Assembly (NCBI GenBank): GCA_028288725.1
Contig: JAQGIC010000062.1
Span: forward strand, 186,001-250,000
Reading direction: 5' to 3'
From: Rhodospirillales bacterium
Lineage (GTDB): Bacteria; Pseudomonadota; Alphaproteobacteria; ATCC43930; CGMCC-115725
DNA: 64,000 nt
The notes beneath the pieces were generated by a model. That model was not told the DNA's origin. It made no database searches and worked only from the letters and a program-made list of their open reading frames with translations. Positions 1 through 64,000 of this stretch are shown one piece after another. The position numbers and the translations under genes are program-made. Positions within the stretch are counted from its first letter, which is position 1. Every line of letters begins with the position of its first letter.

Positions 1-2
1 CC

Positions 3-275
3 AAGGCCATCCTGACCCGTCAGGCTGCGTTCATGCAGAAGTATCCGTCGGCGACCTTCACGATCGAAGGTCATTGCGATGCGCGCGGCACGCGTGAGTA
101 CAACCTCGCCCTCGGCGAGCGTCGTGCGACTTCGGCCAAGAACGGCCTGGTGGCTCTCGGCGTCGCGGCCGGTCGTCTGCAGACGATCAGCTATGGCAAG
201 GAGCGTCCGGCCGTCGTTGGTAACAACGATGCCGCCTACGCCCAGAACCGTCGCGCTGTGACGGTCGTTAACTAA
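3..275 (+). CDS. pal: Pal, peptidoglycan-associated lipoprotein (3' end only)
   Basis: C-terminal 90 residues of an OmpA-like peptidoglycan-binding domain; the 5' part lies before the window. The visible stretch has the family signature GHCDARGTREYNLALGERRA followed by a conserved C-terminal tail ending in RRAVTVVN. Pal is an outer-membrane lipoprotein that binds diaminopimelate in peptidoglycan and works with TolB and the TolQRA energy complex in outer-membrane constriction. The next gene downstream is cpoB, the usual end of a tol-pal operon, which supports the call. The reading frame is open from the first bases, so the gene is cut by the window edge and not truncated biologically. Confidence 0.95.
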   Translation, partial: KAILTRQAAFMQKYPSATFTIEGHCDARGTREYNLALGERRATSAKNGLVALGVAAGRLQTISYGKERPAVVGNNDAAYAQNRRAVTVVN

Positions 276-340
276 GGATCCGTCCTCGGGCGGTATCGCC
301 GCCTGAAACGGTAAAGATGTGGCGTCGGGATCAGCTCGCG

Positions 341-367
341 AGAGCGCGGTTCCGGCGCCCTTTTTTT
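341..367 (+). terminator. Rho-independent terminator after pal
   Basis: A 7-bp stem with one mismatch (arms 341-347 and 355-361, loop of 7) runs directly into seven T residues at 361-367. It lies 66 bases after the pal stop and before the cpoB start, so it probably ends or attenuates the tol-pal transcript and makes cpoB partly independent. A TATAGT hexamer at 382-387 could be a -10 element for cpoB, but no clear -35 is visible. Confidence 0.6.
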
Positions 368-549
368 GCCTGATTCGCGGCTATAGTCTGTCCTGTCTGC
401 GGACCCGAGCCTGTGGCCGAAATCAGACGGTCGTCCCCGTCCGATACGCCATTCGCGATGCTTTGCTCTCTCTACCGTTGACGGGAAGGGGGCATGCCGA
501 CATGAAGTATCTGATCGGCGTCGGCGTCCGTACGTGTAGCGGGATCTTC

Positions 550-1491
550 ATGCACAAGTTCTGTTCCGGTCTTGCCGCAATTCTCCTCGCAGCCCTCCCG
601 TTCTCGGGACCGGCGTCTGCGCAGGATCGTTCCACCAGCGACCGGCTCGACCGGTTGGAGCGCGACCTCAATCAGGTTCAGCGTCAGCTTTACCGCAACG
701 AGGTGCCGACCAGCGGGCCGCCGGGCGTGCCCGCGACCGGCGACGGCAGTGCGGCGCTCAATGCCGATATCCGCATGGACCAGCTCGAACAGCAGATGCG
801 AGCGCTGACCGGCCAGGTCGAAGAGGCGCAGAACGGCGTCGCCGAACTGAAGAACCGGCTGGACAAGCAAAGCCAGGATAACGAGCAGCGCTTCGGCGCG
901 CTCGAACACCCGGGTGGCGGCGGCGCGGCGCCGACCGATACGCCGGTCGCGGCGGCGCCCCGCGGCGGCAGACCCGTCTCGCCCAGCGGCGCCGGCAACC
1001 CGGACTTGCCCCCCAGCACCGGCGGTTTTCTCGGCGCCCCTGGCCAGGGCGGTGCCCCGGCGGCCGCCCCGCCGCCGGGCAAGGCCGTGTCGGCGACGCT
1101 GCCGAACGGCTCCGCGACCGACCAGTATAATTATGCCTTCGGCCTGCTGCGCAGCCAGGATTATCCGGCGGCCGAATCCGCCTTCAGCCAGTTCGTGCAG
1201 AAGCATCCGCAGGACGAGCTGGCGGGCAACGCGCAATATTGGCTGGGCGAGACCTTCTTCGTCCGCAACGACTATAATTCCGCCGCCGCGGCCTTCGCCA
1301 AGGGCTATCAGCAATATCCCAAAAGCCCGAAGGCGCAGGACAACCTGCTGAAGCTCGGCGTCTCGCTCGGCAATGTCGGCAAAAAGCAGGAAGCCTGCTT
1401 CGCCTTTGCCAAGCTGGAAAAGGATTTCCCCAGCCTGGCGCCCGCCAACAAGGAGCGGGCGACACGCGAAAAGCAGCGCCTGGGCTGCTGA
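550..1491 (+). CDS. cpoB: CpoB/YbgF, Tol-Pal cell division coordinator
   Basis: Periplasmic protein that links peptidoglycan synthesis to Tol-Pal constriction. The product of 313 residues starts with a signal peptide (hydrophobic LAAILLAALPF, cleavage near PASAQ), then a heptad-rich coiled coil with LDRLERDLNQVQRQL, a low-complexity Gly/Pro/Ala linker around residues 120-190, and a C-terminal block of TPR repeats (LLRSQDYPAAESAF, YWLGETFFVRNDY). I chose ATG 550 because it gives a clean signal peptide; ATG 502 in the same frame would add 16 residues. It follows pal and precedes tilS by 5 bases, a common alphaproteobacterial order. Confidence 0.9.
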   Translation: MHKFCSGLAAILLAALPFSGPASAQDRSTSDRLDRLERDLNQVQRQLYRNEVPTSGPPGVPATGDGSAALNADIRMDQLEQQMRALTGQVEEAQNGVAELKNRLDKQSQDNEQRFGALEHPGGGGAAPTDTPVAAAPRGGRPVSPSGAGNPDLPPSTGGFLGAPGQGGAPAAAPPPGKAVSATLPNGSATDQYNYAFGLLRSQDYPAAESAFSQFVQKHPQDELAGNAQYWLGETFFVRNDYNSAAAAFAKGYQQYPKSPKAQDNLLKLGVSLGNVGKKQEACFAFAKLEKDFPSLAPANKERATREKQRLGC

Positions 1492-1496
1492 CCCGC

Positions 1497-2861
1497 ATGG
1501 CGGCGCGCGGTCGGGCCGTACCGCTCGGCCGCTCGGGTGCCGATGCGACCCCGCTCGACGATGTCGGCTTCGCCGCCGCGATGGCGCGGGTCGGGCCGTT
1601 CGAGCCGGCCCCCGATCTGGCGGTGGCATTGTCCGGCGGCGCCGATTCCCTGGCGCTCGCCCTGCTCGCCGATCGCTGGGCCCGCGCCCAGGGCGGCGGC
1701 ATCGTTGCTTTGACCGTCGATCATCGTCTGCGTCCGGAGTCCGCGGCCGAGGCCGCCCAGGTCGCGGCCTGGCTGGCGGCGCGCGGCATCCGGCATGAAA
1801 TTCTGGTCTGGGACGGGCCCTATCCGCTGCACGACCTGCAGGCGGCCGCGCGCGCCGCGCGCTATCGCCTGCTCGGCGACTGGTGCCGCCGACAGGGTCG
1901 GCTGCATCTCCTGACCGCCCATCATCAGGAGGACCAGGCCGAAACCCTGCTGCTGCGCCTGGGGCGAGGCAGCGGGCTCAATGGTCTGGCCGCCATGGCG
2001 CCGATCGTCGAGGATGGTCACCACCGGCTGCTGCGCCCGCTGCTGGCCGTGCCGTCGGCGCGGTTGAAGGCGACTCTGCTGGCCGCCGCGCAGGATTGGA
2101 TCGAGGATCCGAGCAACCGCAACCCCGCCTTCGCGCGCGTCCGGGTCCGGACGGCCAAAAGCCTGTTCGCCGAAGCCGGCCTGACGCCGCAGCGTCTCGC
2201 CGAGACGAGCGGGCACCTGGGCCGGGCCCGGGCGGCGCTGGAGCAATCGGTCGAGCGCGCCCTGCTCGCCGCTGTCGGCCTACACCCGGCCGGGTTCGCC
2301 CTGGTCGATCCGCGTCCGCTGGCGGCGGCACCTGCGGAAATCGGTCTGCGCGCGCTGGCCGCGATCATCCAGACGATCGGCGGCGAGGAATTCCCGCCGC
2401 GCTTCGATCGGCTGCAGCGCGCCGCCCGGAGCCTGTTCGGCGGAACGCTCGGCGCCGGCAGGACTTTGGGCGGCTGCCGGATCCTGGCCCGGCAGGGCCG
2501 CGTCCTGGTGCTGCGCGAGCCGGCGGCGATGGCGCCGCCGGTGGCTTTGCCCGAGATCGGCGAGACCGTTTGGTGGGATCGCCGATTTGTGATCGAACTG
2601 CCGGACGGCTTGGATCTGCGCGGTTTTAGCGTCGGCGGGCTGGGTATCGAGGATGCAGCACGCATGCGCGGGATTGCCGAACCGCCCGGGACACCCTATT
2701 TGCCTTCAGGCGTGCGGCCATCCTTGCCCGCTTTCCGGCGGGAAGGTACTCTGCTCGGTGTCCCCCATCTCGGTTGGATGCTTGCGGGTGCCGAAATCGG
2801 CGCCGTGGTTCGGTTTCGGCCGACCCGGTCCTTGACTGGCAGCGGTTTTACCGCTGTTTAG
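1497..2861 (+). CDS. tilS: tRNA(Ile)-lysidine synthase TilS
   Basis: Cytosolic enzyme that ligates lysine to C34 of the AUA-reading tRNA(Ile), converting its specificity from Met to Ile. The P-loop PP-motif SGGADS is at residues 46-51 after the strand LAVAL, followed by further family blocks (TVDHRLRPES, TAHHQEDQAETLLLRLGRGS, WIEDPSNRN). The length of 454 residues fits the full-length type with a C-terminal domain. It starts 5 bases after the cpoB stop, so translation is probably coupled. The cpoB-tilS-ftsH order is conserved in alphaproteobacteria. Confidence 0.93.
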   Translation: MAARGRAVPLGRSGADATPLDDVGFAAAMARVGPFEPAPDLAVALSGGADSLALALLADRWARAQGGGIVALTVDHRLRPESAAEAAQVAAWLAARGIRHEILVWDGPYPLHDLQAAARAARYRLLGDWCRRQGRLHLLTAHHQEDQAETLLLRLGRGSGLNGLAAMAPIVEDGHHRLLRPLLAVPSARLKATLLAAAQDWIEDPSNRNPAFARVRVRTAKSLFAEAGLTPQRLAETSGHLGRARAALEQSVERALLAAVGLHPAGFALVDPRPLAAAPAEIGLRALAAIIQTIGGEEFPPRFDRLQRAARSLFGGTLGAGRTLGGCRILARQGRVLVLREPAAMAPPVALPEIGETVWWDRRFVIELPDGLDLRGFSVGGLGIEDAARMRGIAEPPGTPYLPSGVRPSLPAFRREGTLLGVPHLGWMLAGAEIGAVVRFRPTRSLTGSGFTAV

Positions 2862-2981
2862 CCAATGGCGTATCTCATGTGATCCCGCGGCGAGCCGAAA
2901 GCTTGGCGCGGGTGGGTGCCAGTAGGTGGTATGCTACCGCGACGTGATCGACGTCGACGGGCGGAACGAAAGGCCTCGACC

Positions 2982-4915
<1,934 letters not shown>

Positions 4916-4916
<1 letters not shown>

Positions 4917-6076
4917 TGATGCCGGCCGATCCGGCCGGCACTCCCGAAGGTCGAGGCCCCGCCGCAAGACGGGGCCTCGATTCGTTGCGGGATGCGCCGG
5001 CGCTCTATCTCAGTCCCCAGGGCTTTCTGTCGGGTGCTGCGGCCGCCGAGGCGGTCGCGGCCGGCTTTGCCTGGCGCATCGCCGGCGGCTGGACCGCCGC
5101 GAGCCTGGTTCAGGTCATCGCGCGCAAGCCGGCCGGCGGGGCCGAGCGGTGGCTCCTGCCGGTCGCCGAACTCTCCCATTGGCTGGATGAGGCCGACGGG
5201 CCGGCCGCGACACGGCTGCGCCTCCTGGCAGACCGGCTGCGGGCGGCGCGGCCGCCGTGGGCCGGCCTGCCGCTCGACCGGCCGCAGGTCATGGGCATCG
5301 TCAATACGACGCCGGACAGTTTCTCCGACGGCGGCGAGCATGACGCGCCCGACGCCGCCATCGCCCACGGCCTCGCACTCGCCGCCGCCGGCGCCACGAT
5401 CCTGGATGTCGGCGGGGAATCGACCCGGCCGGGGGCGGCCGAAGTCTCGGTGCAGCAGGAAATCGACCGGGTCGTGCCGGTCATCCGCGGGCTGGTCGCC
5501 GCGGGCGCGCTGGTCTCGGTCGACACGCGCCGGGGGCCGGTCATGGCGGCGGCGCTCGGTGCGGGGGCCGCTATTCTCAACGATGTCGAGGCGCTGCAGC
5601 AGCCGGGCACGTTGGATCTGGCCGCCGGCGCGCAGGCGCCGGTGGCGCTCATGCATATGCGCGGGCAGCCGCGGACCATGCAGGCCGATCCGCGCTACGA
5701 CGTGGCGGCGCTCGACGTGTTCGACTGGCTGGAGGCGCGGGTCGTCGCCTGCGGCGCGGCGGGTCTAGGGCCCGAGCGGATCCTGGTCGATCCGGGCATC
5801 GGGTTCGGCAAGGCGCTGGGGCATAATCTGCAGATCCTGGGCGCTCTCGGGCTCTATCACGGCCTGGGTGCCGGCATTCTGTTGGGCGTGTCGCGCAAAA
5901 GCTTCATCGGCAAGATCGATGGCACGGCCGGGCCGAAGCGGCGGCTGGGCGGGTCCTTGGCGGCCGCCCTGGACGGATGGGCCCGCGGCGCCCAGATTGT
6001 CCGCGTGCATGACGTGGCGGAGACCGTCCAGGCGATGCGCGTCGCGACCGCGATCGCCGAGGTGCAACAGTTTTAA
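4916..6076 (+). CDS. folP: Dihydropteroate synthase
   Basis: Condenses 6-hydroxymethyl-dihydropterin pyrophosphate with p-aminobenzoate in folate synthesis. The catalytic TIM-barrel begins near residue 124 with [16 protein letters not shown], followed by [13 protein letters not shown], a substrate-binding SVDTRR segment and the C-terminal [10 protein letters not shown]. The 120 or so residues before it are an extension, longer than in the E. coli enzyme (about 280 in all) and rich in Ala/Gly; similar extensions occur in alphaproteobacterial homologues. The ATG overlaps the ftsH stop by one base. Two hairpins occupy the first 65 bases, so an alternative start such as TTG 4985 is possible. Confidence 0.9.
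4920..4980 (+). promoter_or_regulatory. Paired hairpins at the ftsH-folP junction
   Basis: Two perfect stems follow the ftsH stop: an 8-bp stem (4920-4927 with 4933-4940) and an 11-bp stem (4951-4961 with 4970-4980, loop CCGCAAGA). The second looks like a terminator stem, but the bases after it are TTCGTTG and not a T tract. They fall inside the predicted 5' end of folP, so they may set the folP:ftsH ratio by attenuation, transcript stabilisation or by masking the start. Confidence 0.5.
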
Positions 6077-6146
6077 GGGTCCGGAGACGGCTGCCGGGTC
6101 ATATGGCGGCGATCTGGACGTATCGGCGACAAGCCGGGGGAATGGG

Positions 6147-7517
6147 ATGACACGCAAACTTTTCGGGACCGACGGCATTCGCGGCACGGCCAATACGGCA
6201 CCGATGACCGCCGATATCGCGCTCAAGGTCGCGGTCGCGGCCGCGCGCCAATTCCGCCGCGGGGCCCATCGCCATGTCGTCGTCATCGGCAAGGACACCC
6301 GGCTGTCCGGCTATATGCTGGAGCCGGCGCTGACCGCCGGCTTCATCTCGATGGGCATGGATTGCGTGCTGGTCGGCCCGATCCCGACGCCGGCCGTCGC
6401 CATGCTGACCCGCTCGCTGCGCGCCGATCTGGGCGTGATGATCTCGGCCTCGCACAATCCCTATGAGGACAATGGCATCAAGCTGTTCGGCCCGGACGGG
6501 CAGAAGCTGTCGGACGATATCGAGGCCGCGATCGAGGCGTCGGTCGCGACCGAAAACAGCGACGGCCTGGCGCCGTCCGCCCAGCTCGGCCGCGCCCGGC
6601 GGCTGGAGGACAATGGCGGCCGCTATATCGAATGGGTTAAGAACACCCTGCCGCGCGGCATGCGGCTCGACGGCATCCGCATCGTGGTCGATTGCGCCCA
6701 TGGCGCGGCCTACAAGGTGGCGCCGAGCGTGCTCTACGAGCTGGGCGCCGAGGTCATTCCGCTGGGCGTCTCGCCCGACGGCTTCAACATCAACCGGGAT
6801 TCCGGCGCCATGTCGCCGGCCGTCATGCAGAAGGCCGTGGTCGAGCACAAGGCCCATATCGGCCTGGCGCTGGATGGCGATGCCGACCGGCTGCTGGTCG
6901 CGGACGAGACCGGCGCGCTGCTCGACGGCGACCAGCTGATGGGCCTGATCGCCAGCCGCGCCCATCGCGCCGGCACCTTGAAGGGCGGCGGCCTGGTCGC
7001 GACCGTCATGTCCAACCTGGGGTTGGAGCGCTATCTGGCCGGGCTGGGCCTGTCACTCGCCCGCACCGCGGTCGGCGACCGCTACGTGTTCGAGCATATG
7101 CGCGAACATGGCTTCAACGTCGGCGGCGAGCAATCCGGCCATATCATCCTCACCGACTATTCGACCACCGGCGACGGCCTGCTGGCGGCCCTGCAGGTGC
7201 TGGCCGCCATGATCGAACGCCAGGCGCCGTTGAGCGAGGTCGGCCGGAGCTTCACGCCGCTGCCGCAGCGCCTGAAGAGCGTTCGCTTCGCCGCCGGCAG
7301 CGAGCCGCTGAAGATGCCGAAGATCATGGATGCGGTCCGCGACGCCGAGGCCCAGCTCGAAGGCAACGGCCGCCTGCTGATGCGCAAGTCCGGCACGGAA
7401 CCGGTCATCCGCGTGATGGCGGAGGGCGAGGACGAGGCGCTGGTCATGGCTGTGGTCGAGAGCCTGGCCGGCCTCATCGCCGATACCGCGGGCCCGTCGG
7501 GTCCGGCCGGGCATTGA
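6147..7517 (+). CDS. glmM: Phosphoglucosamine mutase
   Basis: Interconverts glucosamine-6-phosphate and glucosamine-1-phosphate, feeding UDP-GlcNAc for peptidoglycan and lipopolysaccharide. The N-terminus [14 protein letters not shown], the phosphoserine loop [12 protein letters not shown] near residue 102, the metal loop [13 protein letters not shown] and the C-terminal phosphate-binding [12 protein letters not shown] are all intact. The length of 456 residues matches the family. ATG 6147 is preceded by GGGGAATGGG. It lies 70 bases after folP, the common folP-glmM pairing. Confidence 0.96.
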
Positions 7518-8308
7518 CGGCGCCGCCCCGCATACTGATCGTCGCCGGCTCGGATTCCGGCGGCGGCGCCGGTCTGCAGGCCGATCTCAAGACGGTGCTG
7601 GCGCTCGGCGGCTATGGCATGACCGCCGTGACCGCGCTCACCGCGCAGAACACCGAAGGCGTGCACGAGGTGCTGGCGGTACCGGCCGGTTTCGTGCGCC
7701 GGCAGATGCGGGTCGTGCTCGACGATCTCGGAGCCGATGCGATCAAGACCGGCATGCTGAAGGATGCCGAGATCATCGCCGCCGTGGCGCAGGAACTGCC
7801 CGCCGGCGTGCCCCTGGTGGTCGATCCGGTCATGATCGCCAAGGGTGGAGCGGCCCTGCTCGATCCGCAGGCGATCGACGCGTTGAAACAGCTGCTGCTG
7901 CCGCGCGCGACCGTGCTGACCCCCAACCTGCCCGAGGCCGAGGCGCTGCTGGGCATCGCCATCGCCGATCTCGACGGGATGAAGCGGGCGGCCGGGCTGT
8001 TGCTGGGGCTGGGCCCGGCGGCGATCCTGCTGAAGGGCGGGCATCTGCCGGGCGATATGGTGCATGACGTGCTGATCGATGCCGAGGGCCTTCAGGTCTT
8101 CTCGGCGCCCCGCATCGTCTCGCGCCATACCCATGGGACCGGCTGTACGCTGGCGTCGGCACTGGCGACGGGGCTGGGCGCCGGTCTACCGCTGTCTGCC
8201 GCCGTCGTGCGCGCGCGTGATTATGTCCGCGAGGCTATTCGCACGGCGCCGGGTTTCGGGCATGGTCACGGCCCGCTGGGCCATGGCCATACGGTCGGTC
8301 GGTTTTAG
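7514..8308 (+). CDS. thiD: Hydroxymethylpyrimidine/phosphomethylpyrimidine kinase
   Basis: Phosphorylates HMP and HMP-phosphate for thiamine synthesis. Ribokinase-fold protein of 264 residues with the substrate loop [11 protein letters not shown]-like segment ([17 protein letters not shown]) at the N-terminus, the internal [10 protein letters not shown], and the C-terminal [12 protein letters not shown] anion-hole motif. No ATG lies close to the conserved N-terminus; TTG 7514 overlaps the glmM stop by four bases and gives [11 protein letters not shown] directly, so a TTG start with translational coupling is the best reading. No thiamine riboswitch is visible upstream. Confidence 0.9.
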
Positions 8309-8326
8309 GTTTCGGAGACAAAGTCG

Positions 8327-8815
8327 ATGATGCGATCCGGCTTGCGCTGGCTCTGGGTGACGGCTCTGGTGGTGGCGATCGACCAGGCCTCCAAGATCCT
8401 GCTGATCGAGCGGCTGCCCCCGTTCCGCCCGGTCGCGATCCTGCCGTCGCTGAATTTCCTGCTGACCTTCAACACCGGCGTGTCGTTCAGCTTCCTGCAG
8501 CTGTCGGGCGGGTGGCAGCGCTGGCCGCTGGCGATCTTCGCGATCGTCATCGTCGCCGTGCTGATCGGCTGGCTCGCCCGCCTGCCCGGCGACCGGCGCC
8601 TGCTGGGGGTCGCCGTCTCGATCATTCTGGGCGGGGCGGTCGGCAATCTGATCGACCGGGTCGCCAACGGCCAGGTGACCGATTTCATCCAGGTCTATTA
8701 CGGCACCTGGTCGTTTGCGATCTTCAATCTGGCCGACGCGGCGATCACCATCGGCGTGGCCATGATCCTGTTCGGCAATCTGCTGGGCGACGGCAGGTCG
8801 CGCCAGAACGCCTGA
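8327..8815 (+). CDS. lspA: Lipoprotein signal peptidase (signal peptidase II)
   Basis: Inner-membrane aspartic protease that cleaves prolipoproteins before the lipidated Cys. Four transmembrane segments fit 162 residues. The two catalytic Asp residues are visible in conserved blocks: D119 in NGQVTDF after GNLIDRV, and D137 in FNLADAAI. The N-terminal AIDQASK block is also conserved. It starts 18 bases after thiD and probably shares its transcript. Confidence 0.95.
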   Translation: MMRSGLRWLWVTALVVAIDQASKILLIERLPPFRPVAILPSLNFLLTFNTGVSFSFLQLSGGWQRWPLAIFAIVIVAVLIGWLARLPGDRRLLGVAVSIILGGAVGNLIDRVANGQVTDFIQVYYGTWSFAIFNLADAAITIGVAMILFGNLLGDGRSRQNA

Positions 8816-8839
8816 CCGGCTGATATCGGCGATATCAGC

Positions 8840-9058
8840 CTAATTGGCGATGGCGTGGCCGATTAGCGCGCCGCCGACCGCGCCGCCGACCGTCGCGGCG
8901 GTCTTGCCGCTGCCGTGGCCGAACTGATTGCCCGCATAGGCGCCGGCGCCGGCGCCCACCGTCTCGGCACAGCCGCCCAATGCCAGCGGGGCCAGGATCA
9001 GAGCCGCGATCGCCAGCTTCCGGAGCGGGCAAGTGGCTCGGCTTTCGAAATCGCGCAT
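8840..9058 (-). CDS. Small glycine-zipper outer-membrane lipoprotein
   Basis: A 72-residue product with a charged N-terminus, a hydrophobic stretch LAIAALILAPLAL and a lipobox LALGGC (lipidated Cys near residue 30). The mature part is Gly/Ala-rich with two glycine-zipper repeats (GAGAGAYAGNQFG and ATVGGAVGGALIGH), as in the SlyB/osmotically inducible lipoprotein class. Its role is unknown beyond likely envelope association. The start follows a GAGAAGGAGAAA-type purine-rich RBS (on the minus strand). It is convergent with lspA, with 24 bases between the stops. Confidence 0.75.
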   Translation of the reverse strand: MRDFESRATCPLRKLAIAALILAPLALGGCAETVGAGAGAYAGNQFGHGSGKTAATVGGAVGGALIGHAIAN

Positions 9059-9111
9059 GGCGTTTCTCCTTCTCGAATAGAGAAAAAACAGGCGACGACC
9101 CACTGGGTTCC

Positions 9112-10500
9112 TCACACGACCGATTGCAGCGGATCCGGTTCGGCGTCGCGCAGGTCGCGGATCGCCAGCAGCGCCGCCTCCAGCGTGCCCAGATCGGCGA
9201 CCGAACCCAGGCAGACGCGCACGCCGTTCATGGGGGCGACCCGGCCTACCGTAAAGGCATTGGCGCCGGTCACGGCAATGCCCAGGCGGCGCGCCTCGGT
9301 CACGAACTCGCTCGCCCGCCAGCGCTCGTCGAGCGGCAGCCACAGATGGTACGCAGTCGGTTCGCCCATCACGGCGCGGCCCAGAATGCGACGTGCCAGG
9401 ACCTGGCGCTGGGCGGCCTCCTGCCGCTTCGCGGCAGCCAGGCGCTCGGCGACGCCGCTGGAGATCCAGCGCGTCGCGATCTCGACCATCAGCGGCGGCA
9501 CCATCCAAATGGTCGAGCGCACGGCCAGCGCCAGCCGGTCGATCCGATCGGCCGGCGCCAGGATATAGCCGATGCGCAAGCCGGGCGCGGCACTCTTCGA
9601 CAGGCTGGTGACCAGGAAGGTCCGCTCCGGCGCCAAGGCCGCAAACGGCGCCGGGCGGTCGATCAGGAAGCCGTAGACGTCATCCTCGACGATCAGCACG
9701 TCGTGCCGCCGCGCCGTCTCGACGATCGCCTTGCGCCGCTCCAGCGACAGGGTGCCGGCCAAGGGGTTGCTGATGTTCGGCGTCAGATACAGCATGCGGA
9801 TCGGCCATTGCCGGCAGGCCGCGGCAAAGGCGTCGGGCAGCACGCCTTCGGCATCGACCGCGATGCCTTCCAGCCGGACCTGACGCAATTGGCAGGCGGC
9901 CTTCAGGCCGGGGTAGGTCATCGCCTCCGTCGCGACCACGTCGCCCGGATTGGCATAGGCGCCGAGGATGGTCGCCAGGCAATGCTGGCCGCCGGCGGTG
10001 ACGACGATGCGCTCGGGCGGGGCGTCGACGCCGGCAAGGCCGAGCCAAGCGCCGCCGGCCTCGCGCGCCGGCGGCAGGCCGGTGTGATTCTGGTATTGCA
10101 GCAGGGCCGCCAGATCCGGCCCGTCGGCGATCTCGCGCAACGTCTGGGCGAACAGCGCGATCTCTTCCCCCGGCATGGGGTGGTTCTGCGCCAGATTGAG
10201 CAGCCCCAGCGGTTCCGGCCCGCGCTCCGGCGGCAGCGACGACGGTGCCGGCGGCTCGGCGCCACGGATGAAGGTGCCGCGCCCGACCTCGCCGGCGATC
10301 AGCCCGCGCCGCTCCGCCTCGGCATAGGCCCGGCTGACCGTGCCGACCGTCACCTTCAGATGCCAGGCCAGATCGCGATGGGTCGGCAGCCGGTCGCCCG
10401 GCTTCAGGTGCCCCTCGCGGACGTCGTCGGCCAGCGCCTCCGCAATCGCGCGATAGCGGGGACCGGTGAAGCGGGCGGGATCGGGTTGCCATATTGTCAT
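9112..10500 (-). CDS. MocR/PdxR-type GntR regulator with aminotransferase domain
   Basis: Transcription regulator of 462 residues. Residues 1-75 form a GntR winged helix (DRLPTHRDLAWHLKVTVGTVSRAYAEAERRGLI) and residues about 110-460 a fold-type I aminotransferase-like domain that binds PLP, with the probable Schiff-base lysine in TSLSKSAAPGLRIGY. Such proteins sense PLP-amino acid adducts and usually regulate a divergent gene. Here the divergent unit is a DUF1127 gene, a PhzF-like gene and a threonine-dehydratase-like gene. A perfect palindrome covers its own start codon, which points to autoregulation. Confidence 0.88.
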   Translation of the reverse strand: MTIWQPDPARFTGPRYRAIAEALADDVREGHLKPGDRLPTHRDLAWHLKVTVGTVSRAYAEAERRGLIAGEVGRGTFIRGAEPPAPSSLPPERGPEPLGLLNLAQNHPMPGEEIALFAQTLREIADGPDLAALLQYQNHTGLPPAREAGGAWLGLAGVDAPPERIVVTAGGQHCLATILGAYANPGDVVATEAMTYPGLKAACQLRQVRLEGIAVDAEGVLPDAFAAACRQWPIRMLYLTPNISNPLAGTLSLERRKAIVETARRHDVLIVEDDVYGFLIDRPAPFAALAPERTFLVTSLSKSAAPGLRIGYILAPADRIDRLALAVRSTIWMVPPLMVEIATRWISSGVAERLAAAKRQEAAQRQVLARRILGRAVMGEPTAYHLWLPLDERWRASEFVTEARRLGIAVTGANAFTVGRVAPMNGVRVCLGSVADLGTLEAALLAIRDLRDAEPDPLQSVV

Positions 10501-10511
10501 GATGACAATAT
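10491..10511. promoter_or_regulatory. Perfect palindrome over the MocR start codon (probable operator)
   Basis: Arms ATATTGTCAT and ATGACAATAT flank a single G, so all 21 bases are symmetric. The left arm contains the start codon of the MocR-type regulator. Further TTGTCA-like half sites occur across 10524-10570 in the divergent promoter region, for example TTGTCAT at 10564-10570. This is the expected placement for an autoregulatory operator. That the MocR protein binds it is inference. Confidence 0.65.
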
Positions 10512-10531
10512 TCGGTTTGACCCATTGTCTC

Positions 10532-10560
10532 TGTCAATGTCTCTATTGAATAGATACAAT
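10532..10560 (+). promoter_or_regulatory. Predicted sigma-70 promoter for the DUF1127-PhzF unit
   Basis: TGTCAA at 10532-10537 and TACAAT at 10555-10560 are separated by 17 bases. It lies 34 bases upstream of the DUF1127 start and overlaps TTGTCA-like half sites, so regulation by the divergent MocR protein is plausible. The region is clearly richer in A and T than its surroundings. Confidence 0.5.
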
Positions 10561-10593
10561 TTTTTGTCATCTCGCGGCAGAGGAGATGAGTGT

Positions 10594-10797
10594 ATGGATA
10601 CAATATCGCTGGGGACGCGGCGTAAGGCGCCGTCGGCGCCCCGATCAACCCCCGTGGCCCTGCTGGGACTTTGGCTCGAGCGCGCCCGGTCGCGCCGCCA
10701 ATTGCGCCTTCTGCTCGCCAACCCGCACGCGCTGGCCGACCTGGGTCTCAGCCGGGACGAGGCCGATCTGGAATCCATCAAGCCGTTCTGGCGGTGA
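10594..10797 (+). CDS. DUF1127 small protein
   Basis: A 67-residue basic protein whose C-terminal half (RRQLRLLLANPHALADLGLSR ending in SIKPFWR, read from about residue 34) is the DUF1127/YjiS signature. Members are small cytosolic proteins; in some alphaproteobacteria they bind RNA or affect phosphate and carbon metabolism, but no general mechanism is established. ATG 10594 has AGAGGAGA upstream. It is the first gene after the MocR divergent promoter and is followed after 20 bases by the PhzF-like gene. Three more DUF1127 genes lie at 53.4, 53.6 and 57.9 kb. Confidence 0.8.
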   Translation: MDTISLGTRRKAPSAPRSTPVALLGLWLERARSRRQLRLLLANPHALADLGLSRDEADLESIKPFWR

Positions 10798-10817
10798 AGC
10801 AAAAGGGGAGCGGGGAC

Positions 10818-11627
10818 ATGACGACCGAGCTTTCGATCTATCAGGTCGACGCCTTCACGGACGATGTTTTCGGCGGCAATCCGGCGGCCGTCGTGCTGCT
10901 GCAGGATTGGCTGCCGGACGCGCTGCTGCAGCAGATCGCGGCCGAGAACAATCTGGCCGAGACCGCCTTTCTGGTGCGGGAACGCGATCTCTATCACTTG
11001 CGCTGGTTCACGCCGAAGCTCGAGGTCGATCTGTGCGGCCATGCCACGCTCGCCTCGGCCCAGGTCGTGTTCGAGATGCTGCACCCGGGCCGGCGCTCGG
11101 TCACGTTCCTGACGCGCAAGGCGGGTTCGCTGACCGTGACGATCCAGGGCGATCGGCTATCGATGGATTTCCCGTCGCGACCGCCGGAGCGGGTGGCGCC
11201 GCCGGTCGGGTTGGTCGAGGCCCTGGGGGCCGAGCCGGCCGAGGTCTGGGCCGCCGGCAAGCTCTTGTGCGTGTTCGAGACCGAGGGCGCGGTGAAGGCC
11301 CTGGCGCCGGATTTCCGCAAGGTCGCGGCGCTCGATTGTTTCGGCATCATCGCGACGGCGCCGGGCAACGGCGGCGTGGATTTCGTCTCGCGCTATTTCG
11401 CACCCCATGCCGGCATCGACGAGGACCCGGTCACCGGCTCCGCCCATTGCACGCTGGTGCCCTATTGGTCGCGCCGCCTGGGCAAGACCAAGCTCGAGGC
11501 GCATCAGATCTCGATGCGCGGCGGCCGGCTCTCGTGCGAGGATCGGGGCGGGCGCGTCAGCCTCGCCGGTCGCGCCGTGCTTTACCTCGAAGGCCGCATC
11601 TTCGTACCGTCCCCCACCGGAGTCTGA
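10818..11627 (+). CDS. PhzF family isomerase/epimerase-like protein
   Basis: PhzF-fold protein of 269 residues made of two diaminopimelate-epimerase-like halves. The conserved general-base Glu is at residue 48 in NNLAETAFLV, with the CGHATLAS loop near residue 75 and the second-half signature DEDPVTGSAHC near residue 205. Homologues include phenazine PhzF and enzymes of unknown substrate; no phenazine genes are present here, so the substrate is unknown. The gene has AAAAGGGGAG as RBS and is followed three bases later by a PLP dehydratase, suggesting amino acid conversion under the MocR regulator. Confidence 0.85.
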   Translation: MTTELSIYQVDAFTDDVFGGNPAAVVLLQDWLPDALLQQIAAENNLAETAFLVRERDLYHLRWFTPKLEVDLCGHATLASAQVVFEMLHPGRRSVTFLTRKAGSLTVTIQGDRLSMDFPSRPPERVAPPVGLVEALGAEPAEVWAAGKLLCVFETEGAVKALAPDFRKVAALDCFGIIATAPGNGGVDFVSRYFAPHAGIDEDPVTGSAHCTLVPYWSRRLGKTKLEAHQISMRGGRLSCEDRGGRVSLAGRAVLYLEGRIFVPSPTGV

Positions 11628-11630
11628 TTT

Positions 11631-12602
11631 GTGACCGATCTCGCCATTTCGTTCGAGGATGTTGCCGCCGCGCACGCGCGGATCGCGCCCTTCGCCCATC
11701 GCACGCCGGTGCTGACCTCGACCACGGCCGATGCGCTGGTCGGCGGGAGCCTGTTCTTCAAATGCGAAAACTTCCAGCGCATGGGCGCGTTCAAGTTTCG
11801 CGGCGCCTACAATGCCATCGCCCAGTTCACGCCCGAGCAGCGCGCCCATGGCGTGGTCACCTTTTCCTCGGGCAATCACGCCCAGGGCATCGCGCTCTCC
11901 GCCCGTCTGCTCGGCGTCAAGGCCGTGATCCTGATGCCGATCGACGCGCCGGCTACCAAGGTCGCGGCCACGCGCGGCTATGGCGCGGAAGTCGTGCTGT
12001 ACGACCGCTATGGCGAGGACCGCGACGCGATCGGCCGGCGCCTGGCCGACGAGCGCGGCCTGACCCTGATCCCGCCCTACGACCATCCGCATGTCATGGC
12101 GGGCCAAGGCACGGTCGCCAAGGAGTTGATCGAGGAGGTCGGGCCGCTCGACGTGCTGCTGGTGCCGCTCGGCGGCGGCGGCCTGCTGTCGGGCTGTGCC
12201 ACCGCGGCCAAGGCACTCTGCCCCGACTGCCGGGTGATCGGTGTCGAGCCCGAAGCCGGCAACGACGGTCAGCTGAGTTTCCGCAGCGGGGCAATCGTCA
12301 GGATCGACACGCCCAAGACCATCGCCGACGGGGCGCAGACCCAGTTCCTGGGCAACTATACCTTCCCGGTAATCCGGCAGCGGGTCGATGACGTGTTGAC
12401 GGTGAGCGATGCCGAACTGGCCGCGACGATGAAATTCTTCGCCATGCGGATGAAGATCATCGTCGAGCCGACCGGCTGCCTCGGTGCCGCCGCCGCTTTC
12501 GGCGGGCAGCTCGACCTGCGCGGCAAACGGGTCGGCGTCGTCCTGACCGGCGGCAATGTCGACATGGCGCGCTTCGCGAGCCTGATCGCCGATGCGGCCT
12601 AG
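11631..12602 (+). CDS. Threonine/serine dehydratase-like PLP enzyme
   Basis: Fold-type II PLP enzyme of 323 residues. The Schiff-base lysine is K55 in MGAFKFRGAYNA, followed by SSGNHAQGIA and the phosphate-binding PLGGGGLLSG near residue 178. The size (no ACT domain) fits catabolic threonine dehydratase, serine racemase or threo-3-hydroxyaspartate ammonia-lyase; which of these cannot be read from the sequence. Start GTG 11631 follows the PhzF stop by three bases. Likely co-transcribed with the PhzF-like gene. Confidence 0.85.
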   Translation: MTDLAISFEDVAAAHARIAPFAHRTPVLTSTTADALVGGSLFFKCENFQRMGAFKFRGAYNAIAQFTPEQRAHGVVTFSSGNHAQGIALSARLLGVKAVILMPIDAPATKVAATRGYGAEVVLYDRYGEDRDAIGRRLADERGLTLIPPYDHPHVMAGQGTVAKELIEEVGPLDVLLVPLGGGGLLSGCATAAKALCPDCRVIGVEPEAGNDGQLSFRSGAIVRIDTPKTIADGAQTQFLGNYTFPVIRQRVDDVLTVSDAELAATMKFFAMRMKIIVEPTGCLGAAAAFGGQLDLRGKRVGVVLTGGNVDMARFASLIADAA

Positions 12603-12869
12603 CGCAGGGTCCGGTTACGTGCAATCGGACCATGCTCGGACATTTATCGGTCTGGCGCGAATTCCTGTCGCTCGGACGAATTCATCCGAGCGGAAAGCGC
12701 GCTGAAGCGGGTCAGCCTTGCGGGTCGCGCAGTGGAGGCGGCGTTTTCTTTTAAGATCAACACGTTGACCGGGCGGGTCGTGCGCGGCTGTTATGGCCGA
12801 AACGATCTTCCCGGTTGACCGGCGGACCGCCCGACCGGACGCTTTCGGCCCGCATCACAGGAACCGACC
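12603..12869 (+). promoter_or_regulatory. Structured leader upstream of serC (candidate serC RNA motif)
   Basis: 267 bases without a gene. The first part is a hairpin-rich 3' element of the dehydratase gene, including an 8-bp stem at 12669-12676/12685-12692. The second part, next to serC, folds into a closed structure: GGCCGAAA (12795-12802) pairs with TTTCGGCC (12843-12850) around an inner GC-rich hairpin, and ends 20 bases before the serC ATG. Alphaproteobacterial serC genes are known to be preceded by the serC RNA motif; position and gene match, but I could not compare with the motif consensus. Confidence 0.5.
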
Positions 12870-14018
12870 ATGAAGCCGCACCGCCGCCCGGATTGTAACC
12901 ATTTCTCGTCGGGTCCCTGCGCCAAGCGCCCCGGCTGGAGCCTGGCGGCATTGGGCGACGCGGTGATCGGCCGGTCCCATCGCTCCAGGCAAGGCAAGGA
13001 CCGCTTGGCTGAAGTGATCGCGCTCAGCCGCCGGATCCTGGGCGTACCCGACGATTACCGCATCGGCATCGTGCCCGGGTCGGACACGGGCGCGGTCGAG
13101 ATGGCGCTCTGGTCGCTGCTCGGCCCCCGCCCGGTCGATCTGCTCGCCTGGGAAAGCTTCGGCGATACCTGGGTCGCCGACGTGCTGAAGCAGCTGAAGC
13201 TGCCGGCGGCGCGCCGGATCGGTGCGGCCTATGGCCAATTGCCCGATCTGGGCGCGGTCGACCCGGCCCATGACCTGGTGTTTACCTGGAACGGCACGAC
13301 CTCCGGCGTGCGCGTGCCTGATGGCGATTGGATCTCGGACGCCCGGGAAGGCCTGGCGATCTGCGACGCGACCTCGGCCGCCTTCGCGATGGCGCTGCCG
13401 TGGCGCAAGCTGGATGTCGTGACCTGGTCCTGGCAGAAGGTGCTGGGCGGCGAGGCGGCCCATGGCATGATCGCCCTGAGCCCGCGCGCGGTCGAGCGGC
13501 TGGAAAGCCACGTGCCGTCCTGGCCGATGCCCAAGCTGTTCCGCATGACCGCTGCGGCCAAGCTGACCGAGGGCCTGTTCGAGGGCGAGACGATCAATAC
13601 GCCGTCGATGCTCGCGGTCGAAGATGCGGTCGATGGACTGAAATGGGCCGAAAGCATCGGCGGCCTCGACGGGCTGCTGGCTCGCACCCGGGCGAATTTC
13701 GCCGCGATCGAGCGCTGGGTCGCGGCCACGCCCTGGATCGAATTCCTGGCCGAAGATCCCGCGACCCGGTCGACCACCTCGGTCTGCCTGGTATTCGCCG
13801 ATGCCTGGTTCCGCGGCCTTGCGCCCGACGCGCAGGCGAAGGCGGCGAAGGATGTGGCGGCCAGGCTGGAGGCGGAGGGCGTGGCGCTCGATATCGGCAG
13901 CTATCGCGACGCGCCGGCGGGCCTGCGCCTCTGGGCCGGCGCCACGGTCGAGACCTCGGATATCGAGGCCCTGCTGCCCTGGATCGACTGGGCCTATGGC
14001 GAGGTCAGGCCCGCTTGA
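12870..14018 (+). CDS. serC: Phosphoserine aminotransferase (alphaproteobacterial type)
   Basis: Class V PLP aminotransferase of 382 residues converting 3-phosphohydroxypyruvate to phosphoserine. The N-terminus carries the conserved [12 protein letters not shown], then [17 protein letters not shown] for cofactor binding, and the Schiff-base lysine in [14 protein letters not shown] near residue 190. This longer type is typical of alphaproteobacteria. ATG 12870 follows CACAGGAAC. The next gene, after 43 bases, is hisZ; serA, which often lies between serC and hisZ/purA in relatives, is not there. Confidence 0.92.
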
Positions 14019-14061
14019 GGCTTTTCTTGCCCGCGAGCCCCAAACCCGGTATTTCCGCCTG

Positions 14062-15240
14062 ATGGACGACACGCTGCACCCGGCGCTGCTGCCTCACGGC
14101 CTGCGCGACATCCTGCCGCCCGATGCGCGCATCGAGGCGGATACGGTCGAGCGCCTGATGGCGATTCTCGGGCACCATGGCTACGACCGGGTCAAGCCGC
14201 CGCTGGTCGAATTCGAATCGAGCCTGCTCGACGGGCCGGGCGCCGCCATGACCCACGAGACCTTCCGGCTCATGGACCCGATTTCCCATCGCATGATCGC
14301 GGTGCGTGCCGACATGACCCTGCAGATCGCGCGCATCGCGACGACCCGCCTGGTGAAATCGCCGCGGCCGCTGCGCCTGTCCTATGCCGGCCAGGTGCTG
14401 CGCGTGCGCGGCAGCCAGTTGCGGCCGGAGCGCCAGGTCGGCCAGGTCGGCGCCGAGCTGATCGGATCCGCGGCGCCCGAGGCCGATGCCGAGGTCGTGG
14501 CGCTCGCGGCCGAGGCGCTGAACGCGATCGGCGTGCCCGGCCTGTCGGTCGATCTCACATTGCCCGTGCTGGTCCCGGTCATCCTGCAGGCGCTGGGCGT
14601 CGAAGGCCGTGCCGCCGAGCAGTTGCGGGCGGCCCTCGACCGCAAGGACGCGGCCTCGATCGCCGCGATCGGCGGTCCCTCCGCCGAAATGCTGGGTGGC
14701 CTGATGGCCGCGGCCGGGCCGGCCGACCGGACGCTGGCGGCGATCAAGGCGATCGCCCTGCCGGACGGCGCCCAGGCCCAGGTCGCGGCCTTGACCGAGA
14801 TCGTCCGCCTGATCCGCGAGCGGGCGCCCGATCTGATGCTGACCATCGATCCGGTCGAAAATCGCGGCTTCGAATATCATACCGGCGTCAGCTTCACGAT
14901 CTTCGCCCGCAACATCCGGGGCGAGTTGGGTCGGGGCGGGCGCTATGTCGCGGGCGGCCATCAGACCGAGGACGGCTATGCCAAGCGCGCCGCCCCCGAG
15001 CCGCAGCCGTCGACCGGCTTCACGCTCTATTCCGACACGGTGCTGCGCGCGCTCAAGTTCGGCCCGCAGCCGCCGCGCGTGCTGTTGCCCCATGGCACGG
15101 ACCATGCGACCGGCGTCGAGCTGCGTGCCGCCGGCTGGATCACGGTCGCCGGCTTGGAGCCGGTCGCCGACGATGTGGCCGAGGCGGGTCGTCTCGCCTG
15201 CAGCCATGTGCTGATCGACGGGAAGCCGACGGAAGTCTGA
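14062..15240 (+). CDS. hisZ: HisZ, ATP phosphoribosyltransferase regulatory subunit
   Basis: HisRS-like protein of 392 residues lacking tRNA-synthetase activity; it forms a hetero-octamer with short-form HisG and is required for the first step of histidine synthesis and its feedback inhibition. Visible blocks are LPHGLRDILPPDA, the motif-2-like RADMTLQIARI and the C-terminal ENRGFEYHTGVSFTIFAR and LGRGGRYV. Its presence predicts a short-form hisG elsewhere. It precedes purA by 101 bases. Confidence 0.92.
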   Translation: MDDTLHPALLPHGLRDILPPDARIEADTVERLMAILGHHGYDRVKPPLVEFESSLLDGPGAAMTHETFRLMDPISHRMIAVRADMTLQIARIATTRLVKSPRPLRLSYAGQVLRVRGSQLRPERQVGQVGAELIGSAAPEADAEVVALAAEALNAIGVPGLSVDLTLPVLVPVILQALGVEGRAAEQLRAALDRKDAASIAAIGGPSAEMLGGLMAAAGPADRTLAAIKAIALPDGAQAQVAALTEIVRLIRERAPDLMLTIDPVENRGFEYHTGVSFTIFARNIRGELGRGGRYVAGGHQTEDGYAKRAAPEPQPSTGFTLYSDTVLRALKFGPQPPRVLLPHGTDHATGVELRAAGWITVAGLEPVADDVAEAGRLACSHVLIDGKPTEV

Positions 15241-15341
15241 TCCGGCGAGCCCGGACAACAGGTCTGCATTGTCGGTGCTTGCCGTCGGCCTCGGAAGAGT
15301 GGTAGCTCCCCTCGTTAATCCGTGACAGAGGGGCAAGACCC

Positions 15342-16634
<1,293 letters not shown>

Positions 16635-16651
16635 TCCGAAGCGGGTTGCAA

Positions 16652-16680
16652 ATCATTCCGTTAACCTTTTACGGAATGAT
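16652..16680. promoter_or_regulatory. Inverted repeat, candidate operator upstream of the pseudokinase module
   Basis: Perfect 10-bp arms ATCATTCCGT (16652-16661) and ACGGAATGAT (16671-16680) separated by nine bases that include CCTTTT. It lies just upstream of a TATACT hexamer at 16689-16694 that could be a -10 element, so the right arm overlaps the expected -35 position. It could also act as a weak terminator for purA, but no T tract follows the right arm. Confidence 0.45.
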
Positions 16681-16701
16681 CTCCCGGTTATACTAGGGTT
16701 C

Positions 16702-16750
16702 CGGCGAACCGGTCCGGCGGGCGATGGCAGCCCGCCGGACCGGTTCGCCG
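16702..16750 (+). promoter_or_regulatory. Perfect 21-bp-stem hairpin in the 5' leader of the pseudokinase module
   Basis: Arms 16702-16722 and 16730-16750 are exact reverse complements, with the 7-base loop GATGGCA. The stem is GC-rich and ends 25 bases before the ATG at 16776. Bases after it read ATGGACTTTTA, a poor T tract, so it is not a classical terminator. It could stabilise the mRNA, block ribosome access, be an RNase III site, or end the purA transcript. Confidence 0.7.
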
Positions 16751-16775
16751 ATGGACTTTTACCGGATCGGGGTCG

Positions 16776-18803
16776 ATGGCGAAGCCCGTGGCGTCACCAG
16801 GGATGAAAGCGACGAGCGTGCGGCTGCACGATCGTTTCGAGATCCTATACGATGTACCGCTCGCCGACCTGCGCTCGCCCACCGCCCAGGCGTTCGATGT
16901 CGAAGACACGCGTTCGGTCGGTGGCAATTTCTTCGCGCTCATCGCCGATCCGACCCTGCCGCCGCGCGGGCAGGAACTCGGCATTCTGCGCATGATGAAG
17001 CACGAGGCGATCCTGACGCCGATCGATTTCGGCCCGGTCGATGGGGTGCAGGACAATCGCCGATGCCTGGCATTGATCTGCGAGCGGCCGGCCGGCGGCC
17101 GCCTGGTCGCCGGCAACGACCAGGTGATCACGCCCTGGTCGGACGATGAGATCATCCGTCGGCTGATCGAACCGGTCTTTCCGGGCCTCAAGGCGCTCTC
17201 GACCGAAAACACCACCCATCGATCGATCCGGCCGTCGAATATCCTGTTCCGGGATGCAGCCCGCCGGCACGCGATGCTGGGCGACTGCTTTACCGCGCCG
17301 ACCGCCTTCGATCAGCCGGTCGCCTACGAAACGATCGAGAACGCCATGGCGATGCCGACGGGGCGCGGCGTCGGCACCGTGTCGGACGATCTCTATGCCC
17401 TGGGCGTCACGGCGCTCCATCTGCTGATCGGCCGGTCGCCCGGCGGCGGCCTGAAGGGCGACGCGCTGATCGAGGAAAAGATCCGGCGCGGGTCCTACGC
17501 GGCGCTGTGCGGCGAACATCGCATTCCGACCATCCTGTATGAACTGCTGCGCGGCCTGCTGGTCGACGACCCGGCCGAACGCTGGGGCATTCGCGAGATC
17601 GATCTCTGGCTGCAGGGGCGTCGCATGGCGCCCAAGTCGCCCCCCAGCCCGCCGCGCGCCTCGCGCCCGATCGAGCTGAACGGCGAGCAGGTCTTCACGG
17701 CCCGCAGCGCCGCCCGCGCGCTCGTCCGCATGGGCGAGCAGTCGATCCACATCCTTCGCGGCCATACGCTCGAAGTCTGGCTGCAGCGTACGCTCGGGCA
17801 CAAGCTGAGCAGCGACAATTTCGCGATCGCCGTGGCCGATGTCGACGATACCAACGGCGCGGCCGGCGTCCACGATGCCCGGCTGCTCGCGCGGGTGGCA
17901 ATGGCGCTCGATCCGACCGCGCCGATCCGCTATCGCGGCCTGGCCGTGCAGCCCGAAGGGCTCGGCTGCGCGCTCGCCGTCGTCATGGCCCAGCGCGGCG
18001 ATCTGCGGCCGCTGGCCGAAATCCTGCTGGGGCGGTTGCCGCAATTCTGGTTCCGGTCCCAGCCGCTGCAGAAGATCGACCATCCCGTTCTGCTGATCGA
18101 ATTCGACCGGTTGCGCCGCCTGCTCGAGGATCATCGCCCCGGCCTCGGCATCGAACGGCTGGTCTATGACGCCAACCCCCTGTTGCATTGCTTGTCGCCG
18201 CTGATCGAGCGGGACTACGTCGACCAGTTGAACGACCTGCTGCCGGCGCTCGAGCGCGCGGTCGCCGGGGGGATGGTCGACAGCATGGTGGTCGATCGGC
18301 ATATCGCGGCCTTCGCCGCCAACCGGTCGAAGACGCTCGACGATCAGGTGCTGAGCGCGCTGGGGGAGGCGGACCCGGCCACGCGTTTGCTGGGACAGAT
18401 CTATCTGCTGGCGCTCATCCAGGCCCAGTGCGGCCCGGCGACCCTGCCGGCGCTGGCCCAGCTGCTGGGCAAACAGGCGAAGCCGGTCATCGAGCGCTAT
18501 CGCAGCCGCCAGACGCGCGCGCGGCTGGAAGGCCAGCTCGCGGCGGTGATCGCCGAGGGCAGCCTGACCCGCCTGGTGCATCTTCTGGATGATCTGTCCG
18601 AGCGCCAGGCCGATGCCCAGCGCTATGCGCAGGCCGGGCACCAATATTCCCGGGCCGAAGCCGGCCTCGAAAAGATCGAGTTCGAACGAGGGCAGATCGG
18701 CGAGGGTTCGAAGGATATGGGCGCCTTGATCGCGGCGGCGGTCTCGACCGTCGTCGGCGGCATCGCGATCGCGATGAGCCTCTATCATTTCGGCTATCTA
18801 TAG
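16776..18803 (+). CDS. Tail-anchored pseudokinase, copy 1
   Basis: A 675-residue protein with a degenerate eukaryotic-type kinase domain at about residues 15-285. The catalytic loop reads HRSIRPSNILF (148-158): the catalytic Asp of HRD is Ser150, while Asn155 is kept. The DFG position is GDC (169-171), D205 of the helix F block SDDLYALGVTALHLLIGR is kept, and R269 (DDPAERW) matches the late conserved Arg. No glycine loop or VAIK lysine is recognisable. Residues 300-640 are helical with no domain I recognise, and a single membrane helix near 648-668 ends the protein. No N-terminal signal is seen, so the bulk should be cytosolic. ATG 16803 is an alternative start. The gene is followed 8 bases later by a small membrane protein. 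Confidence 0.75.
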   Translation: MAKPVASPGMKATSVRLHDRFEILYDVPLADLRSPTAQAFDVEDTRSVGGNFFALIADPTLPPRGQELGILRMMKHEAILTPIDFGPVDGVQDNRRCLALICERPAGGRLVAGNDQVITPWSDDEIIRRLIEPVFPGLKALSTENTTHRSIRPSNILFRDAARRHAMLGDCFTAPTAFDQPVAYETIENAMAMPTGRGVGTVSDDLYALGVTALHLLIGRSPGGGLKGDALIEEKIRRGSYAALCGEHRIPTILYELLRGLLVDDPAERWGIREIDLWLQGRRMAPKSPPSPPRASRPIELNGEQVFTARSAARALVRMGEQSIHILRGHTLEVWLQRTLGHKLSSDNFAIAVADVDDTNGAAGVHDARLLARVAMALDPTAPIRYRGLAVQPEGLGCALAVVMAQRGDLRPLAEILLGRLPQFWFRSQPLQKIDHPVLLIEFDRLRRLLEDHRPGLGIERLVYDANPLLHCLSPLIERDYVDQLNDLLPALERAVAGGMVDSMVVDRHIAAFAANRSKTLDDQVLSALGEADPATRLLGQIYLLALIQAQCGPATLPALAQLLGKQAKPVIERYRSRQTRARLEGQLAAVIAEGSLTRLVHLLDDLSERQADAQRYAQAGHQYSRAEAGLEKIEFERGQIGEGSKDMGALIAAAVSTVVGGIAIAMSLYHFGYL

Positions 18804-18811
18804 CGGCGACC

Positions 18812-19357
18812 ATGGCGAAACTCCCCGCGATCCCGGCGATCCCCCCCCAGTCCGTGCCGCTCGACGCCCAGGCGCGCCGCGCGGTCGCGCGTCGGGCGAT
18901 GCGACCGCCGTCCAAGAAGGGCGGCGGGTTTCAGCTGTTCCTGCTGGGCGTGGGTGTCATCGCTCTGGCAGTGTTCGCGGCACCCACCTGCGTGCTGATG
19001 GTATTCGGCATGGTGCCCAGCATCGTCGCCTATGTGGTCGACCGGGGTAAGCGGCCGATGCTGGCCTTCACCATCGCCCCGCTCAATCTGGCCGGGCTTA
19101 TGCCCTATCTGCTGGAGCTTTGGACCGGGCACGATCAGATGCCGACGGTGGTGCATCTGCTGACCAACGTCTATGTCTGGCTCGTGATCTATCTGTCGGC
19201 CGGGGCCGGCTGGCTGGTGTTCATGGGCATGCCTCAGGTCATGACTTTCGTGCTTCAGCGCTCGCTCGACGGGCGGAAAGAAAAACTTAAGGCACTTCAG
19301 AGCAAGCTGCGCGCGGACTGGGGCCCGCAAGTGGGTGGCGGCGAGGATCAAATATAA
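18812..19357 (+). CDS. Small membrane protein, partner of pseudokinase copy 1
   Basis: A 181-residue protein that I cannot assign to a family. It has a basic N-terminal tail (RRAVARRAMRPPSKK), a hydrophobic helix near residues 40-75 (FLLGVGVIALAVFAAP and VLMVFGMVPSIVAYVVD), the block TIAPLNLAGLMPYLLELW, further hydrophobic segments near 115-150, and a charged, probably coiled C-terminus (KEKLKALQSKLRADWGPQV). The same blocks recur in the protein at 21504-22046. Overlap-like spacing with the upstream pseudokinase suggests the two act together. Confidence 0.7.
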   Translation: MAKLPAIPAIPPQSVPLDAQARRAVARRAMRPPSKKGGGFQLFLLGVGVIALAVFAAPTCVLMVFGMVPSIVAYVVDRGKRPMLAFTIAPLNLAGLMPYLLELWTGHDQMPTVVHLLTNVYVWLVIYLSAGAGWLVFMGMPQVMTFVLQRSLDGRKEKLKALQSKLRADWGPQVGGGEDQI

Positions 19358-19386
19358 ACCTTGGCGGCACTGTGCTGATGATTGCG

Positions 19387-19437
19387 CGCTCATGAGCGAA
19401 GCCGGTATGATCATACCGAAGCGCGGCCTTCGGCCGC
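19387..19437. promoter_or_regulatory. Cluster of palindromes between the two module copies
   Basis: Three dyads in 51 bases: CGCTCATGAGCG (19387-19398), CGGTATGATCATACCG (19403-19418) and a 6-bp stem GCGGCC/GGCCGC with loop TTC (19423-19437). They lie between the first membrane-protein gene and the second pseudokinase gene, where the 103-base gap is long enough for a promoter. The middle 16-bp palindrome looks most like an operator; the third could be an RNA hairpin. Confidence 0.5.
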
Positions 19438-19460
19438 ACATTTGAAAGCGAAAGGCGCGG

Positions 19461-21503
19461 ATGTCGGTCCAGCCGCAAGCGAACCCCAGTATGTCGACAA
19501 CGTCTGGGGCGACGGTGCGACTGAAGGATCGTTTCGACATCCATTATGACAAACCGTTGCCCGGTTTGCGCTCGCCTGCCGCACCGGCCTTTGTCGCCGA
19601 AGATATCAAGACCCCCGGCACCCGCCATTTCGCCCTGATCTGCGATCCGAAGATGCCGCCTCGGCTGGAGGCGGTGCGGAAACTGCAGATGCTGAAGAGC
19701 TATGGCGTGCTGACGCCGGTCGAGGTCGGCGCGGTCGATTGGGCGCCGGCCAATCGGCGCATGTTCGCCATGGTGTTCGAACAGCCGCTCGGCGACCGGC
19801 TGGCCGGACCGACCGACAATGCCATCACGCCCTGGGGCGAGGAGGCGCTGGTCGCCCATGTCGTCGCCCCGCTCGTGCAGACCCTGCTCGATCTCGACCG
19901 CGAGATGCTGCCGCATCGCGGCATCCGGCCGGGCAATATCTTCTTCCGCGACGCCAACCGGCGGATCGCCATGCTCGGCGACTGCGTGACCGCGCCGCCG
20001 GGTCTGTATCAGTCGGTCGTCTACGAGACGATCGAGGGCGGCCTGGCCCAGTCCCATACGCGGGGGTCCGGCACGACGGCGCAGGATCTCTATGCGCTCG
20101 GCGTGCTGGTGCTGCATCTGCTGTTCGGCAAGCTGCCCTGCGCCGGACAGACCGAAGAGAAGATCGTCGAGGACAAGATCAAGCGCGGCTCGTTCTACGC
20201 GCTGGTCAGCGAACAGCGGGTGCCCACCGGCCTCAGCGAACTGCTGCGCGGCTTGCTGGTCGACGACCCGCAGGCCCGCTGGCGTCTGGGCGACATCCAG
20301 ATGTGGCTCGACGGCCGCCGCATGACGCTGAAGCAGCCGGCCCCGGCGATCCGGGCGCCGCGCGGCTTCGAGATCGACGGCGAGGAATGCGAAACGGCGC
20401 GGCATCTGGCGCTGATGCTCGACATGCAGGAGCCCGAGGTGGCCGGCCGCATCCTGCGCGGCCCGAATTTCGAGACCTGGATTACCCGGACGCTCGGCGA
20501 CAAGCAGGTGGTCGAGGCGATCAACACCGCCTTTTCCACCCGCAGCGAATCGGCGGCCGGGACGTCCGGTCAGACCGCCCAGCTGGTCAGCCGCGTGCTG
20601 ATGGCGCTCGATCCGCCGGCGCCGATCCGCTTCCGCGACGCGGCCACCGCCGTGGACGGCATTGGCGCGCTGCTGGCCGTTACCATGCTGACCGGCGGCG
20701 ATCTGATGCTGCCGTCGGAGATTCTGAGCGCGCGCCTGCCGCAATTCTGGAGTCTGCGCCAGGGGTCGGCCAAGGGCGAGGATCAGGCGACGATCCGCTT
20801 CTTCGACAAGATGCTGCGCTATCTCGACGACAAGCGCCCGGGCTACGGCATCGAGCGCGTCGCCTACGAGATGATGCCGGGCCTGCACTGTCTGTCGCCC
20901 TTCATCGAAGCCCGCTATGTCGAGCAGATGAGGGATATGCTGCCCGCGATCGAATTCGCGGTGCAGGCCAAGACGATCGACGTGTCGCCGATCGATCGCC
21001 ATATCGCGGCCTTCATCGGGGTCTATGAAAACAATGTCGATGACGGGCTGCTCTATACGCTGATCCACGCGGATCCGGCGACGCGCGTGCTGGGTACGCT
21101 GCAGCTGCTGGCCTATCTGCAGGAGACCTATGGGCCGCCGATGGTGCCGTCGCTGATCCAATTGTTCGGCCAGCAGGCGAAGCCGGTGATCGAACGGTTC
21201 CGCAGCCGCTACACGCGCGCGCGGATGCAGACCGGCCTGACGGCGATCCTCAAGGAAAACAGCCTGCGCAAGCTGGCGGACTATCTCGATAGCGCCGATG
21301 AGCAGCGCAAGGACGCTCAACGATTCCAGAAGGCGCGGCTCGAATACCAGCAGACGATCAAGCAGGTGGAAAAGGCGACGCAGCAGACCGGTGAATTGAT
21401 GTCGACGGCCAAGTTGGCCGGTCATTCGGTCGCGGTGAAGATCGCAAGCCTGATTTCCAGCGCGATCATCGGGGTCACCCTGTTCGCCATGGGCGTGCTT
21501 TAG
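19461..21503 (+). CDS. Tail-anchored pseudokinase, copy 2
   Basis: A 680-residue paralogue of the protein at 16776, colinear from VRLKDRFDIHYD to the C-terminal membrane helix. The catalytic loop is HRGIRPGNIFF (152-162), with Gly154 in place of the catalytic Asp and Asn159 kept; GDC stands at the DFG position (173-175); D209 in QDLYALGVLVLHLL and R273 are kept. The helical C-terminal half shares long blocks with copy 1, such as IERVAYEMMPGLHCLSPFIE, VSPIDRHIAAFIGV, DPATRVLG and QAKPVIERFRSRYTRARM. ATG 19461 has AAAGG five bases upstream; ATG 19491 is an alternative. The stop is directly followed by the next ATG. Confidence 0.75.
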   Translation: MSVQPQANPSMSTTSGATVRLKDRFDIHYDKPLPGLRSPAAPAFVAEDIKTPGTRHFALICDPKMPPRLEAVRKLQMLKSYGVLTPVEVGAVDWAPANRRMFAMVFEQPLGDRLAGPTDNAITPWGEEALVAHVVAPLVQTLLDLDREMLPHRGIRPGNIFFRDANRRIAMLGDCVTAPPGLYQSVVYETIEGGLAQSHTRGSGTTAQDLYALGVLVLHLLFGKLPCAGQTEEKIVEDKIKRGSFYALVSEQRVPTGLSELLRGLLVDDPQARWRLGDIQMWLDGRRMTLKQPAPAIRAPRGFEIDGEECETARHLALMLDMQEPEVAGRILRGPNFETWITRTLGDKQVVEAINTAFSTRSESAAGTSGQTAQLVSRVLMALDPPAPIRFRDAATAVDGIGALLAVTMLTGGDLMLPSEILSARLPQFWSLRQGSAKGEDQATIRFFDKMLRYLDDKRPGYGIERVAYEMMPGLHCLSPFIEARYVEQMRDMLPAIEFAVQAKTIDVSPIDRHIAAFIGVYENNVDDGLLYTLIHADPATRVLGTLQLLAYLQETYGPPMVPSLIQLFGQQAKPVIERFRSRYTRARMQTGLTAILKENSLRKLADYLDSADEQRKDAQRFQKARLEYQQTIKQVEKATQQTGELMSTAKLAGHSVAVKIASLISSAIIGVTLFAMGVL

Positions 21504-22046
21504 ATGGCCCGCCCACCCACCTCGCGCGCCGGCGCGGGCAAGGCCGGCCAGGGTGCCAAGGACAAGGCTGCCGCGGCCGCCGCCCAGAGGCAGCGGCCGG
21601 CGGCGCCCATTGCCGCGAAAAGCGGCAAGAACGCCACGTTGATTCTGGCGATCATCGTCATGCTGGTGCTGGCCCTGTTCGAGCGGCCGGTCTGCATGCT
21701 GCTGTTTTTCGCGCTGGTGCCGACCATGCTGGCCTGGCTGGTCGACAACACGCCGGGCCAATCCCTGATCCGGACGGTGGCGCCGCTCAATCTCGCCAGT
21801 TCGCTGCCCTTCGCGATCAAGCTCTGGCACGAGCATAACTCGCTTGATCAGGTTTTCAGCTTCATGTCGGGCAGCGCCACCTGGGTGGCGCTCTATGGCG
21901 CCGCGGCATTCGGCTGGATGCTGTATTACCTGGCCCCGGCCGTGATCACCACCGTGGTGGAACGTCGGATCGAACGGCTGCGCGACGCCGCGCTCGACCG
22001 CCAGAAGGCGCTTAAGGACGAGTGGGGCGAAGATGTCGAAAAATAG
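21504..22046 (+). CDS. Small membrane protein, partner of pseudokinase copy 2
   Basis: A 180-residue paralogue of the 18812-19357 product. It has a basic, Ala-rich N-terminal tail of about 45 residues, membrane helices around 47-85 (ATLILAIIVMLVLALF, CMLLFFALVPTMLAWLVD), the shared block TVAPLNLASSLPFAIKLWHEH, a second hydrophobic region near 125-150 and a charged C-terminus (RIERLRDAALDRQKALKDEW). The start codon abuts the pseudokinase stop codon, so translation must be coupled. Family and function unknown. Confidence 0.7.
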   Translation: MARPPTSRAGAGKAGQGAKDKAAAAAAQRQRPAAPIAAKSGKNATLILAIIVMLVLALFERPVCMLLFFALVPTMLAWLVDNTPGQSLIRTVAPLNLASSLPFAIKLWHEHNSLDQVFSFMSGSATWVALYGAAAFGWMLYYLAPAVITTVVERRIERLRDAALDRQKALKDEWGEDVEK

Positions 22047-22073
22047 GGCCCGGCCTTGGGGCCGGCCGGGCCC
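22046..22073. terminator. Bidirectional hairpin terminator between the module and rpoH
   Basis: Perfect 10-bp GC-rich stem, GGGCCCGGCC (22046-22055) with GGCCGGGCCC (22064-22073), loop TTGGGGCC. It sits exactly between convergent genes, starting at the last base of the membrane-protein stop codon and ending 6 bases before the rpoH stop. No long T tract is seen on either side. Confidence 0.6.
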
Positions 22074-22078
22074 GATCT

Positions 22079-22966
22079 TCAGTTGGCGCTCAGGAGCCGC
22101 TGGCCCATCGCGGCCGATTTGATCGATTTCTGCAGCTTTTCGAAAGCCCGCACCTCGATCTGACGGACGCGCTCACGCGAGATGTTGTATTTGCGCGAGA
22201 GATCCTCGAGCGTCACCGGCTCGTCGCGCAGGCGCCGTTCGGTCAGAATGTGCCGCTCGCGGTCGTTGAGCGTCTTCATGGCGTTCTGCAGCAGGTCGCG
22301 GCGCAGGCCCAGCTCCTGGCGATCGCCCAGCTTGGCTTCCTGGCTCTCTTCCTGATCGACCAGCCAATCCTGCCATTCGCCCTCGCCATCCGCGCGCAGC
22401 GGGGCGTTCAGCGAATGATCGGGGCTGGCCAAGCGCCGGTTCATGTTGACCACGTCGCTCTCGGGCACTTCCAGCTTGGTCGCGATCGTCGTGACGATCT
22501 CCGGCGGCAGGTCGCCGTCCTCGATCGCCTGGAGCTGGCCCTTGAGCTTGCGCAGGTTAAAGAACAGCTTCTTCTGCGCCGCCGTCGTGCCCATTTTCAC
22601 CAGCGACCAGGAATGCAGGATATATTCCTGGATCGCGGCGCGGATCCACCACATGGCATAGGTCGCCAGGCGGAAGCCGCGGTCCGGGTCGAACCGCTTG
22701 ACCGCCTGCATCATGCCGACATTGCCTTCGGAAACCAGCTCGGACAGCGGCAGCCCGTAGCCGCGATAGCCCATCGCTATCTTGGCCACGAGGCGCAGAT
22801 GGCTTGTCACCAGGGTCTGGGCCGCGGCCGGGTCTTCATGCTCCTGCCAACGCTTGGCCAGCATGAATTCCTGCTCGGGTTCCAGCATCGGGAACTTGCG
22901 AATTTCTTGCAGATACCGCGACAGGTTGCCGTCGGCGCTGAGGCTCGGAAGATTGCCACCAGCCAT
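22079..22966 (-). CDS. rpoH: RNA polymerase sigma-32 (heat shock) factor
   Basis: Sigma-70 family factor of 295 residues directing heat-shock transcription. Region 2 blocks are intact (LVTSHLRLVAKIAMGYRGYG, LPLSELVSEGNVGMMQAVKRFDP cut here at ordinary family positions, FRLATYAMWWIRAAIQEYI), the RpoH box region follows (TAAQKKLFFNLRKLK), and region 4 ends with LEDLSRKYNISRERVRQIE. It lies 126 bases downstream of rluD on the same strand, a common alphaproteobacterial pair. RpoH is a known FtsH substrate in E. coli, and ftsH lies in this window. Confidence 0.95.
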   Translation of the reverse strand: MAGGNLPSLSADGNLSRYLQEIRKFPMLEPEQEFMLAKRWQEHEDPAAAQTLVTSHLRLVAKIAMGYRGYGLPLSELVSEGNVGMMQAVKRFDPDRGFRLATYAMWWIRAAIQEYILHSWSLVKMGTTAAQKKLFFNLRKLKGQLQAIEDGDLPPEIVTTIATKLEVPESDVVNMNRRLASPDHSLNAPLRADGEGEWQDWLVDQEESQEAKLGDRQELGLRRDLLQNAMKTLNDRERHILTERRLRDEPVTLEDLSRKYNISRERVRQIEVRAFEKLQKSIKSAAMGQRLLSAN

Positions 22967-23092
22967 CTCGTCACTCCATATCTCGGGCGGACGCGCCTCC
23001 CTGCCACCGAAATCAGTGGTCGGATTCCCCCGTCGTTTAAGCCCGAATGTCGAAAACTCTAGGACGCGTCATGGAAACTGTCCAGTTTTGAA

Positions 23093-24091
23093 TCATTCCA
23101 GAATTGCTACCAGCCCTGCGAGATCTGCGGGGAGCGGGCTCTTGAAACTCAAATGTTCGCCGGTGGTGGGGTGGTCGAAGCCCAGCAACCAGGCATGCAA
23201 CGCCTGACGGGGGAACAGGGTTGCCGCGGCGGCGGCGGCCGGGGTCAAGTCCTTGAGCCGTCCGGACCGCACGCGGCCATAGGTCTGATCGCCGATCAGC
23301 GGATGGCCGATCTCGGTCATGTGAACGCGGATCTGATGGGTTCGTCCCGTCGCGAGCCGGCATTCGACCAGGGCGGCGCCCAGGCCCAGCGGGCGGACTA
23401 CCTTATAGCGTGTGAGCGCGGGCTTGCCCCCCGCCACGACCGCCATCTTCTTGCGGTTGGACGAACTGCGGCCGATCGGTCCGTCGATCTCGCCCTCGCG
23501 CGGGTTCGGCATGCCCCAGACCACGGCCCAATAGGCGCGCTCGATGGTCCGGTCGGCAAAGGCGGCCGATAGGATGACATGGGCGCGTTCGCTCTTGGCG
23601 ACGACCATCAGGCCGCTGGTGTCCTTGTCCAGCCGATGGACGATACCCGGCCGCCTGACCCCGCCGATGCCGGTCAGGCTGTCGCCGCAATGGGCGAGCA
23701 GCGCGTTGACCAGGGTATGGTCCTGATTGCCGGCGGCCGGATGGACGACCAGTCCCACCGGCTTGTCGAGCACCAGCAGGTCCGTATCCTCATAGACGAT
23801 GGTGAGATCCATCGCCTGGGGCAGGGGCCGGTCGTCGACCGGCGGCGGCGGATCGAGCCGCAGGCGCTGGCCCGGTTTGACCCTCATGGACGGGTTCGTT
23901 ATGGTCGCGCCGTCGACCGTCAGCCGACCGTCCTCGATCAGCGCCTTGAGGCGCGACCGGGACAGGTCGGCCAGCCGCTCCGCCAGCAGACGATCGACCC
24001 GCTGCCCGGCATCTCCGGTCTCTATGGTGATGTCGATCGACAAGTCGAGCGATCGATCGCCCGATAGGTCGGGCGCGGAAGTTTCAGTCAT
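23093..24091 (-). CDS. rluD: RluD-type 23S rRNA pseudouridine synthase
   Basis: RluA-family enzyme of 332 residues that makes pseudouridines in helix 69 of 23S rRNA. An N-terminal S4-like RNA-binding domain (RVDRLLAERLADLSRSRLKALIEDG) is followed by the catalytic core with HRLDKDTSGLMVVAK, whose Asp is the nucleophile, and the C-terminal GRTHQIRVHMTEIGHPLIGD. ATG 24091 is preferred; a TTG at 24100 would add three residues. Divergent from the DUF6476-like gene with 23 bases between. Confidence 0.9.
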   Translation of the reverse strand: MTETSAPDLSGDRSLDLSIDITIETGDAGQRVDRLLAERLADLSRSRLKALIEDGRLTVDGATITNPSMRVKPGQRLRLDPPPPVDDRPLPQAMDLTIVYEDTDLLVLDKPVGLVVHPAAGNQDHTLVNALLAHCGDSLTGIGGVRRPGIVHRLDKDTSGLMVVAKSERAHVILSAAFADRTIERAYWAVVWGMPNPREGEIDGPIGRSSSNRKKMAVVAGGKPALTRYKVVRPLGLGAALVECRLATGRTHQIRVHMTEIGHPLIGDQTYGRVRSGRLKDLTPAAAAAATLFPRQALHAWLLGFDHPTTGEHLSFKSPLPADLAGLVAILE

Positions 24092-24114
24092 ACGGATCAA
24101 GGTGGACCGAACTC

Positions 24115-24450
24115 ATGCGTTGGCTCAAGGCCGCTGTCATTATCATGGGCATCATGATCGTCGCGATGCTCGTGACGATCATCGTGACGATCTTCCGCCG
24201 CATGACGGCCGCGAAGCCCGCCGATGCGCCCGCCGCGGTCAGCGCGCCGCTGACGCCGGGCGGGCCGCCCGCGGCCGCCGCGAGCATCGACCTGGCCCTG
24301 CCGGCGGGCGCCACGCTCAAGGAAGTGACCGGCGCCGAAGGGCGGCTGGTGCTGCATCTGGTCACGCCCGATGGGCGGGAAAGCCTGATGCTGCTCGATC
24401 CCGCGACCGGTAAAGTCACCCTCACCATCGCCCTGCATCCGGCACCCTGA
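24115..24450 (+). CDS. DUF6476-like single-pass membrane protein
   Basis: A 111-residue protein with one N-terminal membrane helix (AAVIIMGIMIVAMLVTIIVTIF, cut to its core at residues 6-27), an Ala/Pro-rich linker and a small C-terminal beta-rich domain (ATLKEVTGAEGRLVLHLV, LLDPATGKVTLTIAL). This architecture and its place divergent from rluD match small alphaproteobacterial proteins of unknown function annotated as DUF6476; I name the family from memory. Topology suggests a periplasmic C-terminus. Confidence 0.65.
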   Translation: MRWLKAAVIIMGIMIVAMLVTIIVTIFRRMTAAKPADAPAAVSAPLTPGGPPAAAASIDLALPAGATLKEVTGAEGRLVLHLVTPDGRESLMLLDPATGKVTLTIALHPAP

Positions 24451-24461
24451 GGCTTTTCTCC

Positions 24462-25496
24462 ATGAATTTCGCCAGCGACAACACGGCCGGCATCTCGCCG
24501 GAAATCCTCGCCGCCTTGGCTGCCGCCAATGACGGCGCGGTCGGCTCCTACGGCGCCGATCCGATCACGGCCCGGCTGGAGGCGAAGCTCGCCGATCTGT
24601 TCGAGCATGAGGTCGCGGTCTTTCCGGTCGCGACAGGAACGGCGGCCAATGCGCTGGCGCTGGCCGCGGTGACGCCGCCCTGGGGTGCCGTGCTGTGTCA
24701 TCCGCAGGCCCATATCGCCTGCGACGAGGCGAACGCGCCCGAATTCTATACGGGCGGAGCCAAGCTGGTACCGGTCGCCGGCGCGGATGGCAAGCTCGCG
24801 GCCGCCGATCTCGCGGGCTTGCTGCCGGGCGATCTCGGCAATGTCCATCATGCCCAGCCGGCGGCGATCAGCCTGACCCAGGCGACCGAATGCGGCACGG
24901 TCTACCGGCCGGCGGAAATCGCGGAGATCGCGACGCTGGCCCATCGCCACGGCCTGGCCGTTCATATGGATGGCGCCCGATTCGCCAACGCGCTGGTGCA
25001 TCTGGACGCGAGCCCGGCCGAGCTGACCTGGCGGGCCGGCGTCGACGTGCTGTCGTTCGGCGCCACCAAGAACGGCGCACTCGGCGCCGAGGCGATCGTG
25101 TTCTTCGATCCGGCGCGCGCACGGGAGCTGCCGTTCCGCCGTAAGCGTGCGGGGCATCTGTTTTCCAAGATGCGGTTTCTGTCCGCCCAGCTCGATGCCT
25201 ATGTCACCGACGGCCTGTGGCTGCGCAACGCGCGCCATGCCAATGCGGCAGCCGCACGCCTGGCCGAAGGCCTGACGGCCTTGCCCGGCGTGCGGCTGCG
25301 CCATCCGGTCGAAGCCAACGAATTGTTCGTCGAACTGCCGGAAGCCATGATAGCCGGACTGTTCGAGGCGGGGGCGCAATTCCACCGCTGGGAGGGCGCC
25401 GCCAGCACCTGCGTCCGGCTGGTCACCGCGTGGAATACGGCGGATGCGGATGTGGCGGTTTTCCTGGCGACGGCGAGCCGGCTCGCATCGGCTTAA
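24462..25496 (+). CDS. ltaE: Low-specificity L-threonine aldolase
   Basis: Fold-type I PLP enzyme of 344 residues that cleaves threonine or allo-threonine to glycine and acetaldehyde. It starts with FASDNTAGISPEI, has the conserved AVFPVATGTAANALAL, the Asp-His region GLAVHMDGARFANAL and the Schiff-base lysine in SFGATKNGALGAEA near residue 203. It begins 11 bases after the DUF6476-like gene, so they are probably co-transcribed. The symbol is used in the sense of the family; the stereospecificity cannot be read from sequence. Confidence 0.85.
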   Translation: MNFASDNTAGISPEILAALAAANDGAVGSYGADPITARLEAKLADLFEHEVAVFPVATGTAANALALAAVTPPWGAVLCHPQAHIACDEANAPEFYTGGAKLVPVAGADGKLAAADLAGLLPGDLGNVHHAQPAAISLTQATECGTVYRPAEIAEIATLAHRHGLAVHMDGARFANALVHLDASPAELTWRAGVDVLSFGATKNGALGAEAIVFFDPARARELPFRRKRAGHLFSKMRFLSAQLDAYVTDGLWLRNARHANAAAARLAEGLTALPGVRLRHPVEANELFVELPEAMIAGLFEAGAQFHRWEGAASTCVRLVTAWNTADADVAVFLATASRLASA

Positions 25497-26003
25497 ACGC
25501 CGGCTGGCAAAGGCTTAAAAAGCCATTGCGAATCCCGCGCCAAGACCACCAAAAAACCATAAAAAAACCCAGCCAAATTCCAGAAAAGCCGCATCGGCGC
25601 AGCCATGCGCGAAAAACATATTCGAGCCTACGAATTTCACTTGCATCGCAGCGTCGATGGCGTATTTACACCCTTGTTTGACGCACTCGCACGTGCCTAT
25701 GGCCCTTCGTGGTTATGCAACGACGTAACGCGTCCTTTTTGGCAGAACCGGTCTAGTGGACCGGTCCCGAGAGGGAAGTCGGTATGTTTGCTAACTATGG
25801 CAGGGCCGTTTGGTCCTGGTCCGCTCGACGGAACGAAACGCTACTGGACGGCATTCTGGCCGACAGTAGTCGAAGTTCGTGCTGAGGCGGTTTCACAAAA
25901 AAACCGCAGAATAAATCACGGCCTCTGACCGTTTGGTCAGTGGTGGGTTTTCCACTTCCTTTCGTCCGATGAAGTATTCGGGCGCTAAGAGGGGTGCGTC
26001 TAC
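25497..26003 (+). promoter_or_regulatory. 507-base leader of the decarboxylase gene (candidate speF RNA motif)
   Basis: No convincing gene occupies this stretch, and it is much richer in A and T than its neighbours. It contains several stems: ACCGGTC/GACCGGT (25747-25753/25759-25765), GCGGTTT/AAACCGC (25887-25893/25901-25907), CTGACC/GGTCAG with loop GTTT (25925-25930/25935-25940), and a smaller one at 25943-25955. The gene downstream is a group IV ornithine-decarboxylase-family gene. The alphaproteobacterial speF RNA motif is known upstream of such genes, so position fits, but I could not check the consensus. A 107-codon reading frame at 25605-25928 has codon use unlike the genome. Confidence 0.5.
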
Positions 26004-27278
26004 ATGCTCAAGGTTCGCTCCCGCGTCGCGGTCGGCCCGCTTCGCCGTCCCGTCATTGCCCCCATCCCGCTGTCGTCGGTCGACGCACTCGTCGAAGAGC
26101 TGCGTCCGGCGGAGCCGATGATCGCCATCCGTCCGCGCACCCTGCGCCGGACGGCCGAAACCTTCGTCCAGACCTTCCCGGGCGATGTGCTCTATGCCGT
26201 GAAGTGCAACCCGGAGCCGACGGTGCTGCGCGCGCTGTGGCGCGGCGGCGTCCGGCATTTCGACTGCGCTTCGCTGCAGGAAATCCGCACGGTGCGCAGC
26301 CTGTTCGTCGACGCCAAGATCCATTACATGCACCCGATCAAGATGCCGGCGGCGATCCGTCAGGCATATGCGGAATTCGGCGTGCGCGATTTCTCGGTCG
26401 ACTCGGCCGAGGAGATCGAGAAGGTCGTGGCCGCCACAGATGGCGCGGACGATCTGGGGATCTATGTTCGCTTGGCTATGCCCAAGGGCCAGACGGTCTA
26501 TGACCTGTCGGGCAAGTTCGGCGCCGATGCGGCCGAGATGCCCGCCCTGCTGCGCCAGGCGCGTGCCGCGGCCAAGGTGCTGGGCGTCTGCTTCCATGTC
26601 GGCTCGCAATGCATGGAGCCGGCCGTCTACGAGCGCGCGCTCGACCTCGCCGGTCGGGTGATCGCCGAGGCCGGTGTCGCGATCGACGGCATCGATGTCG
26701 GCGGCGGCTTCCCGGTCAGCTATCCCGACGTCACGCCGCCGGCGCTGGAGCTGTATTTCGCGGCGATCCGGCGCGGCTTCGCCAAGCTCGAGCTGGCCCC
26801 CGGCACGCGGCTGTGGTGCGAGCCCGGTCGGGCGCTGGTCGCGGCCGGTGCCTCGCTGGTCGTCCAGGTCGAGGCCCGTCGCGGCGACGTGCTCTACATC
26901 AACGACGGCGTCTATGGCAGCCTGTCGGACGCCGGCGTGCCGAAATGGCGCTTTCCGGCCCGCGTCGCCCGCAAGGCCGACGGCTCGCCCCTGTCGGCCG
27001 ACGGCGGCACGACGGGCTTCGCCTTCTACGGCCCGACCTGCGACAGCGCCGACTTCATGCAAGGCCCCTTCACCCTGCCGTCCGACGTCAAGACGGGCGA
27101 CTGGATCGAACTGGGCCAGCTGGGAGCTTATGGCGCCTGCCTGCGCACCGCGTTCAACGGCTTCGATCGCACCCTCATGACCGAGGTTCGCGACGAGCCG
27201 CTGCTCTCCACACCCGGCCACTTGGATGACCAAGGCACGAACACCGGCAATCCGGTGGTCACCAACGCCTTGGCCTGA
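26004..27278 (+). CDS. Group IV PLP decarboxylase, ornithine decarboxylase family (paralogue 1)
   Basis: Alanine-racemase-fold decarboxylase of 424 residues, probably making putrescine from ornithine. PLP lysine K67 is in YAVKCNPEP, followed by HVGSQ (199-203), the phosphate-binding GGGFP (233-237), EPGR (273-276) and the active-site Cys C346 in GPTCDSAD. N-terminal and C-terminal tails make it about 50 residues longer than paralogue 2. A strong RBS (AAGAGGGG) precedes ATG 26004. It is the first gene of a polyamine cluster with paralogue 2, speD and speE. Substrate (ornithine, lysine or arginine) is not determined by these motifs. Confidence 0.8.
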   Translation: MLKVRSRVAVGPLRRPVIAPIPLSSVDALVEELRPAEPMIAIRPRTLRRTAETFVQTFPGDVLYAVKCNPEPTVLRALWRGGVRHFDCASLQEIRTVRSLFVDAKIHYMHPIKMPAAIRQAYAEFGVRDFSVDSAEEIEKVVAATDGADDLGIYVRLAMPKGQTVYDLSGKFGADAAEMPALLRQARAAAKVLGVCFHVGSQCMEPAVYERALDLAGRVIAEAGVAIDGIDVGGGFPVSYPDVTPPALELYFAAIRRGFAKLELAPGTRLWCEPGRALVAAGASLVVQVEARRGDVLYINDGVYGSLSDAGVPKWRFPARVARKADGSPLSADGGTTGFAFYGPTCDSADFMQGPFTLPSDVKTGDWIELGQLGAYGACLRTAFNGFDRTLMTEVRDEPLLSTPGHLDDQGTNTGNPVVTNALA

Positions 27279-27369
27279 AGACGAGCCAATTTCACCACAC
27301 CCCGGGGATCCCGATGGATTTGACGGTGGCGCACTCAGCAGGGGCGCTGCCGATGAAGGAACGACTGCC

Positions 27370-28500
27370 ATGACCGCCAAGATTGAACGCTTCCTCGAAG
27401 ACACCCAACCGCCGACCCCTTGCCTGGTCGTCGATCTCGATATCGTCGAGGAAAGCTACCGGACGCTGCATGCGGTTCTGCCGCTTGCGCGCATTTTCTA
27501 CGCGGTCAAGGCCAACCCGGCGGCGCCGATCCTCGATCGGCTGAACGCGGCGGGCTCGAACTTCGACACGGCGAGCCGCGGCGAGATCGAGATGTGCCTT
27601 GCGGCCGGTGCGACACCGGAGCGGATCTCGTTCGGCAACACCATCAAGAAGCAGCGCGACATCGCGTTTGCCTATGAGAAGGGCGTGCGCCTGTTCGCGT
27701 TCGACAGCGCGCCCGAGCTGGAGAAGCTCGCGGTCGCGGCCCCGGGCTCCAAGGTGTTCTGCCGCATCCTGGTCGAGTGCGAGGGGGCCGAATGGCCGCT
27801 GTCGAAGAAGTTCGGCTGCTCGCCCGAAATGGCGGTCGAGCTCCTGTCCAAGGCGCGCGAACTCGGCCTCGATCCCTATGGCGTGTCGTTCCATGTCGGC
27901 TCGCAGCAGACCAACCTCGGCCAGTGGGACTCGGCCGTCGGCCGGGCGGCCGCGATGTTCTCGGTCCTGGCCGAACGCGACATCGCGCTGAAGATGGTCA
28001 ATCTGGGCGGCGGCTTCCCGGCGCATTACCGGGCGGGCGTCGAGCCGATCGAGCGCTACGCCGACACGGTCATGACCGCGATCACCAAGCATTTCGGCAA
28101 TGATCTGCCGGAAATCATCATCGAGCCGGGTCGCTCGATGGTCGGCGACGCCGGCATCATCCAGAGCGAAGTCGTGCTGATTTCGACCAAGGAAATCGGC
28201 GACGAGAAGCGCTGGGTCTATCTCGATATCGGCAAGTTCGGCGGTCTGGCCGAGACGATGGACGAGGCGATCAAGTACAAGCTGCGCACGCCCCATGACG
28301 GCGGGGCCGCGGGCCCGATCGTGCTGGCGGGACCCACCTGCGACAGCGCCGACATCCTGTACGAGAAGACCGAATATCTGATGCCGCTGGGCCTGCAGAT
28401 CGGCGATAAGATCGAGATCCTGTCGACCGGCGCCTATACGTCGACCTATTCGGCCGTCTGCTTCAACGGCTTCGAGCCGCTGCGGACCTACTGCATCTGA
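27370..28500 (+). CDS. Lysine/ornithine decarboxylase, group IV (paralogue 2)
   Basis: A 376-residue enzyme of the alphaproteobacterial lysine/ornithine decarboxylase type. PLP lysine K47 lies in FYAVKANPAAP; SFHVGSQQTNL, NLGGGFPAHY, EPGRSMVGDAG and the catalytic-Cys block GPTCDSADILYEK are complete. It is close to the well-known alphaproteobacterial ODC in length and N-terminus (PPTPCLVVDLDIV). It follows paralogue 1 by 91 bases. With speD and speE downstream it would supply putrescine for spermidine; cadaverine production from lysine is also possible. Confidence 0.88.
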   Translation: MTAKIERFLEDTQPPTPCLVVDLDIVEESYRTLHAVLPLARIFYAVKANPAAPILDRLNAAGSNFDTASRGEIEMCLAAGATPERISFGNTIKKQRDIAFAYEKGVRLFAFDSAPELEKLAVAAPGSKVFCRILVECEGAEWPLSKKFGCSPEMAVELLSKARELGLDPYGVSFHVGSQQTNLGQWDSAVGRAAAMFSVLAERDIALKMVNLGGGFPAHYRAGVEPIERYADTVMTAITKHFGNDLPEIIIEPGRSMVGDAGIIQSEVVLISTKEIGDEKRWVYLDIGKFGGLAETMDEAIKYKLRTPHDGGAAGPIVLAGPTCDSADILYEKTEYLMPLGLQIGDKIEILSTGAYTSTYSAVCFNGFEPLRTYCI

Positions 28501-28588
28501 CCGGTCCGGGGCTGGACGGCGGGTACGGACCTCCCGTTGCGTGGCCGAACTATGCTAGTCTCCGACGCTTTTCCGGTGATTTTATCGC

Positions 28589-28618
28589 GGACACGGCACC
28601 TTCATCGGTGCCGTGTCC
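28589..28618 (+). promoter_or_regulatory. 12-bp-stem hairpin between the decarboxylase and speD
   Basis: GGACACGGCACC (28589-28600) pairs perfectly with GGTGCCGTGTCC (28607-28618), loop TTCATC. The following bases AGACGCTTTCG do not form a T tract, so it may be a Rho-assisted terminator for the decarboxylase gene or a structured leader of speD, 49 bases before the small upstream reading frame. Confidence 0.55.
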
Positions 28619-28666
28619 AGACGCTTTCGCCCCGAGACAGGGGCCGCTGACAAAAGGATGAGGATC

Positions 28667-28717
28667 ATGATGAAGGGGCAAGGCCTAGGCCGAGCCGCCA
28701 GCGCGGCGGGGAGCTAG
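28667..28717 (+). CDS. Possible 16-codon upstream reading frame before speD
   Basis: ATG ATG AAG GGG ... AGC TAG encodes MMKGQGLGRAASAAGS and is preceded by AAAAGGATGAGG, the best ribosome-binding site in the region. Its stop lies 5 bases before the speD ATG, which itself has a poor RBS because the stretch just upstream is this frame. Translation of speD may depend on reinitiation or coupling. Upstream frames control AdoMet decarboxylase in eukaryotes; no such case is assumed here. Confidence 0.35.
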   Translation: MMKGQGLGRAASAAGS

Positions 28718-28722
28718 ATCGA

Positions 28723-29151
28723 ATGATGAACTCCCAGATCAACGCCGCCGCTGAACAGCGGCAAGCAAGACTCCCGCGCGAGGAACGCTTCTTCGCGGGC
28801 ACGCATCTCATCATCGACCTGTCCGAAGCCTCCCGGCTGGACGAGCTCGACCATGTCGAGCAAGCGATGCGCGAGGCCGTCGAGGCCGCCGGCGCGACCC
28901 TGCTGCAGATCAATCTGCATCATTTCACGCCCAATGGCGGTATCACGGGCGTAGCGATTCTCGCCGAATCGCACATCAGCATCCATTCCTGGCCCGAACG
29001 GGCCTATGCCGCGATCGACATCTTCATGTGCGGCGATGCGCAGCCGCAGCTGGCCATTCCCGTGTTGAAGGCCGCCTTCCGGCCGGGCCGCGTCGAGGTC
29101 AGCACGCTGCATCGCGGCATCGGGATCACGGCCGCCGCCGCGGCAGAATAG
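28723..29151 (+). CDS. speD: S-adenosylmethionine decarboxylase proenzyme
   Basis: Pyruvoyl-dependent enzyme that makes decarboxylated AdoMet, the aminopropyl donor for spermidine. The 142-residue bacterial short form (also called SpeH) self-cleaves between E82 and S83 in AESHISIHSWPE; S83 becomes the pyruvoyl group. The catalytic Cys is C103 in IFMCGDA. The N-terminus is about 20 residues longer than in many homologues; ATG 28726 is an alternative. speE follows after 7 bases, so both are one operon. Confidence 0.93.
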   Translation: MMNSQINAAAEQRQARLPREERFFAGTHLIIDLSEASRLDELDHVEQAMREAVEAAGATLLQINLHHFTPNGGITGVAILAESHISIHSWPERAYAAIDIFMCGDAQPQLAIPVLKAAFRPGRVEVSTLHRGIGITAAAAAE

Positions 29152-29158
29152 CGGTTCG

Positions 29159-29998
29159 ATGGCCGACGACCCGCTTTGGTTCACCGAGACGTTGCACACC
29201 GGGGTGTCGCAGCGTCTCGCCATCTCCCGACTGGTCCATCAGGGGCGTACCGCCTGGCAGGATGTGATCGTGTTCGACAATCCCATCTTCGGGCGCGTCG
29301 TGGCGCTCGACGGGGCGCTGCAGGTCACCGAGCGGGACGAATTCATCTATCACGAGATGCTCGCCCACGTGCCGATCCTGGCCCATGGCACGGCCCGCCG
29401 CGTGCTGATCGTGGGCGGCGGCGACGGCGGTATCCTGCGCCGCTGCCTGATGCATGGCGTCAGCCAGGTGACCATGGTCGAGATCGACGGCGAGTTTGTC
29501 CGGCTCATGCGGCTGCATGTGCCGAGCATCGGCGGCGACGCCTTCGACGACGCGCGCACCCGCCTCGTGATCGGCGACGGCGCCGAATTCATGCGCACGG
29601 CGCGCGATTTCGACGTGATCATCGTCGACAGTACCGATCCGACCGGGCCCGGTGCCGTGCTGTTCAGCCCGGAATTCTATGCCGACTGCAAGCGGGCGCT
29701 CGCCCCCGGCGGCGTGCTGGTCACGCAGTCGGGCGTGCCGTTCCTGCAGCCCGAGGAGTTGCGGCTGGTCCAGGCGCGCCTCGGGGCCGCCTTCGCCGAT
29801 GCGACCTGCTATCAAGCATCGGTGCCGACCTATTACGGCGGCGCCATGGCGTTCGGCTGGGCCAGCGACGATGCCGGCCTGCGCCGGCGCGATCTGGCCA
29901 CGCTGACGGCGCGCCATCGGGCGGCCGGGCTCGCGACCCGCTACTACACGCCGGAGATCCACCAGGCGGCCTTCGTCCTGCCCGGCTATTTCACATAA
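29159..29998 (+). CDS. speE: Spermidine synthase
   Basis: Transfers the aminopropyl group from decarboxylated AdoMet to putrescine. Full length at 279 residues, with WFTETLHTGVSQRL at the N-terminus, the Rossmann nucleotide-binding VLIVGGGDGGILRRCL near residue 80, the catalytic-Asp region DVIIVDSTDPTGPG near 155, and YYGGAMAFGWAS. It is the last gene of the polyamine cluster and is followed by a hairpin terminator 4 bases after its stop. Confidence 0.95.
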   Translation: MADDPLWFTETLHTGVSQRLAISRLVHQGRTAWQDVIVFDNPIFGRVVALDGALQVTERDEFIYHEMLAHVPILAHGTARRVLIVGGGDGGILRRCLMHGVSQVTMVEIDGEFVRLMRLHVPSIGGDAFDDARTRLVIGDGAEFMRTARDFDVIIVDSTDPTGPGAVLFSPEFYADCKRALAPGGVLVTQSGVPFLQPEELRLVQARLGAAFADATCYQASVPTYYGGAMAFGWASDDAGLRRRDLATLTARHRAAGLATRYYTPEIHQAAFVLPGYFT

Positions 29999-30002
29999 GA
30001 AA

Positions 30003-30031
30003 AGGCCGCCACTCCCCGGGAATGGCGGCCT
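30003..30031. terminator. Bidirectional terminator between speE and mlaC
   Basis: AGGCCGCCA (30003-30011) pairs perfectly with TGGCGGCCT (30023-30031) around an 11-base loop. On the minus strand the stem is followed by TTTTCTTA, a proper T tract for the mlaA-mlaC transcript; on the plus strand it is followed by CATT only. The 23-bp tandem repeats lie between this terminator and the mlaC stop. Confidence 0.7.
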
Positions 30032-30049
30032 CATTCGATATCAGCTGCG

Positions 30050-30187
30050 CTATTCCGACGACCAGTTGGTCGCTATGCCGACGACCGATTGGTCGCTATT
30101 CCGACGACCAGTTGGTCGCTATGCCGACGACCAAGTGGTCGCTATTCCGACGACCAGTTGGTCGCTATGCCGACGACCAAGTGGTCG
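30050..30187. repeat. Six tandem copies of a 23-bp dyad-containing repeat
   Basis: Copies start at 30050, 30073, 30096, 30119, 30142 and 30165 with no spacers. Odd copies are identical and begin CTATTC; even copies begin CTATGC, giving a 46-bp higher-order period. Each copy contains a dyad around GACCANNTGGTC (central bases AGTT, GATT or AAGT variants). The array ends 7 bases before the mlaC stop codon, so it would form the 3' untranslated part of the mlaA-mlaC mRNA. Confidence 0.92.
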
Positions 30188-30194
30188 CGGCTGA

Positions 30195-30815
30195 TCAACC
30201 GCCGTTGGCGGCGATCTTCTGCTTCAGCGTGTTGTTGAGCGCATCGACGCCGGCGGCACCCCCGCCGCCACGCTCGACGACCGAGCTGAACTCGGCGCGC
30301 TGGGTCACGGCCATGCTCAGGTTTTCGGCGACGACGTCGCGGATCTTGTAGCCGCCGTTCTCCTTGGCGATCTTCCAGACGATATTGATCGGCGGACCGC
30401 CGTTCGGGCGGAGGATCTGCGAGGGGACCGAGGCACCGTCCGGCGTCGGCTGGCTGGCGGTGACGGTGAACTTCTCGCCGGAATACTGGCTGAACCGGTT
30501 GGCGTAGACGGCCACCACATAGGTGCCGAACAGCTTGATATACTGCTGCTGCTGGTCCGGGGTCGCGACGTTCCAGTAGCGGCCGAGCACGAACTTGCCG
30601 ATCTCGGCAACGTCGAAGCCTTCGGTGAACAGCTTGCTGAACTGGGCCTCGCGGTCCTTCTGGCCCAGCTGCTTGTTCTGCAGGATCTGGATCGCCCGGT
30701 CGCCCAGGTTCTGGATGAAGGCCGCCGGTTCGTCAGCGGCGCGGGCCGGTACGGCCGCAAGTGCCGCCAGCATAACCATGCCGATGGCGAGAGAGCGGGA
30801 GAGGAGCTTCCACAT
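30195..30815 (-). CDS. mlaC: MlaC family phospholipid-binding periplasmic protein
   Basis: Periplasmic lipid carrier between the MlaA outer-membrane complex and the MlaFEDB inner-membrane ABC transporter. A signal peptide (SLAIGMVMLAALAAVPARA) precedes about 180 residues with the family blocks FSKLFTEGFDVAEIGKFVLG, YIKLFGTYVVAVYANRF and NIVWKIAKENGGYKIRDVV. I chose ATG 30815; a TTG at 30821 would overlap the mlaA stop by four bases. The inner-membrane mlaFED genes are not in this window. Confidence 0.9.
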   Translation of the reverse strand: MWKLLSRSLAIGMVMLAALAAVPARAADEPAAFIQNLGDRAIQILQNKQLGQKDREAQFSKLFTEGFDVAEIGKFVLGRYWNVATPDQQQQYIKLFGTYVVAVYANRFSQYSGEKFTVTASQPTPDGASVPSQILRPNGGPPINIVWKIAKENGGYKIRDVVAENLSMAVTQRAEFSSVVERGGGGAAGVDALNNTLKQKIAANGG

Positions 30816-30817
30816 CG

Positions 30818-31669
30818 TCAATTAGCCTTCGCTGTCCCGTGGGCGGGCAGAGCCGCCTGGGTGGTCTCTGAAGCGGTCGGGGCCGCCGGATGGGCGGGCT
30901 CCGGGTTGTAGGACACGGACTGCGGCTGCGCCGGGTTGTTCGGCGATTTGGCCGCTTCGATTTCCGCGTTCCGGCTTTGCCAATAAAGGCTGCGGACGGT
31001 GGCGTAGAAATCGAGCGAGCTGCGCTTCAGCTCGTCAAAATCCTCGATATGTTCGGCACGCGCGCTGACCAGACCAACGCCGAAGCGCACATAGTTGCCT
31101 TCGTTCATGTCATGCGCGCTCAGCTCGATGCTGATCGGATCGGCAAAGCTTTCCAGGCCGTAGGCGATGCCGTCGCGCGGGTTGGACGAATTCAGCAGCG
31201 GCAGGACCAGATAGGGGCCGGAGCCGACGCCCCAGACCGCGAGCGTCATACCGAAATCGGCATCGTGATAGGGGATCTTGGCCGAGGTGCCGACATCCAT
31301 GATGCCGCCCACGCCCAGCACCGTGTTCATCAGGAAACGGCCGAAGGTCTGTCCGGCCCGCTCCGGATTGCCCTCGAGCAGATCGTTCGCGAAGATCAGC
31401 GGGCTCTTGAGGTTGCGCAGCACGTTCTTGATGCCGGTCCGCACCGGGGTCGGAACGGCCCAGCGATAGCCTTCCGCCACCGGCTCGAAGAAATACTTGT
31501 CGATCGACATGTTCGCGTCGAACACGACGCGGTTGATGTTCTCATACGGATCGTTGGTGTCGTCCTGCGCGTCGGACGGCCCCGGGGGTGCCGCGGCACA
31601 GGAAGCCAGCAATATTGTGCTGAACATCAGCGCGGTCGACGAGGCGGAAAATAGCCGGCGGGAAACCAT
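30818..31669 (-). CDS. mlaA: MlaA/VacJ outer-membrane lipoprotein
   Basis: Lipoprotein that removes mislocalised phospholipids from the outer leaflet. The signal sequence ends in the lipobox LLASC (Cys near residue 24). The mature part has the family signature NDPYENINRVVFDANMSIDK, then FLMNTVLGVGGIMDVG and FGMTLAVWGVGSGPYLVLPL, and a disordered Pro/Ala-rich C-terminal tail of about 50 residues. It is translated just ahead of mlaC. Confidence 0.93.
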   Translation of the reverse strand: MVSRRLFSASSTALMFSTILLASCAAAPPGPSDAQDDTNDPYENINRVVFDANMSIDKYFFEPVAEGYRWAVPTPVRTGIKNVLRNLKSPLIFANDLLEGNPERAGQTFGRFLMNTVLGVGGIMDVGTSAKIPYHDADFGMTLAVWGVGSGPYLVLPLLNSSNPRDGIAYGLESFADPISIELSAHDMNEGNYVRFGVGLVSARAEHIEDFDELKRSSLDFYATVRSLYWQSRNAEIEAAKSPNNPAQPQSVSYNPEPAHPAAPTASETTQAALPAHGTAKAN

Positions 31670-31979
31670 GATCGAAGGCTCGCTCTCGGATTTCGGGAAG
31701 AAAAAAGATCAGACCTGCCGATCCCGGATAGACCCGGAACGACGCGATGTACTTACTCGTCCCGCAGCCGACTGGCGCGGTATCCGACAGCACCGCAGTC
31801 ATATGGGTGATACCATATAGGCAATCAATTGCCATCCGTGCTGCAGTGCCAAACAGCACCGAAGTGGCGGTTTCAGCTATGTAATTTCGGAAAGGCGTGC
31901 TTTCCGCGCACATTTTGTTTGGATCGACATAAGGACATGTTTATATAGACCTGTTCAAAATGAGCTTTCAGGGTGTGCC
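31670..31979. promoter_or_regulatory. 310-base divergent intergenic region, mlaA / ArsR-methyltransferase
   Basis: No gene is convincing here. The sequence is lower in GC than its surroundings and carries several short dyads: ATATGG/CCATAT (31801-31806/31813-31818), GTGCTG/CAGCAC (about 31838-31859) and GGAAAG/CTTTCC (31889-31905). Close to the GTG start at 31980 a TATATAG box (31942-31948) and repeated GACAT/GACCT words (31926-31953) may form the promoter and operator of the regulator gene. Both divergent transcripts must start here. Confidence 0.4.
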
Positions 31980-32978
31980 GTGGACGAGCTTCTGACTGGG
32001 CTGAGGGCGGTCGCAGAACCGACGCGGCTCAGGCTATTGGCTCTCTGCTCCGAAAACGAACTGACGGTGACCGAACTCACGACGATCCTCGGGCAAAGCC
32101 AGCCGCGCGTGTCGCGTCATTTGAAGCTGTTGTGCGAGGGTGGGTTGCTGGAGCGGTTTCGCGAGGGCAACTGGGTATTCTATCGGCTGGCGCGGCTTGG
32201 CGGGCGCAAATTGGCCGAGCGGCTGGCCTCGCTGCTGCCGACCGACGATCCGGTCATCCTGCGCGACCGCGCGCGCCTGGGTGAGATCGAGCGCGAGCGG
32301 GCGCGCGCGGCCGGCGCGTATTTCGCCCAGAATGCCCATCAATGGGGGGCCATCCGCAGCCTGCATGTCGACGAGCGGGATGTCGAGGCGGCGCTCGCCG
32401 ATTGCCTTGGCGGCCGGCCGGTGCGCGACCTGCTCGATATCGGAACCGGAACGGGTCGGATGCTCGAACTGTTCGGCCGCCAGGTCGAGCGGGCGGTCGG
32501 CGTCGATCGCTCCCGCGACATGCTGGCCGTCGCCCGGGTCAATCTGGAACGCGCCATGCTGCGCAATTGCACCGTGCGGCTGGGCGAAATGTATGCGCTG
32601 CCGTTCACGACGCCCTCGTTCGATCTGGTGATCCTGCACCAGGTGCTGCATTTCGCCGAACGGCCGGCGGAGGCGGTGGCCGAGGCGGCGCGCGTGCTGC
32701 GGCCTGGCGGCCGGCTGCTCATCGTCGATTTCGCGCCCCATCAGCTGGAAACCCTGCGCGAGCAGCATGCGCATCGCCGCCTGGGCTTCGGCGATGACGA
32801 GGTGCGGGACTGGTCGATCAAAGCGGGATTGACGCCGCGCGCGCCGACCCATCTCAACGGCGATCCGCTGACCGTGGCGATCTGGTCGGCCGATCGACGC
32901 GGCGACGATGGCGGGCTGGCCCTGCTCGGCGACGGGGCGACGACGCCGCAGAAAATTCTGGGAGAGGCCCATCCATGA
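31980..32978 (+). CDS. ArsR-type regulator fused to a class I SAM methyltransferase
   Basis: A 332-residue fusion. Residues 1-90 form an ArsR winged helix (AVAEPTRLRLLALCSENELTV and SQPRVSRHLKLLCEGGLLERF, without the metal-binding Cys pair), and residues about 130-310 a Rossmann methyltransferase with DIGTGTGRMLELF near residue 151, VGVDRSRDMLAVA and a C-terminal VLRPGGRLLIVDFAPH. Start GTG 31980. It overlaps metF by four bases, so it is the first gene of a methionine operon. In proteobacteria, ArsR-family SahR/SamR proteins sense S-adenosylhomocysteine or AdoMet; this protein is a candidate for the same task with its own AdoMet-binding domain. Confidence 0.85.
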   Translation: MDELLTGLRAVAEPTRLRLLALCSENELTVTELTTILGQSQPRVSRHLKLLCEGGLLERFREGNWVFYRLARLGGRKLAERLASLLPTDDPVILRDRARLGEIERERARAAGAYFAQNAHQWGAIRSLHVDERDVEAALADCLGGRPVRDLLDIGTGTGRMLELFGRQVERAVGVDRSRDMLAVARVNLERAMLRNCTVRLGEMYALPFTTPSFDLVILHQVLHFAERPAEAVAEAARVLRPGGRLLIVDFAPHQLETLREQHAHRRLGFGDDEVRDWSIKAGLTPRAPTHLNGDPLTVAIWSADRRGDDGGLALLGDGATTPQKILGEAHP

Positions 32979-33862
32979 CGAAATCCTCATCGGCGCCGCT
33001 CAGCGTCTCATTCGAATTCTTCCCGCCCAAAACGGCCGAAATGGAACTGAAGCTGTGGCAGGTGATCGAGCGCCTGGCGCCGCTCGGGCCTCGTTTCGTC
33101 TCCGTCACCTATGGCGCCGGCGGCTCGACGCGGGAGCGTACCCATTCGATGGTACGGCGCATCCGGCACGAGACCGCGCTGGAGCCGGCCGCGCATTTGA
33201 CCTGCGTCGGCGCCAGCCGCGACGAAATCGACGACATCGTCCGCGACTATTGGGCGACGGGCATCCGTCATCTGGTGGCGCTGCGCGGCGACGCGCCGGC
33301 CGATACCGGCGCCTATGTTCCGCATCCCCAGGGCTATGCCTATGCGGCGGATCTGGTCGACGGCATCCGGCGCATCGCCGATTTCGAAATTTCCGTCGCC
33401 GCCTATCCCGAGACCCACCCGCAGGCGACGAGCGCGTCGGCCGATATCGACAATCTGAAGCGCAAGATCGATGCCGGCGCCACGCGGGCGATCACCCAAT
33501 ATTTCTTCGATGCCGAGGTCTTCCTGAGTTTCCGGGAACGGGCGGCCAAGGCAGGCATTACCGTGCCGGTCGTGCCGGGCATCATGCCGGTCACGAACTT
33601 CGCCCAGATGGCCAGATTCTCCGCCGGCTGCGGCGCCACGGTGCCGAACTGGCTGGCACAGACCTTCGAGGGGCTGGACCAGGACCCGGAGACGCGCCGC
33701 ATGGTCGCGACGTCCGTCGCGGTCGATCTGGTGCGCAAGCTCCAGGCCGAAGGTGTCGCCGACTTTCATTTCTACACTTCGAACCGGGCCGAACTGCCGG
33801 TCGCGATCTGCCATATGCTGGGCATTCGCGCACCGCTGCCCGCTTCCGCCCTCGCCGTATAG
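32975..33862 (+). CDS. metF: Methylenetetrahydrofolate reductase
   Basis: FAD enzyme of 295 residues that makes 5-methyl-THF for methionine synthase. N-terminal VSFEFFPPKTAEME carries the catalytic Glu, followed by FVSVTYGAGGSTRERT, HLVALRGDAP and ITQYFFDAEVFLSF. ATG 32975 overlaps the upstream stop by four bases; metH begins 24 bases after its stop. Together with the ArsR fusion the three genes form one unit. Confidence 0.95.
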   Translation: MTKSSSAPLSVSFEFFPPKTAEMELKLWQVIERLAPLGPRFVSVTYGAGGSTRERTHSMVRRIRHETALEPAAHLTCVGASRDEIDDIVRDYWATGIRHLVALRGDAPADTGAYVPHPQGYAYAADLVDGIRRIADFEISVAAYPETHPQATSASADIDNLKRKIDAGATRAITQYFFDAEVFLSFRERAAKAGITVPVVPGIMPVTNFAQMARFSAGCGATVPNWLAQTFEGLDQDPETRRMVATSVAVDLVRKLQAEGVADFHFYTSNRAELPVAICHMLGIRAPLPASALAV

Positions 33863-33886
33863 CATCAGACTCTAGGACCGATCCCG

Positions 33887-37377
<3,491 letters not shown>

Positions 37378-37381
<4 letters not shown>

Positions 37382-37514
37382 GAGCCTGCCCCGATCAAAC
37401 CGATCCGGTTTGATCGGTGAATCAGTCTCTAAATATCTGATTGTAGGGCGATTCAGATATGAGGCCGATCAGCCGCGAGCGAAGCTCGTCGGCAGGCCTC
37501 ATATCATCGCGCTA
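37378..37514. repeat. Dispersed hairpin element, copy A (between convergent genes)
   Basis: Starts at the metH TAG (37379-37381) and ends at the TAG of the convergent lipoprotein gene (37512-37514). It contains a 12-bp stem CCGATCAAACCG/CGGTTTGATCGG (37391-37402/37406-37417) and an 11-bp stem GATATGAGGCC/GGCCTCATATC (37456-37466/37495-37505) with an inner GAGC/GCTC hairpin. The copy at 46024-46140 is about 80 percent alike in the opposite orientation. It probably works as a two-way terminator. Confidence 0.85.
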
Positions 37515-37754
37515 ATGACCCTGAACGGGACCATTGCCGTTGCTGCCACCCGACAGGCCGCCCGAAGCGCCATAGACCGCGTCGGGGTTCACCGACTGGG
37601 CGCTGGCGCTGCCGACCCGGCCGTGAATATGGCTGCCCGTCGAGTCCGGGGCGTTGGTGCGCGCCGCGACATCGGTCGCGCTGGTCGTTGCAGGGGCGCC
37701 ATTGCAGCCGGCCAGACCAAGCCCGATAAGCCCGAGGAGAACGGAAAAACGCAT
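37512..37754 (-). CDS. Small putative lipoprotein
   Basis: An 80-residue product with a signal sequence MRFSVLLGLIGLGLAGC; the lipobox LAGC puts the lipidated Cys at residue 17. The mature part is rich in Ala, Ser, Thr, Gly and Asn and has no recognised domain (SGSHIHGRVGSASAQ-like middle). Function unknown. It is convergent with metH across the repeat element, and its stop lies within the element. Confidence 0.6.
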   Translation of the reverse strand: MRFSVLLGLIGLGLAGCNGAPATTSATDVAARTNAPDSTGSHIHGRVGSASAQSVNPDAVYGASGGLSGGSNGNGPVQGH

Positions 37755-37881
37755 TTCCAGACAATTCCTTCCAAAAACACACAGTTCGGCACGGTGCCGA
37801 CAATTCGCACGATCATTCCATAGCGACAACGAAAGGGTGAGTCGATTCCCGGTGCGGCGGCGAAAATTCTCGCGCGCGAAA

Positions 37882-38853
37882 CTACCCGATCGCCTCCGCG
37901 TGATGGCACGCCACGATATGCCCGTCGATCGGTCGAAGCTCCGGACGCTCGGCGCCACAACGCTCGGTCGCAAAGGGACAGCGCTTGTGGAAAGCGCAGC
38001 CGCTCGGCGGGTTGAGCGGCGAGGGCAATTCGCCCTTGACCGCGACGGCGGTCTGCCGATGGGCCGGGTCGACCGAGGGCGTCGCCGCCAGCAGGATCTT
38101 GGTATAGGGATGCCGCGGGTGGGAGAAGATCGTCGGTTTCGGGCCCTGTTCGACCGGCCGGCCCAGATACATCACCATCACCTCGTCGGCGATGTGGCGC
38201 ACGACCGACAGGTCGTGGCTGATGAACAGATAGGCCAGCCGGAATTCCTCCTGCAGATCCATCATCAGGTTCAGCACCTGGGCCTGGATCGAGACGTCGA
38301 GCGCCGAGACCGGCTCGTCGGCCACGACCACGCGCGGCCGCAGCATCAGCGCGCGGGCGATGGCGATACGCTGGCGCTGGCCGCCCGAGAACATATGCGG
38401 ATAGCGGCCGTAATGGTCCTGGCGCAGGCCGACCTTGGCCATCATCGCCCGTGCCGCTTCCTGGCGCTCGGCGGCATTGCCGCGATTGTTGATCGCCAAT
38501 GGCTCTTCCAGGATCGAGCCGACGGTCTTGCGCGGATTGAGCGAGCCGTAGGGGTTCTGAAACACCATCTGGACCGACAGGCGCAGGTGGCGGAGTGCGG
38601 CACCCCCGACGCCCATGGTCGCCTTGCCGTCGATCCACAGCTCGCCCTCGGTCGGCGTCTCCAGCAGGGTCGCAACCCGCGCGAGCGTGGACTTGCCGCA
38701 GCCGGATTCGCCGACCACGGCCAGGGTCTTGCCTTCGGCCAGGCTGAAGGACACGCCGTCGACCGCCTTGACCAGCGCCTTTTTGCCGAACAGGCCGCCG
38801 CCGATCGTATAGTGGCGACGGACGTCGCGCGCTTCCATCAGCAACTCGGTCAT
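37882..38853 (-). CDS. dppF: Peptide ABC transporter ATP-binding protein DppF
   Basis: ATPase of 323 residues of the OppF/DppF type. Walker A is GESGCGKST, the Q-loop is QMVFQNPYGSLNPRKT, the signature FSGGQRQRIAIARAL and Walker B VVVADEPVSALD; the C-terminal oligopeptide-ATPase extension with the Cys pair FHKRCPFATERC is present. It is the last gene of a dppABCDF operon and overlaps dppD by four bases. Confidence 0.92.
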   Translation of the reverse strand: MTELLMEARDVRRHYTIGGGLFGKKALVKAVDGVSFSLAEGKTLAVVGESGCGKSTLARVATLLETPTEGELWIDGKATMGVGGAALRHLRLSVQMVFQNPYGSLNPRKTVGSILEEPLAINNRGNAAERQEAARAMMAKVGLRQDHYGRYPHMFSGGQRQRIAIARALMLRPRVVVADEPVSALDVSIQAQVLNLMMDLQEEFRLAYLFISHDLSVVRHIADEVMVMYLGRPVEQGPKPTIFSHPRHPYTKILLAATPSVDPAHRQTAVAVKGELPSPLNPPSGCAFHKRCPFATERCGAERPELRPIDGHIVACHHAEAIG

Positions 38854-39857
38854 GGCGCTGCCTCCACGCCCGGATGGTCGTTGGTCGGACGGCCGGCGGC
38901 ATCGAGCGGAAAATGGCAGCGCGCGCGAACGCCGGCACCGCCGGCCAGCGCCGGCTGATAGACCGTGCAGGCCTCGACCCGGAACCTGCAGCGCGGATTG
39001 AACAGGCAGCCGTCCGGCCGGTCGTCGATGCCGGGCACGACGCCCGGAATGGTCGGCAGGCGGCGCTTGCCGATCGCGCGTTCCGGCAGGGCGTCGAGCA
39101 GCGCCGCCGTATAGGGGTGCAGCGGTGCGGCGAACAGATGCTCGGTCGATTGCTCCTCGACCATCTGGCCGGCATACATGACCTGGACCCGTTTGGCGGT
39201 TTCGGCGACCACACCCATGTCGTGGGTGATCAGGATCAGTCCCATGCCGCGCTCGCGCTGGAGCGAGACCAGCAGATCCAGGATCTGCTTCTGGATGGTC
39301 ACGTCCAGTGCCGTGGTCGGCTCGTCCGCGATCAGCAGGCGCGGATTGCAGGCGATCGCCATGGCGATCATCACCCGCTGATTCATGCCGCCGGACAATT
39401 GATGCGGGAACGACTTCAGCCGGGTCTCGGGCGCCGGGATGCCGACCTGGTGCAACAGTTCGATCACCCGGTCGCGCACTTTGGCCTTGGGCACGACGCC
39501 ATGGGTCGTCAGCGCCTCGCCGATCTGCCAGCCGATCGGAAAGCACGGATTGAGCGACGACATCGGCTCCTGGAACACCATGGCGATGTCCTTACCGACT
39601 AGGCGGCGGCGCTCGCGCGGCGAGATGCCGAGCAGGTCGATGCCGTCGAACTTCATGACGTCGGCGGTGACCTTGCCGGGGTAGCCGATCAGGCCCATGA
39701 GCGCCAGCATCGATACGCTCTTGCCCGAGCCGGACTCGCCGACCACGCACAGGATCTCGCCCGGATCGAGGGTCATGTCCAGGCGGTCGACCGCGCGGAA
39801 CAGCCCGCGCGAGGTCGAGAATTCGACGGTGAGATTGCGGATTTCGAGGGCGGACAT
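38850..39857 (-). CDS. dppD: Peptide ABC transporter ATP-binding protein DppD
   Basis: ATPase of 335 residues. Walker [11 protein letters not shown]-loop [16 protein letters not shown], signature [16 protein letters not shown] (the usual GGM form of DppD) and Walker [13 protein letters not shown] are intact. The C-terminus has the family [14 protein letters not shown] Cys cluster. Start and stop overlap its neighbours dppC and dppF by one and four bases, so the operon is tightly coupled. Confidence 0.92.
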
Positions 39858-40765
39858 CAGCGCTTCAGCTTCGGATCGAGGGCGTCGCGCAACCCGTCGC
39901 CGAACAGGTTGAAGGCGAGGACGGTGATGAGAATGGCGAGGCCGGGGAAGGTGAGCATCCACCAGGCGCGTTGGTAATATTGCAGGGCACCGGCCAGCAT
40001 CGTGCCCCATTCCGGTGTCGGCGGCTGAGCGCCCAATCCGAGGAAGCTGAGCGCGGCCTCGTCCAGGATCGCGCTGGAAAAGCCGAGCGTGGCCTGCACG
40101 ATCAGCGGTGCCACGCAGTTCGGCAGCACGGTGATCAGCATCAGCCGCAAGGTGCCGGCCCCGGCGCAGCGCGTCGCCGTCACATAGTCGCGCGCCAATT
40201 CCGACAGCGCCGCCGCGCGGACCAGGCGCGTGTAGTGCGGCAGGGTGACGATCGACACGGCGAACATGGCGTTCATCAGGCTGGGATGGCCCAGGATCGC
40301 GACGATGACCACGGCCAGCACCAGGCTGGGGAACACCAGCAGCACGTCCATGAGCCGCATCAGCGTGATATCGATGATGCCGCCGGCGAAGGCGGCCGAC
40401 AGGCCCAGGAGCGTGCCGACGGCGAGCGACAGGGTCACGACCATGGCGCCGATCATCAGCGACAGGCGCGCGCCATGAATCAGCCGGGACAGGATATCCC
40501 GGCCTAGATCGTCGGTGCCCAGCAGGAAATCGGAATTGCCGCCCTCGACCCAGGCGGGCGGCGCCAGGAACGACGTGCGGAACTGCTCGATCGGCGAATG
40601 GGGCGCCACATAGTCGGCACCGACCGCGACCACGATCAGCACGATCATGATCGCCAAACCGACGATGGCGCCGCGATTCTCGGCGAAGGAACGCCAGAAG
40701 GCGGCCAGGCGGCCCGGCGGTGGGCGCACCGCGCGAGCGGTTGCGTCGCTGTCGATCGTCGCCAT
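39857..40765 (-). CDS. dppC: Peptide ABC transporter permease DppC
   Basis: Inner-membrane permease of 302 residues with about six helices. The N-terminal segment AIVGLAIMIVLIVVAVGADY is the first helix; LGTDDLGRDILSRLIHGAR is the DppC signature; the EAA loop is ELARDYVTATRCAGAG. It ends with FNLFGDGLRDALDPKLKR, the usual DppC C-terminus. Stop and start codons overlap those of dppD and dppB by one base each. Confidence 0.92.
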   Translation of the reverse strand: MATIDSDATARAVRPPPGRLAAFWRSFAENRGAIVGLAIMIVLIVVAVGADYVAPHSPIEQFRTSFLAPPAWVEGGNSDFLLGTDDLGRDILSRLIHGARLSLMIGAMVVTLSLAVGTLLGLSAAFAGGIIDITLMRLMDVLLVFPSLVLAVVIVAILGHPSLMNAMFAVSIVTLPHYTRLVRAAALSELARDYVTATRCAGAGTLRLMLITVLPNCVAPLIVQATLGFSSAILDEAALSFLGLGAQPPTPEWGTMLAGALQYYQRAWWMLTFPGLAILITVLAFNLFGDGLRDALDPKLKR

Positions 40766-41769
40766 CAGCGTCGGATCCTGGGATTGAGAAAGCCATAGGT
40801 CAGATCGACGCCGAAATTCACCAGCATGACCAGGCTGGCCACCAGGAGCACGCCGCCCTGCAGCACCGGATAGTCGCGCCGCTGGACCGATTCGACCAGC
40901 CAATGGCCGACGCCGGGCCAGGAGAAGATCGTCTCGGTCAGGATGGCGCCACCCAATAAGGTGCCGACCTGCAGGCCGATCACGGTGACGACCGGGATGA
41001 GCGCGTTGCGGAGCGCGTGGATCAGCACGACGCGGCCGGCCCCCAGGCCCTTGGCGCGCGCGGTGCGGATGTAATCCTCGTTCAGCACTTCCAGCATGGC
41101 GGAGCGCGTCATGCGCGCGACCGTGGCCAGCGGGATGGTGCCCAGCACGATCGCCGGCAGGATCAGGTGGCTGATCGCCGACAGCACGGCGCCGTCATCG
41201 TCGGAAAACCAGCTGTCGATCAGCATGAAGCCGGTCCAGGGCTCGACATAGAAGGCATCGGCGATCCGGCCCGAGACGGGGGTCCAGCCGAGCCCGACCG
41301 AGAAGATCAGGATCATCATCAATCCCCACCAGGGGATCGGCATCGAGGCGCCGGTGACCGACAGGCCCATCAGCCCATAGTCGAACGGCGAGCCGCGCTT
41401 GACCGCGGCGATGACGCCCAGCGGCAATCCGATCAGGATCGCGAAGACGATGGCGCAGACCGACAGCTCGACCGTCGCCGGGAACAGTTGGGTGAATTCC
41501 GTCCAGACCGGCTGCTTGGTCACGACCGAAGTGCCGAGATCGCCCGAGGCGACCTGCTCCTCATAGTCCAGGAACTGCTTCCACAGCGGCTGATCCAGCC
41601 CCGCCTCGTGGCGCAGTTCCGCCAGCCGCTCGGGCGCGATGCCGCGCTCGCCGAAGCGCACCTCGATCGGGTCGCCCGGCACCAGCCGGATCAGCGCGAA
41701 GGTCAGCAACGTCACGCCGACGAAGGTCGGAATGATCAGGCTGACCCGTCGGAGGATGAATTGGAGCAA
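40765..41769 (-). CDS. dppB: Peptide ABC transporter permease DppB
   Basis: Inner-membrane permease of 334 residues, starting with FILRRVSLIIPTFVGVTLLT. The DppB hallmark LVPGDPIEVRFG, the EAA loop NEDYIRTARAKGLG and the C-terminal TETIFSWPGVGHWLVES are present. No ATG precedes the canonical N-terminus, so TTG 41769 is the likely start. The gap to dppA contains a strong terminator. Confidence 0.92.
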   Translation of the reverse strand: MLQFILRRVSLIIPTFVGVTLLTFALIRLVPGDPIEVRFGERGIAPERLAELRHEAGLDQPLWKQFLDYEEQVASGDLGTSVVTKQPVWTEFTQLFPATVELSVCAIVFAILIGLPLGVIAAVKRGSPFDYGLMGLSVTGASMPIPWWGLMMILIFSVGLGWTPVSGRIADAFYVEPWTGFMLIDSWFSDDDGAVLSAISHLILPAIVLGTIPLATVARMTRSAMLEVLNEDYIRTARAKGLGAGRVVLIHALRNALIPVVTVIGLQVGTLLGGAILTETIFSWPGVGHWLVESVQRRDYPVLQGGVLLVASLVMLVNFGVDLTYGFLNPRIRR

Positions 41770-41802
41770 GGTGTCCCGATACTCGACGTTGGGGATAGAA
41801 AA

Positions 41803-41840
41803 ACGGGGGCGGGCAGCGCTTACACGCCGACCGCCCCCGT
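41803..41840 (-). terminator. Terminator between dppA and dppB
   Basis: On the minus strand a perfect 10-bp stem (ACGGGGGCGG with CCGCCCCCGT; plus-strand positions 41803-41812 and 41831-41840) is followed by TTTTC. It lies 12 bases after the dppA stop. Partial readthrough would give much more binding protein than permease and ATPase. Confidence 0.85.
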
Positions 41841-41851
41841 CCTTGGGCTGG

Positions 41852-43456
41852 CTACTTCAGGTCGACCTGGTCGAACTGATGCTTGCCGAACGGGCTCATG
41901 ACATAGCCCGAAACGTTGGACCGCATCGGCATGAACACGACCGAATGCGCGATGAGGAAAAACGGCGCTTCCTCATGCATGATCACCTGGGCCTGCAGGT
42001 AGAGCTTCTTGCGCTCGGCCTGGTCGGTGATGGTCGCGGCCTTGTTGATCAGGTCGTCGAACTGCTGGTTGCACCATTTCGACGCGCTGCCGCCGCCCGG
42101 ACGGGCCGCCGCACAGCTGGACAGCGGGACGAAGAAATTGTCCGGATCGCCATTGTCGCCGGTCCAGCCGAGTTCGGCCGCCTGATGCTCGCCCTGCTGG
42201 ACGCGCTTGCGGTACTCGCCCCACTCGTAGCTGACGACGCTCGCCTTGACGCCGACCTTGGACAGATCCGCCTGCATCAACTCGGCGATGCGCTTGGCGT
42301 CCGGATTGTACGGGCGCTGCACGGGCATGGCCCACAGATCGGTCTCGAACCCGTCGGGATAGCCCGCTTCCGCCAGCTTCTTCTTGGCGTCGGCCGGGTC
42401 GTACTTGAAGTCCTGGATGTCGTTGTTATAGGCCCAGAGCGTCGGCGGGATCAGGTTCTTGGCCGGCTGGCCGGCGCCCTGATAGACCGCCTCCAGGATC
42501 GCCTTCTTGTCGATCGCCTCGTTGATGGCGATGCGGACCAGCTTGTTGTCGAACGGCTTTTTCTGGGTGTTGAAGGCCAGATAGCCGATGTTCAGGCCCG
42601 GCTGCTCCTGCAGCTGCAGGGTCTTGTCGGCCTTGATCGACGGCAGATCGGCGATATTCGGCGAGATGATGACCTGGCATTCATTGGCGCGCAGCTTGGC
42701 CAGGCGGACCGCCGGATCCTTGTTGATCGAGAACACCAGGTTGTCGATCTTCGCCTTGGTGCCCCAGTATTCCTTGAACGCCTTATAGCGGATCGTCGAA
42801 TCCTTGACGTACTGCACGAATTCGAACGGACCGGTGCCGATCGGTTCCTGATCGATCATCTCCGGCTTGCCCTGCTTCAGCAGCGCATCGGCATATTCCT
42901 TCGACTGGATCGACATGAAATCCATCGCCATGTCGGCGAGGAAGGGTGAATTCGGCCCGGTCAGCGTGATCTTGATCGTCAGCGGATCGACCTTCTCGAC
43001 CGACTTCAGGAGCTTCGGGAAGCTCATGTCGTTGAAGTAGTCGTAACTGCCGCCCGAAACCTTGTGATAGGCGTTGTCGTCCTTCGACTGCCGCTCGAAC
43101 GAGAAGATCACGTCGTCGGCGTCGAAGTCGCGCGTCGGCTTGAAATGGGCGTTGGAATGGAACTTCACGCCCTTCCTCAGATGGAACGTATAGACCGTGC
43201 CGTCGGCCGAAACGTCCCACTTCTCCGCCAGGCCCGGCTCGATCTCGGTCGTGCCGCGCTTGAATTCGACCAGCTTGCCATAGACGGGCAGGTTGGCGTC
43301 GAACGTCGTGCCGGTCGTGTTGATCTGCGGGTTGAAGTTTTCCGGCGAGCCTTCCGAGCAATAGACCAGCGTCTTTGCGGCTTGCGCCTGGCTCGTCGCC
43401 CCCATGAATCCGAACGCCGCGAGCGCACAGGCTGCGGCCATGGCCTTGTAGGTCAT
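41852..43456 (-). CDS. dppA: Dipeptide-binding periplasmic protein DppA-like
   Basis: Family 5 solute-binding protein of 534 residues. A signal peptide ends near TSQAQA at residue 27, followed by KTLVYCSEGSPENFNPQI, typical of DppA. Further family blocks include YTFHLRKGVKFHSN, DFDADDVIFSFERQ and YNPDAKRIAELMQADL. It heads the dpp operon; ligands are probably di- or oligopeptides, but related proteins bind heme or aminolevulinate. Confidence 0.9.
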   Translation of the reverse strand: MTYKAMAAACALAAFGFMGATSQAQAAKTLVYCSEGSPENFNPQINTTGTTFDANLPVYGKLVEFKRGTTEIEPGLAEKWDVSADGTVYTFHLRKGVKFHSNAHFKPTRDFDADDVIFSFERQSKDDNAYHKVSGGSYDYFNDMSFPKLLKSVEKVDPLTIKITLTGPNSPFLADMAMDFMSIQSKEYADALLKQGKPEMIDQEPIGTGPFEFVQYVKDSTIRYKAFKEYWGTKAKIDNLVFSINKDPAVRLAKLRANECQVIISPNIADLPSIKADKTLQLQEQPGLNIGYLAFNTQKKPFDNKLVRIAINEAIDKKAILEAVYQGAGQPAKNLIPPTLWAYNNDIQDFKYDPADAKKKLAEAGYPDGFETDLWAMPVQRPYNPDAKRIAELMQADLSKVGVKASVVSYEWGEYRKRVQQGEHQAAELGWTGDNGDPDNFFVPLSSCAAARPGGGSASKWCNQQFDDLINKAATITDQAERKKLYLQAQVIMHEEAPFFLIAHSVVFMPMRSNVSGYVMSPFGKHQFDQVDLK

Positions 43457-43678
43457 CCTAACGTGATCTCCTCTGTCGATTTGTACCGGGGCGTCCTGGC
43501 GGTGATGTCCCTAGGGCACCCGCCGTCGCTTCTCTTGGGCGCTGCATTAGACCACCTTTGCCACGGCTGTCAAACCGGACCGCCTGCGTCGTACCGCCGG
43601 CGAAGTGTCGCGTGCCCAACGATTTTCCATCCTTGCCATTCCGGCTGGAAGGGCATCCGGCGTATAGTCCCGCACACC

Positions 43679-44167
43679 ATGGATTTCCCCACCCCCTTCG
43701 CCGTCCATACCGAAGCCGTTCGTCCGGAGTGGCTCGACTACAACGGCCACATGAACCTCGCCTACTACGTGCTCGTGTTCGATCACGCGACCGACGTGCT
43801 GTTCGACGCCCTCGGGGTGGGTGCCGACTACCGGCAATCGACCGACCTCTCGCTGTTCGCGGTCGAATCGCATATTCTCTATCAGGGCGAGGTGGGTGAC
43901 GGCGCGCCGCTGCGGATCGAAAGCCGCGTGCTGGGCGTCGACGGCAAGCGCCTGCATTTCGGCCATGAGATGTTCCATGCGACCGAGAACCGCCGCGCCG
44001 CCACGATCGAACTGATGGCGGTCCATGTCGATCTCAGGACCCGCCGGACCAGCCCGTTCCCGCCGGAGCGGCGCCCGCTGCTCGACGAGGCGGCCGCGGC
44101 GCACGCGCGCCTGCCCGCCGCCGACTGGGCTGGCCGGTGCATCCAGTTCGCCCCGCGTTCGCGCTAG
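43679..44167 (+). CDS. Hotdog-fold thioesterase
   Basis: A 162-residue 4HBT-like protein. The conserved N-terminal block RPEWLDYNGHMNLAYYVLVF contains the catalytic-site Asp and the NGHM turn; QGEVGDGAPLRIESRVLGVD forms the beta sheet. Similar domains are fused to carnitine dehydrogenases as betainyl-CoA thioesterases or act on other short acyl-CoAs; the substrate here is unknown. It lies 222 bases from the divergent dppA and three bases before the ClC channel gene. Confidence 0.75.
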   Translation: MDFPTPFAVHTEAVRPEWLDYNGHMNLAYYVLVFDHATDVLFDALGVGADYRQSTDLSLFAVESHILYQGEVGDGAPLRIESRVLGVDGKRLHFGHEMFHATENRRAATIELMAVHVDLRTRRTSPFPPERRPLLDEAAAAHARLPAADWAGRCIQFAPRSR

Positions 44168-44170
44168 GCC

Positions 44171-46027
44171 ATGCCGCACGATCCCGCCACGGCCTCACCG
44201 GGCTTCTTCGCCACGCGCCGGCGCTGGGTCGGGCTGCGCTGGCGCTTGCTGCAGCGGGCGCTGCAGCACAGCGCGTTCCGCGACGACGAACTGGCCTTCC
44301 TCGGCATCGCGGCTCTGGTCGGCGTGCTCGCCTCCTTGGGCGTCGTGCTGCTGCGTCTGGCGGTGACCATGATCCATACCGCGACCTTCGGCATCCCGAT
44401 CGACGAGCATCTGAGCGTCGGCGAGGTCCGCGACTGGCGGCTGGTCCTGATCGTGCCGATCGCGGGCGGCCTGGTGATCGGCGGCGTCGCCTGGGCGATC
44501 CGCCGCTGGCGCCCCCACGACATCGTCGACGCGATCGAGGCGAACGCGCTCTATGGCGGCCGCATGTCGTTGCGCGACAGCCTCAATCTGGCGCTGTTGA
44601 GCGTGCTCTCGTCGGGCGTCGGCGCCTCGGTCGGGCTCGAGGCCGCCTATACCCAGTTCGGCTCCGGCCTCGGCTCCAGGCTGGCGAGCCTCCTGAAGCT
44701 CCGGCGCGACGATCGGCGGATGCTGGTCGGTTGCGGTGCCGCCGCCGCGATCGCCGCCGCGTTCAACGCGCCGCTGACCGGTGCCTTCTACGCCTTCGAG
44801 CTGATTCTCGGCAGCTACACGCTGTCGGGCCTGGCGCCGGTGACGATCGCGGCGCTGGCCGGCACATTTACCGCCCGCTGGGTGTTCGGTGCCGATCCGG
44901 TCTTCACCGCCAGCCACAGCGTGCATATCGGCGGCTGGGACTATGCGGCGTTCCTGGTGCTCGGGCTGGCGTCGGCCGGGCTTGGCATCGTCGTCATGCG
45001 CGGCGTGACCGCGACCGAGGGCTGGTTCCGCCGCCGGGCGATTCCGCTCTGGCTCCGGCCCGCGATCGGCGCCATTCCGGTCGGGCTGGTGGCGCTGGTC
45101 TGGCCTCAGGTGCTGGGCAGCGGCCATGGCGGCATCGAGCTCGATCTGCATGTGGCCCTAGCCCTGCCGTTCATGATCGGGCTGGTGCTGGCCAAGATCG
45201 CGGCCTCGGCCATCTCGATCGGCGCCGGCTTCCGCGGCGGCCTGTTCAGCTCCGCCCTGTTCATCGGCAGTCTGATGGGCGGGGCGATCGCCATGCTGAT
45301 CGACCGGCTGATCCCGTCGGCCCTGCTCGATCCGCTGGCCTATTCGCTGGTCGGCATGGGCACGGTCGGTGCCGCGATCGTCGGCGCGCCGACCGCGATG
45401 ATCCTGCTCGTGCTGGAGACGACGGGCGATTTCTCGGCGACGGTCGGCGTCATGGTCGGCGTGGTCGCGGCCTCGGTCGCGACCCGGCACTGGTTCGGCT
45501 ATTCGTTCGCGACCTGGCGCTTCCATCTGCGGGGCTTGAAGATCCGCAGTCCCGAGGATGTCGGCTGGTTCGACGAGATCAAGGTCGGCCGCCTGATGCG
45601 CGGCGATCCCAAGATCGTGCCGGTCGAGATCACCATCGCGGCGCTCAGGCGCGCCTATCCGCTGGGCAGCACCAAACAGGTCTTCGCGGCCGACGGCGGC
45701 AAGCTCGCCGGCATGATCGATCTGGCCGAGGTCCATGGACCGGATATCGAGGGCGACCCCGATACGCTCACCGCCAAGGGCCTCGTCCATGAAGCGCCGT
45801 TCCTGCTGCCGGGCGACGGCGTCCGCCAGGCTTTGGCGCGGTTCAGCGAGGCCCGGCTCGAGACCCTGCCGGTGGTCGACGACCCGAACGGGCTGCAGAT
45901 CATCGGCTATCTGACCGAGGCCTACGCGCTCAGGCGCTACACCCAGGAACTGGAGCGCCGCCGCGGCGAGGCGGGCGAGGGCTCCAGCCTGTTCTCGGCC
46001 GCGACCCCGCCCGAGGCGGGCGGCTAG
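44171..46027 (+). CDS. ClC family chloride channel/antiporter with C-terminal CBS pair
   Basis: A 618-residue membrane protein. The first selectivity region reads SSGVGASVGLEAAYTQFGSG, keeping the gating Glu of GREGP as GLEAA; the region FNAPLTGAFYAFELILGSY follows, and the late filter motif is GAGFRGGLFSSALFIG. Cytosolic CBS domains lie at about residues 465-600 (GDPKIVPVEITIAALRRAYP, LPVVDDPNGLQIIGYLTEAY). It may move chloride or another anion; the altered filter residues do not allow a choice. The TAG stop is inside repeat copy B. Confidence 0.88.
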   Translation: MPHDPATASPGFFATRRRWVGLRWRLLQRALQHSAFRDDELAFLGIAALVGVLASLGVVLLRLAVTMIHTATFGIPIDEHLSVGEVRDWRLVLIVPIAGGLVIGGVAWAIRRWRPHDIVDAIEANALYGGRMSLRDSLNLALLSVLSSGVGASVGLEAAYTQFGSGLGSRLASLLKLRRDDRRMLVGCGAAAAIAAAFNAPLTGAFYAFELILGSYTLSGLAPVTIAALAGTFTARWVFGADPVFTASHSVHIGGWDYAAFLVLGLASAGLGIVVMRGVTATEGWFRRRAIPLWLRPAIGAIPVGLVALVWPQVLGSGHGGIELDLHVALALPFMIGLVLAKIAASAISIGAGFRGGLFSSALFIGSLMGGAIAMLIDRLIPSALLDPLAYSLVGMGTVGAAIVGAPTAMILLVLETTGDFSATVGVMVGVVAASVATRHWFGYSFATWRFHLRGLKIRSPEDVGWFDEIKVGRLMRGDPKIVPVEITIAALRRAYPLGSTKQVFAADGGKLAGMIDLAEVHGPDIEGDPDTLTAKGLVHEAPFLLPGDGVRQALARFSEARLETLPVVDDPNGLQIIGYLTEAYALRRYTQELERRRGEAGEGSSLFSAATPPEAGG

Positions 46028-46140
46028 AGTGCGATGACATGAGGCCAACTCGGCCTCATGTCTGAATCGCACTCCAAATCATATGTTTAGAGACTGATTC
46101 ACCGATCAAACCGAGCCGGTTTGATCGGATCAGGCTCTAG
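46024..46140. repeat. Dispersed hairpin element, copy B (between convergent genes)
   Basis: Occupies the entire gap between the ClC gene (TAG 46025-46027) and the AraC-GyrI gene (TAG 46137-46139 on the minus strand). Stems: GAGTGCGAT/ATCGCACTC (46027-46035/46066-46074) enclosing GACATGAGGCC/GGCCTCATGTC (46036-46046/46052-46062), and CCGATCAAACCG/CGGTTTGATCGG (46102-46113/46117-46128). Its termini CTAGAG and CTCTAG are themselves inverted. It is copy A in reverse orientation. Confidence 0.85.
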
Positions 46141-46985
46141 CCTTCGATCGGCAGCGCCAGTTCCGTCACCAGCCGGTCGGGCGGCGTCGAGCGGGCGTCG
46201 TTCAGATAGATCTCCAACGGGGGCGCTTCGCGCAAAGTGACACCGCTCTGCGGCAGCCATAGCCCATAGAGCCGGTTGAAGGCCTCGGCGATCAGCGTAT
46301 AGGGGCCGACATGGCGATAGACCGCATATGCGCCGCCCGGAAGATCGAGCCAGTGCATCTCGTCGTCCAGCAGATCGGGTTCCGGCCCCGCCGACAGGCC
46401 GAAGCAGGCATCGTATCGAACTTGATCGATCGGCACTTCGGCTGGATTGTCATACGGTATGCCGATGCAGGCCTCGATCCGCCCGGTCAGCTCCCGCTGC
46501 CGCATCCATAGCAAGAGCGCGTCCCAAACGCGAGGCACCTCGGTATACGGGCCGAGCTTGCGCATCGCGACCACCCGGCGAGCCGGGAATTCTTTGATTT
46601 CCACATCCATGGGCACACCCCGTCTGAAGTCGTGGTCGATCCGGGCGTGTTGCCGTCGATAGTCGGACGGCGTCATGCCGGTACGGGCGACGAAGGCACG
46701 GGTGAAGCCGCGTCCGCTGTCGAAGCCCGCTTCGACAGCGATATCGATGATGGCGCGATCGGTCGTGCCGACCGCGGTGGCGGCGCGCAGCAGGCGCAGG
46801 CGCCGCACCGTATCGGCCACGGTTTCGCCCACCATGCCGCGATAGATCCGGTGGAAATGGAACGGCGAGAAGCAGGCGGTCCCGGCCAGCCGCTCGAACG
46901 ACAGCGTCTCGTCGAGATGGGCCCTCAGATGGTCCATCACCTTCAGAATGCGCCGCCGATAGTCCCGCTCCGTGTTCTGCCGCAT
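46137..46985 (-). CDS. AraC family regulator with GyrI-like effector domain
   Basis: A 282-residue protein. Residues 1-110 hold two AraC helix-turn-helix motifs (SFERLAGTACFSPFHFHRIY and DIAVEAGFDSGRGFTRAF ending in GMTPSDYRR). Residues 125-282 form a GyrI/SOUL-like ligand-binding domain (VEIKEFPARRVVAMRKLGPY, YAVYRHVGPYTLIAEAFNRL). This is the Rob/BmrR-like layout used to sense small hydrophobic compounds. No obvious target gene is adjacent. Confidence 0.88.
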   Translation of the reverse strand: MRQNTERDYRRRILKVMDHLRAHLDETLSFERLAGTACFSPFHFHRIYRGMVGETVADTVRRLRLLRAATAVGTTDRAIIDIAVEAGFDSGRGFTRAFVARTGMTPSDYRRQHARIDHDFRRGVPMDVEIKEFPARRVVAMRKLGPYTEVPRVWDALLLWMRQRELTGRIEACIGIPYDNPAEVPIDQVRYDACFGLSAGPEPDLLDDEMHWLDLPGGAYAVYRHVGPYTLIAEAFNRLYGLWLPQSGVTLREAPPLEIYLNDARSTPPDRLVTELALPIEG

Positions 46986-47055
46986 CGCTTTCGACCGATC
47001 CTTGACACGAAAGCCAGCCTGCCATGTCGCCCGGATGCGCGCGCGACCGGAATTG

Positions 47056-47535
47056 CTAATCCGACGCCAGCCGCTTCAGCGCCTCGCCGTCGATGCGGTA
47101 GGATCGCCAGTCGTGGCGATGCTCGATGCCCAGCTTTTCGTAGAAGCCGCGCGCCGGGTTCCATTCCAGCACCGACAGATCGAGCCGCTGGGCGTCATGC
47201 CGGACCGCGACCTGCGCCATATCGACGATCAGCCGGCGACCGAGCCCGTGGCCGCGCGCCGATTCGGCGACATAGAGGTCCTCCAGATAGATCCCGGCGC
47301 GGCCGAGCCAGGTCGAATAGCTGAAGAACCAGAGCGCGAAGCCCACGACCCTTCCGTCCAGCTCGACGACGCGGCAGCCGAAGCGCTTCTCCGGCCCGAA
47401 CCCGTCGCGCAGCAGGTCGGCCTCGGTCGCGACCACGGCGTCGGGCGCGCGTTCGAAGATCGCCAGTTCCGTGATGAGTGCGAGGATGGTCGGCACGTCC
47501 GCGGGCGCCGCGTCGCGCAGGTGGATCTTGGGCAT
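47056..47535 (-). CDS. GNAT N-acetyltransferase, diamine acetyltransferase-like
   Basis: A 159-residue GNAT. It starts IHLRDAAPADVPTILALI, has the acetyl-CoA loop ARGHGLGRRLI near residue 95 and the C-terminal LSVLEWNPARGFYEKLGIE. The pattern LEDLYV..RGHGLG..VLEWN is that of spermidine/spermine acetyltransferase-like (SAT2) proteins, so a polyamine or other amine substrate is plausible. ATG 47535 is preferred; TTG 47547 is possible. It is the last gene after the hydrolase and permease genes on this strand. Confidence 0.75.
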   Translation of the reverse strand: MPKIHLRDAAPADVPTILALITELAIFERAPDAVVATEADLLRDGFGPEKRFGCRVVELDGRVVGFALWFFSYSTWLGRAGIYLEDLYVAESARGHGLGRRLIVDMAQVAVRHDAQRLDLSVLEWNPARGFYEKLGIEHRHDWRSYRIDGEALKRLASD

Positions 47536-47562
47536 CGGTGGTTCCAACTCTCGGGGGGACTC

Positions 47563-48702
47563 TCAGGGGTCGAGCAGCGCGCCGGTCCGGGTCGGCAGCG
47601 GCGTGGAGCCTGCGACCTTCCCGATCGCCTGGCCCGGACGGACCAGCCGTTCGATCTTGCGGGCGAAGAACAGCCCGTCGGCGATGGTCCTGACCGGGGT
47701 GCGCACGGATGCCGCATCCTCGGCCAGGGGATCGATGATCTGGGCCACGATCTGGCCCGCGGTGACCCGCTCGCCCAGGGCCACCTTGTAGACGACCATG
47801 CCGCCGACCGGCGCGCGCAGTGCATCGACCCCCGACAGCGGCGTGCCGTCGCACAGGGGCGTCGGCAGGGGGCCGGGATCGCCCGCGACCAGGCCGCGCC
47901 GCTGCAGAAAGCGCAGCAGGGCGGCCGCATCCTGGGCGCCCAGTTCGTCGGACACGTCGCCCTGACCGCGGAACTCGACCGTGCCGGCCAGGCAGGCGTC
48001 GGGGATCGGCGCGCTGCCGCCCAGACGACGCCGCAGCTCCGCCCAGAGATTGCTGAAGGTCTCGTCGAACGGCGTGCCGCCGGACTCCGCCGCCAGCAGG
48101 GTCGCGACGCTGCCCAGATCGGCCGACAGGTCGGCGCCGTCCGGCCAGCGCGCCTCGCCCAGATAGAGATGCAGCAGCGCATCATTGTCGCAATGCAGGT
48201 CGAGCACGTAGTCCGCATCGATCGCTTCGCGCATCAGGATCTGGCGCAGGCTGGCCAGCTCGGTCACCGGTTGCCGCTCGTCCAGCAGCGCGACCAGGGC
48301 GGCGCGGATGGTCCGCACGTTCCGGTCGGCGTCGGGCCCGAGCTTGCCCGCGAGCCGATCGGCCGCGATCGCCGCCAGATCCGGGAAGGATCGGTTGAAA
48401 TTCTCGCCGGAAGTCAGGTCGTAGCGGCCCAGATGCGTACCGTCGATGACCTGGGCAAGCCCGATCGGGTTGGCGACCGGCACCAGCACGATCTCGCCCC
48501 GGATCCGGCCCGCCGCCTCGGCGGCGTCGAGCAATTCCGCCAGGTGAACGGCCGCGATCATGCCCGGCAGTTCGTCGGCATGGAGCGAGGCCTGCAGATA
48601 GGCCTTGGGTGTCGCACCCGGGTCGCCATAACGCAGGATCTTCACATGCCGGTGCGTGCCGGGGCTGTTGGACTTCAGGCGTTTGATCTCGACCGACTTC
48701 AT
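47563..48702 (-). CDS. Succinylglutamate desuccinylase/aspartoacylase family protein
   Basis: Zinc hydrolase of 379 residues. The first zinc ligands are H41 and E44 in ASLHADELPGM, and the third His lies in YVLDLHCDND near residue 172. The catalytic region is followed by a C-terminal barrel with a lipoyl-like turn (PVGGMVVYKVALGERVTAGQ, 20 residues shown). Members remove acyl groups from N-acyl amino acids. The gene starts at the end of the permease gene; TTG 48708 would overlap the permease stop, ATG 48702 gives the more typical N-terminus. Confidence 0.82.
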   Translation of the reverse strand: MKSVEIKRLKSNSPGTHRHVKILRYGDPGATPKAYLQASLHADELPGMIAAVHLAELLDAAEAAGRIRGEIVLVPVANPIGLAQVIDGTHLGRYDLTSGENFNRSFPDLAAIAADRLAGKLGPDADRNVRTIRAALVALLDERQPVTELASLRQILMREAIDADYVLDLHCDNDALLHLYLGEARWPDGADLSADLGSVATLLAAESGGTPFDETFSNLWAELRRRLGGSAPIPDACLAGTVEFRGQGDVSDELGAQDAAALLRFLQRRGLVAGDPGPLPTPLCDGTPLSGVDALRAPVGGMVVYKVALGERVTAGQIVAQIIDPLAEDAASVRTPVRTIADGLFFARKIERLVRPGQAIGKVAGSTPLPTRTGALLDP

Positions 48703-48704
48703 TC

Positions 48705-49976
48705 TCAATTCACCGCTTCCGCCACCGGCAACCAGGGCATGATGCCGGTGATATAGAGCCAGAACACGCCGACCGCCATCGAGGCGAGCGTGATCGGAAT
48801 GCCGGCGCGTGCGAATTCGTTGGACCTGAGCTTGACGCCTCGCTCCAGCGCGCGCTCGACGATGATCAGATTGGACAGGCTGCCGATCAGCAGCAGGTTG
48901 CCGGCGAGCGAGGACAGGAGCGCCAGGCCATAGAGCGCGCCCGGCGGCGGATCGAGCCAGACCTGCAGCAGCAGCACCGCCGACGGCACGTTGCCGATCG
49001 TGTTCGACAGCAACAGGGTCAGGGGCGCCAGGATGATCAGGCTGTCCGGCAGCAGATGAACCGATTGCAGCCCGTCGATCAGCAGGCCGGGCAGCGCCGT
49101 GCTGCCCAAGGCGCCGGTGACGCCGAACAGGCAGGCGAACAGCAGCAGCAGCGGCCAGTCGATCGCCGCGATCATCGCGGTCGAGGTGAATTTGCGATTG
49201 AGCAGCAGCAGCGCCGCGATCGACAGCGCGAACACGTCGCGCGGCAGGTCGGTCAGGAACAGGGCCAACAGGCAGACGACGGCGGCGATGCCTTTGTTGG
49301 TCTGGGTCTTGTCATGGGCCCGGATCGGCATCGGCGGCGGCACCGGCTCGGCGAAGGCGTCGCTTGGCAATTCCAGTTTGCCGCGCCACAGGAACGCGAC
49401 CACGCCGAACACGATGCCGAGGCTGATGATCGCGGGCACGCCGCAGGCCCACAGATATGTGGGCAGATGCAGATTGCCGAGCTGGCCCACCAGAATGGTC
49501 TGCGGCGCGCCGATGATGGTGGCGGCCGAGCCGGCATTGTCGGCCGCGATCATGGCGATCAGGTAGGGTCGGGGATCGAGCCCGCGGGCGCGCAGCACGT
49601 CGACCAGCAGCGGCGTCATGCAATAGACCAGCATGTCGTTGGCCAGGAAGGCCGACAGCCCGCCGCAGCAGGCCACCGTCAGGCCCAGGATGCGCACGGG
49701 GCTGCCCGGGGCCTGGCCGATGCGCTGGATGACCGAGTCACAGAAGCCCGATGCGATGAACTGGGCCGAAATGATCATGATCGCGAACAAGAGGACCAGC
49801 GTCGGCATGTCGATGCGCGCGCCGACCTCGTCGAGATTGAGCGCTTCGGTCCCCAGCAGCGCGATCAGGCCCAGCAGCGCGATGCCGGTTCGGTCGACCC
49901 GCAGCCACGGCAGCCGTCCGGCCGCCATGCCGCCATAGGTCAGCAGGAAAATGACGTAGATCTTGACGGCAGTCAT
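48705..49976 (-). CDS. ArsB/NhaD/SLC13-type anion permease
   Basis: An integral membrane protein of 423 residues with about 11 helices of the ion-transporter superfamily (MTAVKIYVIFLLTYGGMAAG, LVLLFAIMIISAQFIASGF, AFLANDMLVYCMTPLLVDVL, SNTIGNVPSAVLLLQVWL). ATG 49976 gives the usual N-terminal first helix; upstream in-frame codons to 50135 would add 53 basic residues. Substrate could be arsenite, Na+/H+ or dicarboxylates. No arsC or arsR is adjacent; instead an N-acyl hydrolase and a GNAT follow, so an organic anion is more likely. Confidence 0.8.
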   Translation of the reverse strand: MTAVKIYVIFLLTYGGMAAGRLPWLRVDRTGIALLGLIALLGTEALNLDEVGARIDMPTLVLLFAIMIISAQFIASGFCDSVIQRIGQAPGSPVRILGLTVACCGGLSAFLANDMLVYCMTPLLVDVLRARGLDPRPYLIAMIAADNAGSAATIIGAPQTILVGQLGNLHLPTYLWACGVPAIISLGIVFGVVAFLWRGKLELPSDAFAEPVPPPMPIRAHDKTQTNKGIAAVVCLLALFLTDLPRDVFALSIAALLLLNRKFTSTAMIAAIDWPLLLLFACLFGVTGALGSTALPGLLIDGLQSVHLLPDSLIILAPLTLLLSNTIGNVPSAVLLLQVWLDPPPGALYGLALLSSLAGNLLLIGSLSNLIIVERALERGVKLRSNEFARAGIPITLASMAVGVFWLYITGIMPWLPVAEAVN

Positions 49977-50133
49977 CGCGAACCGAAGACGAGGAAACTC
50001 AACAACGCCAGAGCGTGGCCGAACTCGAGGACGAGCGGAAGGCGCTAAACGGCCCCAGGCTGCCCGCATAGGCGACCTGATGCGGGATCGTGGCACTTTG
50101 AACACGGGTTGCCTCTCCGGTAAGGTGGCTTCC

Positions 50134-52356
50134 ATGTCCCTGATGTCAGACCGCCCGGGCGAGCCGGCCTATTTCGCCAATCTCAATCCGCCGCAGCGCC
50201 AGGCCGTCGAAACGCTGGACGGCCCCGTGCTGGTGCTGGCCGGCGCCGGCACCGGCAAGACGCGCGTGCTGACCACGCGGCTGGCGCATATCCTGATGAC
50301 CGGGCGGGCGTACCCGAGCCAGGTCCTGGCCGTCACCTTCACCAACAAGGCCGCGCGCGAGATGCGCGACCGGCTGGAGCGGCTGATCGGCGCGGACAGC
50401 GAGGGCATGTGGCTGGGCACGTTCCACGCCATCGCCGCCCGGATCCTCAGGCGCAACGCCGAGGCGGTCGGGCTGAAATCGAACTTCACCATCCTCGATA
50501 CCGACGACCAGATCCGCCTGATCAAGCAGCTGCTCGCGGCCGAGGGCATCGACGACAAGCGCTCGCCGGCCCGCGCCGTGCTGGCGACGATCGAGCGTTG
50601 GAAGGACCGCGGCCTGACGCCGGACAAGGTCGACGGCGAGGATGCCGGCGACCTGGCCGAGGGCCGCATGCAGGCGCTCTATCGCCAGTACCAGGATCGC
50701 CTCAGGGTGCTGAACGCGACCGATTTCGGCGATCTGCTGCTGCACAACCTGACCATCTTCACCAGCCAGCCGGCGATTCTGGCCGAATATCAGCGCAAGT
50801 TCCGCTATCTGCTGGTCGACGAGTACCAGGACACCAATGTCGCGCAATATCTGTGGCTGCGGCTGTTGGCCCAGGCGCACAGGAATATCTGCTGCGTCGG
50901 CGACGACGATCAGTCGATCTACGGCTGGCGCGGCGCCGAGGTCGGCAATATCCTGCGGTTCGAGGCGGATTTCCCGGGCGCCGTCATCATCCGGCTGGAG
51001 CAGAACTACCGCTCGACGCCGGAGATCCTGGCCGCCGCCGGCCATCTGATCGCGCATAACGCCGGCCGGCTCGGCAAGACGCTCTGGACCGCGGGGGCCG
51101 CGGGCGAGCGCGTCCGCGCCAAGGGCATGTGGGACGGCGAGGAAGAGGCGCGCTGGGTCGCCGACGAGATCGAGACCGAGCAGCGCCGCGGGACCCGCCT
51201 ATCCGAGATCGCCATCCTGGTCCGCGCCAGTTTCCAGATGCGCGAGTTCGAAGAGCGCTTCATCACCACCGGCATTCCCTATCGGGTGATCGGCGGCCCG
51301 CGCTTCTACGAACGCCAGGAAATCCGCGATGCGCTGGCCTATCTCCGCCTGATCTACCAGCCCGACGACGATCTGGCGTTCGAGCGCATCGTCAACACGC
51401 CGCGCCGGGGCATCGGCAACGCCACCATGCAGATCCTGCATCAGCTGGGCCGGGCGACCGGTGTGTCGCTGATGGAGGCATCGCGCCGGGTGATCGAGAC
51501 CGACGAGTTGAAGCCGGCCGCGCGCAAGGCGGTCGCCCTCCTGGTGCGCGATTTCGAGCGCTGGCGCCGTGAGTCCGACCGGATCCTGCATACCGAGCTG
51601 GCCCAGATCGTGCTGGACGAGTCCGGCTATACCGCCATGTGGCAGGCCGACAAGACGCCGGAAGCGCCGGGCCGGCTGGAAAATCTAAAGGAACTGATCG
51701 TCGGCATGGCCGAATTCGAGACGCTCGCGGGCTTCCTCGAACATGTCAGTCTGGTCATGGACAATGCCGCCGATACCAGCGGCGATCTGGTCAGCCTGAT
51801 GACGCTGCATGCGGCCAAGGGCCTGGAATTCGGCCATGTCTTCCTGCCCGGCTGGGAGGAAGGCCTCTTTCCCCATCAGCGCGCGATGGACGAGAGCGGC
51901 CAGGCCGGCCTGGAGGAAGAGCGCCGGCTCGCCTATGTCGGCCTGACCCGGGCGAAGCTCCGCGCCAATGTCAGCTATGCCGCGAACCGGCGCATCCATG
52001 GCCAGTGGCAAAGCTCTCTGCCTTCGCGCTTCGTCGAGGAATTGCCGCAGGACCAGATCGAGGCCGAGAGTGCGACCGGCATGTACGGCATGCGGGCGCC
52101 CCAGGGCCGCGGCGCGTTCGACGATATCGCGACCTCGAGCTTCGGCGGCTATCGCCGGACCGTCCATCCGCCGGGCGGCGGCCCGCGCGAGGGGCGCGAG
52201 ATCCGCGCCGTCGGCGGCTTCGCCGCGGGCGATCGCGTCTTCCATCAGAAATTCGGCACCGGCACGGTGCGCGAGGTCGAGGAGGCGAAGCTGACGATCG
52301 ATTTCGACCATGCCGGCGAAAAGCGGGTCATGGACAGCTTCGTCCAAAAGGCCTGA
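50134..52356 (+). CDS. uvrD: UvrD/PcrA/Rep-type superfamily 1A DNA helicase
   Basis: A 740-residue 3'-5' helicase for nucleotide excision and mismatch repair and for clearing RecA or stalled polymerase. Walker A GAGTGKT is at residues 37-43, Walker B LLVDEYQDTNVAQYLWLRLL near 228, motif III GDDDQSIYGWRGA, motif V MTLHAAKGLEFGHVFLPGWE and motif VI EERRLAYVGLTRAK. The C-terminal Tudor-like end (FHQKFGTGTVREVE) marks the PcrA/UvrD type. ATG 50134 was chosen for the usual short N-terminus. Confidence 0.93.
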   Translation: MSLMSDRPGEPAYFANLNPPQRQAVETLDGPVLVLAGAGTGKTRVLTTRLAHILMTGRAYPSQVLAVTFTNKAAREMRDRLERLIGADSEGMWLGTFHAIAARILRRNAEAVGLKSNFTILDTDDQIRLIKQLLAAEGIDDKRSPARAVLATIERWKDRGLTPDKVDGEDAGDLAEGRMQALYRQYQDRLRVLNATDFGDLLLHNLTIFTSQPAILAEYQRKFRYLLVDEYQDTNVAQYLWLRLLAQAHRNICCVGDDDQSIYGWRGAEVGNILRFEADFPGAVIIRLEQNYRSTPEILAAAGHLIAHNAGRLGKTLWTAGAAGERVRAKGMWDGEEEARWVADEIETEQRRGTRLSEIAILVRASFQMREFEERFITTGIPYRVIGGPRFYERQEIRDALAYLRLIYQPDDDLAFERIVNTPRRGIGNATMQILHQLGRATGVSLMEASRRVIETDELKPAARKAVALLVRDFERWRRESDRILHTELAQIVLDESGYTAMWQADKTPEAPGRLENLKELIVGMAEFETLAGFLEHVSLVMDNAADTSGDLVSLMTLHAAKGLEFGHVFLPGWEEGLFPHQRAMDESGQAGLEEERRLAYVGLTRAKLRANVSYAANRRIHGQWQSSLPSRFVEELPQDQIEAESATGMYGMRAPQGRGAFDDIATSSFGGYRRTVHPPGGGPREGREIRAVGGFAAGDRVFHQKFGTGTVREVEEAKLTIDFDHAGEKRVMDSFVQKA

Positions 52357-52376
52357 GACAAAGGATATTGCCTGCG

Positions 52377-53285
52377 ATGATTCCCTCCTCGACCTGGCCC
52401 AAGGGCGGCGAGCCGCTGTGGCGCGTATTGATGGAAGCGCCGGACGAATTTTCGGCTGAAAGCTTCGCCCAGGTGCTGGAAGCATTGGGCGGCGCCATCA
52501 GCGCGTTCGAGACCGAGCCGCAGGGCCCGTGGAAGGTCGAGAGCTTCGTCCAGGGCAAGCCCGACCTGTCCGCGGTCGAGGGCGGGCTGGCACTGGTGGC
52601 CCTGCAGTTCGGCTTGGACCAGCCGGCGATCACGCTGGAGCAATTGCCCGACGTCGATTGGGTTCGGGAAAACCAGGAGAGCTTTCCGCCGCTCAGGATC
52701 GGCCGCTATTTCGTCTATGGCTCGCATATCGCCGAGGCGCCGCCGGCCGGCACCATCGGTCTGGAGATCGACGCGGCCAGCGCGTTCGGCACCGGCGAGC
52801 ATGCCACCACCGCCGGCTGCCTGATCGCCTTGAGCCGCCTCGCCAAGCGCGGCAAGCGGCGGCGAATTCTCGATATGGGTGCTGGCACCGGTATCCTGGC
52901 GATCGCTGCGGCCAAGACTTGGGGCCAGCCGGTGCTGGCCTGCGACATAGACCGCAATTCGGTCCGGGTCGCGGCCGAGAACATGGTGGCGAACGGCGTG
53001 CAGCATCTGGTGACCAGCCGCGAAAGCGACGGCTACCGGGCCGAGATCGTCCGGGCCCATGGCCCCTACGATCTGATTTTCGCCAATATTCTGGCGCGGC
53101 CGCTGGCCAAGATGGCACCGGACCTGGCCCGCCATCTGGCGCCGGGCGGCATCGCCATCCTGTCGGGGCTCTTGGCCAGTCAGGAAACCTATGTCGCGGC
53201 CGCCCATCGCAATGCCGGGCTGACGTTCAAGGGCCGTGTGCCGCGCGCCGGCTGGCACACGCTGATCTTCGAAAAGACGAGATAG
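52377..53285 (+). CDS. prmA: Ribosomal protein L11 methyltransferase
   Basis: SAM-dependent enzyme of 302 residues that trimethylates L11. The linker motif FGTGEHATTAGCL near residue 137 and AdoMet site DMGAGTGILAIAAAKTWG near 163 are typical, with DLIFANILARPL as the catalytic-site block. ATG 52377 is 20 bases after uvrD, preceded by AAAGGA. The N-terminal 100 residues form the L11-binding domain. Confidence 0.9.
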   Translation: MIPSSTWPKGGEPLWRVLMEAPDEFSAESFAQVLEALGGAISAFETEPQGPWKVESFVQGKPDLSAVEGGLALVALQFGLDQPAITLEQLPDVDWVRENQESFPPLRIGRYFVYGSHIAEAPPAGTIGLEIDAASAFGTGEHATTAGCLIALSRLAKRGKRRRILDMGAGTGILAIAAAKTWGQPVLACDIDRNSVRVAAENMVANGVQHLVTSRESDGYRAEIVRAHGPYDLIFANILARPLAKMAPDLARHLAPGGIAILSGLLASQETYVAAAHRNAGLTFKGRVPRAGWHTLIFEKTR

Positions 53286-53365
53286 GGAAGCGCGCCTCCC
53301 ACCCGGACCGACGCAGGGGCGATCCCGAAAGATCGCCGGGGCGCCGGCGGGTGGCTTGGCAAGAA

Positions 53366-53386
53366 GGAAACGGCCGGACCGTTTCC
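53366..53386. terminator. Hairpin between convergent prmA and DUF1127 genes
   Basis: GGAAACGG (53366-53373) pairs with CCGTTTCC (53379-53386), loop CCGGA. On the minus strand it is followed by TTCTTG. It lies 10 bases after the DUF1127 stop on that strand and probably ends that transcript; prmA readthrough may stop here too. Confidence 0.5.
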
Positions 53387-53396
53387 GAGCTGTTCC

Positions 53397-53594
53397 TTAG
53401 CGGAACAGCTTCGCGATGTCGCGACGGGCGAGGCCCATGTCGGCGAGCAGGCGGTCGTCGAGGCCGGCCAGGTGTTCGGTCGTCCGAGCATGCTCGATGC
53501 GCGTCTTGATGGCGACATAGGCCGTATGCAGCAGATGGACCGGGCCGCCGGACTGGCCGGGCAGCGTAACGGACAAGGCAGATGCAGTACTCAT
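53397..53594 (-). CDS. DUF1127 small protein
   Basis: A 65-residue protein whose C-terminal half HLAGLDDRLLADMGLARRDI ends in AKLFR, the DUF1127 signature. The N-terminal half is less conserved (Ser/Thr-rich, then VHLLHTAYVAIKTRIEHAR). It is followed on the same strand, after its own start, by a second DUF1127 gene upstream at 53642; the pair may be one transcript. Role unknown; members are linked to RNA turnover and metabolic control in some alphaproteobacteria. Confidence 0.75.
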   Translation of the reverse strand: MSTASALSVTLPGQSGGPVHLLHTAYVAIKTRIEHARTTEHLAGLDDRLLADMGLARRDIAKLFR

Positions 53595-53641
53595 CGGATC
53601 ATCCCCCCTTGGGATGAGTGTCGAAGCGCAAAGCGACGCTT

Positions 53642-53878
53642 TTACGCGGCGCGCTGTTCGACGCTGTTGTTGGCGGCGACATGGCCGGCGGCGGTGAAGA
53701 CCGGACGGGCTTCGACGGCGAGGTCGGCCTGGGCGGTGATGGCGAACGGAATGTCCGAGCGACGCAGGCCGATGTCGGCGAGCGAGCGGTCGTCCATCGA
53801 ATAGAGCTCGTTCAGAACGCGCTGGCGTTCCTGCCAAGCCCGGAAGCCGCGCATGGCGGACGAGAGGATCGTGAGCAT
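53642..53878 (-). CDS. DUF1127 small protein
   Basis: A 78-residue protein with the DUF1127 block near the N-terminus (MRGFRAWQERQRVLNELYSM then DDRSLADIGLRRSDIP), followed by a 33-residue Ala-rich tail (VFTAAGHVAANNSVEQRAA). The block sits N-terminally, unlike the other three DUF1127 products in the window, which end shortly after it. A good RBS (AGGAGA) precedes ATG 53878 on the minus strand. Confidence 0.75.
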   Translation of the reverse strand: MLTILSSAMRGFRAWQERQRVLNELYSMDDRSLADIGLRRSDIPFAITAQADLAVEARPVFTAAGHVAANNSVEQRAA

Positions 53879-54103
53879 CAAAAGATCTCCTAAGAAGATA
53901 GTTGCGACTTCAATTATGCCGCACCGCACAAAATAGGCACGTTACTGCCGACCGGCAGGGGGGCAACTGCACGCCAGCTCTCGGGTCCGCGCATAACGCA
54001 GCGCGAAAAACTGTAAGAATCAGGCCTCTTGTGCCGCAATCCTGCGGGCTCTAGCCTTCAGGCGGCGGCAATCATGCCGGCATGTTGCAAAGTCTACGGT
54101 GCT

Positions 54104-56146
54104 ATGATGCAGAAGAAGGATTGTCGGCTGATCTATCAGGGGGATGCGGTTTTGGCAGGTCTGCTAGCCAAATCCGGCTCCATTTACTCGGTCGCCGAGG
54201 TCCGGTCGCTGATTTCGGGCGTGCTGGGCTCCGCCGAGGCGCGCGATCCCGAAGCCTGGTGCGTGCTCGTGGCTCCCGACCCGTCGCCGGCGCTGGTCGC
54301 TCAGCTGATGGGCCTGAAGGACCAGATCGCCCATGACGCGGCGCCGGACCCGATCGATGGCGCCACATACCGGGCCCGTCTGGCGTCCGTCCGCACTGGT
54401 CTGGTCACGCTCGGCATCGATGGCTTCCTGGTGCCGCGCGCCGACGAATTCCAGAATGAATATGTCCCGGCCGGCAACGAGCGCCTGCAGTGGCTGACCG
54501 GCTTCAACGGCTCGGCCGGCACCGCGGTGGTGTTGGGCGATCGGGCGGCGATCTTCGTCGATGGCCGCTACACCGTGCAGGTCCGGGCCGAGGTCGACGG
54601 CAGCCTGTTCGAGTACCGCCATCTCGTCACCGAACCGCCGGAGGAATGGCTGGCGACCGCGCTCAAGCCCGGCCAGCGCTTCGGCTACGATCCCTGGCTG
54701 CTGACCCCGGCCCAGGTCGACAAGCTCCGTGCCGGCGTCGCCAAGGCCGGGGCCGAACTGGTGCCGGTCGCGTCCAATCCGCTCGATGCCGCCTGGGAGC
54801 GGCGTCCGGCCGCTCCGCTCGGTCCCGTGCGCGCCCATGAGCTGGAATTCTCCGGCAAGTCGTCCGCCGACAAGCGGCGTGAGATCGGCGAGGCGCTCTC
54901 GGCCGACAAGCGCGACGCGACGGTGCTGACCATGGCCGACAGCCTGGCCTGGCTGCTCAACATCCGCGGCTCCGACGTGCCGCATACGCCGCTGGCGTTG
55001 GGGCTGGCCATTCTGGACAAGGACGGCCAGCTCGACCTGTTCGTCGACCGGCGCAAGCTGGCGCCCGGCCTGGAGTCGCATCTGGGCAACAGCGTCGCCG
55101 TGCGCGACATGGCCGAATTCGGCCCGGCGCTCGATGCCTTGGGCGGCAAGATCGTGCAGGTCGATCCCGTCACCACGGCCTCCTGGGTGTTCGATCGCCT
55201 GGACAAGGCCGGCGCCAGGCTGGTCCGCGCCGCCGATCCCTGCAAGCTGCCGAAGGCGATCAAGAACCCGGTCGAACTCGACGGCAGCCGGCGCGCCCAT
55301 CGGCGCGATGCCGCCGCCATGGTCAAGTTCCTGGCCTGGCTCGATGCCGAGGCGCCGAAGGGCGGCCTGAAGGAGATAACCGTCTCCGACCGGCTCGAAG
55401 CCTTCCGGGCCGAGGGCGACCGGTTCCGCGACCTCTCGTTCCCGTCGATCTCGGCCGCCGGCCCGAACGCCGCCTTGCCGCATTATCGCTCAGGCCCGGC
55501 GACGGAGCGGGTGCTCGAACCCGGCACGCTCTATCTGATCGATTCCGGCGCGCAATATCTCGACGGCACGACCGACATCACCCGCACCGTGGCGATCGGC
55601 ACGCCCACGGCCGAGATGAAGGACCGCTATACCCGCGTGCTGAAGGGTCATATCGCGCTATCGATGGCACGGTTTCCCAAGGGCACGACCGGCGGCGCGC
55701 TCGACGTGCTGGCACGGCTGCCACTCTGGATGGCCGGCGTCAATTTCGACCATGGCACGGGGCATGGCGTCGGCAGCTATCTGAGCGTCCACGAAGGCCC
55801 GCAGCGCATCGCCGCCTTCGCCGATACCCAGCCGCTGATCCCGGGCATGATCCTGTCGAACGAGCCCGGCTATTATAAGGAAGGCCATTTCGGCATCCGG
55901 ATCGAAAACCTGATCGTGGTGACCAGGCTCGAACTCCCGGGCGCCGAGCGCGAGATGAGCGGGTTCGAGACCATCACCTTCTGCCCGATCGACCGCCGGC
56001 CGATCGAGCTGTCGCTCCTGAGCGACGACGAGATCGCCTGGCTCGACGCGTACCATGCCAAGACGCGCGAGATCGTGCTGCCGACGCTCGAAGATCCCGC
56101 CGCGCGCGCCTGGCTCGAAGCGAACACGACGCCGCTCCGGGCGTGA
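54104..56146 (+). CDS. pepP: Aminopeptidase P family Xaa-Pro metallopeptidase
   Basis: M24B peptidase of 680 residues that removes N-terminal residues before proline. Two creatinase-like N-terminal domains (residues about 85-390, with GTAVVLGDRAAIFVDGRYTV) precede the pita-bread catalytic domain. Metal ligands are in LIDSGAQYLDGTTDITRTVA, in FDHGTGHGVGSYLSVHEGP (His), and in ILSNEPGYYKEGHFGIRIEN (Glu). The N-terminal 80 residues vary in the family; ATG 54104 is the first reasonable start, so the exact N-terminus is uncertain. Confidence 0.88.
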   Translation: MMQKKDCRLIYQGDAVLAGLLAKSGSIYSVAEVRSLISGVLGSAEARDPEAWCVLVAPDPSPALVAQLMGLKDQIAHDAAPDPIDGATYRARLASVRTGLVTLGIDGFLVPRADEFQNEYVPAGNERLQWLTGFNGSAGTAVVLGDRAAIFVDGRYTVQVRAEVDGSLFEYRHLVTEPPEEWLATALKPGQRFGYDPWLLTPAQVDKLRAGVAKAGAELVPVASNPLDAAWERRPAAPLGPVRAHELEFSGKSSADKRREIGEALSADKRDATVLTMADSLAWLLNIRGSDVPHTPLALGLAILDKDGQLDLFVDRRKLAPGLESHLGNSVAVRDMAEFGPALDALGGKIVQVDPVTTASWVFDRLDKAGARLVRAADPCKLPKAIKNPVELDGSRRAHRRDAAAMVKFLAWLDAEAPKGGLKEITVSDRLEAFRAEGDRFRDLSFPSISAAGPNAALPHYRSGPATERVLEPGTLYLIDSGAQYLDGTTDITRTVAIGTPTAEMKDRYTRVLKGHIALSMARFPKGTTGGALDVLARLPLWMAGVNFDHGTGHGVGSYLSVHEGPQRIAAFADTQPLIPGMILSNEPGYYKEGHFGIRIENLIVVTRLELPGAEREMSGFETITFCPIDRRPIELSLLSDDEIAWLDAYHAKTREIVLPTLEDPAARAWLEANTTPLRA

Positions 56147-56153
56147 AGCGACA

Positions 56154-56189
56154 ACGGCCGCCGGTGCTGGGCCCGGCGGCCGTCTCTCT
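56154..56189 (+). terminator. Terminator after pepP
   Basis: An 11-bp GC-rich stem ACGGCCGCCGG/CCGGCGGCCGT (56154-56164/56173-56183), loop TGCTGGGC, starts 8 bases after the pepP stop and is followed by CTCTCTAT. The T tract is interrupted, so termination may be partial. The next gene is convergent. Confidence 0.6.
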
Positions 56190-56270
56190 ATCGCCGGTCG
56201 CGATGCCGTCAGTGCGGTTTGGTCGGCACGCCGATCGCCGAACTCGTCGTCGATACAATCGGCGCGTGGT

Positions 56271-56666
56271 CTACGAGCGCGCCAACCCCAGCCCCTCGTC
56301 GATCCAGCCGGTCAGGCCGCCGATCATCTCCTTCACCGGCCGGCCCAGTTCGGCGAGCTTGATCGCCGCCCTGTTGGCACCGTTGCAATGCGGGCCGGCG
56401 CAATAGACCACGAACAAGGTGTCGGCCGGATATTCGGCCAACCGGGCCGTCCCGATCATGCGCGTCGGCAGGTTGATCGAGCCCGGCACGTGGCCGGCGG
56501 CATAGAGCGCCGACGTGCGGACATCCAGCAGCACGAAATCGGCCGTCTCCTGGGTCAAGGCATAGTGCACGTCCGAACAATCCGTCTCGAATGACAGGCG
56601 GCGGCCGAAATGGGCGAGCGCGTCGTCGGGGTTGGCGACGGGCGGGCGGGAAACGACGGTGGACAT
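56271..56666 (-). CDS. Single-domain rhodanese
   Basis: A 131-residue sulfurtransferase domain. The active-site loop is VVYCAGPHCNGANRAA with Cys89 as the likely persulfide carrier; FVLLDVRTSALYAAGHVPGS is the CH2A-type block, and MIGGLTGWIDEGL ends the domain. Sulfur donor and acceptor are unknown. It is divergent from the DJ-1/AraC regulator with 69 bases between, so it is its most likely target. Confidence 0.88.
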   Translation of the reverse strand: MSTVVSRPPVANPDDALAHFGRRLSFETDCSDVHYALTQETADFVLLDVRTSALYAAGHVPGSINLPTRMIGTARLAEYPADTLFVVYCAGPHCNGANRAAIKLAELGRPVKEMIGGLTGWIDEGLGLARS

Positions 56667-56735
56667 CTCAAATCCTCCTCGATTGGAATCGAGGGCGAGC
56701 ATCGCCACAAGCGCCGCCCTTGAAAACTGGCGGGA

Positions 56736-57722
56736 ATGACAATTATCATGAAGATCATGCCAAAACCCGGTCCCCTCCGAAATCGCGATGTCGCCGTACT
56801 GGCGTATGACGGCTTGTGCACCTTCGAGTTCGGCATCGCGGTCGAATTGTTCGGCCTGCCGCGCCCGGAACTGGCGGACTGGTATCGTTGTCAAATCTGC
56901 GCCGCCGAACCCGGGCCGCTCAGGGCGATCGGCGGCTTCACCGTCGCCGCCGCAGGCGGATTGGCGGAACTGGAAACCGCCGGGACCATTCTCGTGCCCG
57001 GATGGCGCGATGTCGCGGAGCCGCCGCCGGCGGCGCTCGTCGACAGCCTGCGCCGCGCCTACGCCAATGGCGCCCGGCTCATCTCGATCTGCTCCGGCGT
57101 ATTCGTACTGGCGGCGACGGGATTGCTCGCCGGCAAGCGGGCCACGACCCATTGGCGCCATGTCGAGCGCCTGGCCGCGGCCTATCCCGACATCCGGGTC
57201 GAGCCGGACGTGCTCTATGTCGACGAGGGCCAGATGCTGACCTCGGCCGGCAGCGCCGCGGGGCTCGACCTGGGCCTGCATCTGATCCGGCGCGATTTCG
57301 GCCCCGCCATCGCCAACCAGGTCGCGCGCCGGCTGGTCATCCCGCCCCATCGCGACGGCGGCCAGGCGCAATTCATCGACAGACCGGTGCAGGCGGAGGG
57401 GGCAGCACTGGCCGCCCTGTTCGACTGGATCCGCGCCAACCTGACCGAGGATCTATCGATCGCGCGGCTGGCCCGGCGCGCGGGCCTCAGCGAGCGCACG
57501 TTCCTGCGCCGGTTCGGCGCCGCGACCGGCACCACGCCGAACGACTGGATAACGACGGCGCGGCTGGCCCGGGCGCGGGAGCTGCTCGAGGGCACCGACC
57601 TTGCGGTCGAGCGGGTCGCGACCGACAGCGGTTTCGGCACGGCCGATACGCTGCGACATCATTTCCGCACCCGGCTGCAAACCAGCCCGCAGCGCTATCG
57701 TGACCATTTCGTTATCGGCTAG
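56736..57722 (+). CDS. GlxA-type AraC regulator with DJ-1/PfpI domain
   Basis: A 328-residue regulator. Residues about 20-190 form a DJ-1/PfpI-like domain with the nucleophile-elbow Cys in RLISICSGVFVLAATGLLAG; residues 225-325 hold two AraC helix-turn-helix motifs (DLSIARLARRAGLSERTFLR and ERVATDSGFGTADTLRHHFR, 20 residues each). Start may be ATG 56736, 56748 or 56757. The divergent rhodanese gene is the probable regulated gene. Confidence 0.88.
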   Translation: MTIIMKIMPKPGPLRNRDVAVLAYDGLCTFEFGIAVELFGLPRPELADWYRCQICAAEPGPLRAIGGFTVAAAGGLAELETAGTILVPGWRDVAEPPPAALVDSLRRAYANGARLISICSGVFVLAATGLLAGKRATTHWRHVERLAAAYPDIRVEPDVLYVDEGQMLTSAGSAAGLDLGLHLIRRDFGPAIANQVARRLVIPPHRDGGQAQFIDRPVQAEGAALAALFDWIRANLTEDLSIARLARRAGLSERTFLRRFGAATGTTPNDWITTARLARARELLEGTDLAVERVATDSGFGTADTLRHHFRTRLQTSPQRYRDHFVIG

Positions 57723-57759
57723 ACGCATGCCAGATATTTGTGCGTTGCAAAAATTGCTG

Positions 57760-57809
57760 TTGAAAGCATCAGCGGACCTGGTAACTATAGCCATGTTGCA
57801 TTGCAACAT
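57760..57809 (+). promoter_or_regulatory. Promoter and inverted repeat upstream of a DUF1127 gene
   Basis: TTGAAA (57760-57765) is 17 bases from AACTAT (57783-57788), which overlaps TATAGC (57786-57791). Directly downstream, ATGTTGC (57793-57799) and GCAACAT (57803-57809) form a perfect 7-bp dyad with a three-base centre, at the expected transcription start, so a repressor site is plausible. This stretch is markedly AT-rich for the genome. Confidence 0.5.
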
Positions 57810-57865
57810 ATCGGGCATTTCGATAAGCCTGCCAGGGGGGGGCGCCGTGTCGTCAGGAGCATGAC

Positions 57866-58084
57866 ATGAGCATTTCCTTCAAATCCGCGCCGAACGTTTC
57901 CCTCGCCTCCTCGATCGAAGCCACGAGCCGTCTGGCTCAGTTCCGCGAGGTCTTCGGCCTCTGGGTTCAGCGCACCCGCGAGCGTGCCGAACTGGCCCAG
58001 TGCGACGACCGCGAGCTGCAGGACATGGGGGTCTCGCGCGCCACCGCGCTGGCCGAGATCCGCAAGCCGTTCTGGCGGGAATAA
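57866..58084 (+). CDS. DUF1127 small protein
   Basis: A 72-residue protein with a Ser-rich N-terminus and the C-terminal DUF1127 block LWVQRTRERAELAQCDDREL then QDMGVSRATALAEIRKPFW. The ending KPFWRE is nearly the same as that of the DUF1127 gene at 10594 (KPFWR), so these two form one subgroup. ATG 57866 has CAGGAGC six bases upstream. It has its own promoter-like region and is the fourth DUF1127 gene in the window. Confidence 0.8.
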   Translation: MSISFKSAPNVSLASSIEATSRLAQFREVFGLWVQRTRERAELAQCDDRELQDMGVSRATALAEIRKPFWRE

Positions 58085-58088
58085 TCGG

Positions 58089-58141
58089 CCTATTCCGCTG
58101 CCGCCGCCGGCTTGGCCCTAAGCGGCAGCAGCAGGAATAGG
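58089..58141. terminator. Long imperfect hairpin between convergent DUF1127 and msrB genes
   Basis: CCTATTCC (58089-58096) pairs with GGAATAGG (58134-58141), and GCTGCCG (58097-58103) with CGGCAGC (58123-58129), with a 4-base bulge on one side. It starts 5 bases after the DUF1127 stop. It could end both convergent transcripts; no T tract is present. A possible 26-codon reading frame covers the same bases on the minus strand. Confidence 0.45.
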
Positions 58142-58170
58142 ACGATCGTCGCCAGCAGACCCGCCCGCAC
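58090..58170 (-). CDS. Possible 26-residue hydrophobic peptide downstream of msrB
   Basis: GTG at 58170 opens a frame encoding a hydrophobic helix GLLATIVLFLLLPL followed by RAKPAAAAE and TAG at 58090. It begins 2 bases after the msrB stop, with AGAG just upstream. It could be a tiny membrane protein, the remnant C-terminus of a lost membrane-protein gene, or just the coding shadow of the hairpin. Low confidence. Confidence 0.2.
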   Translation of the reverse strand: MRAGLLATIVLFLLLPLRAKPAAAAE

Positions 58171-58172
58171 CT

Positions 58173-58571
58173 CTATTTCTTCGGCACGAGCGTCAGCGAT
58201 GCCGAATTGATGCAATAGCGCAGGCCGGTCGGTCCGGGGCCGTCCGGGAAGACATGGCCCAGATGGCCTTCGCAGCGGCTGCACAGCACCTCGTGCCGCA
58301 CCATGCCGTGGCTGTGGTCGACCTCGATCTCGATGGCGGGATCGGCCTTGGGCGCGGTGAAGCTGGGCCAGCCGCAATGGGAATCGAATTTGGCGTCGGC
58401 CGTGAACAGCTCCTGGCCGCAGCCGGCGCAGCGATAGGTGCCGTCGGTCTTGGTGTCGGTATATTCGCCGGTGAACGGCCGCTCGGTACCCTTATGGCGC
58501 AGCACGCGATATTGTTCGGGGCTCAGCAGTTCGCGCCATTCGGCGTCGCTCTTGCGGATCTTGTCGACCAT
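58173..58571 (-). CDS. msrB: Peptide-methionine (R)-S-oxide reductase
   Basis: A 132-residue selenium-independent MsrB. Zinc ligands C48, C51, C97 and C100 are in YRCAGCGQ and [12 protein letters not shown]; the catalytic Cys is C120 in RYCINSASL. It repairs the R-epimer of oxidised methionine. It lies 3 bases downstream of the ModE-like gene, so the serine hydrolase, ModE-like and msrB genes are probably one operon. Confidence 0.95.
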
Positions 58572-58574
58572 CGA

Positions 58575-58916
58575 TCATTCCTTTTTCAGTGCCGCTTCCA
58601 ACTCGTGGAGATGGGGAGCGAGCGCCGTCTGTGCCAGCCGTTCCATGTCACGATAGCGCGATATGACGTCGGCGCCGAAGGCGGTCACCTGGGCGCCGCC
58701 GCCGGCCTTGCCGCCCAGTTTGGTCGCCACGACCGGCGCGCGGAACATGGCGTTGAGGGCGGCGACCAGCAGCCAGGCCCGGCGATAGGACATGTCCATG
58801 GCCCGGCCGGCCGCCGCGATCGAGCCGGTTTCGGCCAAGAGCTCCAACAGTCGGATCTTGCCGGGACCGAGCGCGTTGTCCGGCCCGAAATCGATGCGCA
58901 GCGTCAATCGCGTCAC
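58575..58916 (-). CDS. ModE N-terminal-like winged-helix protein
   Basis: A 113-residue single-domain DNA-binding protein of the ModE/LysR HTH type (GPGKIRLLELLAETGSIAAA then RRAWLLVAALNAMF, and the wing GGKAGGGAQVTAFGADVI). The molybdate-binding MOP domains of full ModE are absent. GTG 58916 overlaps the upstream hydrolase stop by four bases. No molybdenum genes are adjacent, so its ligand and targets are unknown. Confidence 0.85.
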   Translation of the reverse strand: MTRLTLRIDFGPDNALGPGKIRLLELLAETGSIAAAGRAMDMSYRRAWLLVAALNAMFRAPVVATKLGGKAGGGAQVTAFGADVISRYRDMERLAQTALAPHLHELEAALKKE

Positions 58917-60091
58917 GCGACGATCGCCTGATAGACCAGGTTGCGGTAGAGCCGCCAGTAGTCGGTGAACTCGTTCGGCTGCTGGATCATCATCACCGCG
59001 ATCAGCTGTTCTCGTGGATCGACCCAGAATTGGGTCCCGGCCAGGCCGCCCCAGGAAAAATCGCCGACGCTGCCCGGCATGTCGCTTTCGCCGGCGGCGA
59101 GCCGGATCGAGAAGCCCAGGCCGAAGCCGTGGCCGGGACCCAGCAGATAGCGGCCGGTGCTGTTGTCGCGCCGCCGGTCGCCCAGATGGTCGGCGGTCAT
59201 GTAGGCGACGGTCTTGGCGCCCAGGATCTGGGCGCCGTCGAGCGCGCCGCCGTTCAGCAGCATGGTGCAGAAGCGCAGATAGTCCGACGCGGTGCCGACC
59301 ATGCCGCCGCCGCCGGACAGCATCAGCGGGGGCTCCGCCACCTTGCGCAACGGCGGGATCTTGCCGGCGGCATCGGCGACCGGCTCGGCCAGGCGATGGA
59401 TCTCGGCCGGCGGCACGAAAAAGGCGGTATCGACCATCTGCAGCGGGTGGGTGATCTCGGCCGCGATGAAATCATCGAGCACCCGGCCGGAGACGATCTC
59501 GATCACCCGGCCCAGCACGTCGGTCGAATAGCCGTATTCGAACACCTCGCCCGGCTGGTGCGCCAGCGGCAGGCGACCCAGCCGGTCGATCTTCTGGGCA
59601 AGCGTCTCGCGCGTGGTCGAGATCCCGGCCTCGCGATACAGGCGTTTCGCCGGCGTGGTCTCGAATAGCTGGTCGTAGATCAGCCCCGAGGTATGGCGCA
59701 GCAGATCCTGGATCGTCGCCGGGCGGCGGACCCGCTCGAGCCTGAGTTCGCTCGCGCCCGGCTCCTGCACCGCGACCTGCTGCCCGGCGAAGCTCGGCAG
59801 ATATTTCGCGACCGGATCGCCCAGCAGCATCTGCCCGCGCTCGACCAGGATCATGGCGGCGACGCTGGTCAGCGGCTTGGTCATCGAATAGATGCGGAAG
59901 ATCGCATCCTTCGCCATGGCGTCGTCCGCAGCCTTGTCGCGATAGCCCACCGCCTCGAAATAGGCGGTTTCGCCCCGCCGCCGGATGGCCAGTACCGCGC
60001 CGGCGATCCGTCCCGCCGCGATGCCCGCCTCGAACGCGGCGGTGATGCGGTCCAGGCGCTCGGCCGAAAGGCCCGATTTCGTTGTGGTCAT
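58913..60091 (-). CDS. Beta-lactamase-fold serine hydrolase (EstB/class C-like)
   Basis: A 392-residue protein of the class C beta-lactamase/esterase family. The nucleophile is S69 in SMTK (69-72), and the Tyr of the YxN-type motif is in FEYGYSTDVLGRVIE near residue 176; GGGGMVGTASDYLRF and WGGLAGTQFWVDP complete the core. No signal peptide is seen, so it is likely a cytosolic esterase and not a resistance enzyme. It heads the operon with the ModE-like and msrB genes. Confidence 0.85.
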   Translation of the reverse strand: MTTTKSGLSAERLDRITAAFEAGIAAGRIAGAVLAIRRRGETAYFEAVGYRDKAADDAMAKDAIFRIYSMTKPLTSVAAMILVERGQMLLGDPVAKYLPSFAGQQVAVQEPGASELRLERVRRPATIQDLLRHTSGLIYDQLFETTPAKRLYREAGISTTRETLAQKIDRLGRLPLAHQPGEVFEYGYSTDVLGRVIEIVSGRVLDDFIAAEITHPLQMVDTAFFVPPAEIHRLAEPVADAAGKIPPLRKVAEPPLMLSGGGGMVGTASDYLRFCTMLLNGGALDGAQILGAKTVAYMTADHLGDRRRDNSTGRYLLGPGHGFGLGFSIRLAAGESDMPGSVGDFSWGGLAGTQFWVDPREQLIAVMMIQQPNEFTDYWRLYRNLVYQAIVA

Positions 60092-60114
60092 CCCGCTCCA
60101 TACCTTCCTCTTCG

Positions 60115-60175
60115 CCCTCTCCCGCTTCGCGGGAGAGGGTGGGCCCCGCGAAGCGGGAAGGTGAGGGTGATCGGG
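60115..60175. repeat. GC-rich hairpin repeat in the ligA-hydrolase gap
   Basis: CCCTCTCCCGC (60115-60125) and GCGGGAGAGGG (60129-60139) form a perfect 11-bp stem with loop TTC, followed by a partial second copy of the same words (CCGCGAAGCGGGAAGGTGAGGG). The remainder of the 178-base gap has a further inverted fragment (TATCGCT near 60222-60228 with AGCGATA near 60247-60253). Such CCCTCTCCCGC repeats are common between genes in many proteobacteria. Confidence 0.65.
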
Positions 60176-60269
60176 CGTAGTCCCTGAAGCTCAGGGCGTC
60201 GACACGACCTCACCCGCTTCGCTATCGCTCGGCACCCTCTCCCGCAAGCGATAGAGGGTTCCATCTGTC

Positions 60270-62405
<2,136 letters not shown>

Positions 62406-62516
62406 CTAGCGCGAAGCGGAGAGGGCTGGAAGCCTCTTCTCCGTTCCGTGATTTCGCTATCGGCGCCGGCCCGCCTATGGTGGGGTAACGCGCCGACGAG
62501 ACGACCCAGGTCCTTG

Positions 62517-63404
62517 ATGATCGAAGATTTTCCCACACGGATCTTGTTGCCGCGCCTTCTGCTGTATCTGCTGGCCGCCGCCGTCCTGGTCGCGCTGTGC
62601 GGCGGCGCGGTGATTGTGCTCAAGGGCCGGCTGTTCGGCCCGGAGCCGCCGCTGGTCGAGGGACAGCCGTTTCCGCTCGAAGCCTGGTTCGCCTATGTGG
62701 CCGTCGCCCTGGCGGTGCTGCTCGCCTATCTGCTGCAGGCTCGCCTCGTCGAACGCCGGCCCCGCCGGGAACTGGCGCCCGGTCGGGCCGGCGAGCTGCT
62801 GGTCGGCGCGGCCGTGGGCATCGGCCTCACGCTGCTGGTCGTGCTGGTGCTGTGGATCGGCGGCGCCTACCGGGGCGCCTGGCATGGGCCGGGCGATCTC
62901 CTGGCGCCGACCCTGATGGCGATCGGGGCCGGCCTATCGGAAGAATTGCTCATCCGCGGCTTCGTGCTGGGCCTGATCGAGCGCTGGGCCGGCAGCCTCG
63001 TGGCGCTGCTTGTGACGGCGGTCCTGTTCGGCGGGCTGCATTTCGACAATGCCGGGGCCGGCCTCTGGCCGGTTCTGGCACTGATGCTCGGGCCGGGTGT
63101 CGCGCTCGGCGCCGCCACCTTGGCGACCCGGCGGCTATGGCTGCCGATCGGCCTGCATTTCGGCTGGAATTTCGGCCAGAGCGGCTTGTTCGGCCTGCTC
63201 GATTCCGGTACCAGCTTTCCGAGCGTGATCGACGCCTCGGTTGCCGGGCCGACTTGGCTGACCGGCGGCGCTTTCGGGCCCGAGGCCTCGCTGCCCGGCC
63301 TCGCGGTCTGGCTGCTGCTTAGCCTGTTTTTCCTCACCCGGGCGCGCCGGCGGGGCCGGCTCGTCCCCTTTCACCCCTCAACCGATCTGGTGCCTTCATG
63401 CTGA
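62517..63404 (+). CDS. CPBP family intramembrane metalloprotease
   Basis: A 295-residue membrane protein with about eight helices. The CAAX/Rce1-like motif SEELLIRGFVLG near residue 142 supplies the EE pair; FGGLHFDNAG and GLHFGWNFGQSG supply the His and Asn residues of motifs 2 and 3. Substrate unknown; bacterial members act in prenylated-protein-like processing or bacteriocin immunity. ATG 62517 follows AGGTCCTTG. It overlaps the next gene by seven bases and is divergent from ligA. Confidence 0.85.
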   Translation: MIEDFPTRILLPRLLLYLLAAAVLVALCGGAVIVLKGRLFGPEPPLVEGQPFPLEAWFAYVAVALAVLLAYLLQARLVERRPRRELAPGRAGELLVGAAVGIGLTLLVVLVLWIGGAYRGAWHGPGDLLAPTLMAIGAGLSEELLIRGFVLGLIERWAGSLVALLVTAVLFGGLHFDNAGAGLWPVLALMLGPGVALGAATLATRRLWLPIGLHFGWNFGQSGLFGLLDSGTSFPSVIDASVAGPTWLTGGAFGPEASLPGLAVWLLLSLFFLTRARRRGRLVPFHPSTDLVPSC

Positions 63405-63832
63405 CACTCGCCATTGCCAACCGTCTGATCGAAGCCGCGCTCGCCGAGGGCCACAAGCGCAACCTGCAGCCGCTGACCGTCGCGGTGCTCGATGCCGGCG
63501 GTCATGTGATTGCCCTGCAGCGCGAGGATGGCGCCAGCCTGCTGCGGCCGCAGATCGCGACCGCCAAGGCCTGGGGCACGCTGGGCTTCGGCTTCGGCGG
63601 GCGCGAACTCGCGCGCCGCGCGACGGCCAATCCCACGTTCTTCAACATGCTGATCGAACTATCCGACGGCAAGATGGCGCCGGTGCAGGGCGGGGTGATC
63701 ATCCGCGACGCGGCCGGCGCCGTGCTGGGCGCCGTCGGCATCACCGGCGATCTCTCGACCCAGGACGAGGCCTGCGCGCTGGCTGGAGTCGCGGCGGTCG
63801 GTCTCATCGCCGATGCAGGTGCCGAGGCCTGA
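63398..63832 (+). CDS. GlcG/HbpS family protein
   Basis: A 144-residue GlcG-like protein (PLTVAVLDAGGHVIALQRED then GASLLRPQIATAKAWGTLGF and a Gly-rich GGVIIRDAAGAVLGAVGITG). Members include heme-binding HbpS and cobalamin-adenosyl-related PduO C-terminal domains; the ligand here is unknown. The ATG lies within the last codons of the CPBP gene (7-base overlap), so the two are translated together. Confidence 0.85.
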   Translation: MLTLAIANRLIEAALAEGHKRNLQPLTVAVLDAGGHVIALQREDGASLLRPQIATAKAWGTLGFGFGGRELARRATANPTFFNMLIELSDGKMAPVQGGVIIRDAAGAVLGAVGITGDLSTQDEACALAGVAAVGLIADAGAEA

Positions 63833-63886
63833 GCGTCGTTCGGATGATTCCATTCGAACGGACATGATCGCATCCGGCTCTAGCTA
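63830..63886. repeat. Second-family hairpin element between convergent GlcG-like and recN genes
   Basis: Runs from the TGA of the GlcG-like gene (63830-63832) to the TAG of recN (63884-63886). Stem CGTTCG/CGAACG (63837-63842/63855-63860), and an end GGCTCTAG that resembles the end of copy B. Its 24-base hairpin matches the reverse complement of the hairpin at 12669-12692 at 18 of 24 positions. Confidence 0.5.
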
Positions 63887-64000
63887 AACCGCGCCCGCCG
63901 CCAGCAGGCTGGTCGCGGCGGCGCGTGCCTCCGCGGTCACGCTGGCGCCGGACAGCATGCGGGCGATCTCTTCGCGCCGCTCGTCCTCGTCCAGGCTTTC
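63884..64000 (-). CDS. recN: DNA repair protein RecN (C-terminal end only)
   Basis: The last 38 codons of a gene that continues past the window edge. The product ends DEDERREEIARMLSGASVTA followed by EARAAATSLLAAGAV and TAG. The EIARMLSGxxVTxEA pattern is the conserved C-terminus of RecN, the SMC-like double-strand-break repair ATPase. recN is a usual neighbour of ligA in alphaproteobacteria. Confidence 0.88.
   Translation of the reverse strand, partial: ESLDEDERREEIARMLSGASVTAEARAAATSLLAAGAV

Follow-up and report, generated by a model that had tools for sequence, protein, structure and literature searches.

The window, by which we mean the whole stretch of 64,000 nucleotides that was analysed, contains two tandem copies of a two-gene unit encoding a large tail-anchored pseudokinase (A) and a small polytopic membrane protein (B). 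A and B form an established, near-obligate genetic partnership, and A is confirmed as a pseudokinase by descent throughout its family. The A-B unit is an old alphaproteobacterial module that is single-copy in most genomes and mostly located between purA and rpoH, and it was duplicated late in this lineage.

Organization of the tandem units

Four open reading frames lie on the forward strand in the order A1 (16776-18803, 675 residues with an ATG start), B1 (18812-19357, 181 residues), A2 (19461-21503, 680 residues), and B2 (21504-22046, 180 residues), with 8 bases between A1 and B1 and 0 bases between A2 and B2. The lengths, the ABAB order, and both gaps match exactly those given in an earlier sequence-only reading of this DNA. 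A1 and A2 are colinear end to end with 45% identity over 677 columns, and B1 and B2 share 31% identity over 141 columns (E = 2e-29), in agreement with the paralogy that the same reading had claimed for both proteins. A1 is comprised of a pseudokinase domain (residues 11-282), a helical domain (residues 296-606, approximately), and a long helix (residues 607-674) that carries the sole membrane span of the protein. A2 has the same architecture, with HRG replacing HRD and a C-terminal membrane span at residues 661-679. The tandem units are flanked by purA (15342-16634, forward strand) on the upstream side and by rpoH, encoding sigma-32, on the downstream side and opposite strand (22079-22966, reverse strand), which are the usual neighbours of the A-B unit.

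A is a pseudokinase throughout its family

The AlphaFold2 model of A1, for which an alignment of 78 sequences was used as input, has a mean pLDDT of 92 and a pTM of 0.86. Structure comparison of the model shows that residues 11-282 (16809-17621, forward strand) form a bilobal kinase, with a Z score of 23.5 to WNK3 and a root mean square deviation of 2.7 over 252 residues. A eukaryotic-type kinase fold had been claimed for residues 15-285 from the sequence, and this fold is present in the model. When scored against the Pfam Pkinase profile, A1 reaches 31.9 bits, just above the cut-off of 31.7, and A2 reaches 27.7 bits, which is below it.

In A1, I56 occupies the position of the VAIK lysine, HRS (residues 148-150) is found in place of HRD, and D170-C-F in place of DFG; the catalytic-loop N155, the alphaF residue D205, and R269 are kept. 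Among 156 members of the A family, V or I predominates at the VAIK lysine position, with K in 1/156, and A, S, N, or G at the HRD aspartate position, with D likewise in 1/156, the triplets including HRA (75 sequences), HRS (19), HGA (17), and HRN (14). The DFG glycine occurs in 0/156, and the Phe and Gly of this motif have mainly been replaced by C and V/L/A. The absence of the catalytic residues throughout the 156 members indicates that the loss of catalysis is older than the radiation of the family, and the pseudokinase features that had been read from the window are thus borne out over its relatives. With the VAIK lysine, the HRD aspartate, and DFG lost, A does not belong with the active Ser/Thr kinases and is a pseudokinase with a eukaryotic-type kinase fold. 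Several other positions are strongly conserved, namely N155 (153/156), D205 (155/156), R269 (154/156), and R64 (149/156), and the DFG-Asp position holds an acid in 143/156 members (D in 83 and E in 60). Because N155 and the acid at the DFG-Asp position survive, residual nucleotide or metal binding by A is possible.

The helical domain, the membrane anchor, and the partner protein B

The helical domain of A1 (17661-18593, forward strand) matches no family among those searched, although it may have a known fold; when its profile was compared with Pfam and PDB, the only matches were short and repeat-like or at chance level. Among 299 genomes drawn from the phylum, a sample for which the share of other classes is not given, all 11 hits of this profile are in Alphaproteobacteria. 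The 12 helical-domain matches in these genomes are all situated in long open frames with no stand-alone short one among them, and one match (G332) is a broken A. Residues E460, Y464, C472, S474, D507, and H509 of the A1 helical domain are near-invariant across the 156 relatives. The almost complete invariance of Cys472, Asp507, His509, Glu460, and Tyr464 (A1 residues 460-509, window positions 18153-18302) is unusual for a mere scaffold, and these residues could possibly make up a hidden active or metal site.

Hydropathy analysis of A1 gives one clear hydrophobic span, residues 651-669, at the end of the long helix. There is almost nothing beyond this span, indicating that A is tail-anchored, with the bulk of the protein presumably positioned in the cytoplasm. 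B1 has three clear hydrophobic spans and B2 two strong ones, so that the membrane anchoring claimed for the module is upheld by one C-terminal span in A and several spans in B. The predicted model of B2 (pLDDT 83, pTM 0.62) consists entirely of helices, the C-terminal one being 51 residues long (residues 124-174) and ending in WGED. The W-G motif at the end of this helix is conserved and lies at 19319-19324 in the C-terminal helix of B1, which belongs to no known family. Comparison of the predicted B fold with PDB gave no match (best E 2.9), and the B profile gave only chance or short repeat-like matches to Pfam and PDB sequences.

Distribution of the A-B unit

In searches of genome contigs for A, a single-protein query gave no match and a 17-row alignment was too diverse, and a narrower alignment worked. 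The A profile has matches in 145/387 alphaproteobacterial genomes, and a strong, full-length A is present in 130/387. The 80 named A loci include those of Azospirillum, Magnetospirillum, Thalassospira, Roseospira, and SAR116. Three of them are cut by contig ends, and B lies directly 3' of A in 75 of the 77 testable loci, as well as in 30/30 further loci. In Magnetospirillum fulvum and a relative (L087 and L103), A occupies the purA locus but is not directly followed by B. The commonest order across the named loci, seen in many families, is purA-A-B-rpoH-rluD. On the chromid of Azospirillum ramasamyi, A and B are together at a site away from purA/rpoH, and the pair is still together at several further loci away from purA. 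A search for natural A-B fusions found none. At 27 loci, the evolutionary distances of A and B correlate with a partial r of 0.57 after those of purA and rpoH are removed, and 0/1000 permutations gave a value as high. The near-universal adjacency, together with a distance correlation beyond that of purA/rpoH, supports the proposal of the sequence-only reading that the products act together. Of the two outcomes that this reading had named as refuting it, lack of a kinase-like fold and rare adjacency of A and B in other genomes, neither was observed. The tandem layout, for which it knew no described system, is not the unusual thing; the A-B unit itself is old and widespread and the duplication is late.

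The Azospirillum protein WP_246024353.1 is annotated as a "serine/threonine protein kinase" and is of the same family as A; the "hypothetical protein" WP_111068492.1 directly after it has the size and position of B. The kinase annotation is contradicted by the motifs of the A family.

Second A copies without an adjacent B were observed at L158, L161, and L175, in three families. L158 and L161 make up one divergent clade, which may represent a B-independent subfamily.

Duplication, selection, and upstream elements

The second genome of the genus also carries the four genes in ABAB order, each of them intact. The trees of A and B agree, with A1, A2, B1, and B2 each pairing with its sister-genome counterpart, and both trees place the duplication inside the family and before the split of the two genomes. 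In both trees, A1/B1 and A2/B2, their sister-genome counterparts, and the units of two further family members make up one clade, and an AB unit from another locus of G012 clusters with A2/B2. The concordance of the trees indicates that the whole unit was duplicated within the family, which confirms the suggested duplication of a two-gene unit and excludes chance similarity. Between the two genomes, pN/pS is 0.39-0.50 for all four genes compared with 0.13 for purA, and protein identity is 66-75%; judged from these sequences, all copies are under purifying selection.

An independent tandem ABAB is present in another family, in the 2.0-Mb genome G156 (L156, G156:C2:120000-137000, about 5723-10901, minus strand). 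It adjoins an FlhA gene, which chance alone could explain, and a third AB unit of this genome lies beside purA (L157).

Upstream of A1, a -10-like element TATACT (16689-16694, forward strand) is positioned within a block, TTATACT, whose conservation extends to the other genome of the genus. Just downstream of this element, between purA and A1, there is a perfect 21-bp hairpin with a 7-base loop (16702-16750, forward strand; z -5.5, and -65 kcal/mol when the flanks are included). At the corresponding position, the sister genome carries a hairpin that is unrelated but also stable, which may mean that a leader or terminator structure is being preserved between purA and A1. A putative A2 promoter, TTGCGC and TATGAT separated by 18 nt (19382-19411, forward strand), has the counterpart TTGCAT-18-TATGAT in the second genome. 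A consensus promoter scan reported neither the A1 element nor the putative A2 promoter, and Rfam gave no match. The conserved -10-like blocks and the purA-A1 hairpin make separate transcription of the A1 and A2 units likely.

Association with the flagellum and CtrA

Among the 387 Alphaproteobacteria, FlhA is present in 117/130 A-positive compared with 110/257 A-negative genomes (odds ratio 12, p = 8e-21). With correction by family and genome size only and not by a full phylogenetic model, the association is also observed with one genome per family (median odds ratio 11, p = 9e-9) and within genome-size strata (odds ratio 8.4). For genomes smaller than 2.1 Mb, FlhA is found in 25/25 A-positive and 32/109 A-negative genomes. 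The control PhaC, which is of similar prevalence, gives an odds ratio of 3.4 overall and is present in 15/25 of the small A-positive genomes; the control MreB (362/387) is too common to inform. The 110 FlhA-positive genomes without A and the 13 A-positive genomes without FlhA, some of these assemblies being incomplete, indicate that A is neither core to the flagellum nor strictly dependent on it. The canonical A-B neighbours purA, rpoH, and rluD are not motility genes.

Flagellar genes are controlled by CtrA in every alphaproteobacterial order studied (PMC8116508), and the full CtrA site is TTAA(N7)TTAA (PMC6180460). A perfect TTAA-N7-TTAA is present upstream of 8/120 A genes, compared with 0-1 at each of the spacings 3-6 and 8-11, and none with spacing 7 was found upstream of purA, rpoH, rluD, or B. 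L119 and L125, two of the eight perfect boxes, represent a single site shared by close relatives, and another two fall inside an open A frame. A1 and A2 of the window have no CtrA box, with the best candidate carrying 3 mismatches. The CtrA-box signal at A genes is probably real and confined to a subset of lineages. Sigma-54, RpoH-type, and sigma-70 consensus sites precede A no more often than expected by chance. The CtrA and flagellar link had not been foreseen by the sequence-only reading.

Discussion

In the model we propose, A would be a pseudokinase tail-anchored in the inner membrane, and B a small membrane protein that serves as its dedicated partner. The kinase fold of A, incapable of canonical phosphotransfer, would form a cytoplasmic protein-binding platform together with the helical domain, and B would either hold this platform at the membrane or gate it from the membrane, with the signal carried by conformational change or recruitment rather than by phosphorylation. 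The A-B complex would serve a CtrA-linked programme tied to the flagellum or the cell pole, and in this genus the duplicated unit would have diverged into two parallel versions, A1B1 and A2B2, with separate promoters. A membrane scaffold role of A-B is likely, and a motility role is plausible. We infer physical contact between A and B, a role of the pair in motility or at the pole, and, by analogy, a non-catalytic scaffold mechanism for A; the adjacency of the two genes and their distance correlation lend indirect support to a scaffold complex.

The complex might instead serve envelope or stress homeostasis, in which case the flagellum correlation would be a by-product of a free-living lifestyle and shared ancestry. 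The canonical purA-rpoH position across many families fits such a role, as do the 13 A-positive genomes that lack FlhA, including G010, a 100%-complete relative, the action of the membrane pseudokinase MviN in peptidoglycan synthesis (PMC12599244), and the correlation of A with the unrelated control PhaC. However, the FlhA association is far above that of PhaC, holds per family and across the size strata, and is complete in small genomes, and the CtrA-box spacing signal likewise argues against a homeostatic role, which we consider rather unlikely although deserving of serious attention. It is improbable that the A pocket performs atypical nucleotide-dependent chemistry, or senses a nucleotide or metal, with B as the substrate or anchor. 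The retention of N155, of R64, and of D or E at the DFG-Asp position would favour such a function, and SelO (AMPylation) and SidJ (glutamylation) are examples of pseudokinases that are enzymes (PMC12599244), but the VAIK lysine is kept in a single family member, the DFG Phe and Gly are mainly replaced, and Pfam/NCBIfam scans detected no atypical-kinase enzyme family.

Weak matches of the A kinase domain to MAD6 (1e-8), PADLOC MkoA, and PD-T4-6 could indicate an anti-phage defence kinase module of one of these types. These matches are limited to the generic kinase domain, with MAD6 (NCBIfam NF047741) scoring 34.2 and 35 bits against a cut-off of 460, and the position of the unit at a housekeeping locus, conserved in most families, together with the missing canonical catalytic residues, makes a defence function extremely improbable. 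The divergence of A1 from A2, at 45% identity, and pN/pS values above that of purA would be expected if the second copy were a decaying duplicate without function. Such decay is hardly credible, however, with the four genes intact in two genomes, protein identity of 66-75%, pN/pS below 1, and the family motifs kept; the start context and promoter-like elements are conserved in the second genome, and the AB unit grouping with A2/B2 has been kept at another G012 locus.

A membrane pseudokinase-scaffold complex that serves a CtrA-linked flagellar or pole programme and has been duplicated into two versions has, in our estimate, about an even chance of being correct. We put forward more tentatively, and with some doubt, that an ancient alphaproteobacterial tail-anchored pseudokinase family with an obligate small membrane partner is a CtrA-linked regulatory scaffold of the flagellum or pole, represented by two specialised pairs in this genus. 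To our knowledge, no bacterial Ser/Thr-type pseudokinase has previously been tied to motility. The A-B unit occurs in the tractable genera Azospirillum, Magnetospirillum, and Thalassospira, yet its annotation is that of an active kinase. Through the FlhA association and the CtrA boxes, this orphan pair becomes open to a direct test by genetics, and in this genus a comparison of A1-B1 with A2-B2 offers a natural experiment on specificity. Very little work has been done on bacterial pseudokinases; seven families are covered in a 2025 review, and a function is known for only a few individual proteins (PMC12599244). To these, A-B adds a family that is deeply conserved and has a fixed partner gene.

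Among bacterial membrane pseudokinases, EssB/YukC and MviN provide functional precedents (PMC12599244). EssB/YukC is a membrane-anchored pseudokinase that acts as a non-catalytic scaffold in type VII secretion in Firmicutes (PMC12599244), and the likeness to A, on the model proposed here, is that of a membrane-anchored pseudokinase scaffold. In contrast to EssB/YukC, A has no type VII context and has a large helical domain before its membrane span as well as the partner B, and neither A1 nor A2 matched the EssB/YukC family in Pfam or NCBIfam. The MviN/MurJ pseudokinase (ActPs3, Mycobacterium) and A both have degraded motifs and are membrane associated. The MviN pseudokinase is part of a transmembrane protein required for peptidoglycan synthesis in Actinobacteria, whereas A has no such domain and keeps N155, D205, and R269. 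The GLW pseudokinases resemble A in being proteobacterial and in having a C-terminal membrane span (PMC12599244), but they have GLW for HRD and a poly-Leu/Trp beta3 strand, compared with HRA/HRS/HGA/HRN and FAL(I/V) in the A family. Membership of A in the GLW family was rejected, with no GLW in 156 sequences. CP1 pseudokinases are linked to a COG3899 ATPase domain and have no membrane span (PMC12599244); A was rejected as a CP1 member, as Pfam scans gave no ATPase domain and a C-terminal span is present.

Compared with the window, the Azospirillum pair WP_246024353.1/WP_111068492.1 is a single unit, located on a chromid and away from purA/rpoH. In the papers searched on pseudokinases in Azospirillum or Alphaproteobacteria, or on a purA-rpoH kinase, no description of the A-B family was found. 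Judged from the published descriptions of their motifs (PMC12599244) rather than from profile scores, A probably lies outside ActPs1-3, DYD, and DLHK; the DLHK pseudokinases, for instance, keep the HRD Asp and are without membrane spans (PMC12599244). With ActPs1-3, DYD, and DLHK compared by description only, A is best regarded as a new family among the membrane pseudokinases, themselves a known kind, with a new partner, B.

Follow-up and report, generated by a model that had tools for sequence, protein, structure and literature searches.

A tandem two-gene unit between purA and rpoH

The window analysed here, a 64,000-nucleotide stretch of a Rhodospirillales genome, contains a two-gene unit in tandem duplicate, each unit comprising a gene for a kinase-fold protein and a gene for a membrane protein of about 180 residues. 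The two kinase-fold proteins, copy 1 and copy 2, are 45% identical over their entire length, and their membrane partners are 31% identical. The duplicated units lie downstream of purA and converge on an rpoH-type sigma factor gene, with a pseudouridine synthase gene beside the latter, also on the minus strand and downstream of both units.

15342–16634, + strand: purA, upstream neighbour (Pfam PF00709, E = 7.1e-178)
16776–18803, + strand: copy 1 pseudokinase, 675 aa, predicted tail anchor (kinase fold aa 14–282, helical domain aa 300–606)
17637–18593, + strand: C-terminal helical domain of copy 1, aa 288–606
18812–19357, + strand: membrane partner of copy 1, 181 aa, 8 bases past the end of copy 1
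19461–21503, + strand: copy 2, the paralogue of copy 1, 680 aa
21504–22046, + strand: membrane partner of copy 2, 180 aa
22079–22966, − strand: rpoH-type sigma factor, convergent neighbour (sigma-70 domains)

In the annotated Azospirillum thermophilum record the order is serC, hisZ, purA, 'serine/threonine protein kinase', hypothetical protein and rpoH, with the unit in single copy; most Azospirillum carry a single purA-linked pair. The labels hisZ and serC that we use upstream of purA in the window are assigned by position from this annotated Azospirillum record, and a Pfam scan of the reading frame at 12870–14015 returned no match.

A predicted kinase fold joined to a helical domain and a membrane helix

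Copy 1 matches the Pfam Pkinase profile (PF00069) with an E value of 1.1e-7 and 31.9 bits, above the 31.7 cut-off, and copy 2 with 2.2e-6 and 27.7 bits, below it. Pkinase is the only Pfam family matched by either copy at E values up to 10, the SelO and YukC profiles being absent. AlphaFold2 models copy 1 with a mean pLDDT of 95.1 and a pTM of 0.89, placing a kinase fold at residues 10–282 or thereabouts, then a helical domain, then a long helix and a membrane helix at residues 607–674. Against solved kinases the model aligns over about 250 residues with a Z score of about 23 and an rmsd of about 3 Å; the top matches, WNK, ULK1, CaMKK2, ASK1, Aurora and PknB, are tied at Z 22–23. The two-lobed kinase fold predicted for both proteins is not a product of chance.

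For family-wide comparisons we used a set of 141 rows, made up of 139 homologues and the two window copies, which remained from 150 frames after removal of 4 duplicates of the window and 5 fragments shorter than 480 aa. A membrane helix is predicted by hydropathy within the final 40 residues in 127 of these 141 sequences. The helical domain carries a tyrosine and a cysteine, Tyr464 and Cys472, that are invariant (141/141). Modelled alone, it reaches a pLDDT of 95.7 and a pTM of 0.90. Structural searches of the PDB gave a best Foldseek E value of 1.3 and a best VIA Z score of 3.9 over 765 Foldseek-proposed chains; PDB sequence profiles gave no match below E 0.2, and no two of 128 members shared a Pfam family (the domain alignment holds 128 of 138 usable C-terminal stretches). 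This domain is of interest as a confident model with no PDB counterpart in these searches, although a failed search does not establish that the fold is novel.

A role as a defence system was considered and rejected: the PADLOC and NCBIfam matches to MkoA, MAD6 and PD-T4-6 score 20–38 bits (MAD6 34–35 bits, where NCBIfam sets a cut-off of 460) and fall only within the kinase domain, and we take them as general kinase similarity.

Two of three catalytic residues are missing from both copies

Active-site positions were assigned by alignment of the copies with each other, with the family and with L166, a related kinase whose catalytic residues are intact.

16938–16940, + strand: copy 1 Leu55, VAIK-lysine place, ungapped opposite the Lys of L166
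17223–17225, + strand: copy 1 Ser150 (H148-R149-S150), HRD-aspartate place, by the family alignment and L166
17238–17240, + strand: copy 1 Asn155, catalytic-loop Asn, kept (N in 136/141)
17283–17285, + strand: copy 1 Asp170 (G169-D170-C171 at 17280–17288), DFG-aspartate register, by alignment with L166
17388–17390, + strand: copy 1 Asp205, helix-F Asp (D in 139 and E in 2 of 141)
17580–17582, + strand: copy 1 Arg269, late Arg (R in 140/141)
19635–19637, + strand: copy 2 Leu59, VAIK-lysine place, by alignment with copy 1 and L166
19920–19922, + strand: copy 2 Gly154 (H152-R153-G154), HRD-aspartate place, by alignment with L166
19980–19982, + strand: copy 2 Asp174 (G173-D174-C175 at 19977–19985), DFG-aspartate register, by alignment with L166

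The remaining copy 2 equivalents, catalytic-loop Asn159, helix-F Asp209 and late Arg273, are all present. No gaps fall between HRD and DFG, the ADFG of L166 aligns opposite GDC[F/V], and the Asn-to-Asp spacing is 15 residues in L166 and in the window copies alike. In this register (G-D-C-F/V versus x-D-F-G) the DFG aspartate is retained, and the Phe and Gly alone are replaced. In canonical kinases strand β8 ends directly before DFG; in the copy 1 model the strand at residues 166–168 runs straight into G169-D170.

Both copies lack two of the three canonical residues, the β3 lysine and the HRD aspartate, and have the third, the DFG aspartate. Neither copy has the set of VAIK lysine, HRD aspartate and DFG aspartate expected of an active Ser/Thr kinase, and judged by sequence both are pseudokinases under the usual definition (loss of at least one of the three). 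The annotation 'serine/threonine protein kinase' carried by family members in two Azospirillum records (NZ_CP029356.1 and NZ_CP029830.1) is probably wrong, and the label 'hypothetical' given there to the membrane partner carries no information.

The original prediction had read HRS in copy 1 and HRG in copy 2, a retained catalytic-loop Asn, helix-F Asp and late Arg, and no visible VAIK lysine, and the alignments bear out each of these. It had also placed GDC where DFG is expected; the GDC is there in both copies, but a loss of the DFG aspartate is not, as the Asp of GDC aligns with the DFG aspartate of L166.

Across the family the HRD aspartate place is held by Ala in 70 sequences, Ser in 19, Gly in 17, Asn in 14, Arg in 7, Cys and Glu in 3 each, Lys, Met and Thr in 2 each, and Asp and Gln in 1 each (n = 141), so that D or E occurs there in 4. 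The first position of the motif is His in 134/141, and Gly never appears in its counts. At the β3 lysine place (column 55) not one of the 141 sequences has Lys and the residue is hydrophobic (L87, Y20, I9, M8); two have Lys at column 56. Position 170, that of the DFG aspartate, is Glu in 74, Asp in 49, Gln in 10 and Pro in 8, giving an acid in 123/141, and 121/141 sequences combine Asn155 with such an acid. Two arginines are also widely kept, Arg152 in 118 and Arg64 in 133 of the 141. Elsewhere in the N-lobe we found no conserved αC glutamate (best column of 64–75, 21/141), no Gly-rich loop (columns 14–49 all at or below 30% Gly, save one at 41%) and, across residues 14–104, no conserved column for a displaced lysine (highest Lys column, 23%). 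A second set of 79 named loci, partly overlapping the 141, gave the catalytic-loop Asn in 79/79, an acid at position 170 in 77/79, Asp at the HRD place in 3/79 and no Lys at either column 55 or column 56 (0/79). These counts match the earlier view that the fold-keeping residues are preserved and the chemistry is not: the β3 lysine and HRD aspartate are missing and the fold residues are conserved class-wide.

A few members depart from this pattern. Only L037 (1486–3531, − strand) has regained Asp at the HRD place (HGDIRPTN; 1/141), and its β3 lysine is still absent. L139 and L144, a related pair, have VCLK in strand β3 with the Lys one column off, and Asn or Ser at the HRD place.

One ancestral loss and a later duplication

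We reconstructed the history of the HRD position on a tree of 146 rows built from the kinase part with the HRD column excluded, including 5 outgroup rows that bear HRD. It was inferred by a rapid method (LG+G4, SH-aLRT as sole support); its outgroup branches are long, and some members were flagged. By parsimony, the distinction between D and not-D takes 2 changes, one ancestral loss and one regain, a count that depends on the outgroups truly lying outside the family; all residue states together take approximately 53. The original prediction held that the catalytic Asp had been lost in different ways in the two copies, and the tree, with its single ancestral loss, leads us to reject two independent losses. 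Within the family alone the HRD column changes 52 times against a median of 55 over 273 columns, at the 47th percentile of variability, and His148 (6 changes), Asn155 (4), Gly169 (4), Asp205, Asp264 and Arg269, with 1 to 6 changes, are among the slowest columns. The Ser of copy 1 and the Gly of copy 2 thus read as drift at a released site, where the residue no longer matters much.

Each window copy pairs with its own counterpart in a genome of the same genus, G010 (68% and 75% identity), and the four sequences lie close together, indicating that the duplication predates the split from G010 and postdates the catalytic loss. Nei–Gojobori dN/dS values against G010 are 0.42 for copy 1, 0.32 for copy 2, 0.36 and 0.34 for the partners, and 0.11 for purA. 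Purifying selection keeps both copies and both partners, under weaker constraint than the housekeeping enzyme. Another tandem pair of the pseudokinase gene is found at L106 (3471–8163, − strand) in genome G155, of another lineage, so the gene has been duplicated more than once.

A membrane partner and a conserved neighbourhood

A membrane partner gene adjoins the pseudokinase gene downstream in 130/141 loci, a count that includes 4 in which the partner motif lies in a long frame overlapping the pseudokinase gene (126 + 4); it is absent in 7, and in 4 the sequence ends too early. The median gap between the two genes is 8 bases (133 partner starts placed, with a few loci counted twice), and 136 partner frames have 1 to 4 predicted membrane helices. 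Among 100 of the 133 placed partners no Pfam family occurs in more than one member. The 7 loci without an adjacent partner indicate that the partner is not always obligate in cis; these are L084, L099, L103, L107, L104, L125 and L127, and in at least some cases the unpaired gene is a second copy whose genome carries a paired one as well. The genes behind the pseudokinase copies at L087 and L100 look TadE/TadG-like by eye.

The neighbourhood extends beyond the pair. Upstream, purA is present on the same strand at 121/221 loci, with 85 having room for it and lacking it and 15 lacking the room; rpoH is present downstream at 103/221, and both genes at 76. Counted by kinase clades at 55% identity, purA accompanies 65/111 and rpoH 55/111. 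No secretion genes were found beside the pseudokinase in the window or in the two annotated Azospirillum records (loci L258 and L259). Pseudokinase matches occur in 133/387 sampled genomes of the class, the weakest of which (for example, G247 at 9.4e-4 and G344 at 1.6e-4) may be other kinases. In a sample of 397 genomes drawn from the phylum, full-length matches are confined to the same class, and matches elsewhere cover the kinase part, or the kinase part and some of the next domain. Vertical retention of the pair between purA and rpoH in many alphaproteobacterial lineages points to a fundamental role in the cell.

Elsewhere in the window's genome there is one Pkinase match, an unlinked LRR-kinase of 436 aa (L257, G000:C9:38721-39212) with HGD, N and DFG in place. 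As this is the sole other match, nothing nearby suggests that the pseudokinases regulate an active kinase encoded next to them.

A probable non-catalytic binding module at the inner membrane

We propose that both copies are probably non-catalytic binding modules at the inner membrane that act with a co-encoded membrane partner. Both would belong to one ancient alphaproteobacterial family of tail-anchored, catalytically dead proteins, in which catalysis would have been lost once, ahead of the radiation of the family and long ahead of the duplication in the window. The kinase-shaped and helical domains would be cytoplasmic and held to the inner membrane by the predicted C-terminal helix. The parts that may bring in or orient a further protein are the conserved C-lobe, the activation segment and the helical domain. 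The small membrane protein of the downstream gene would be an obligate partner in physical contact with the pseudokinase. The original prediction had likewise suggested that selection acts on binding or scaffolding, which remains the best reading, with the purifying dN/dS of both copies in its favour; the SelO-like alternative that it added is not supported. A rival to the proposal in which the genes are decaying kinase relics with no present function would account for the degraded catalytic motifs and for a constraint below that of purA, but the full-length open frames, the conserved gene order and partner, the class-wide invariant residues and dN/dS values well below 1 in both copies make it extremely improbable.

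The alternative that weighs most is a ligand-sensing pseudokinase whose old site binds a nucleotide or phosphate ligand, with or without metal, and signals to the partner. The Mg-binding pair of active kinases, Asn155 and the acid at position 170, is kept beyond what a pure scaffold would need, and the same holds for Arg152 and Arg64; Asn155, Asp/Glu170, Arg152 and perhaps Arg64 are the candidate contacts, and the related DLHK pseudokinases have been proposed to bind ATP through arginines (PMC12599244). Against this, the β3 lysine has given way to hydrophobic residues and both the Gly-rich loop and the αC glutamate are missing. We regard ligand sensing as possible but doubtful, and it is compatible with the binding-module reading. 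Equally tentative is a fuller picture of a class-wide inner-membrane sensor, in which the Asn/acid pair and the arginines might bind a ligand and the Tyr/Cys-bearing helical domain, whose fold would be new to the PDB, might relay the signal to the partner. An altered enzyme performing another transfer on the kinase fold, such as SelO-type AMPylation or SidJ-type glutamylation, would draw on the same retained acid and Asn and on the precedent of several pseudokinases that proved to be enzymes (PMC12599244). SelO and SidJ have VAIK-type lysines according to that paper, but the family has none at that place and the Pfam matches of the two window copies (E up to 10) comprise Pkinase only; with the lysine gone, SelO-like AMPylation is unlikely, and we consider altered enzymes as a group improbable. 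In WNK the lysine is located in another strand, and WNK1 and WNK3 head the list of structural matches (Z 23.3), though tied with many kinases. A working kinase with its catalytic residues displaced in this manner is nevertheless highly improbable, since no N-lobe lysine is conserved and an acid at the HRD place is rare. WNK-like and SelO-like chemistries were both rejected, with no displaced lysine and no SelO profile match found.

Comparison with known systems

Searches of the literature turned up no paper describing this family, which is apparently undescribed, and a name for it may exist in the family atlas behind PMC12599244 (its ref. 72). By motif the family is neither GLW nor DLHK, and it fits none of the pseudokinase families compared here from that 2025 review. 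In GLW pseudokinases GLW replaces HRD (PMC12599244), whereas the window family mostly has His first. EssB/YukC of the T7SSb is a membrane-tied bacterial pseudokinase that serves as a non-catalytic scaffold (PMC12599244), and the window family resembles it as a bacterial membrane-linked pseudokinase but has no YukC Pfam match (E up to 10) and carries another domain behind the kinase fold. MviN is likewise a membrane protein with a kinase domain, fully degraded in its case: its pseudokinase domain (ActPs3) is listed with Lsidhpsr, no HRD-like His or Asn and no DFG Asp (table in PMC12599244), whereas the window family conserves His148, Asn155 and the acid at 170. SelO shares with the family a kinase fold, an altered HRD and a retained metal-binding acid, and differs in keeping its β3 lysine (WHLK); SidJ has VAVK and requires K367 (Table 1 and text of PMC12599244).

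Among the pseudokinase families compared, the DLHK pseudokinases (O'Boyle et al. 2025, PMC12599244) are the closest relatives. Table 1 of that paper gives AVLT, Hrdlrpas and GFG for this group, of which the Pseudomonas aeruginosa protein Q9I0B5 is a member, and the paper proposes that ATP is bound via active-site arginines, one of them in the catalytic loop. Four of our sequences of about 2100 aa, L167–L170, have HRD, lack the Lys (T in L167–L169) and have GFG or SFG for DFG, motifs that agree with the DLHK pseudokinase-helicases of PMC12599244 as there described. Their overlap with the window family spans the kinase domain plus the opening 90 residues of the C-terminal domain, and the C-terminal profile alone finds L168, L174, L170 and, weakly, L169 (E 1e-6 to 1e-4, 149 frames). 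Sections 4, 13 and 14 of PMC12599244 do not mention this link of about 90 post-kinase residues between DLHK-type proteins (L167–L170, L174) and the family. DLHK proteins and the window family are thus alike in a kinase fold without the β3 lysine and in a segment at about residues 300–392. DLHK proteins keep the HRD aspartate, have GFG at DFG, lack a membrane helix and are joined to a helicase, whereas the window family has lost the HRD aspartate (D in 1/141), keeps Asp or Glu at the DFG place and has a C-terminal membrane helix, a membrane partner and no helicase.

L166 (879 aa, genome G431, from another proteobacterial class) matches the family profile at positions 61–450 with 111.8 bits, covering the kinase and the first half of the C-terminal domain. 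Its C-terminus likewise forms hydrophobic helices, and it differs in that Lys, HRD and DFG are all intact; a search of 30 genomes of its class found no second sequence of this kind. A kinase with its following segment may have stayed active in L166 and become half-degraded in the DLHK proteins; in the window family it would have degraded while gaining an extended domain and a partner, a direction drawn from few outgroup sequences. Together, the intact L166 and the half-intact DLHK proteins form a gradation along which the change of a kinase domain into a binding domain can be studied.
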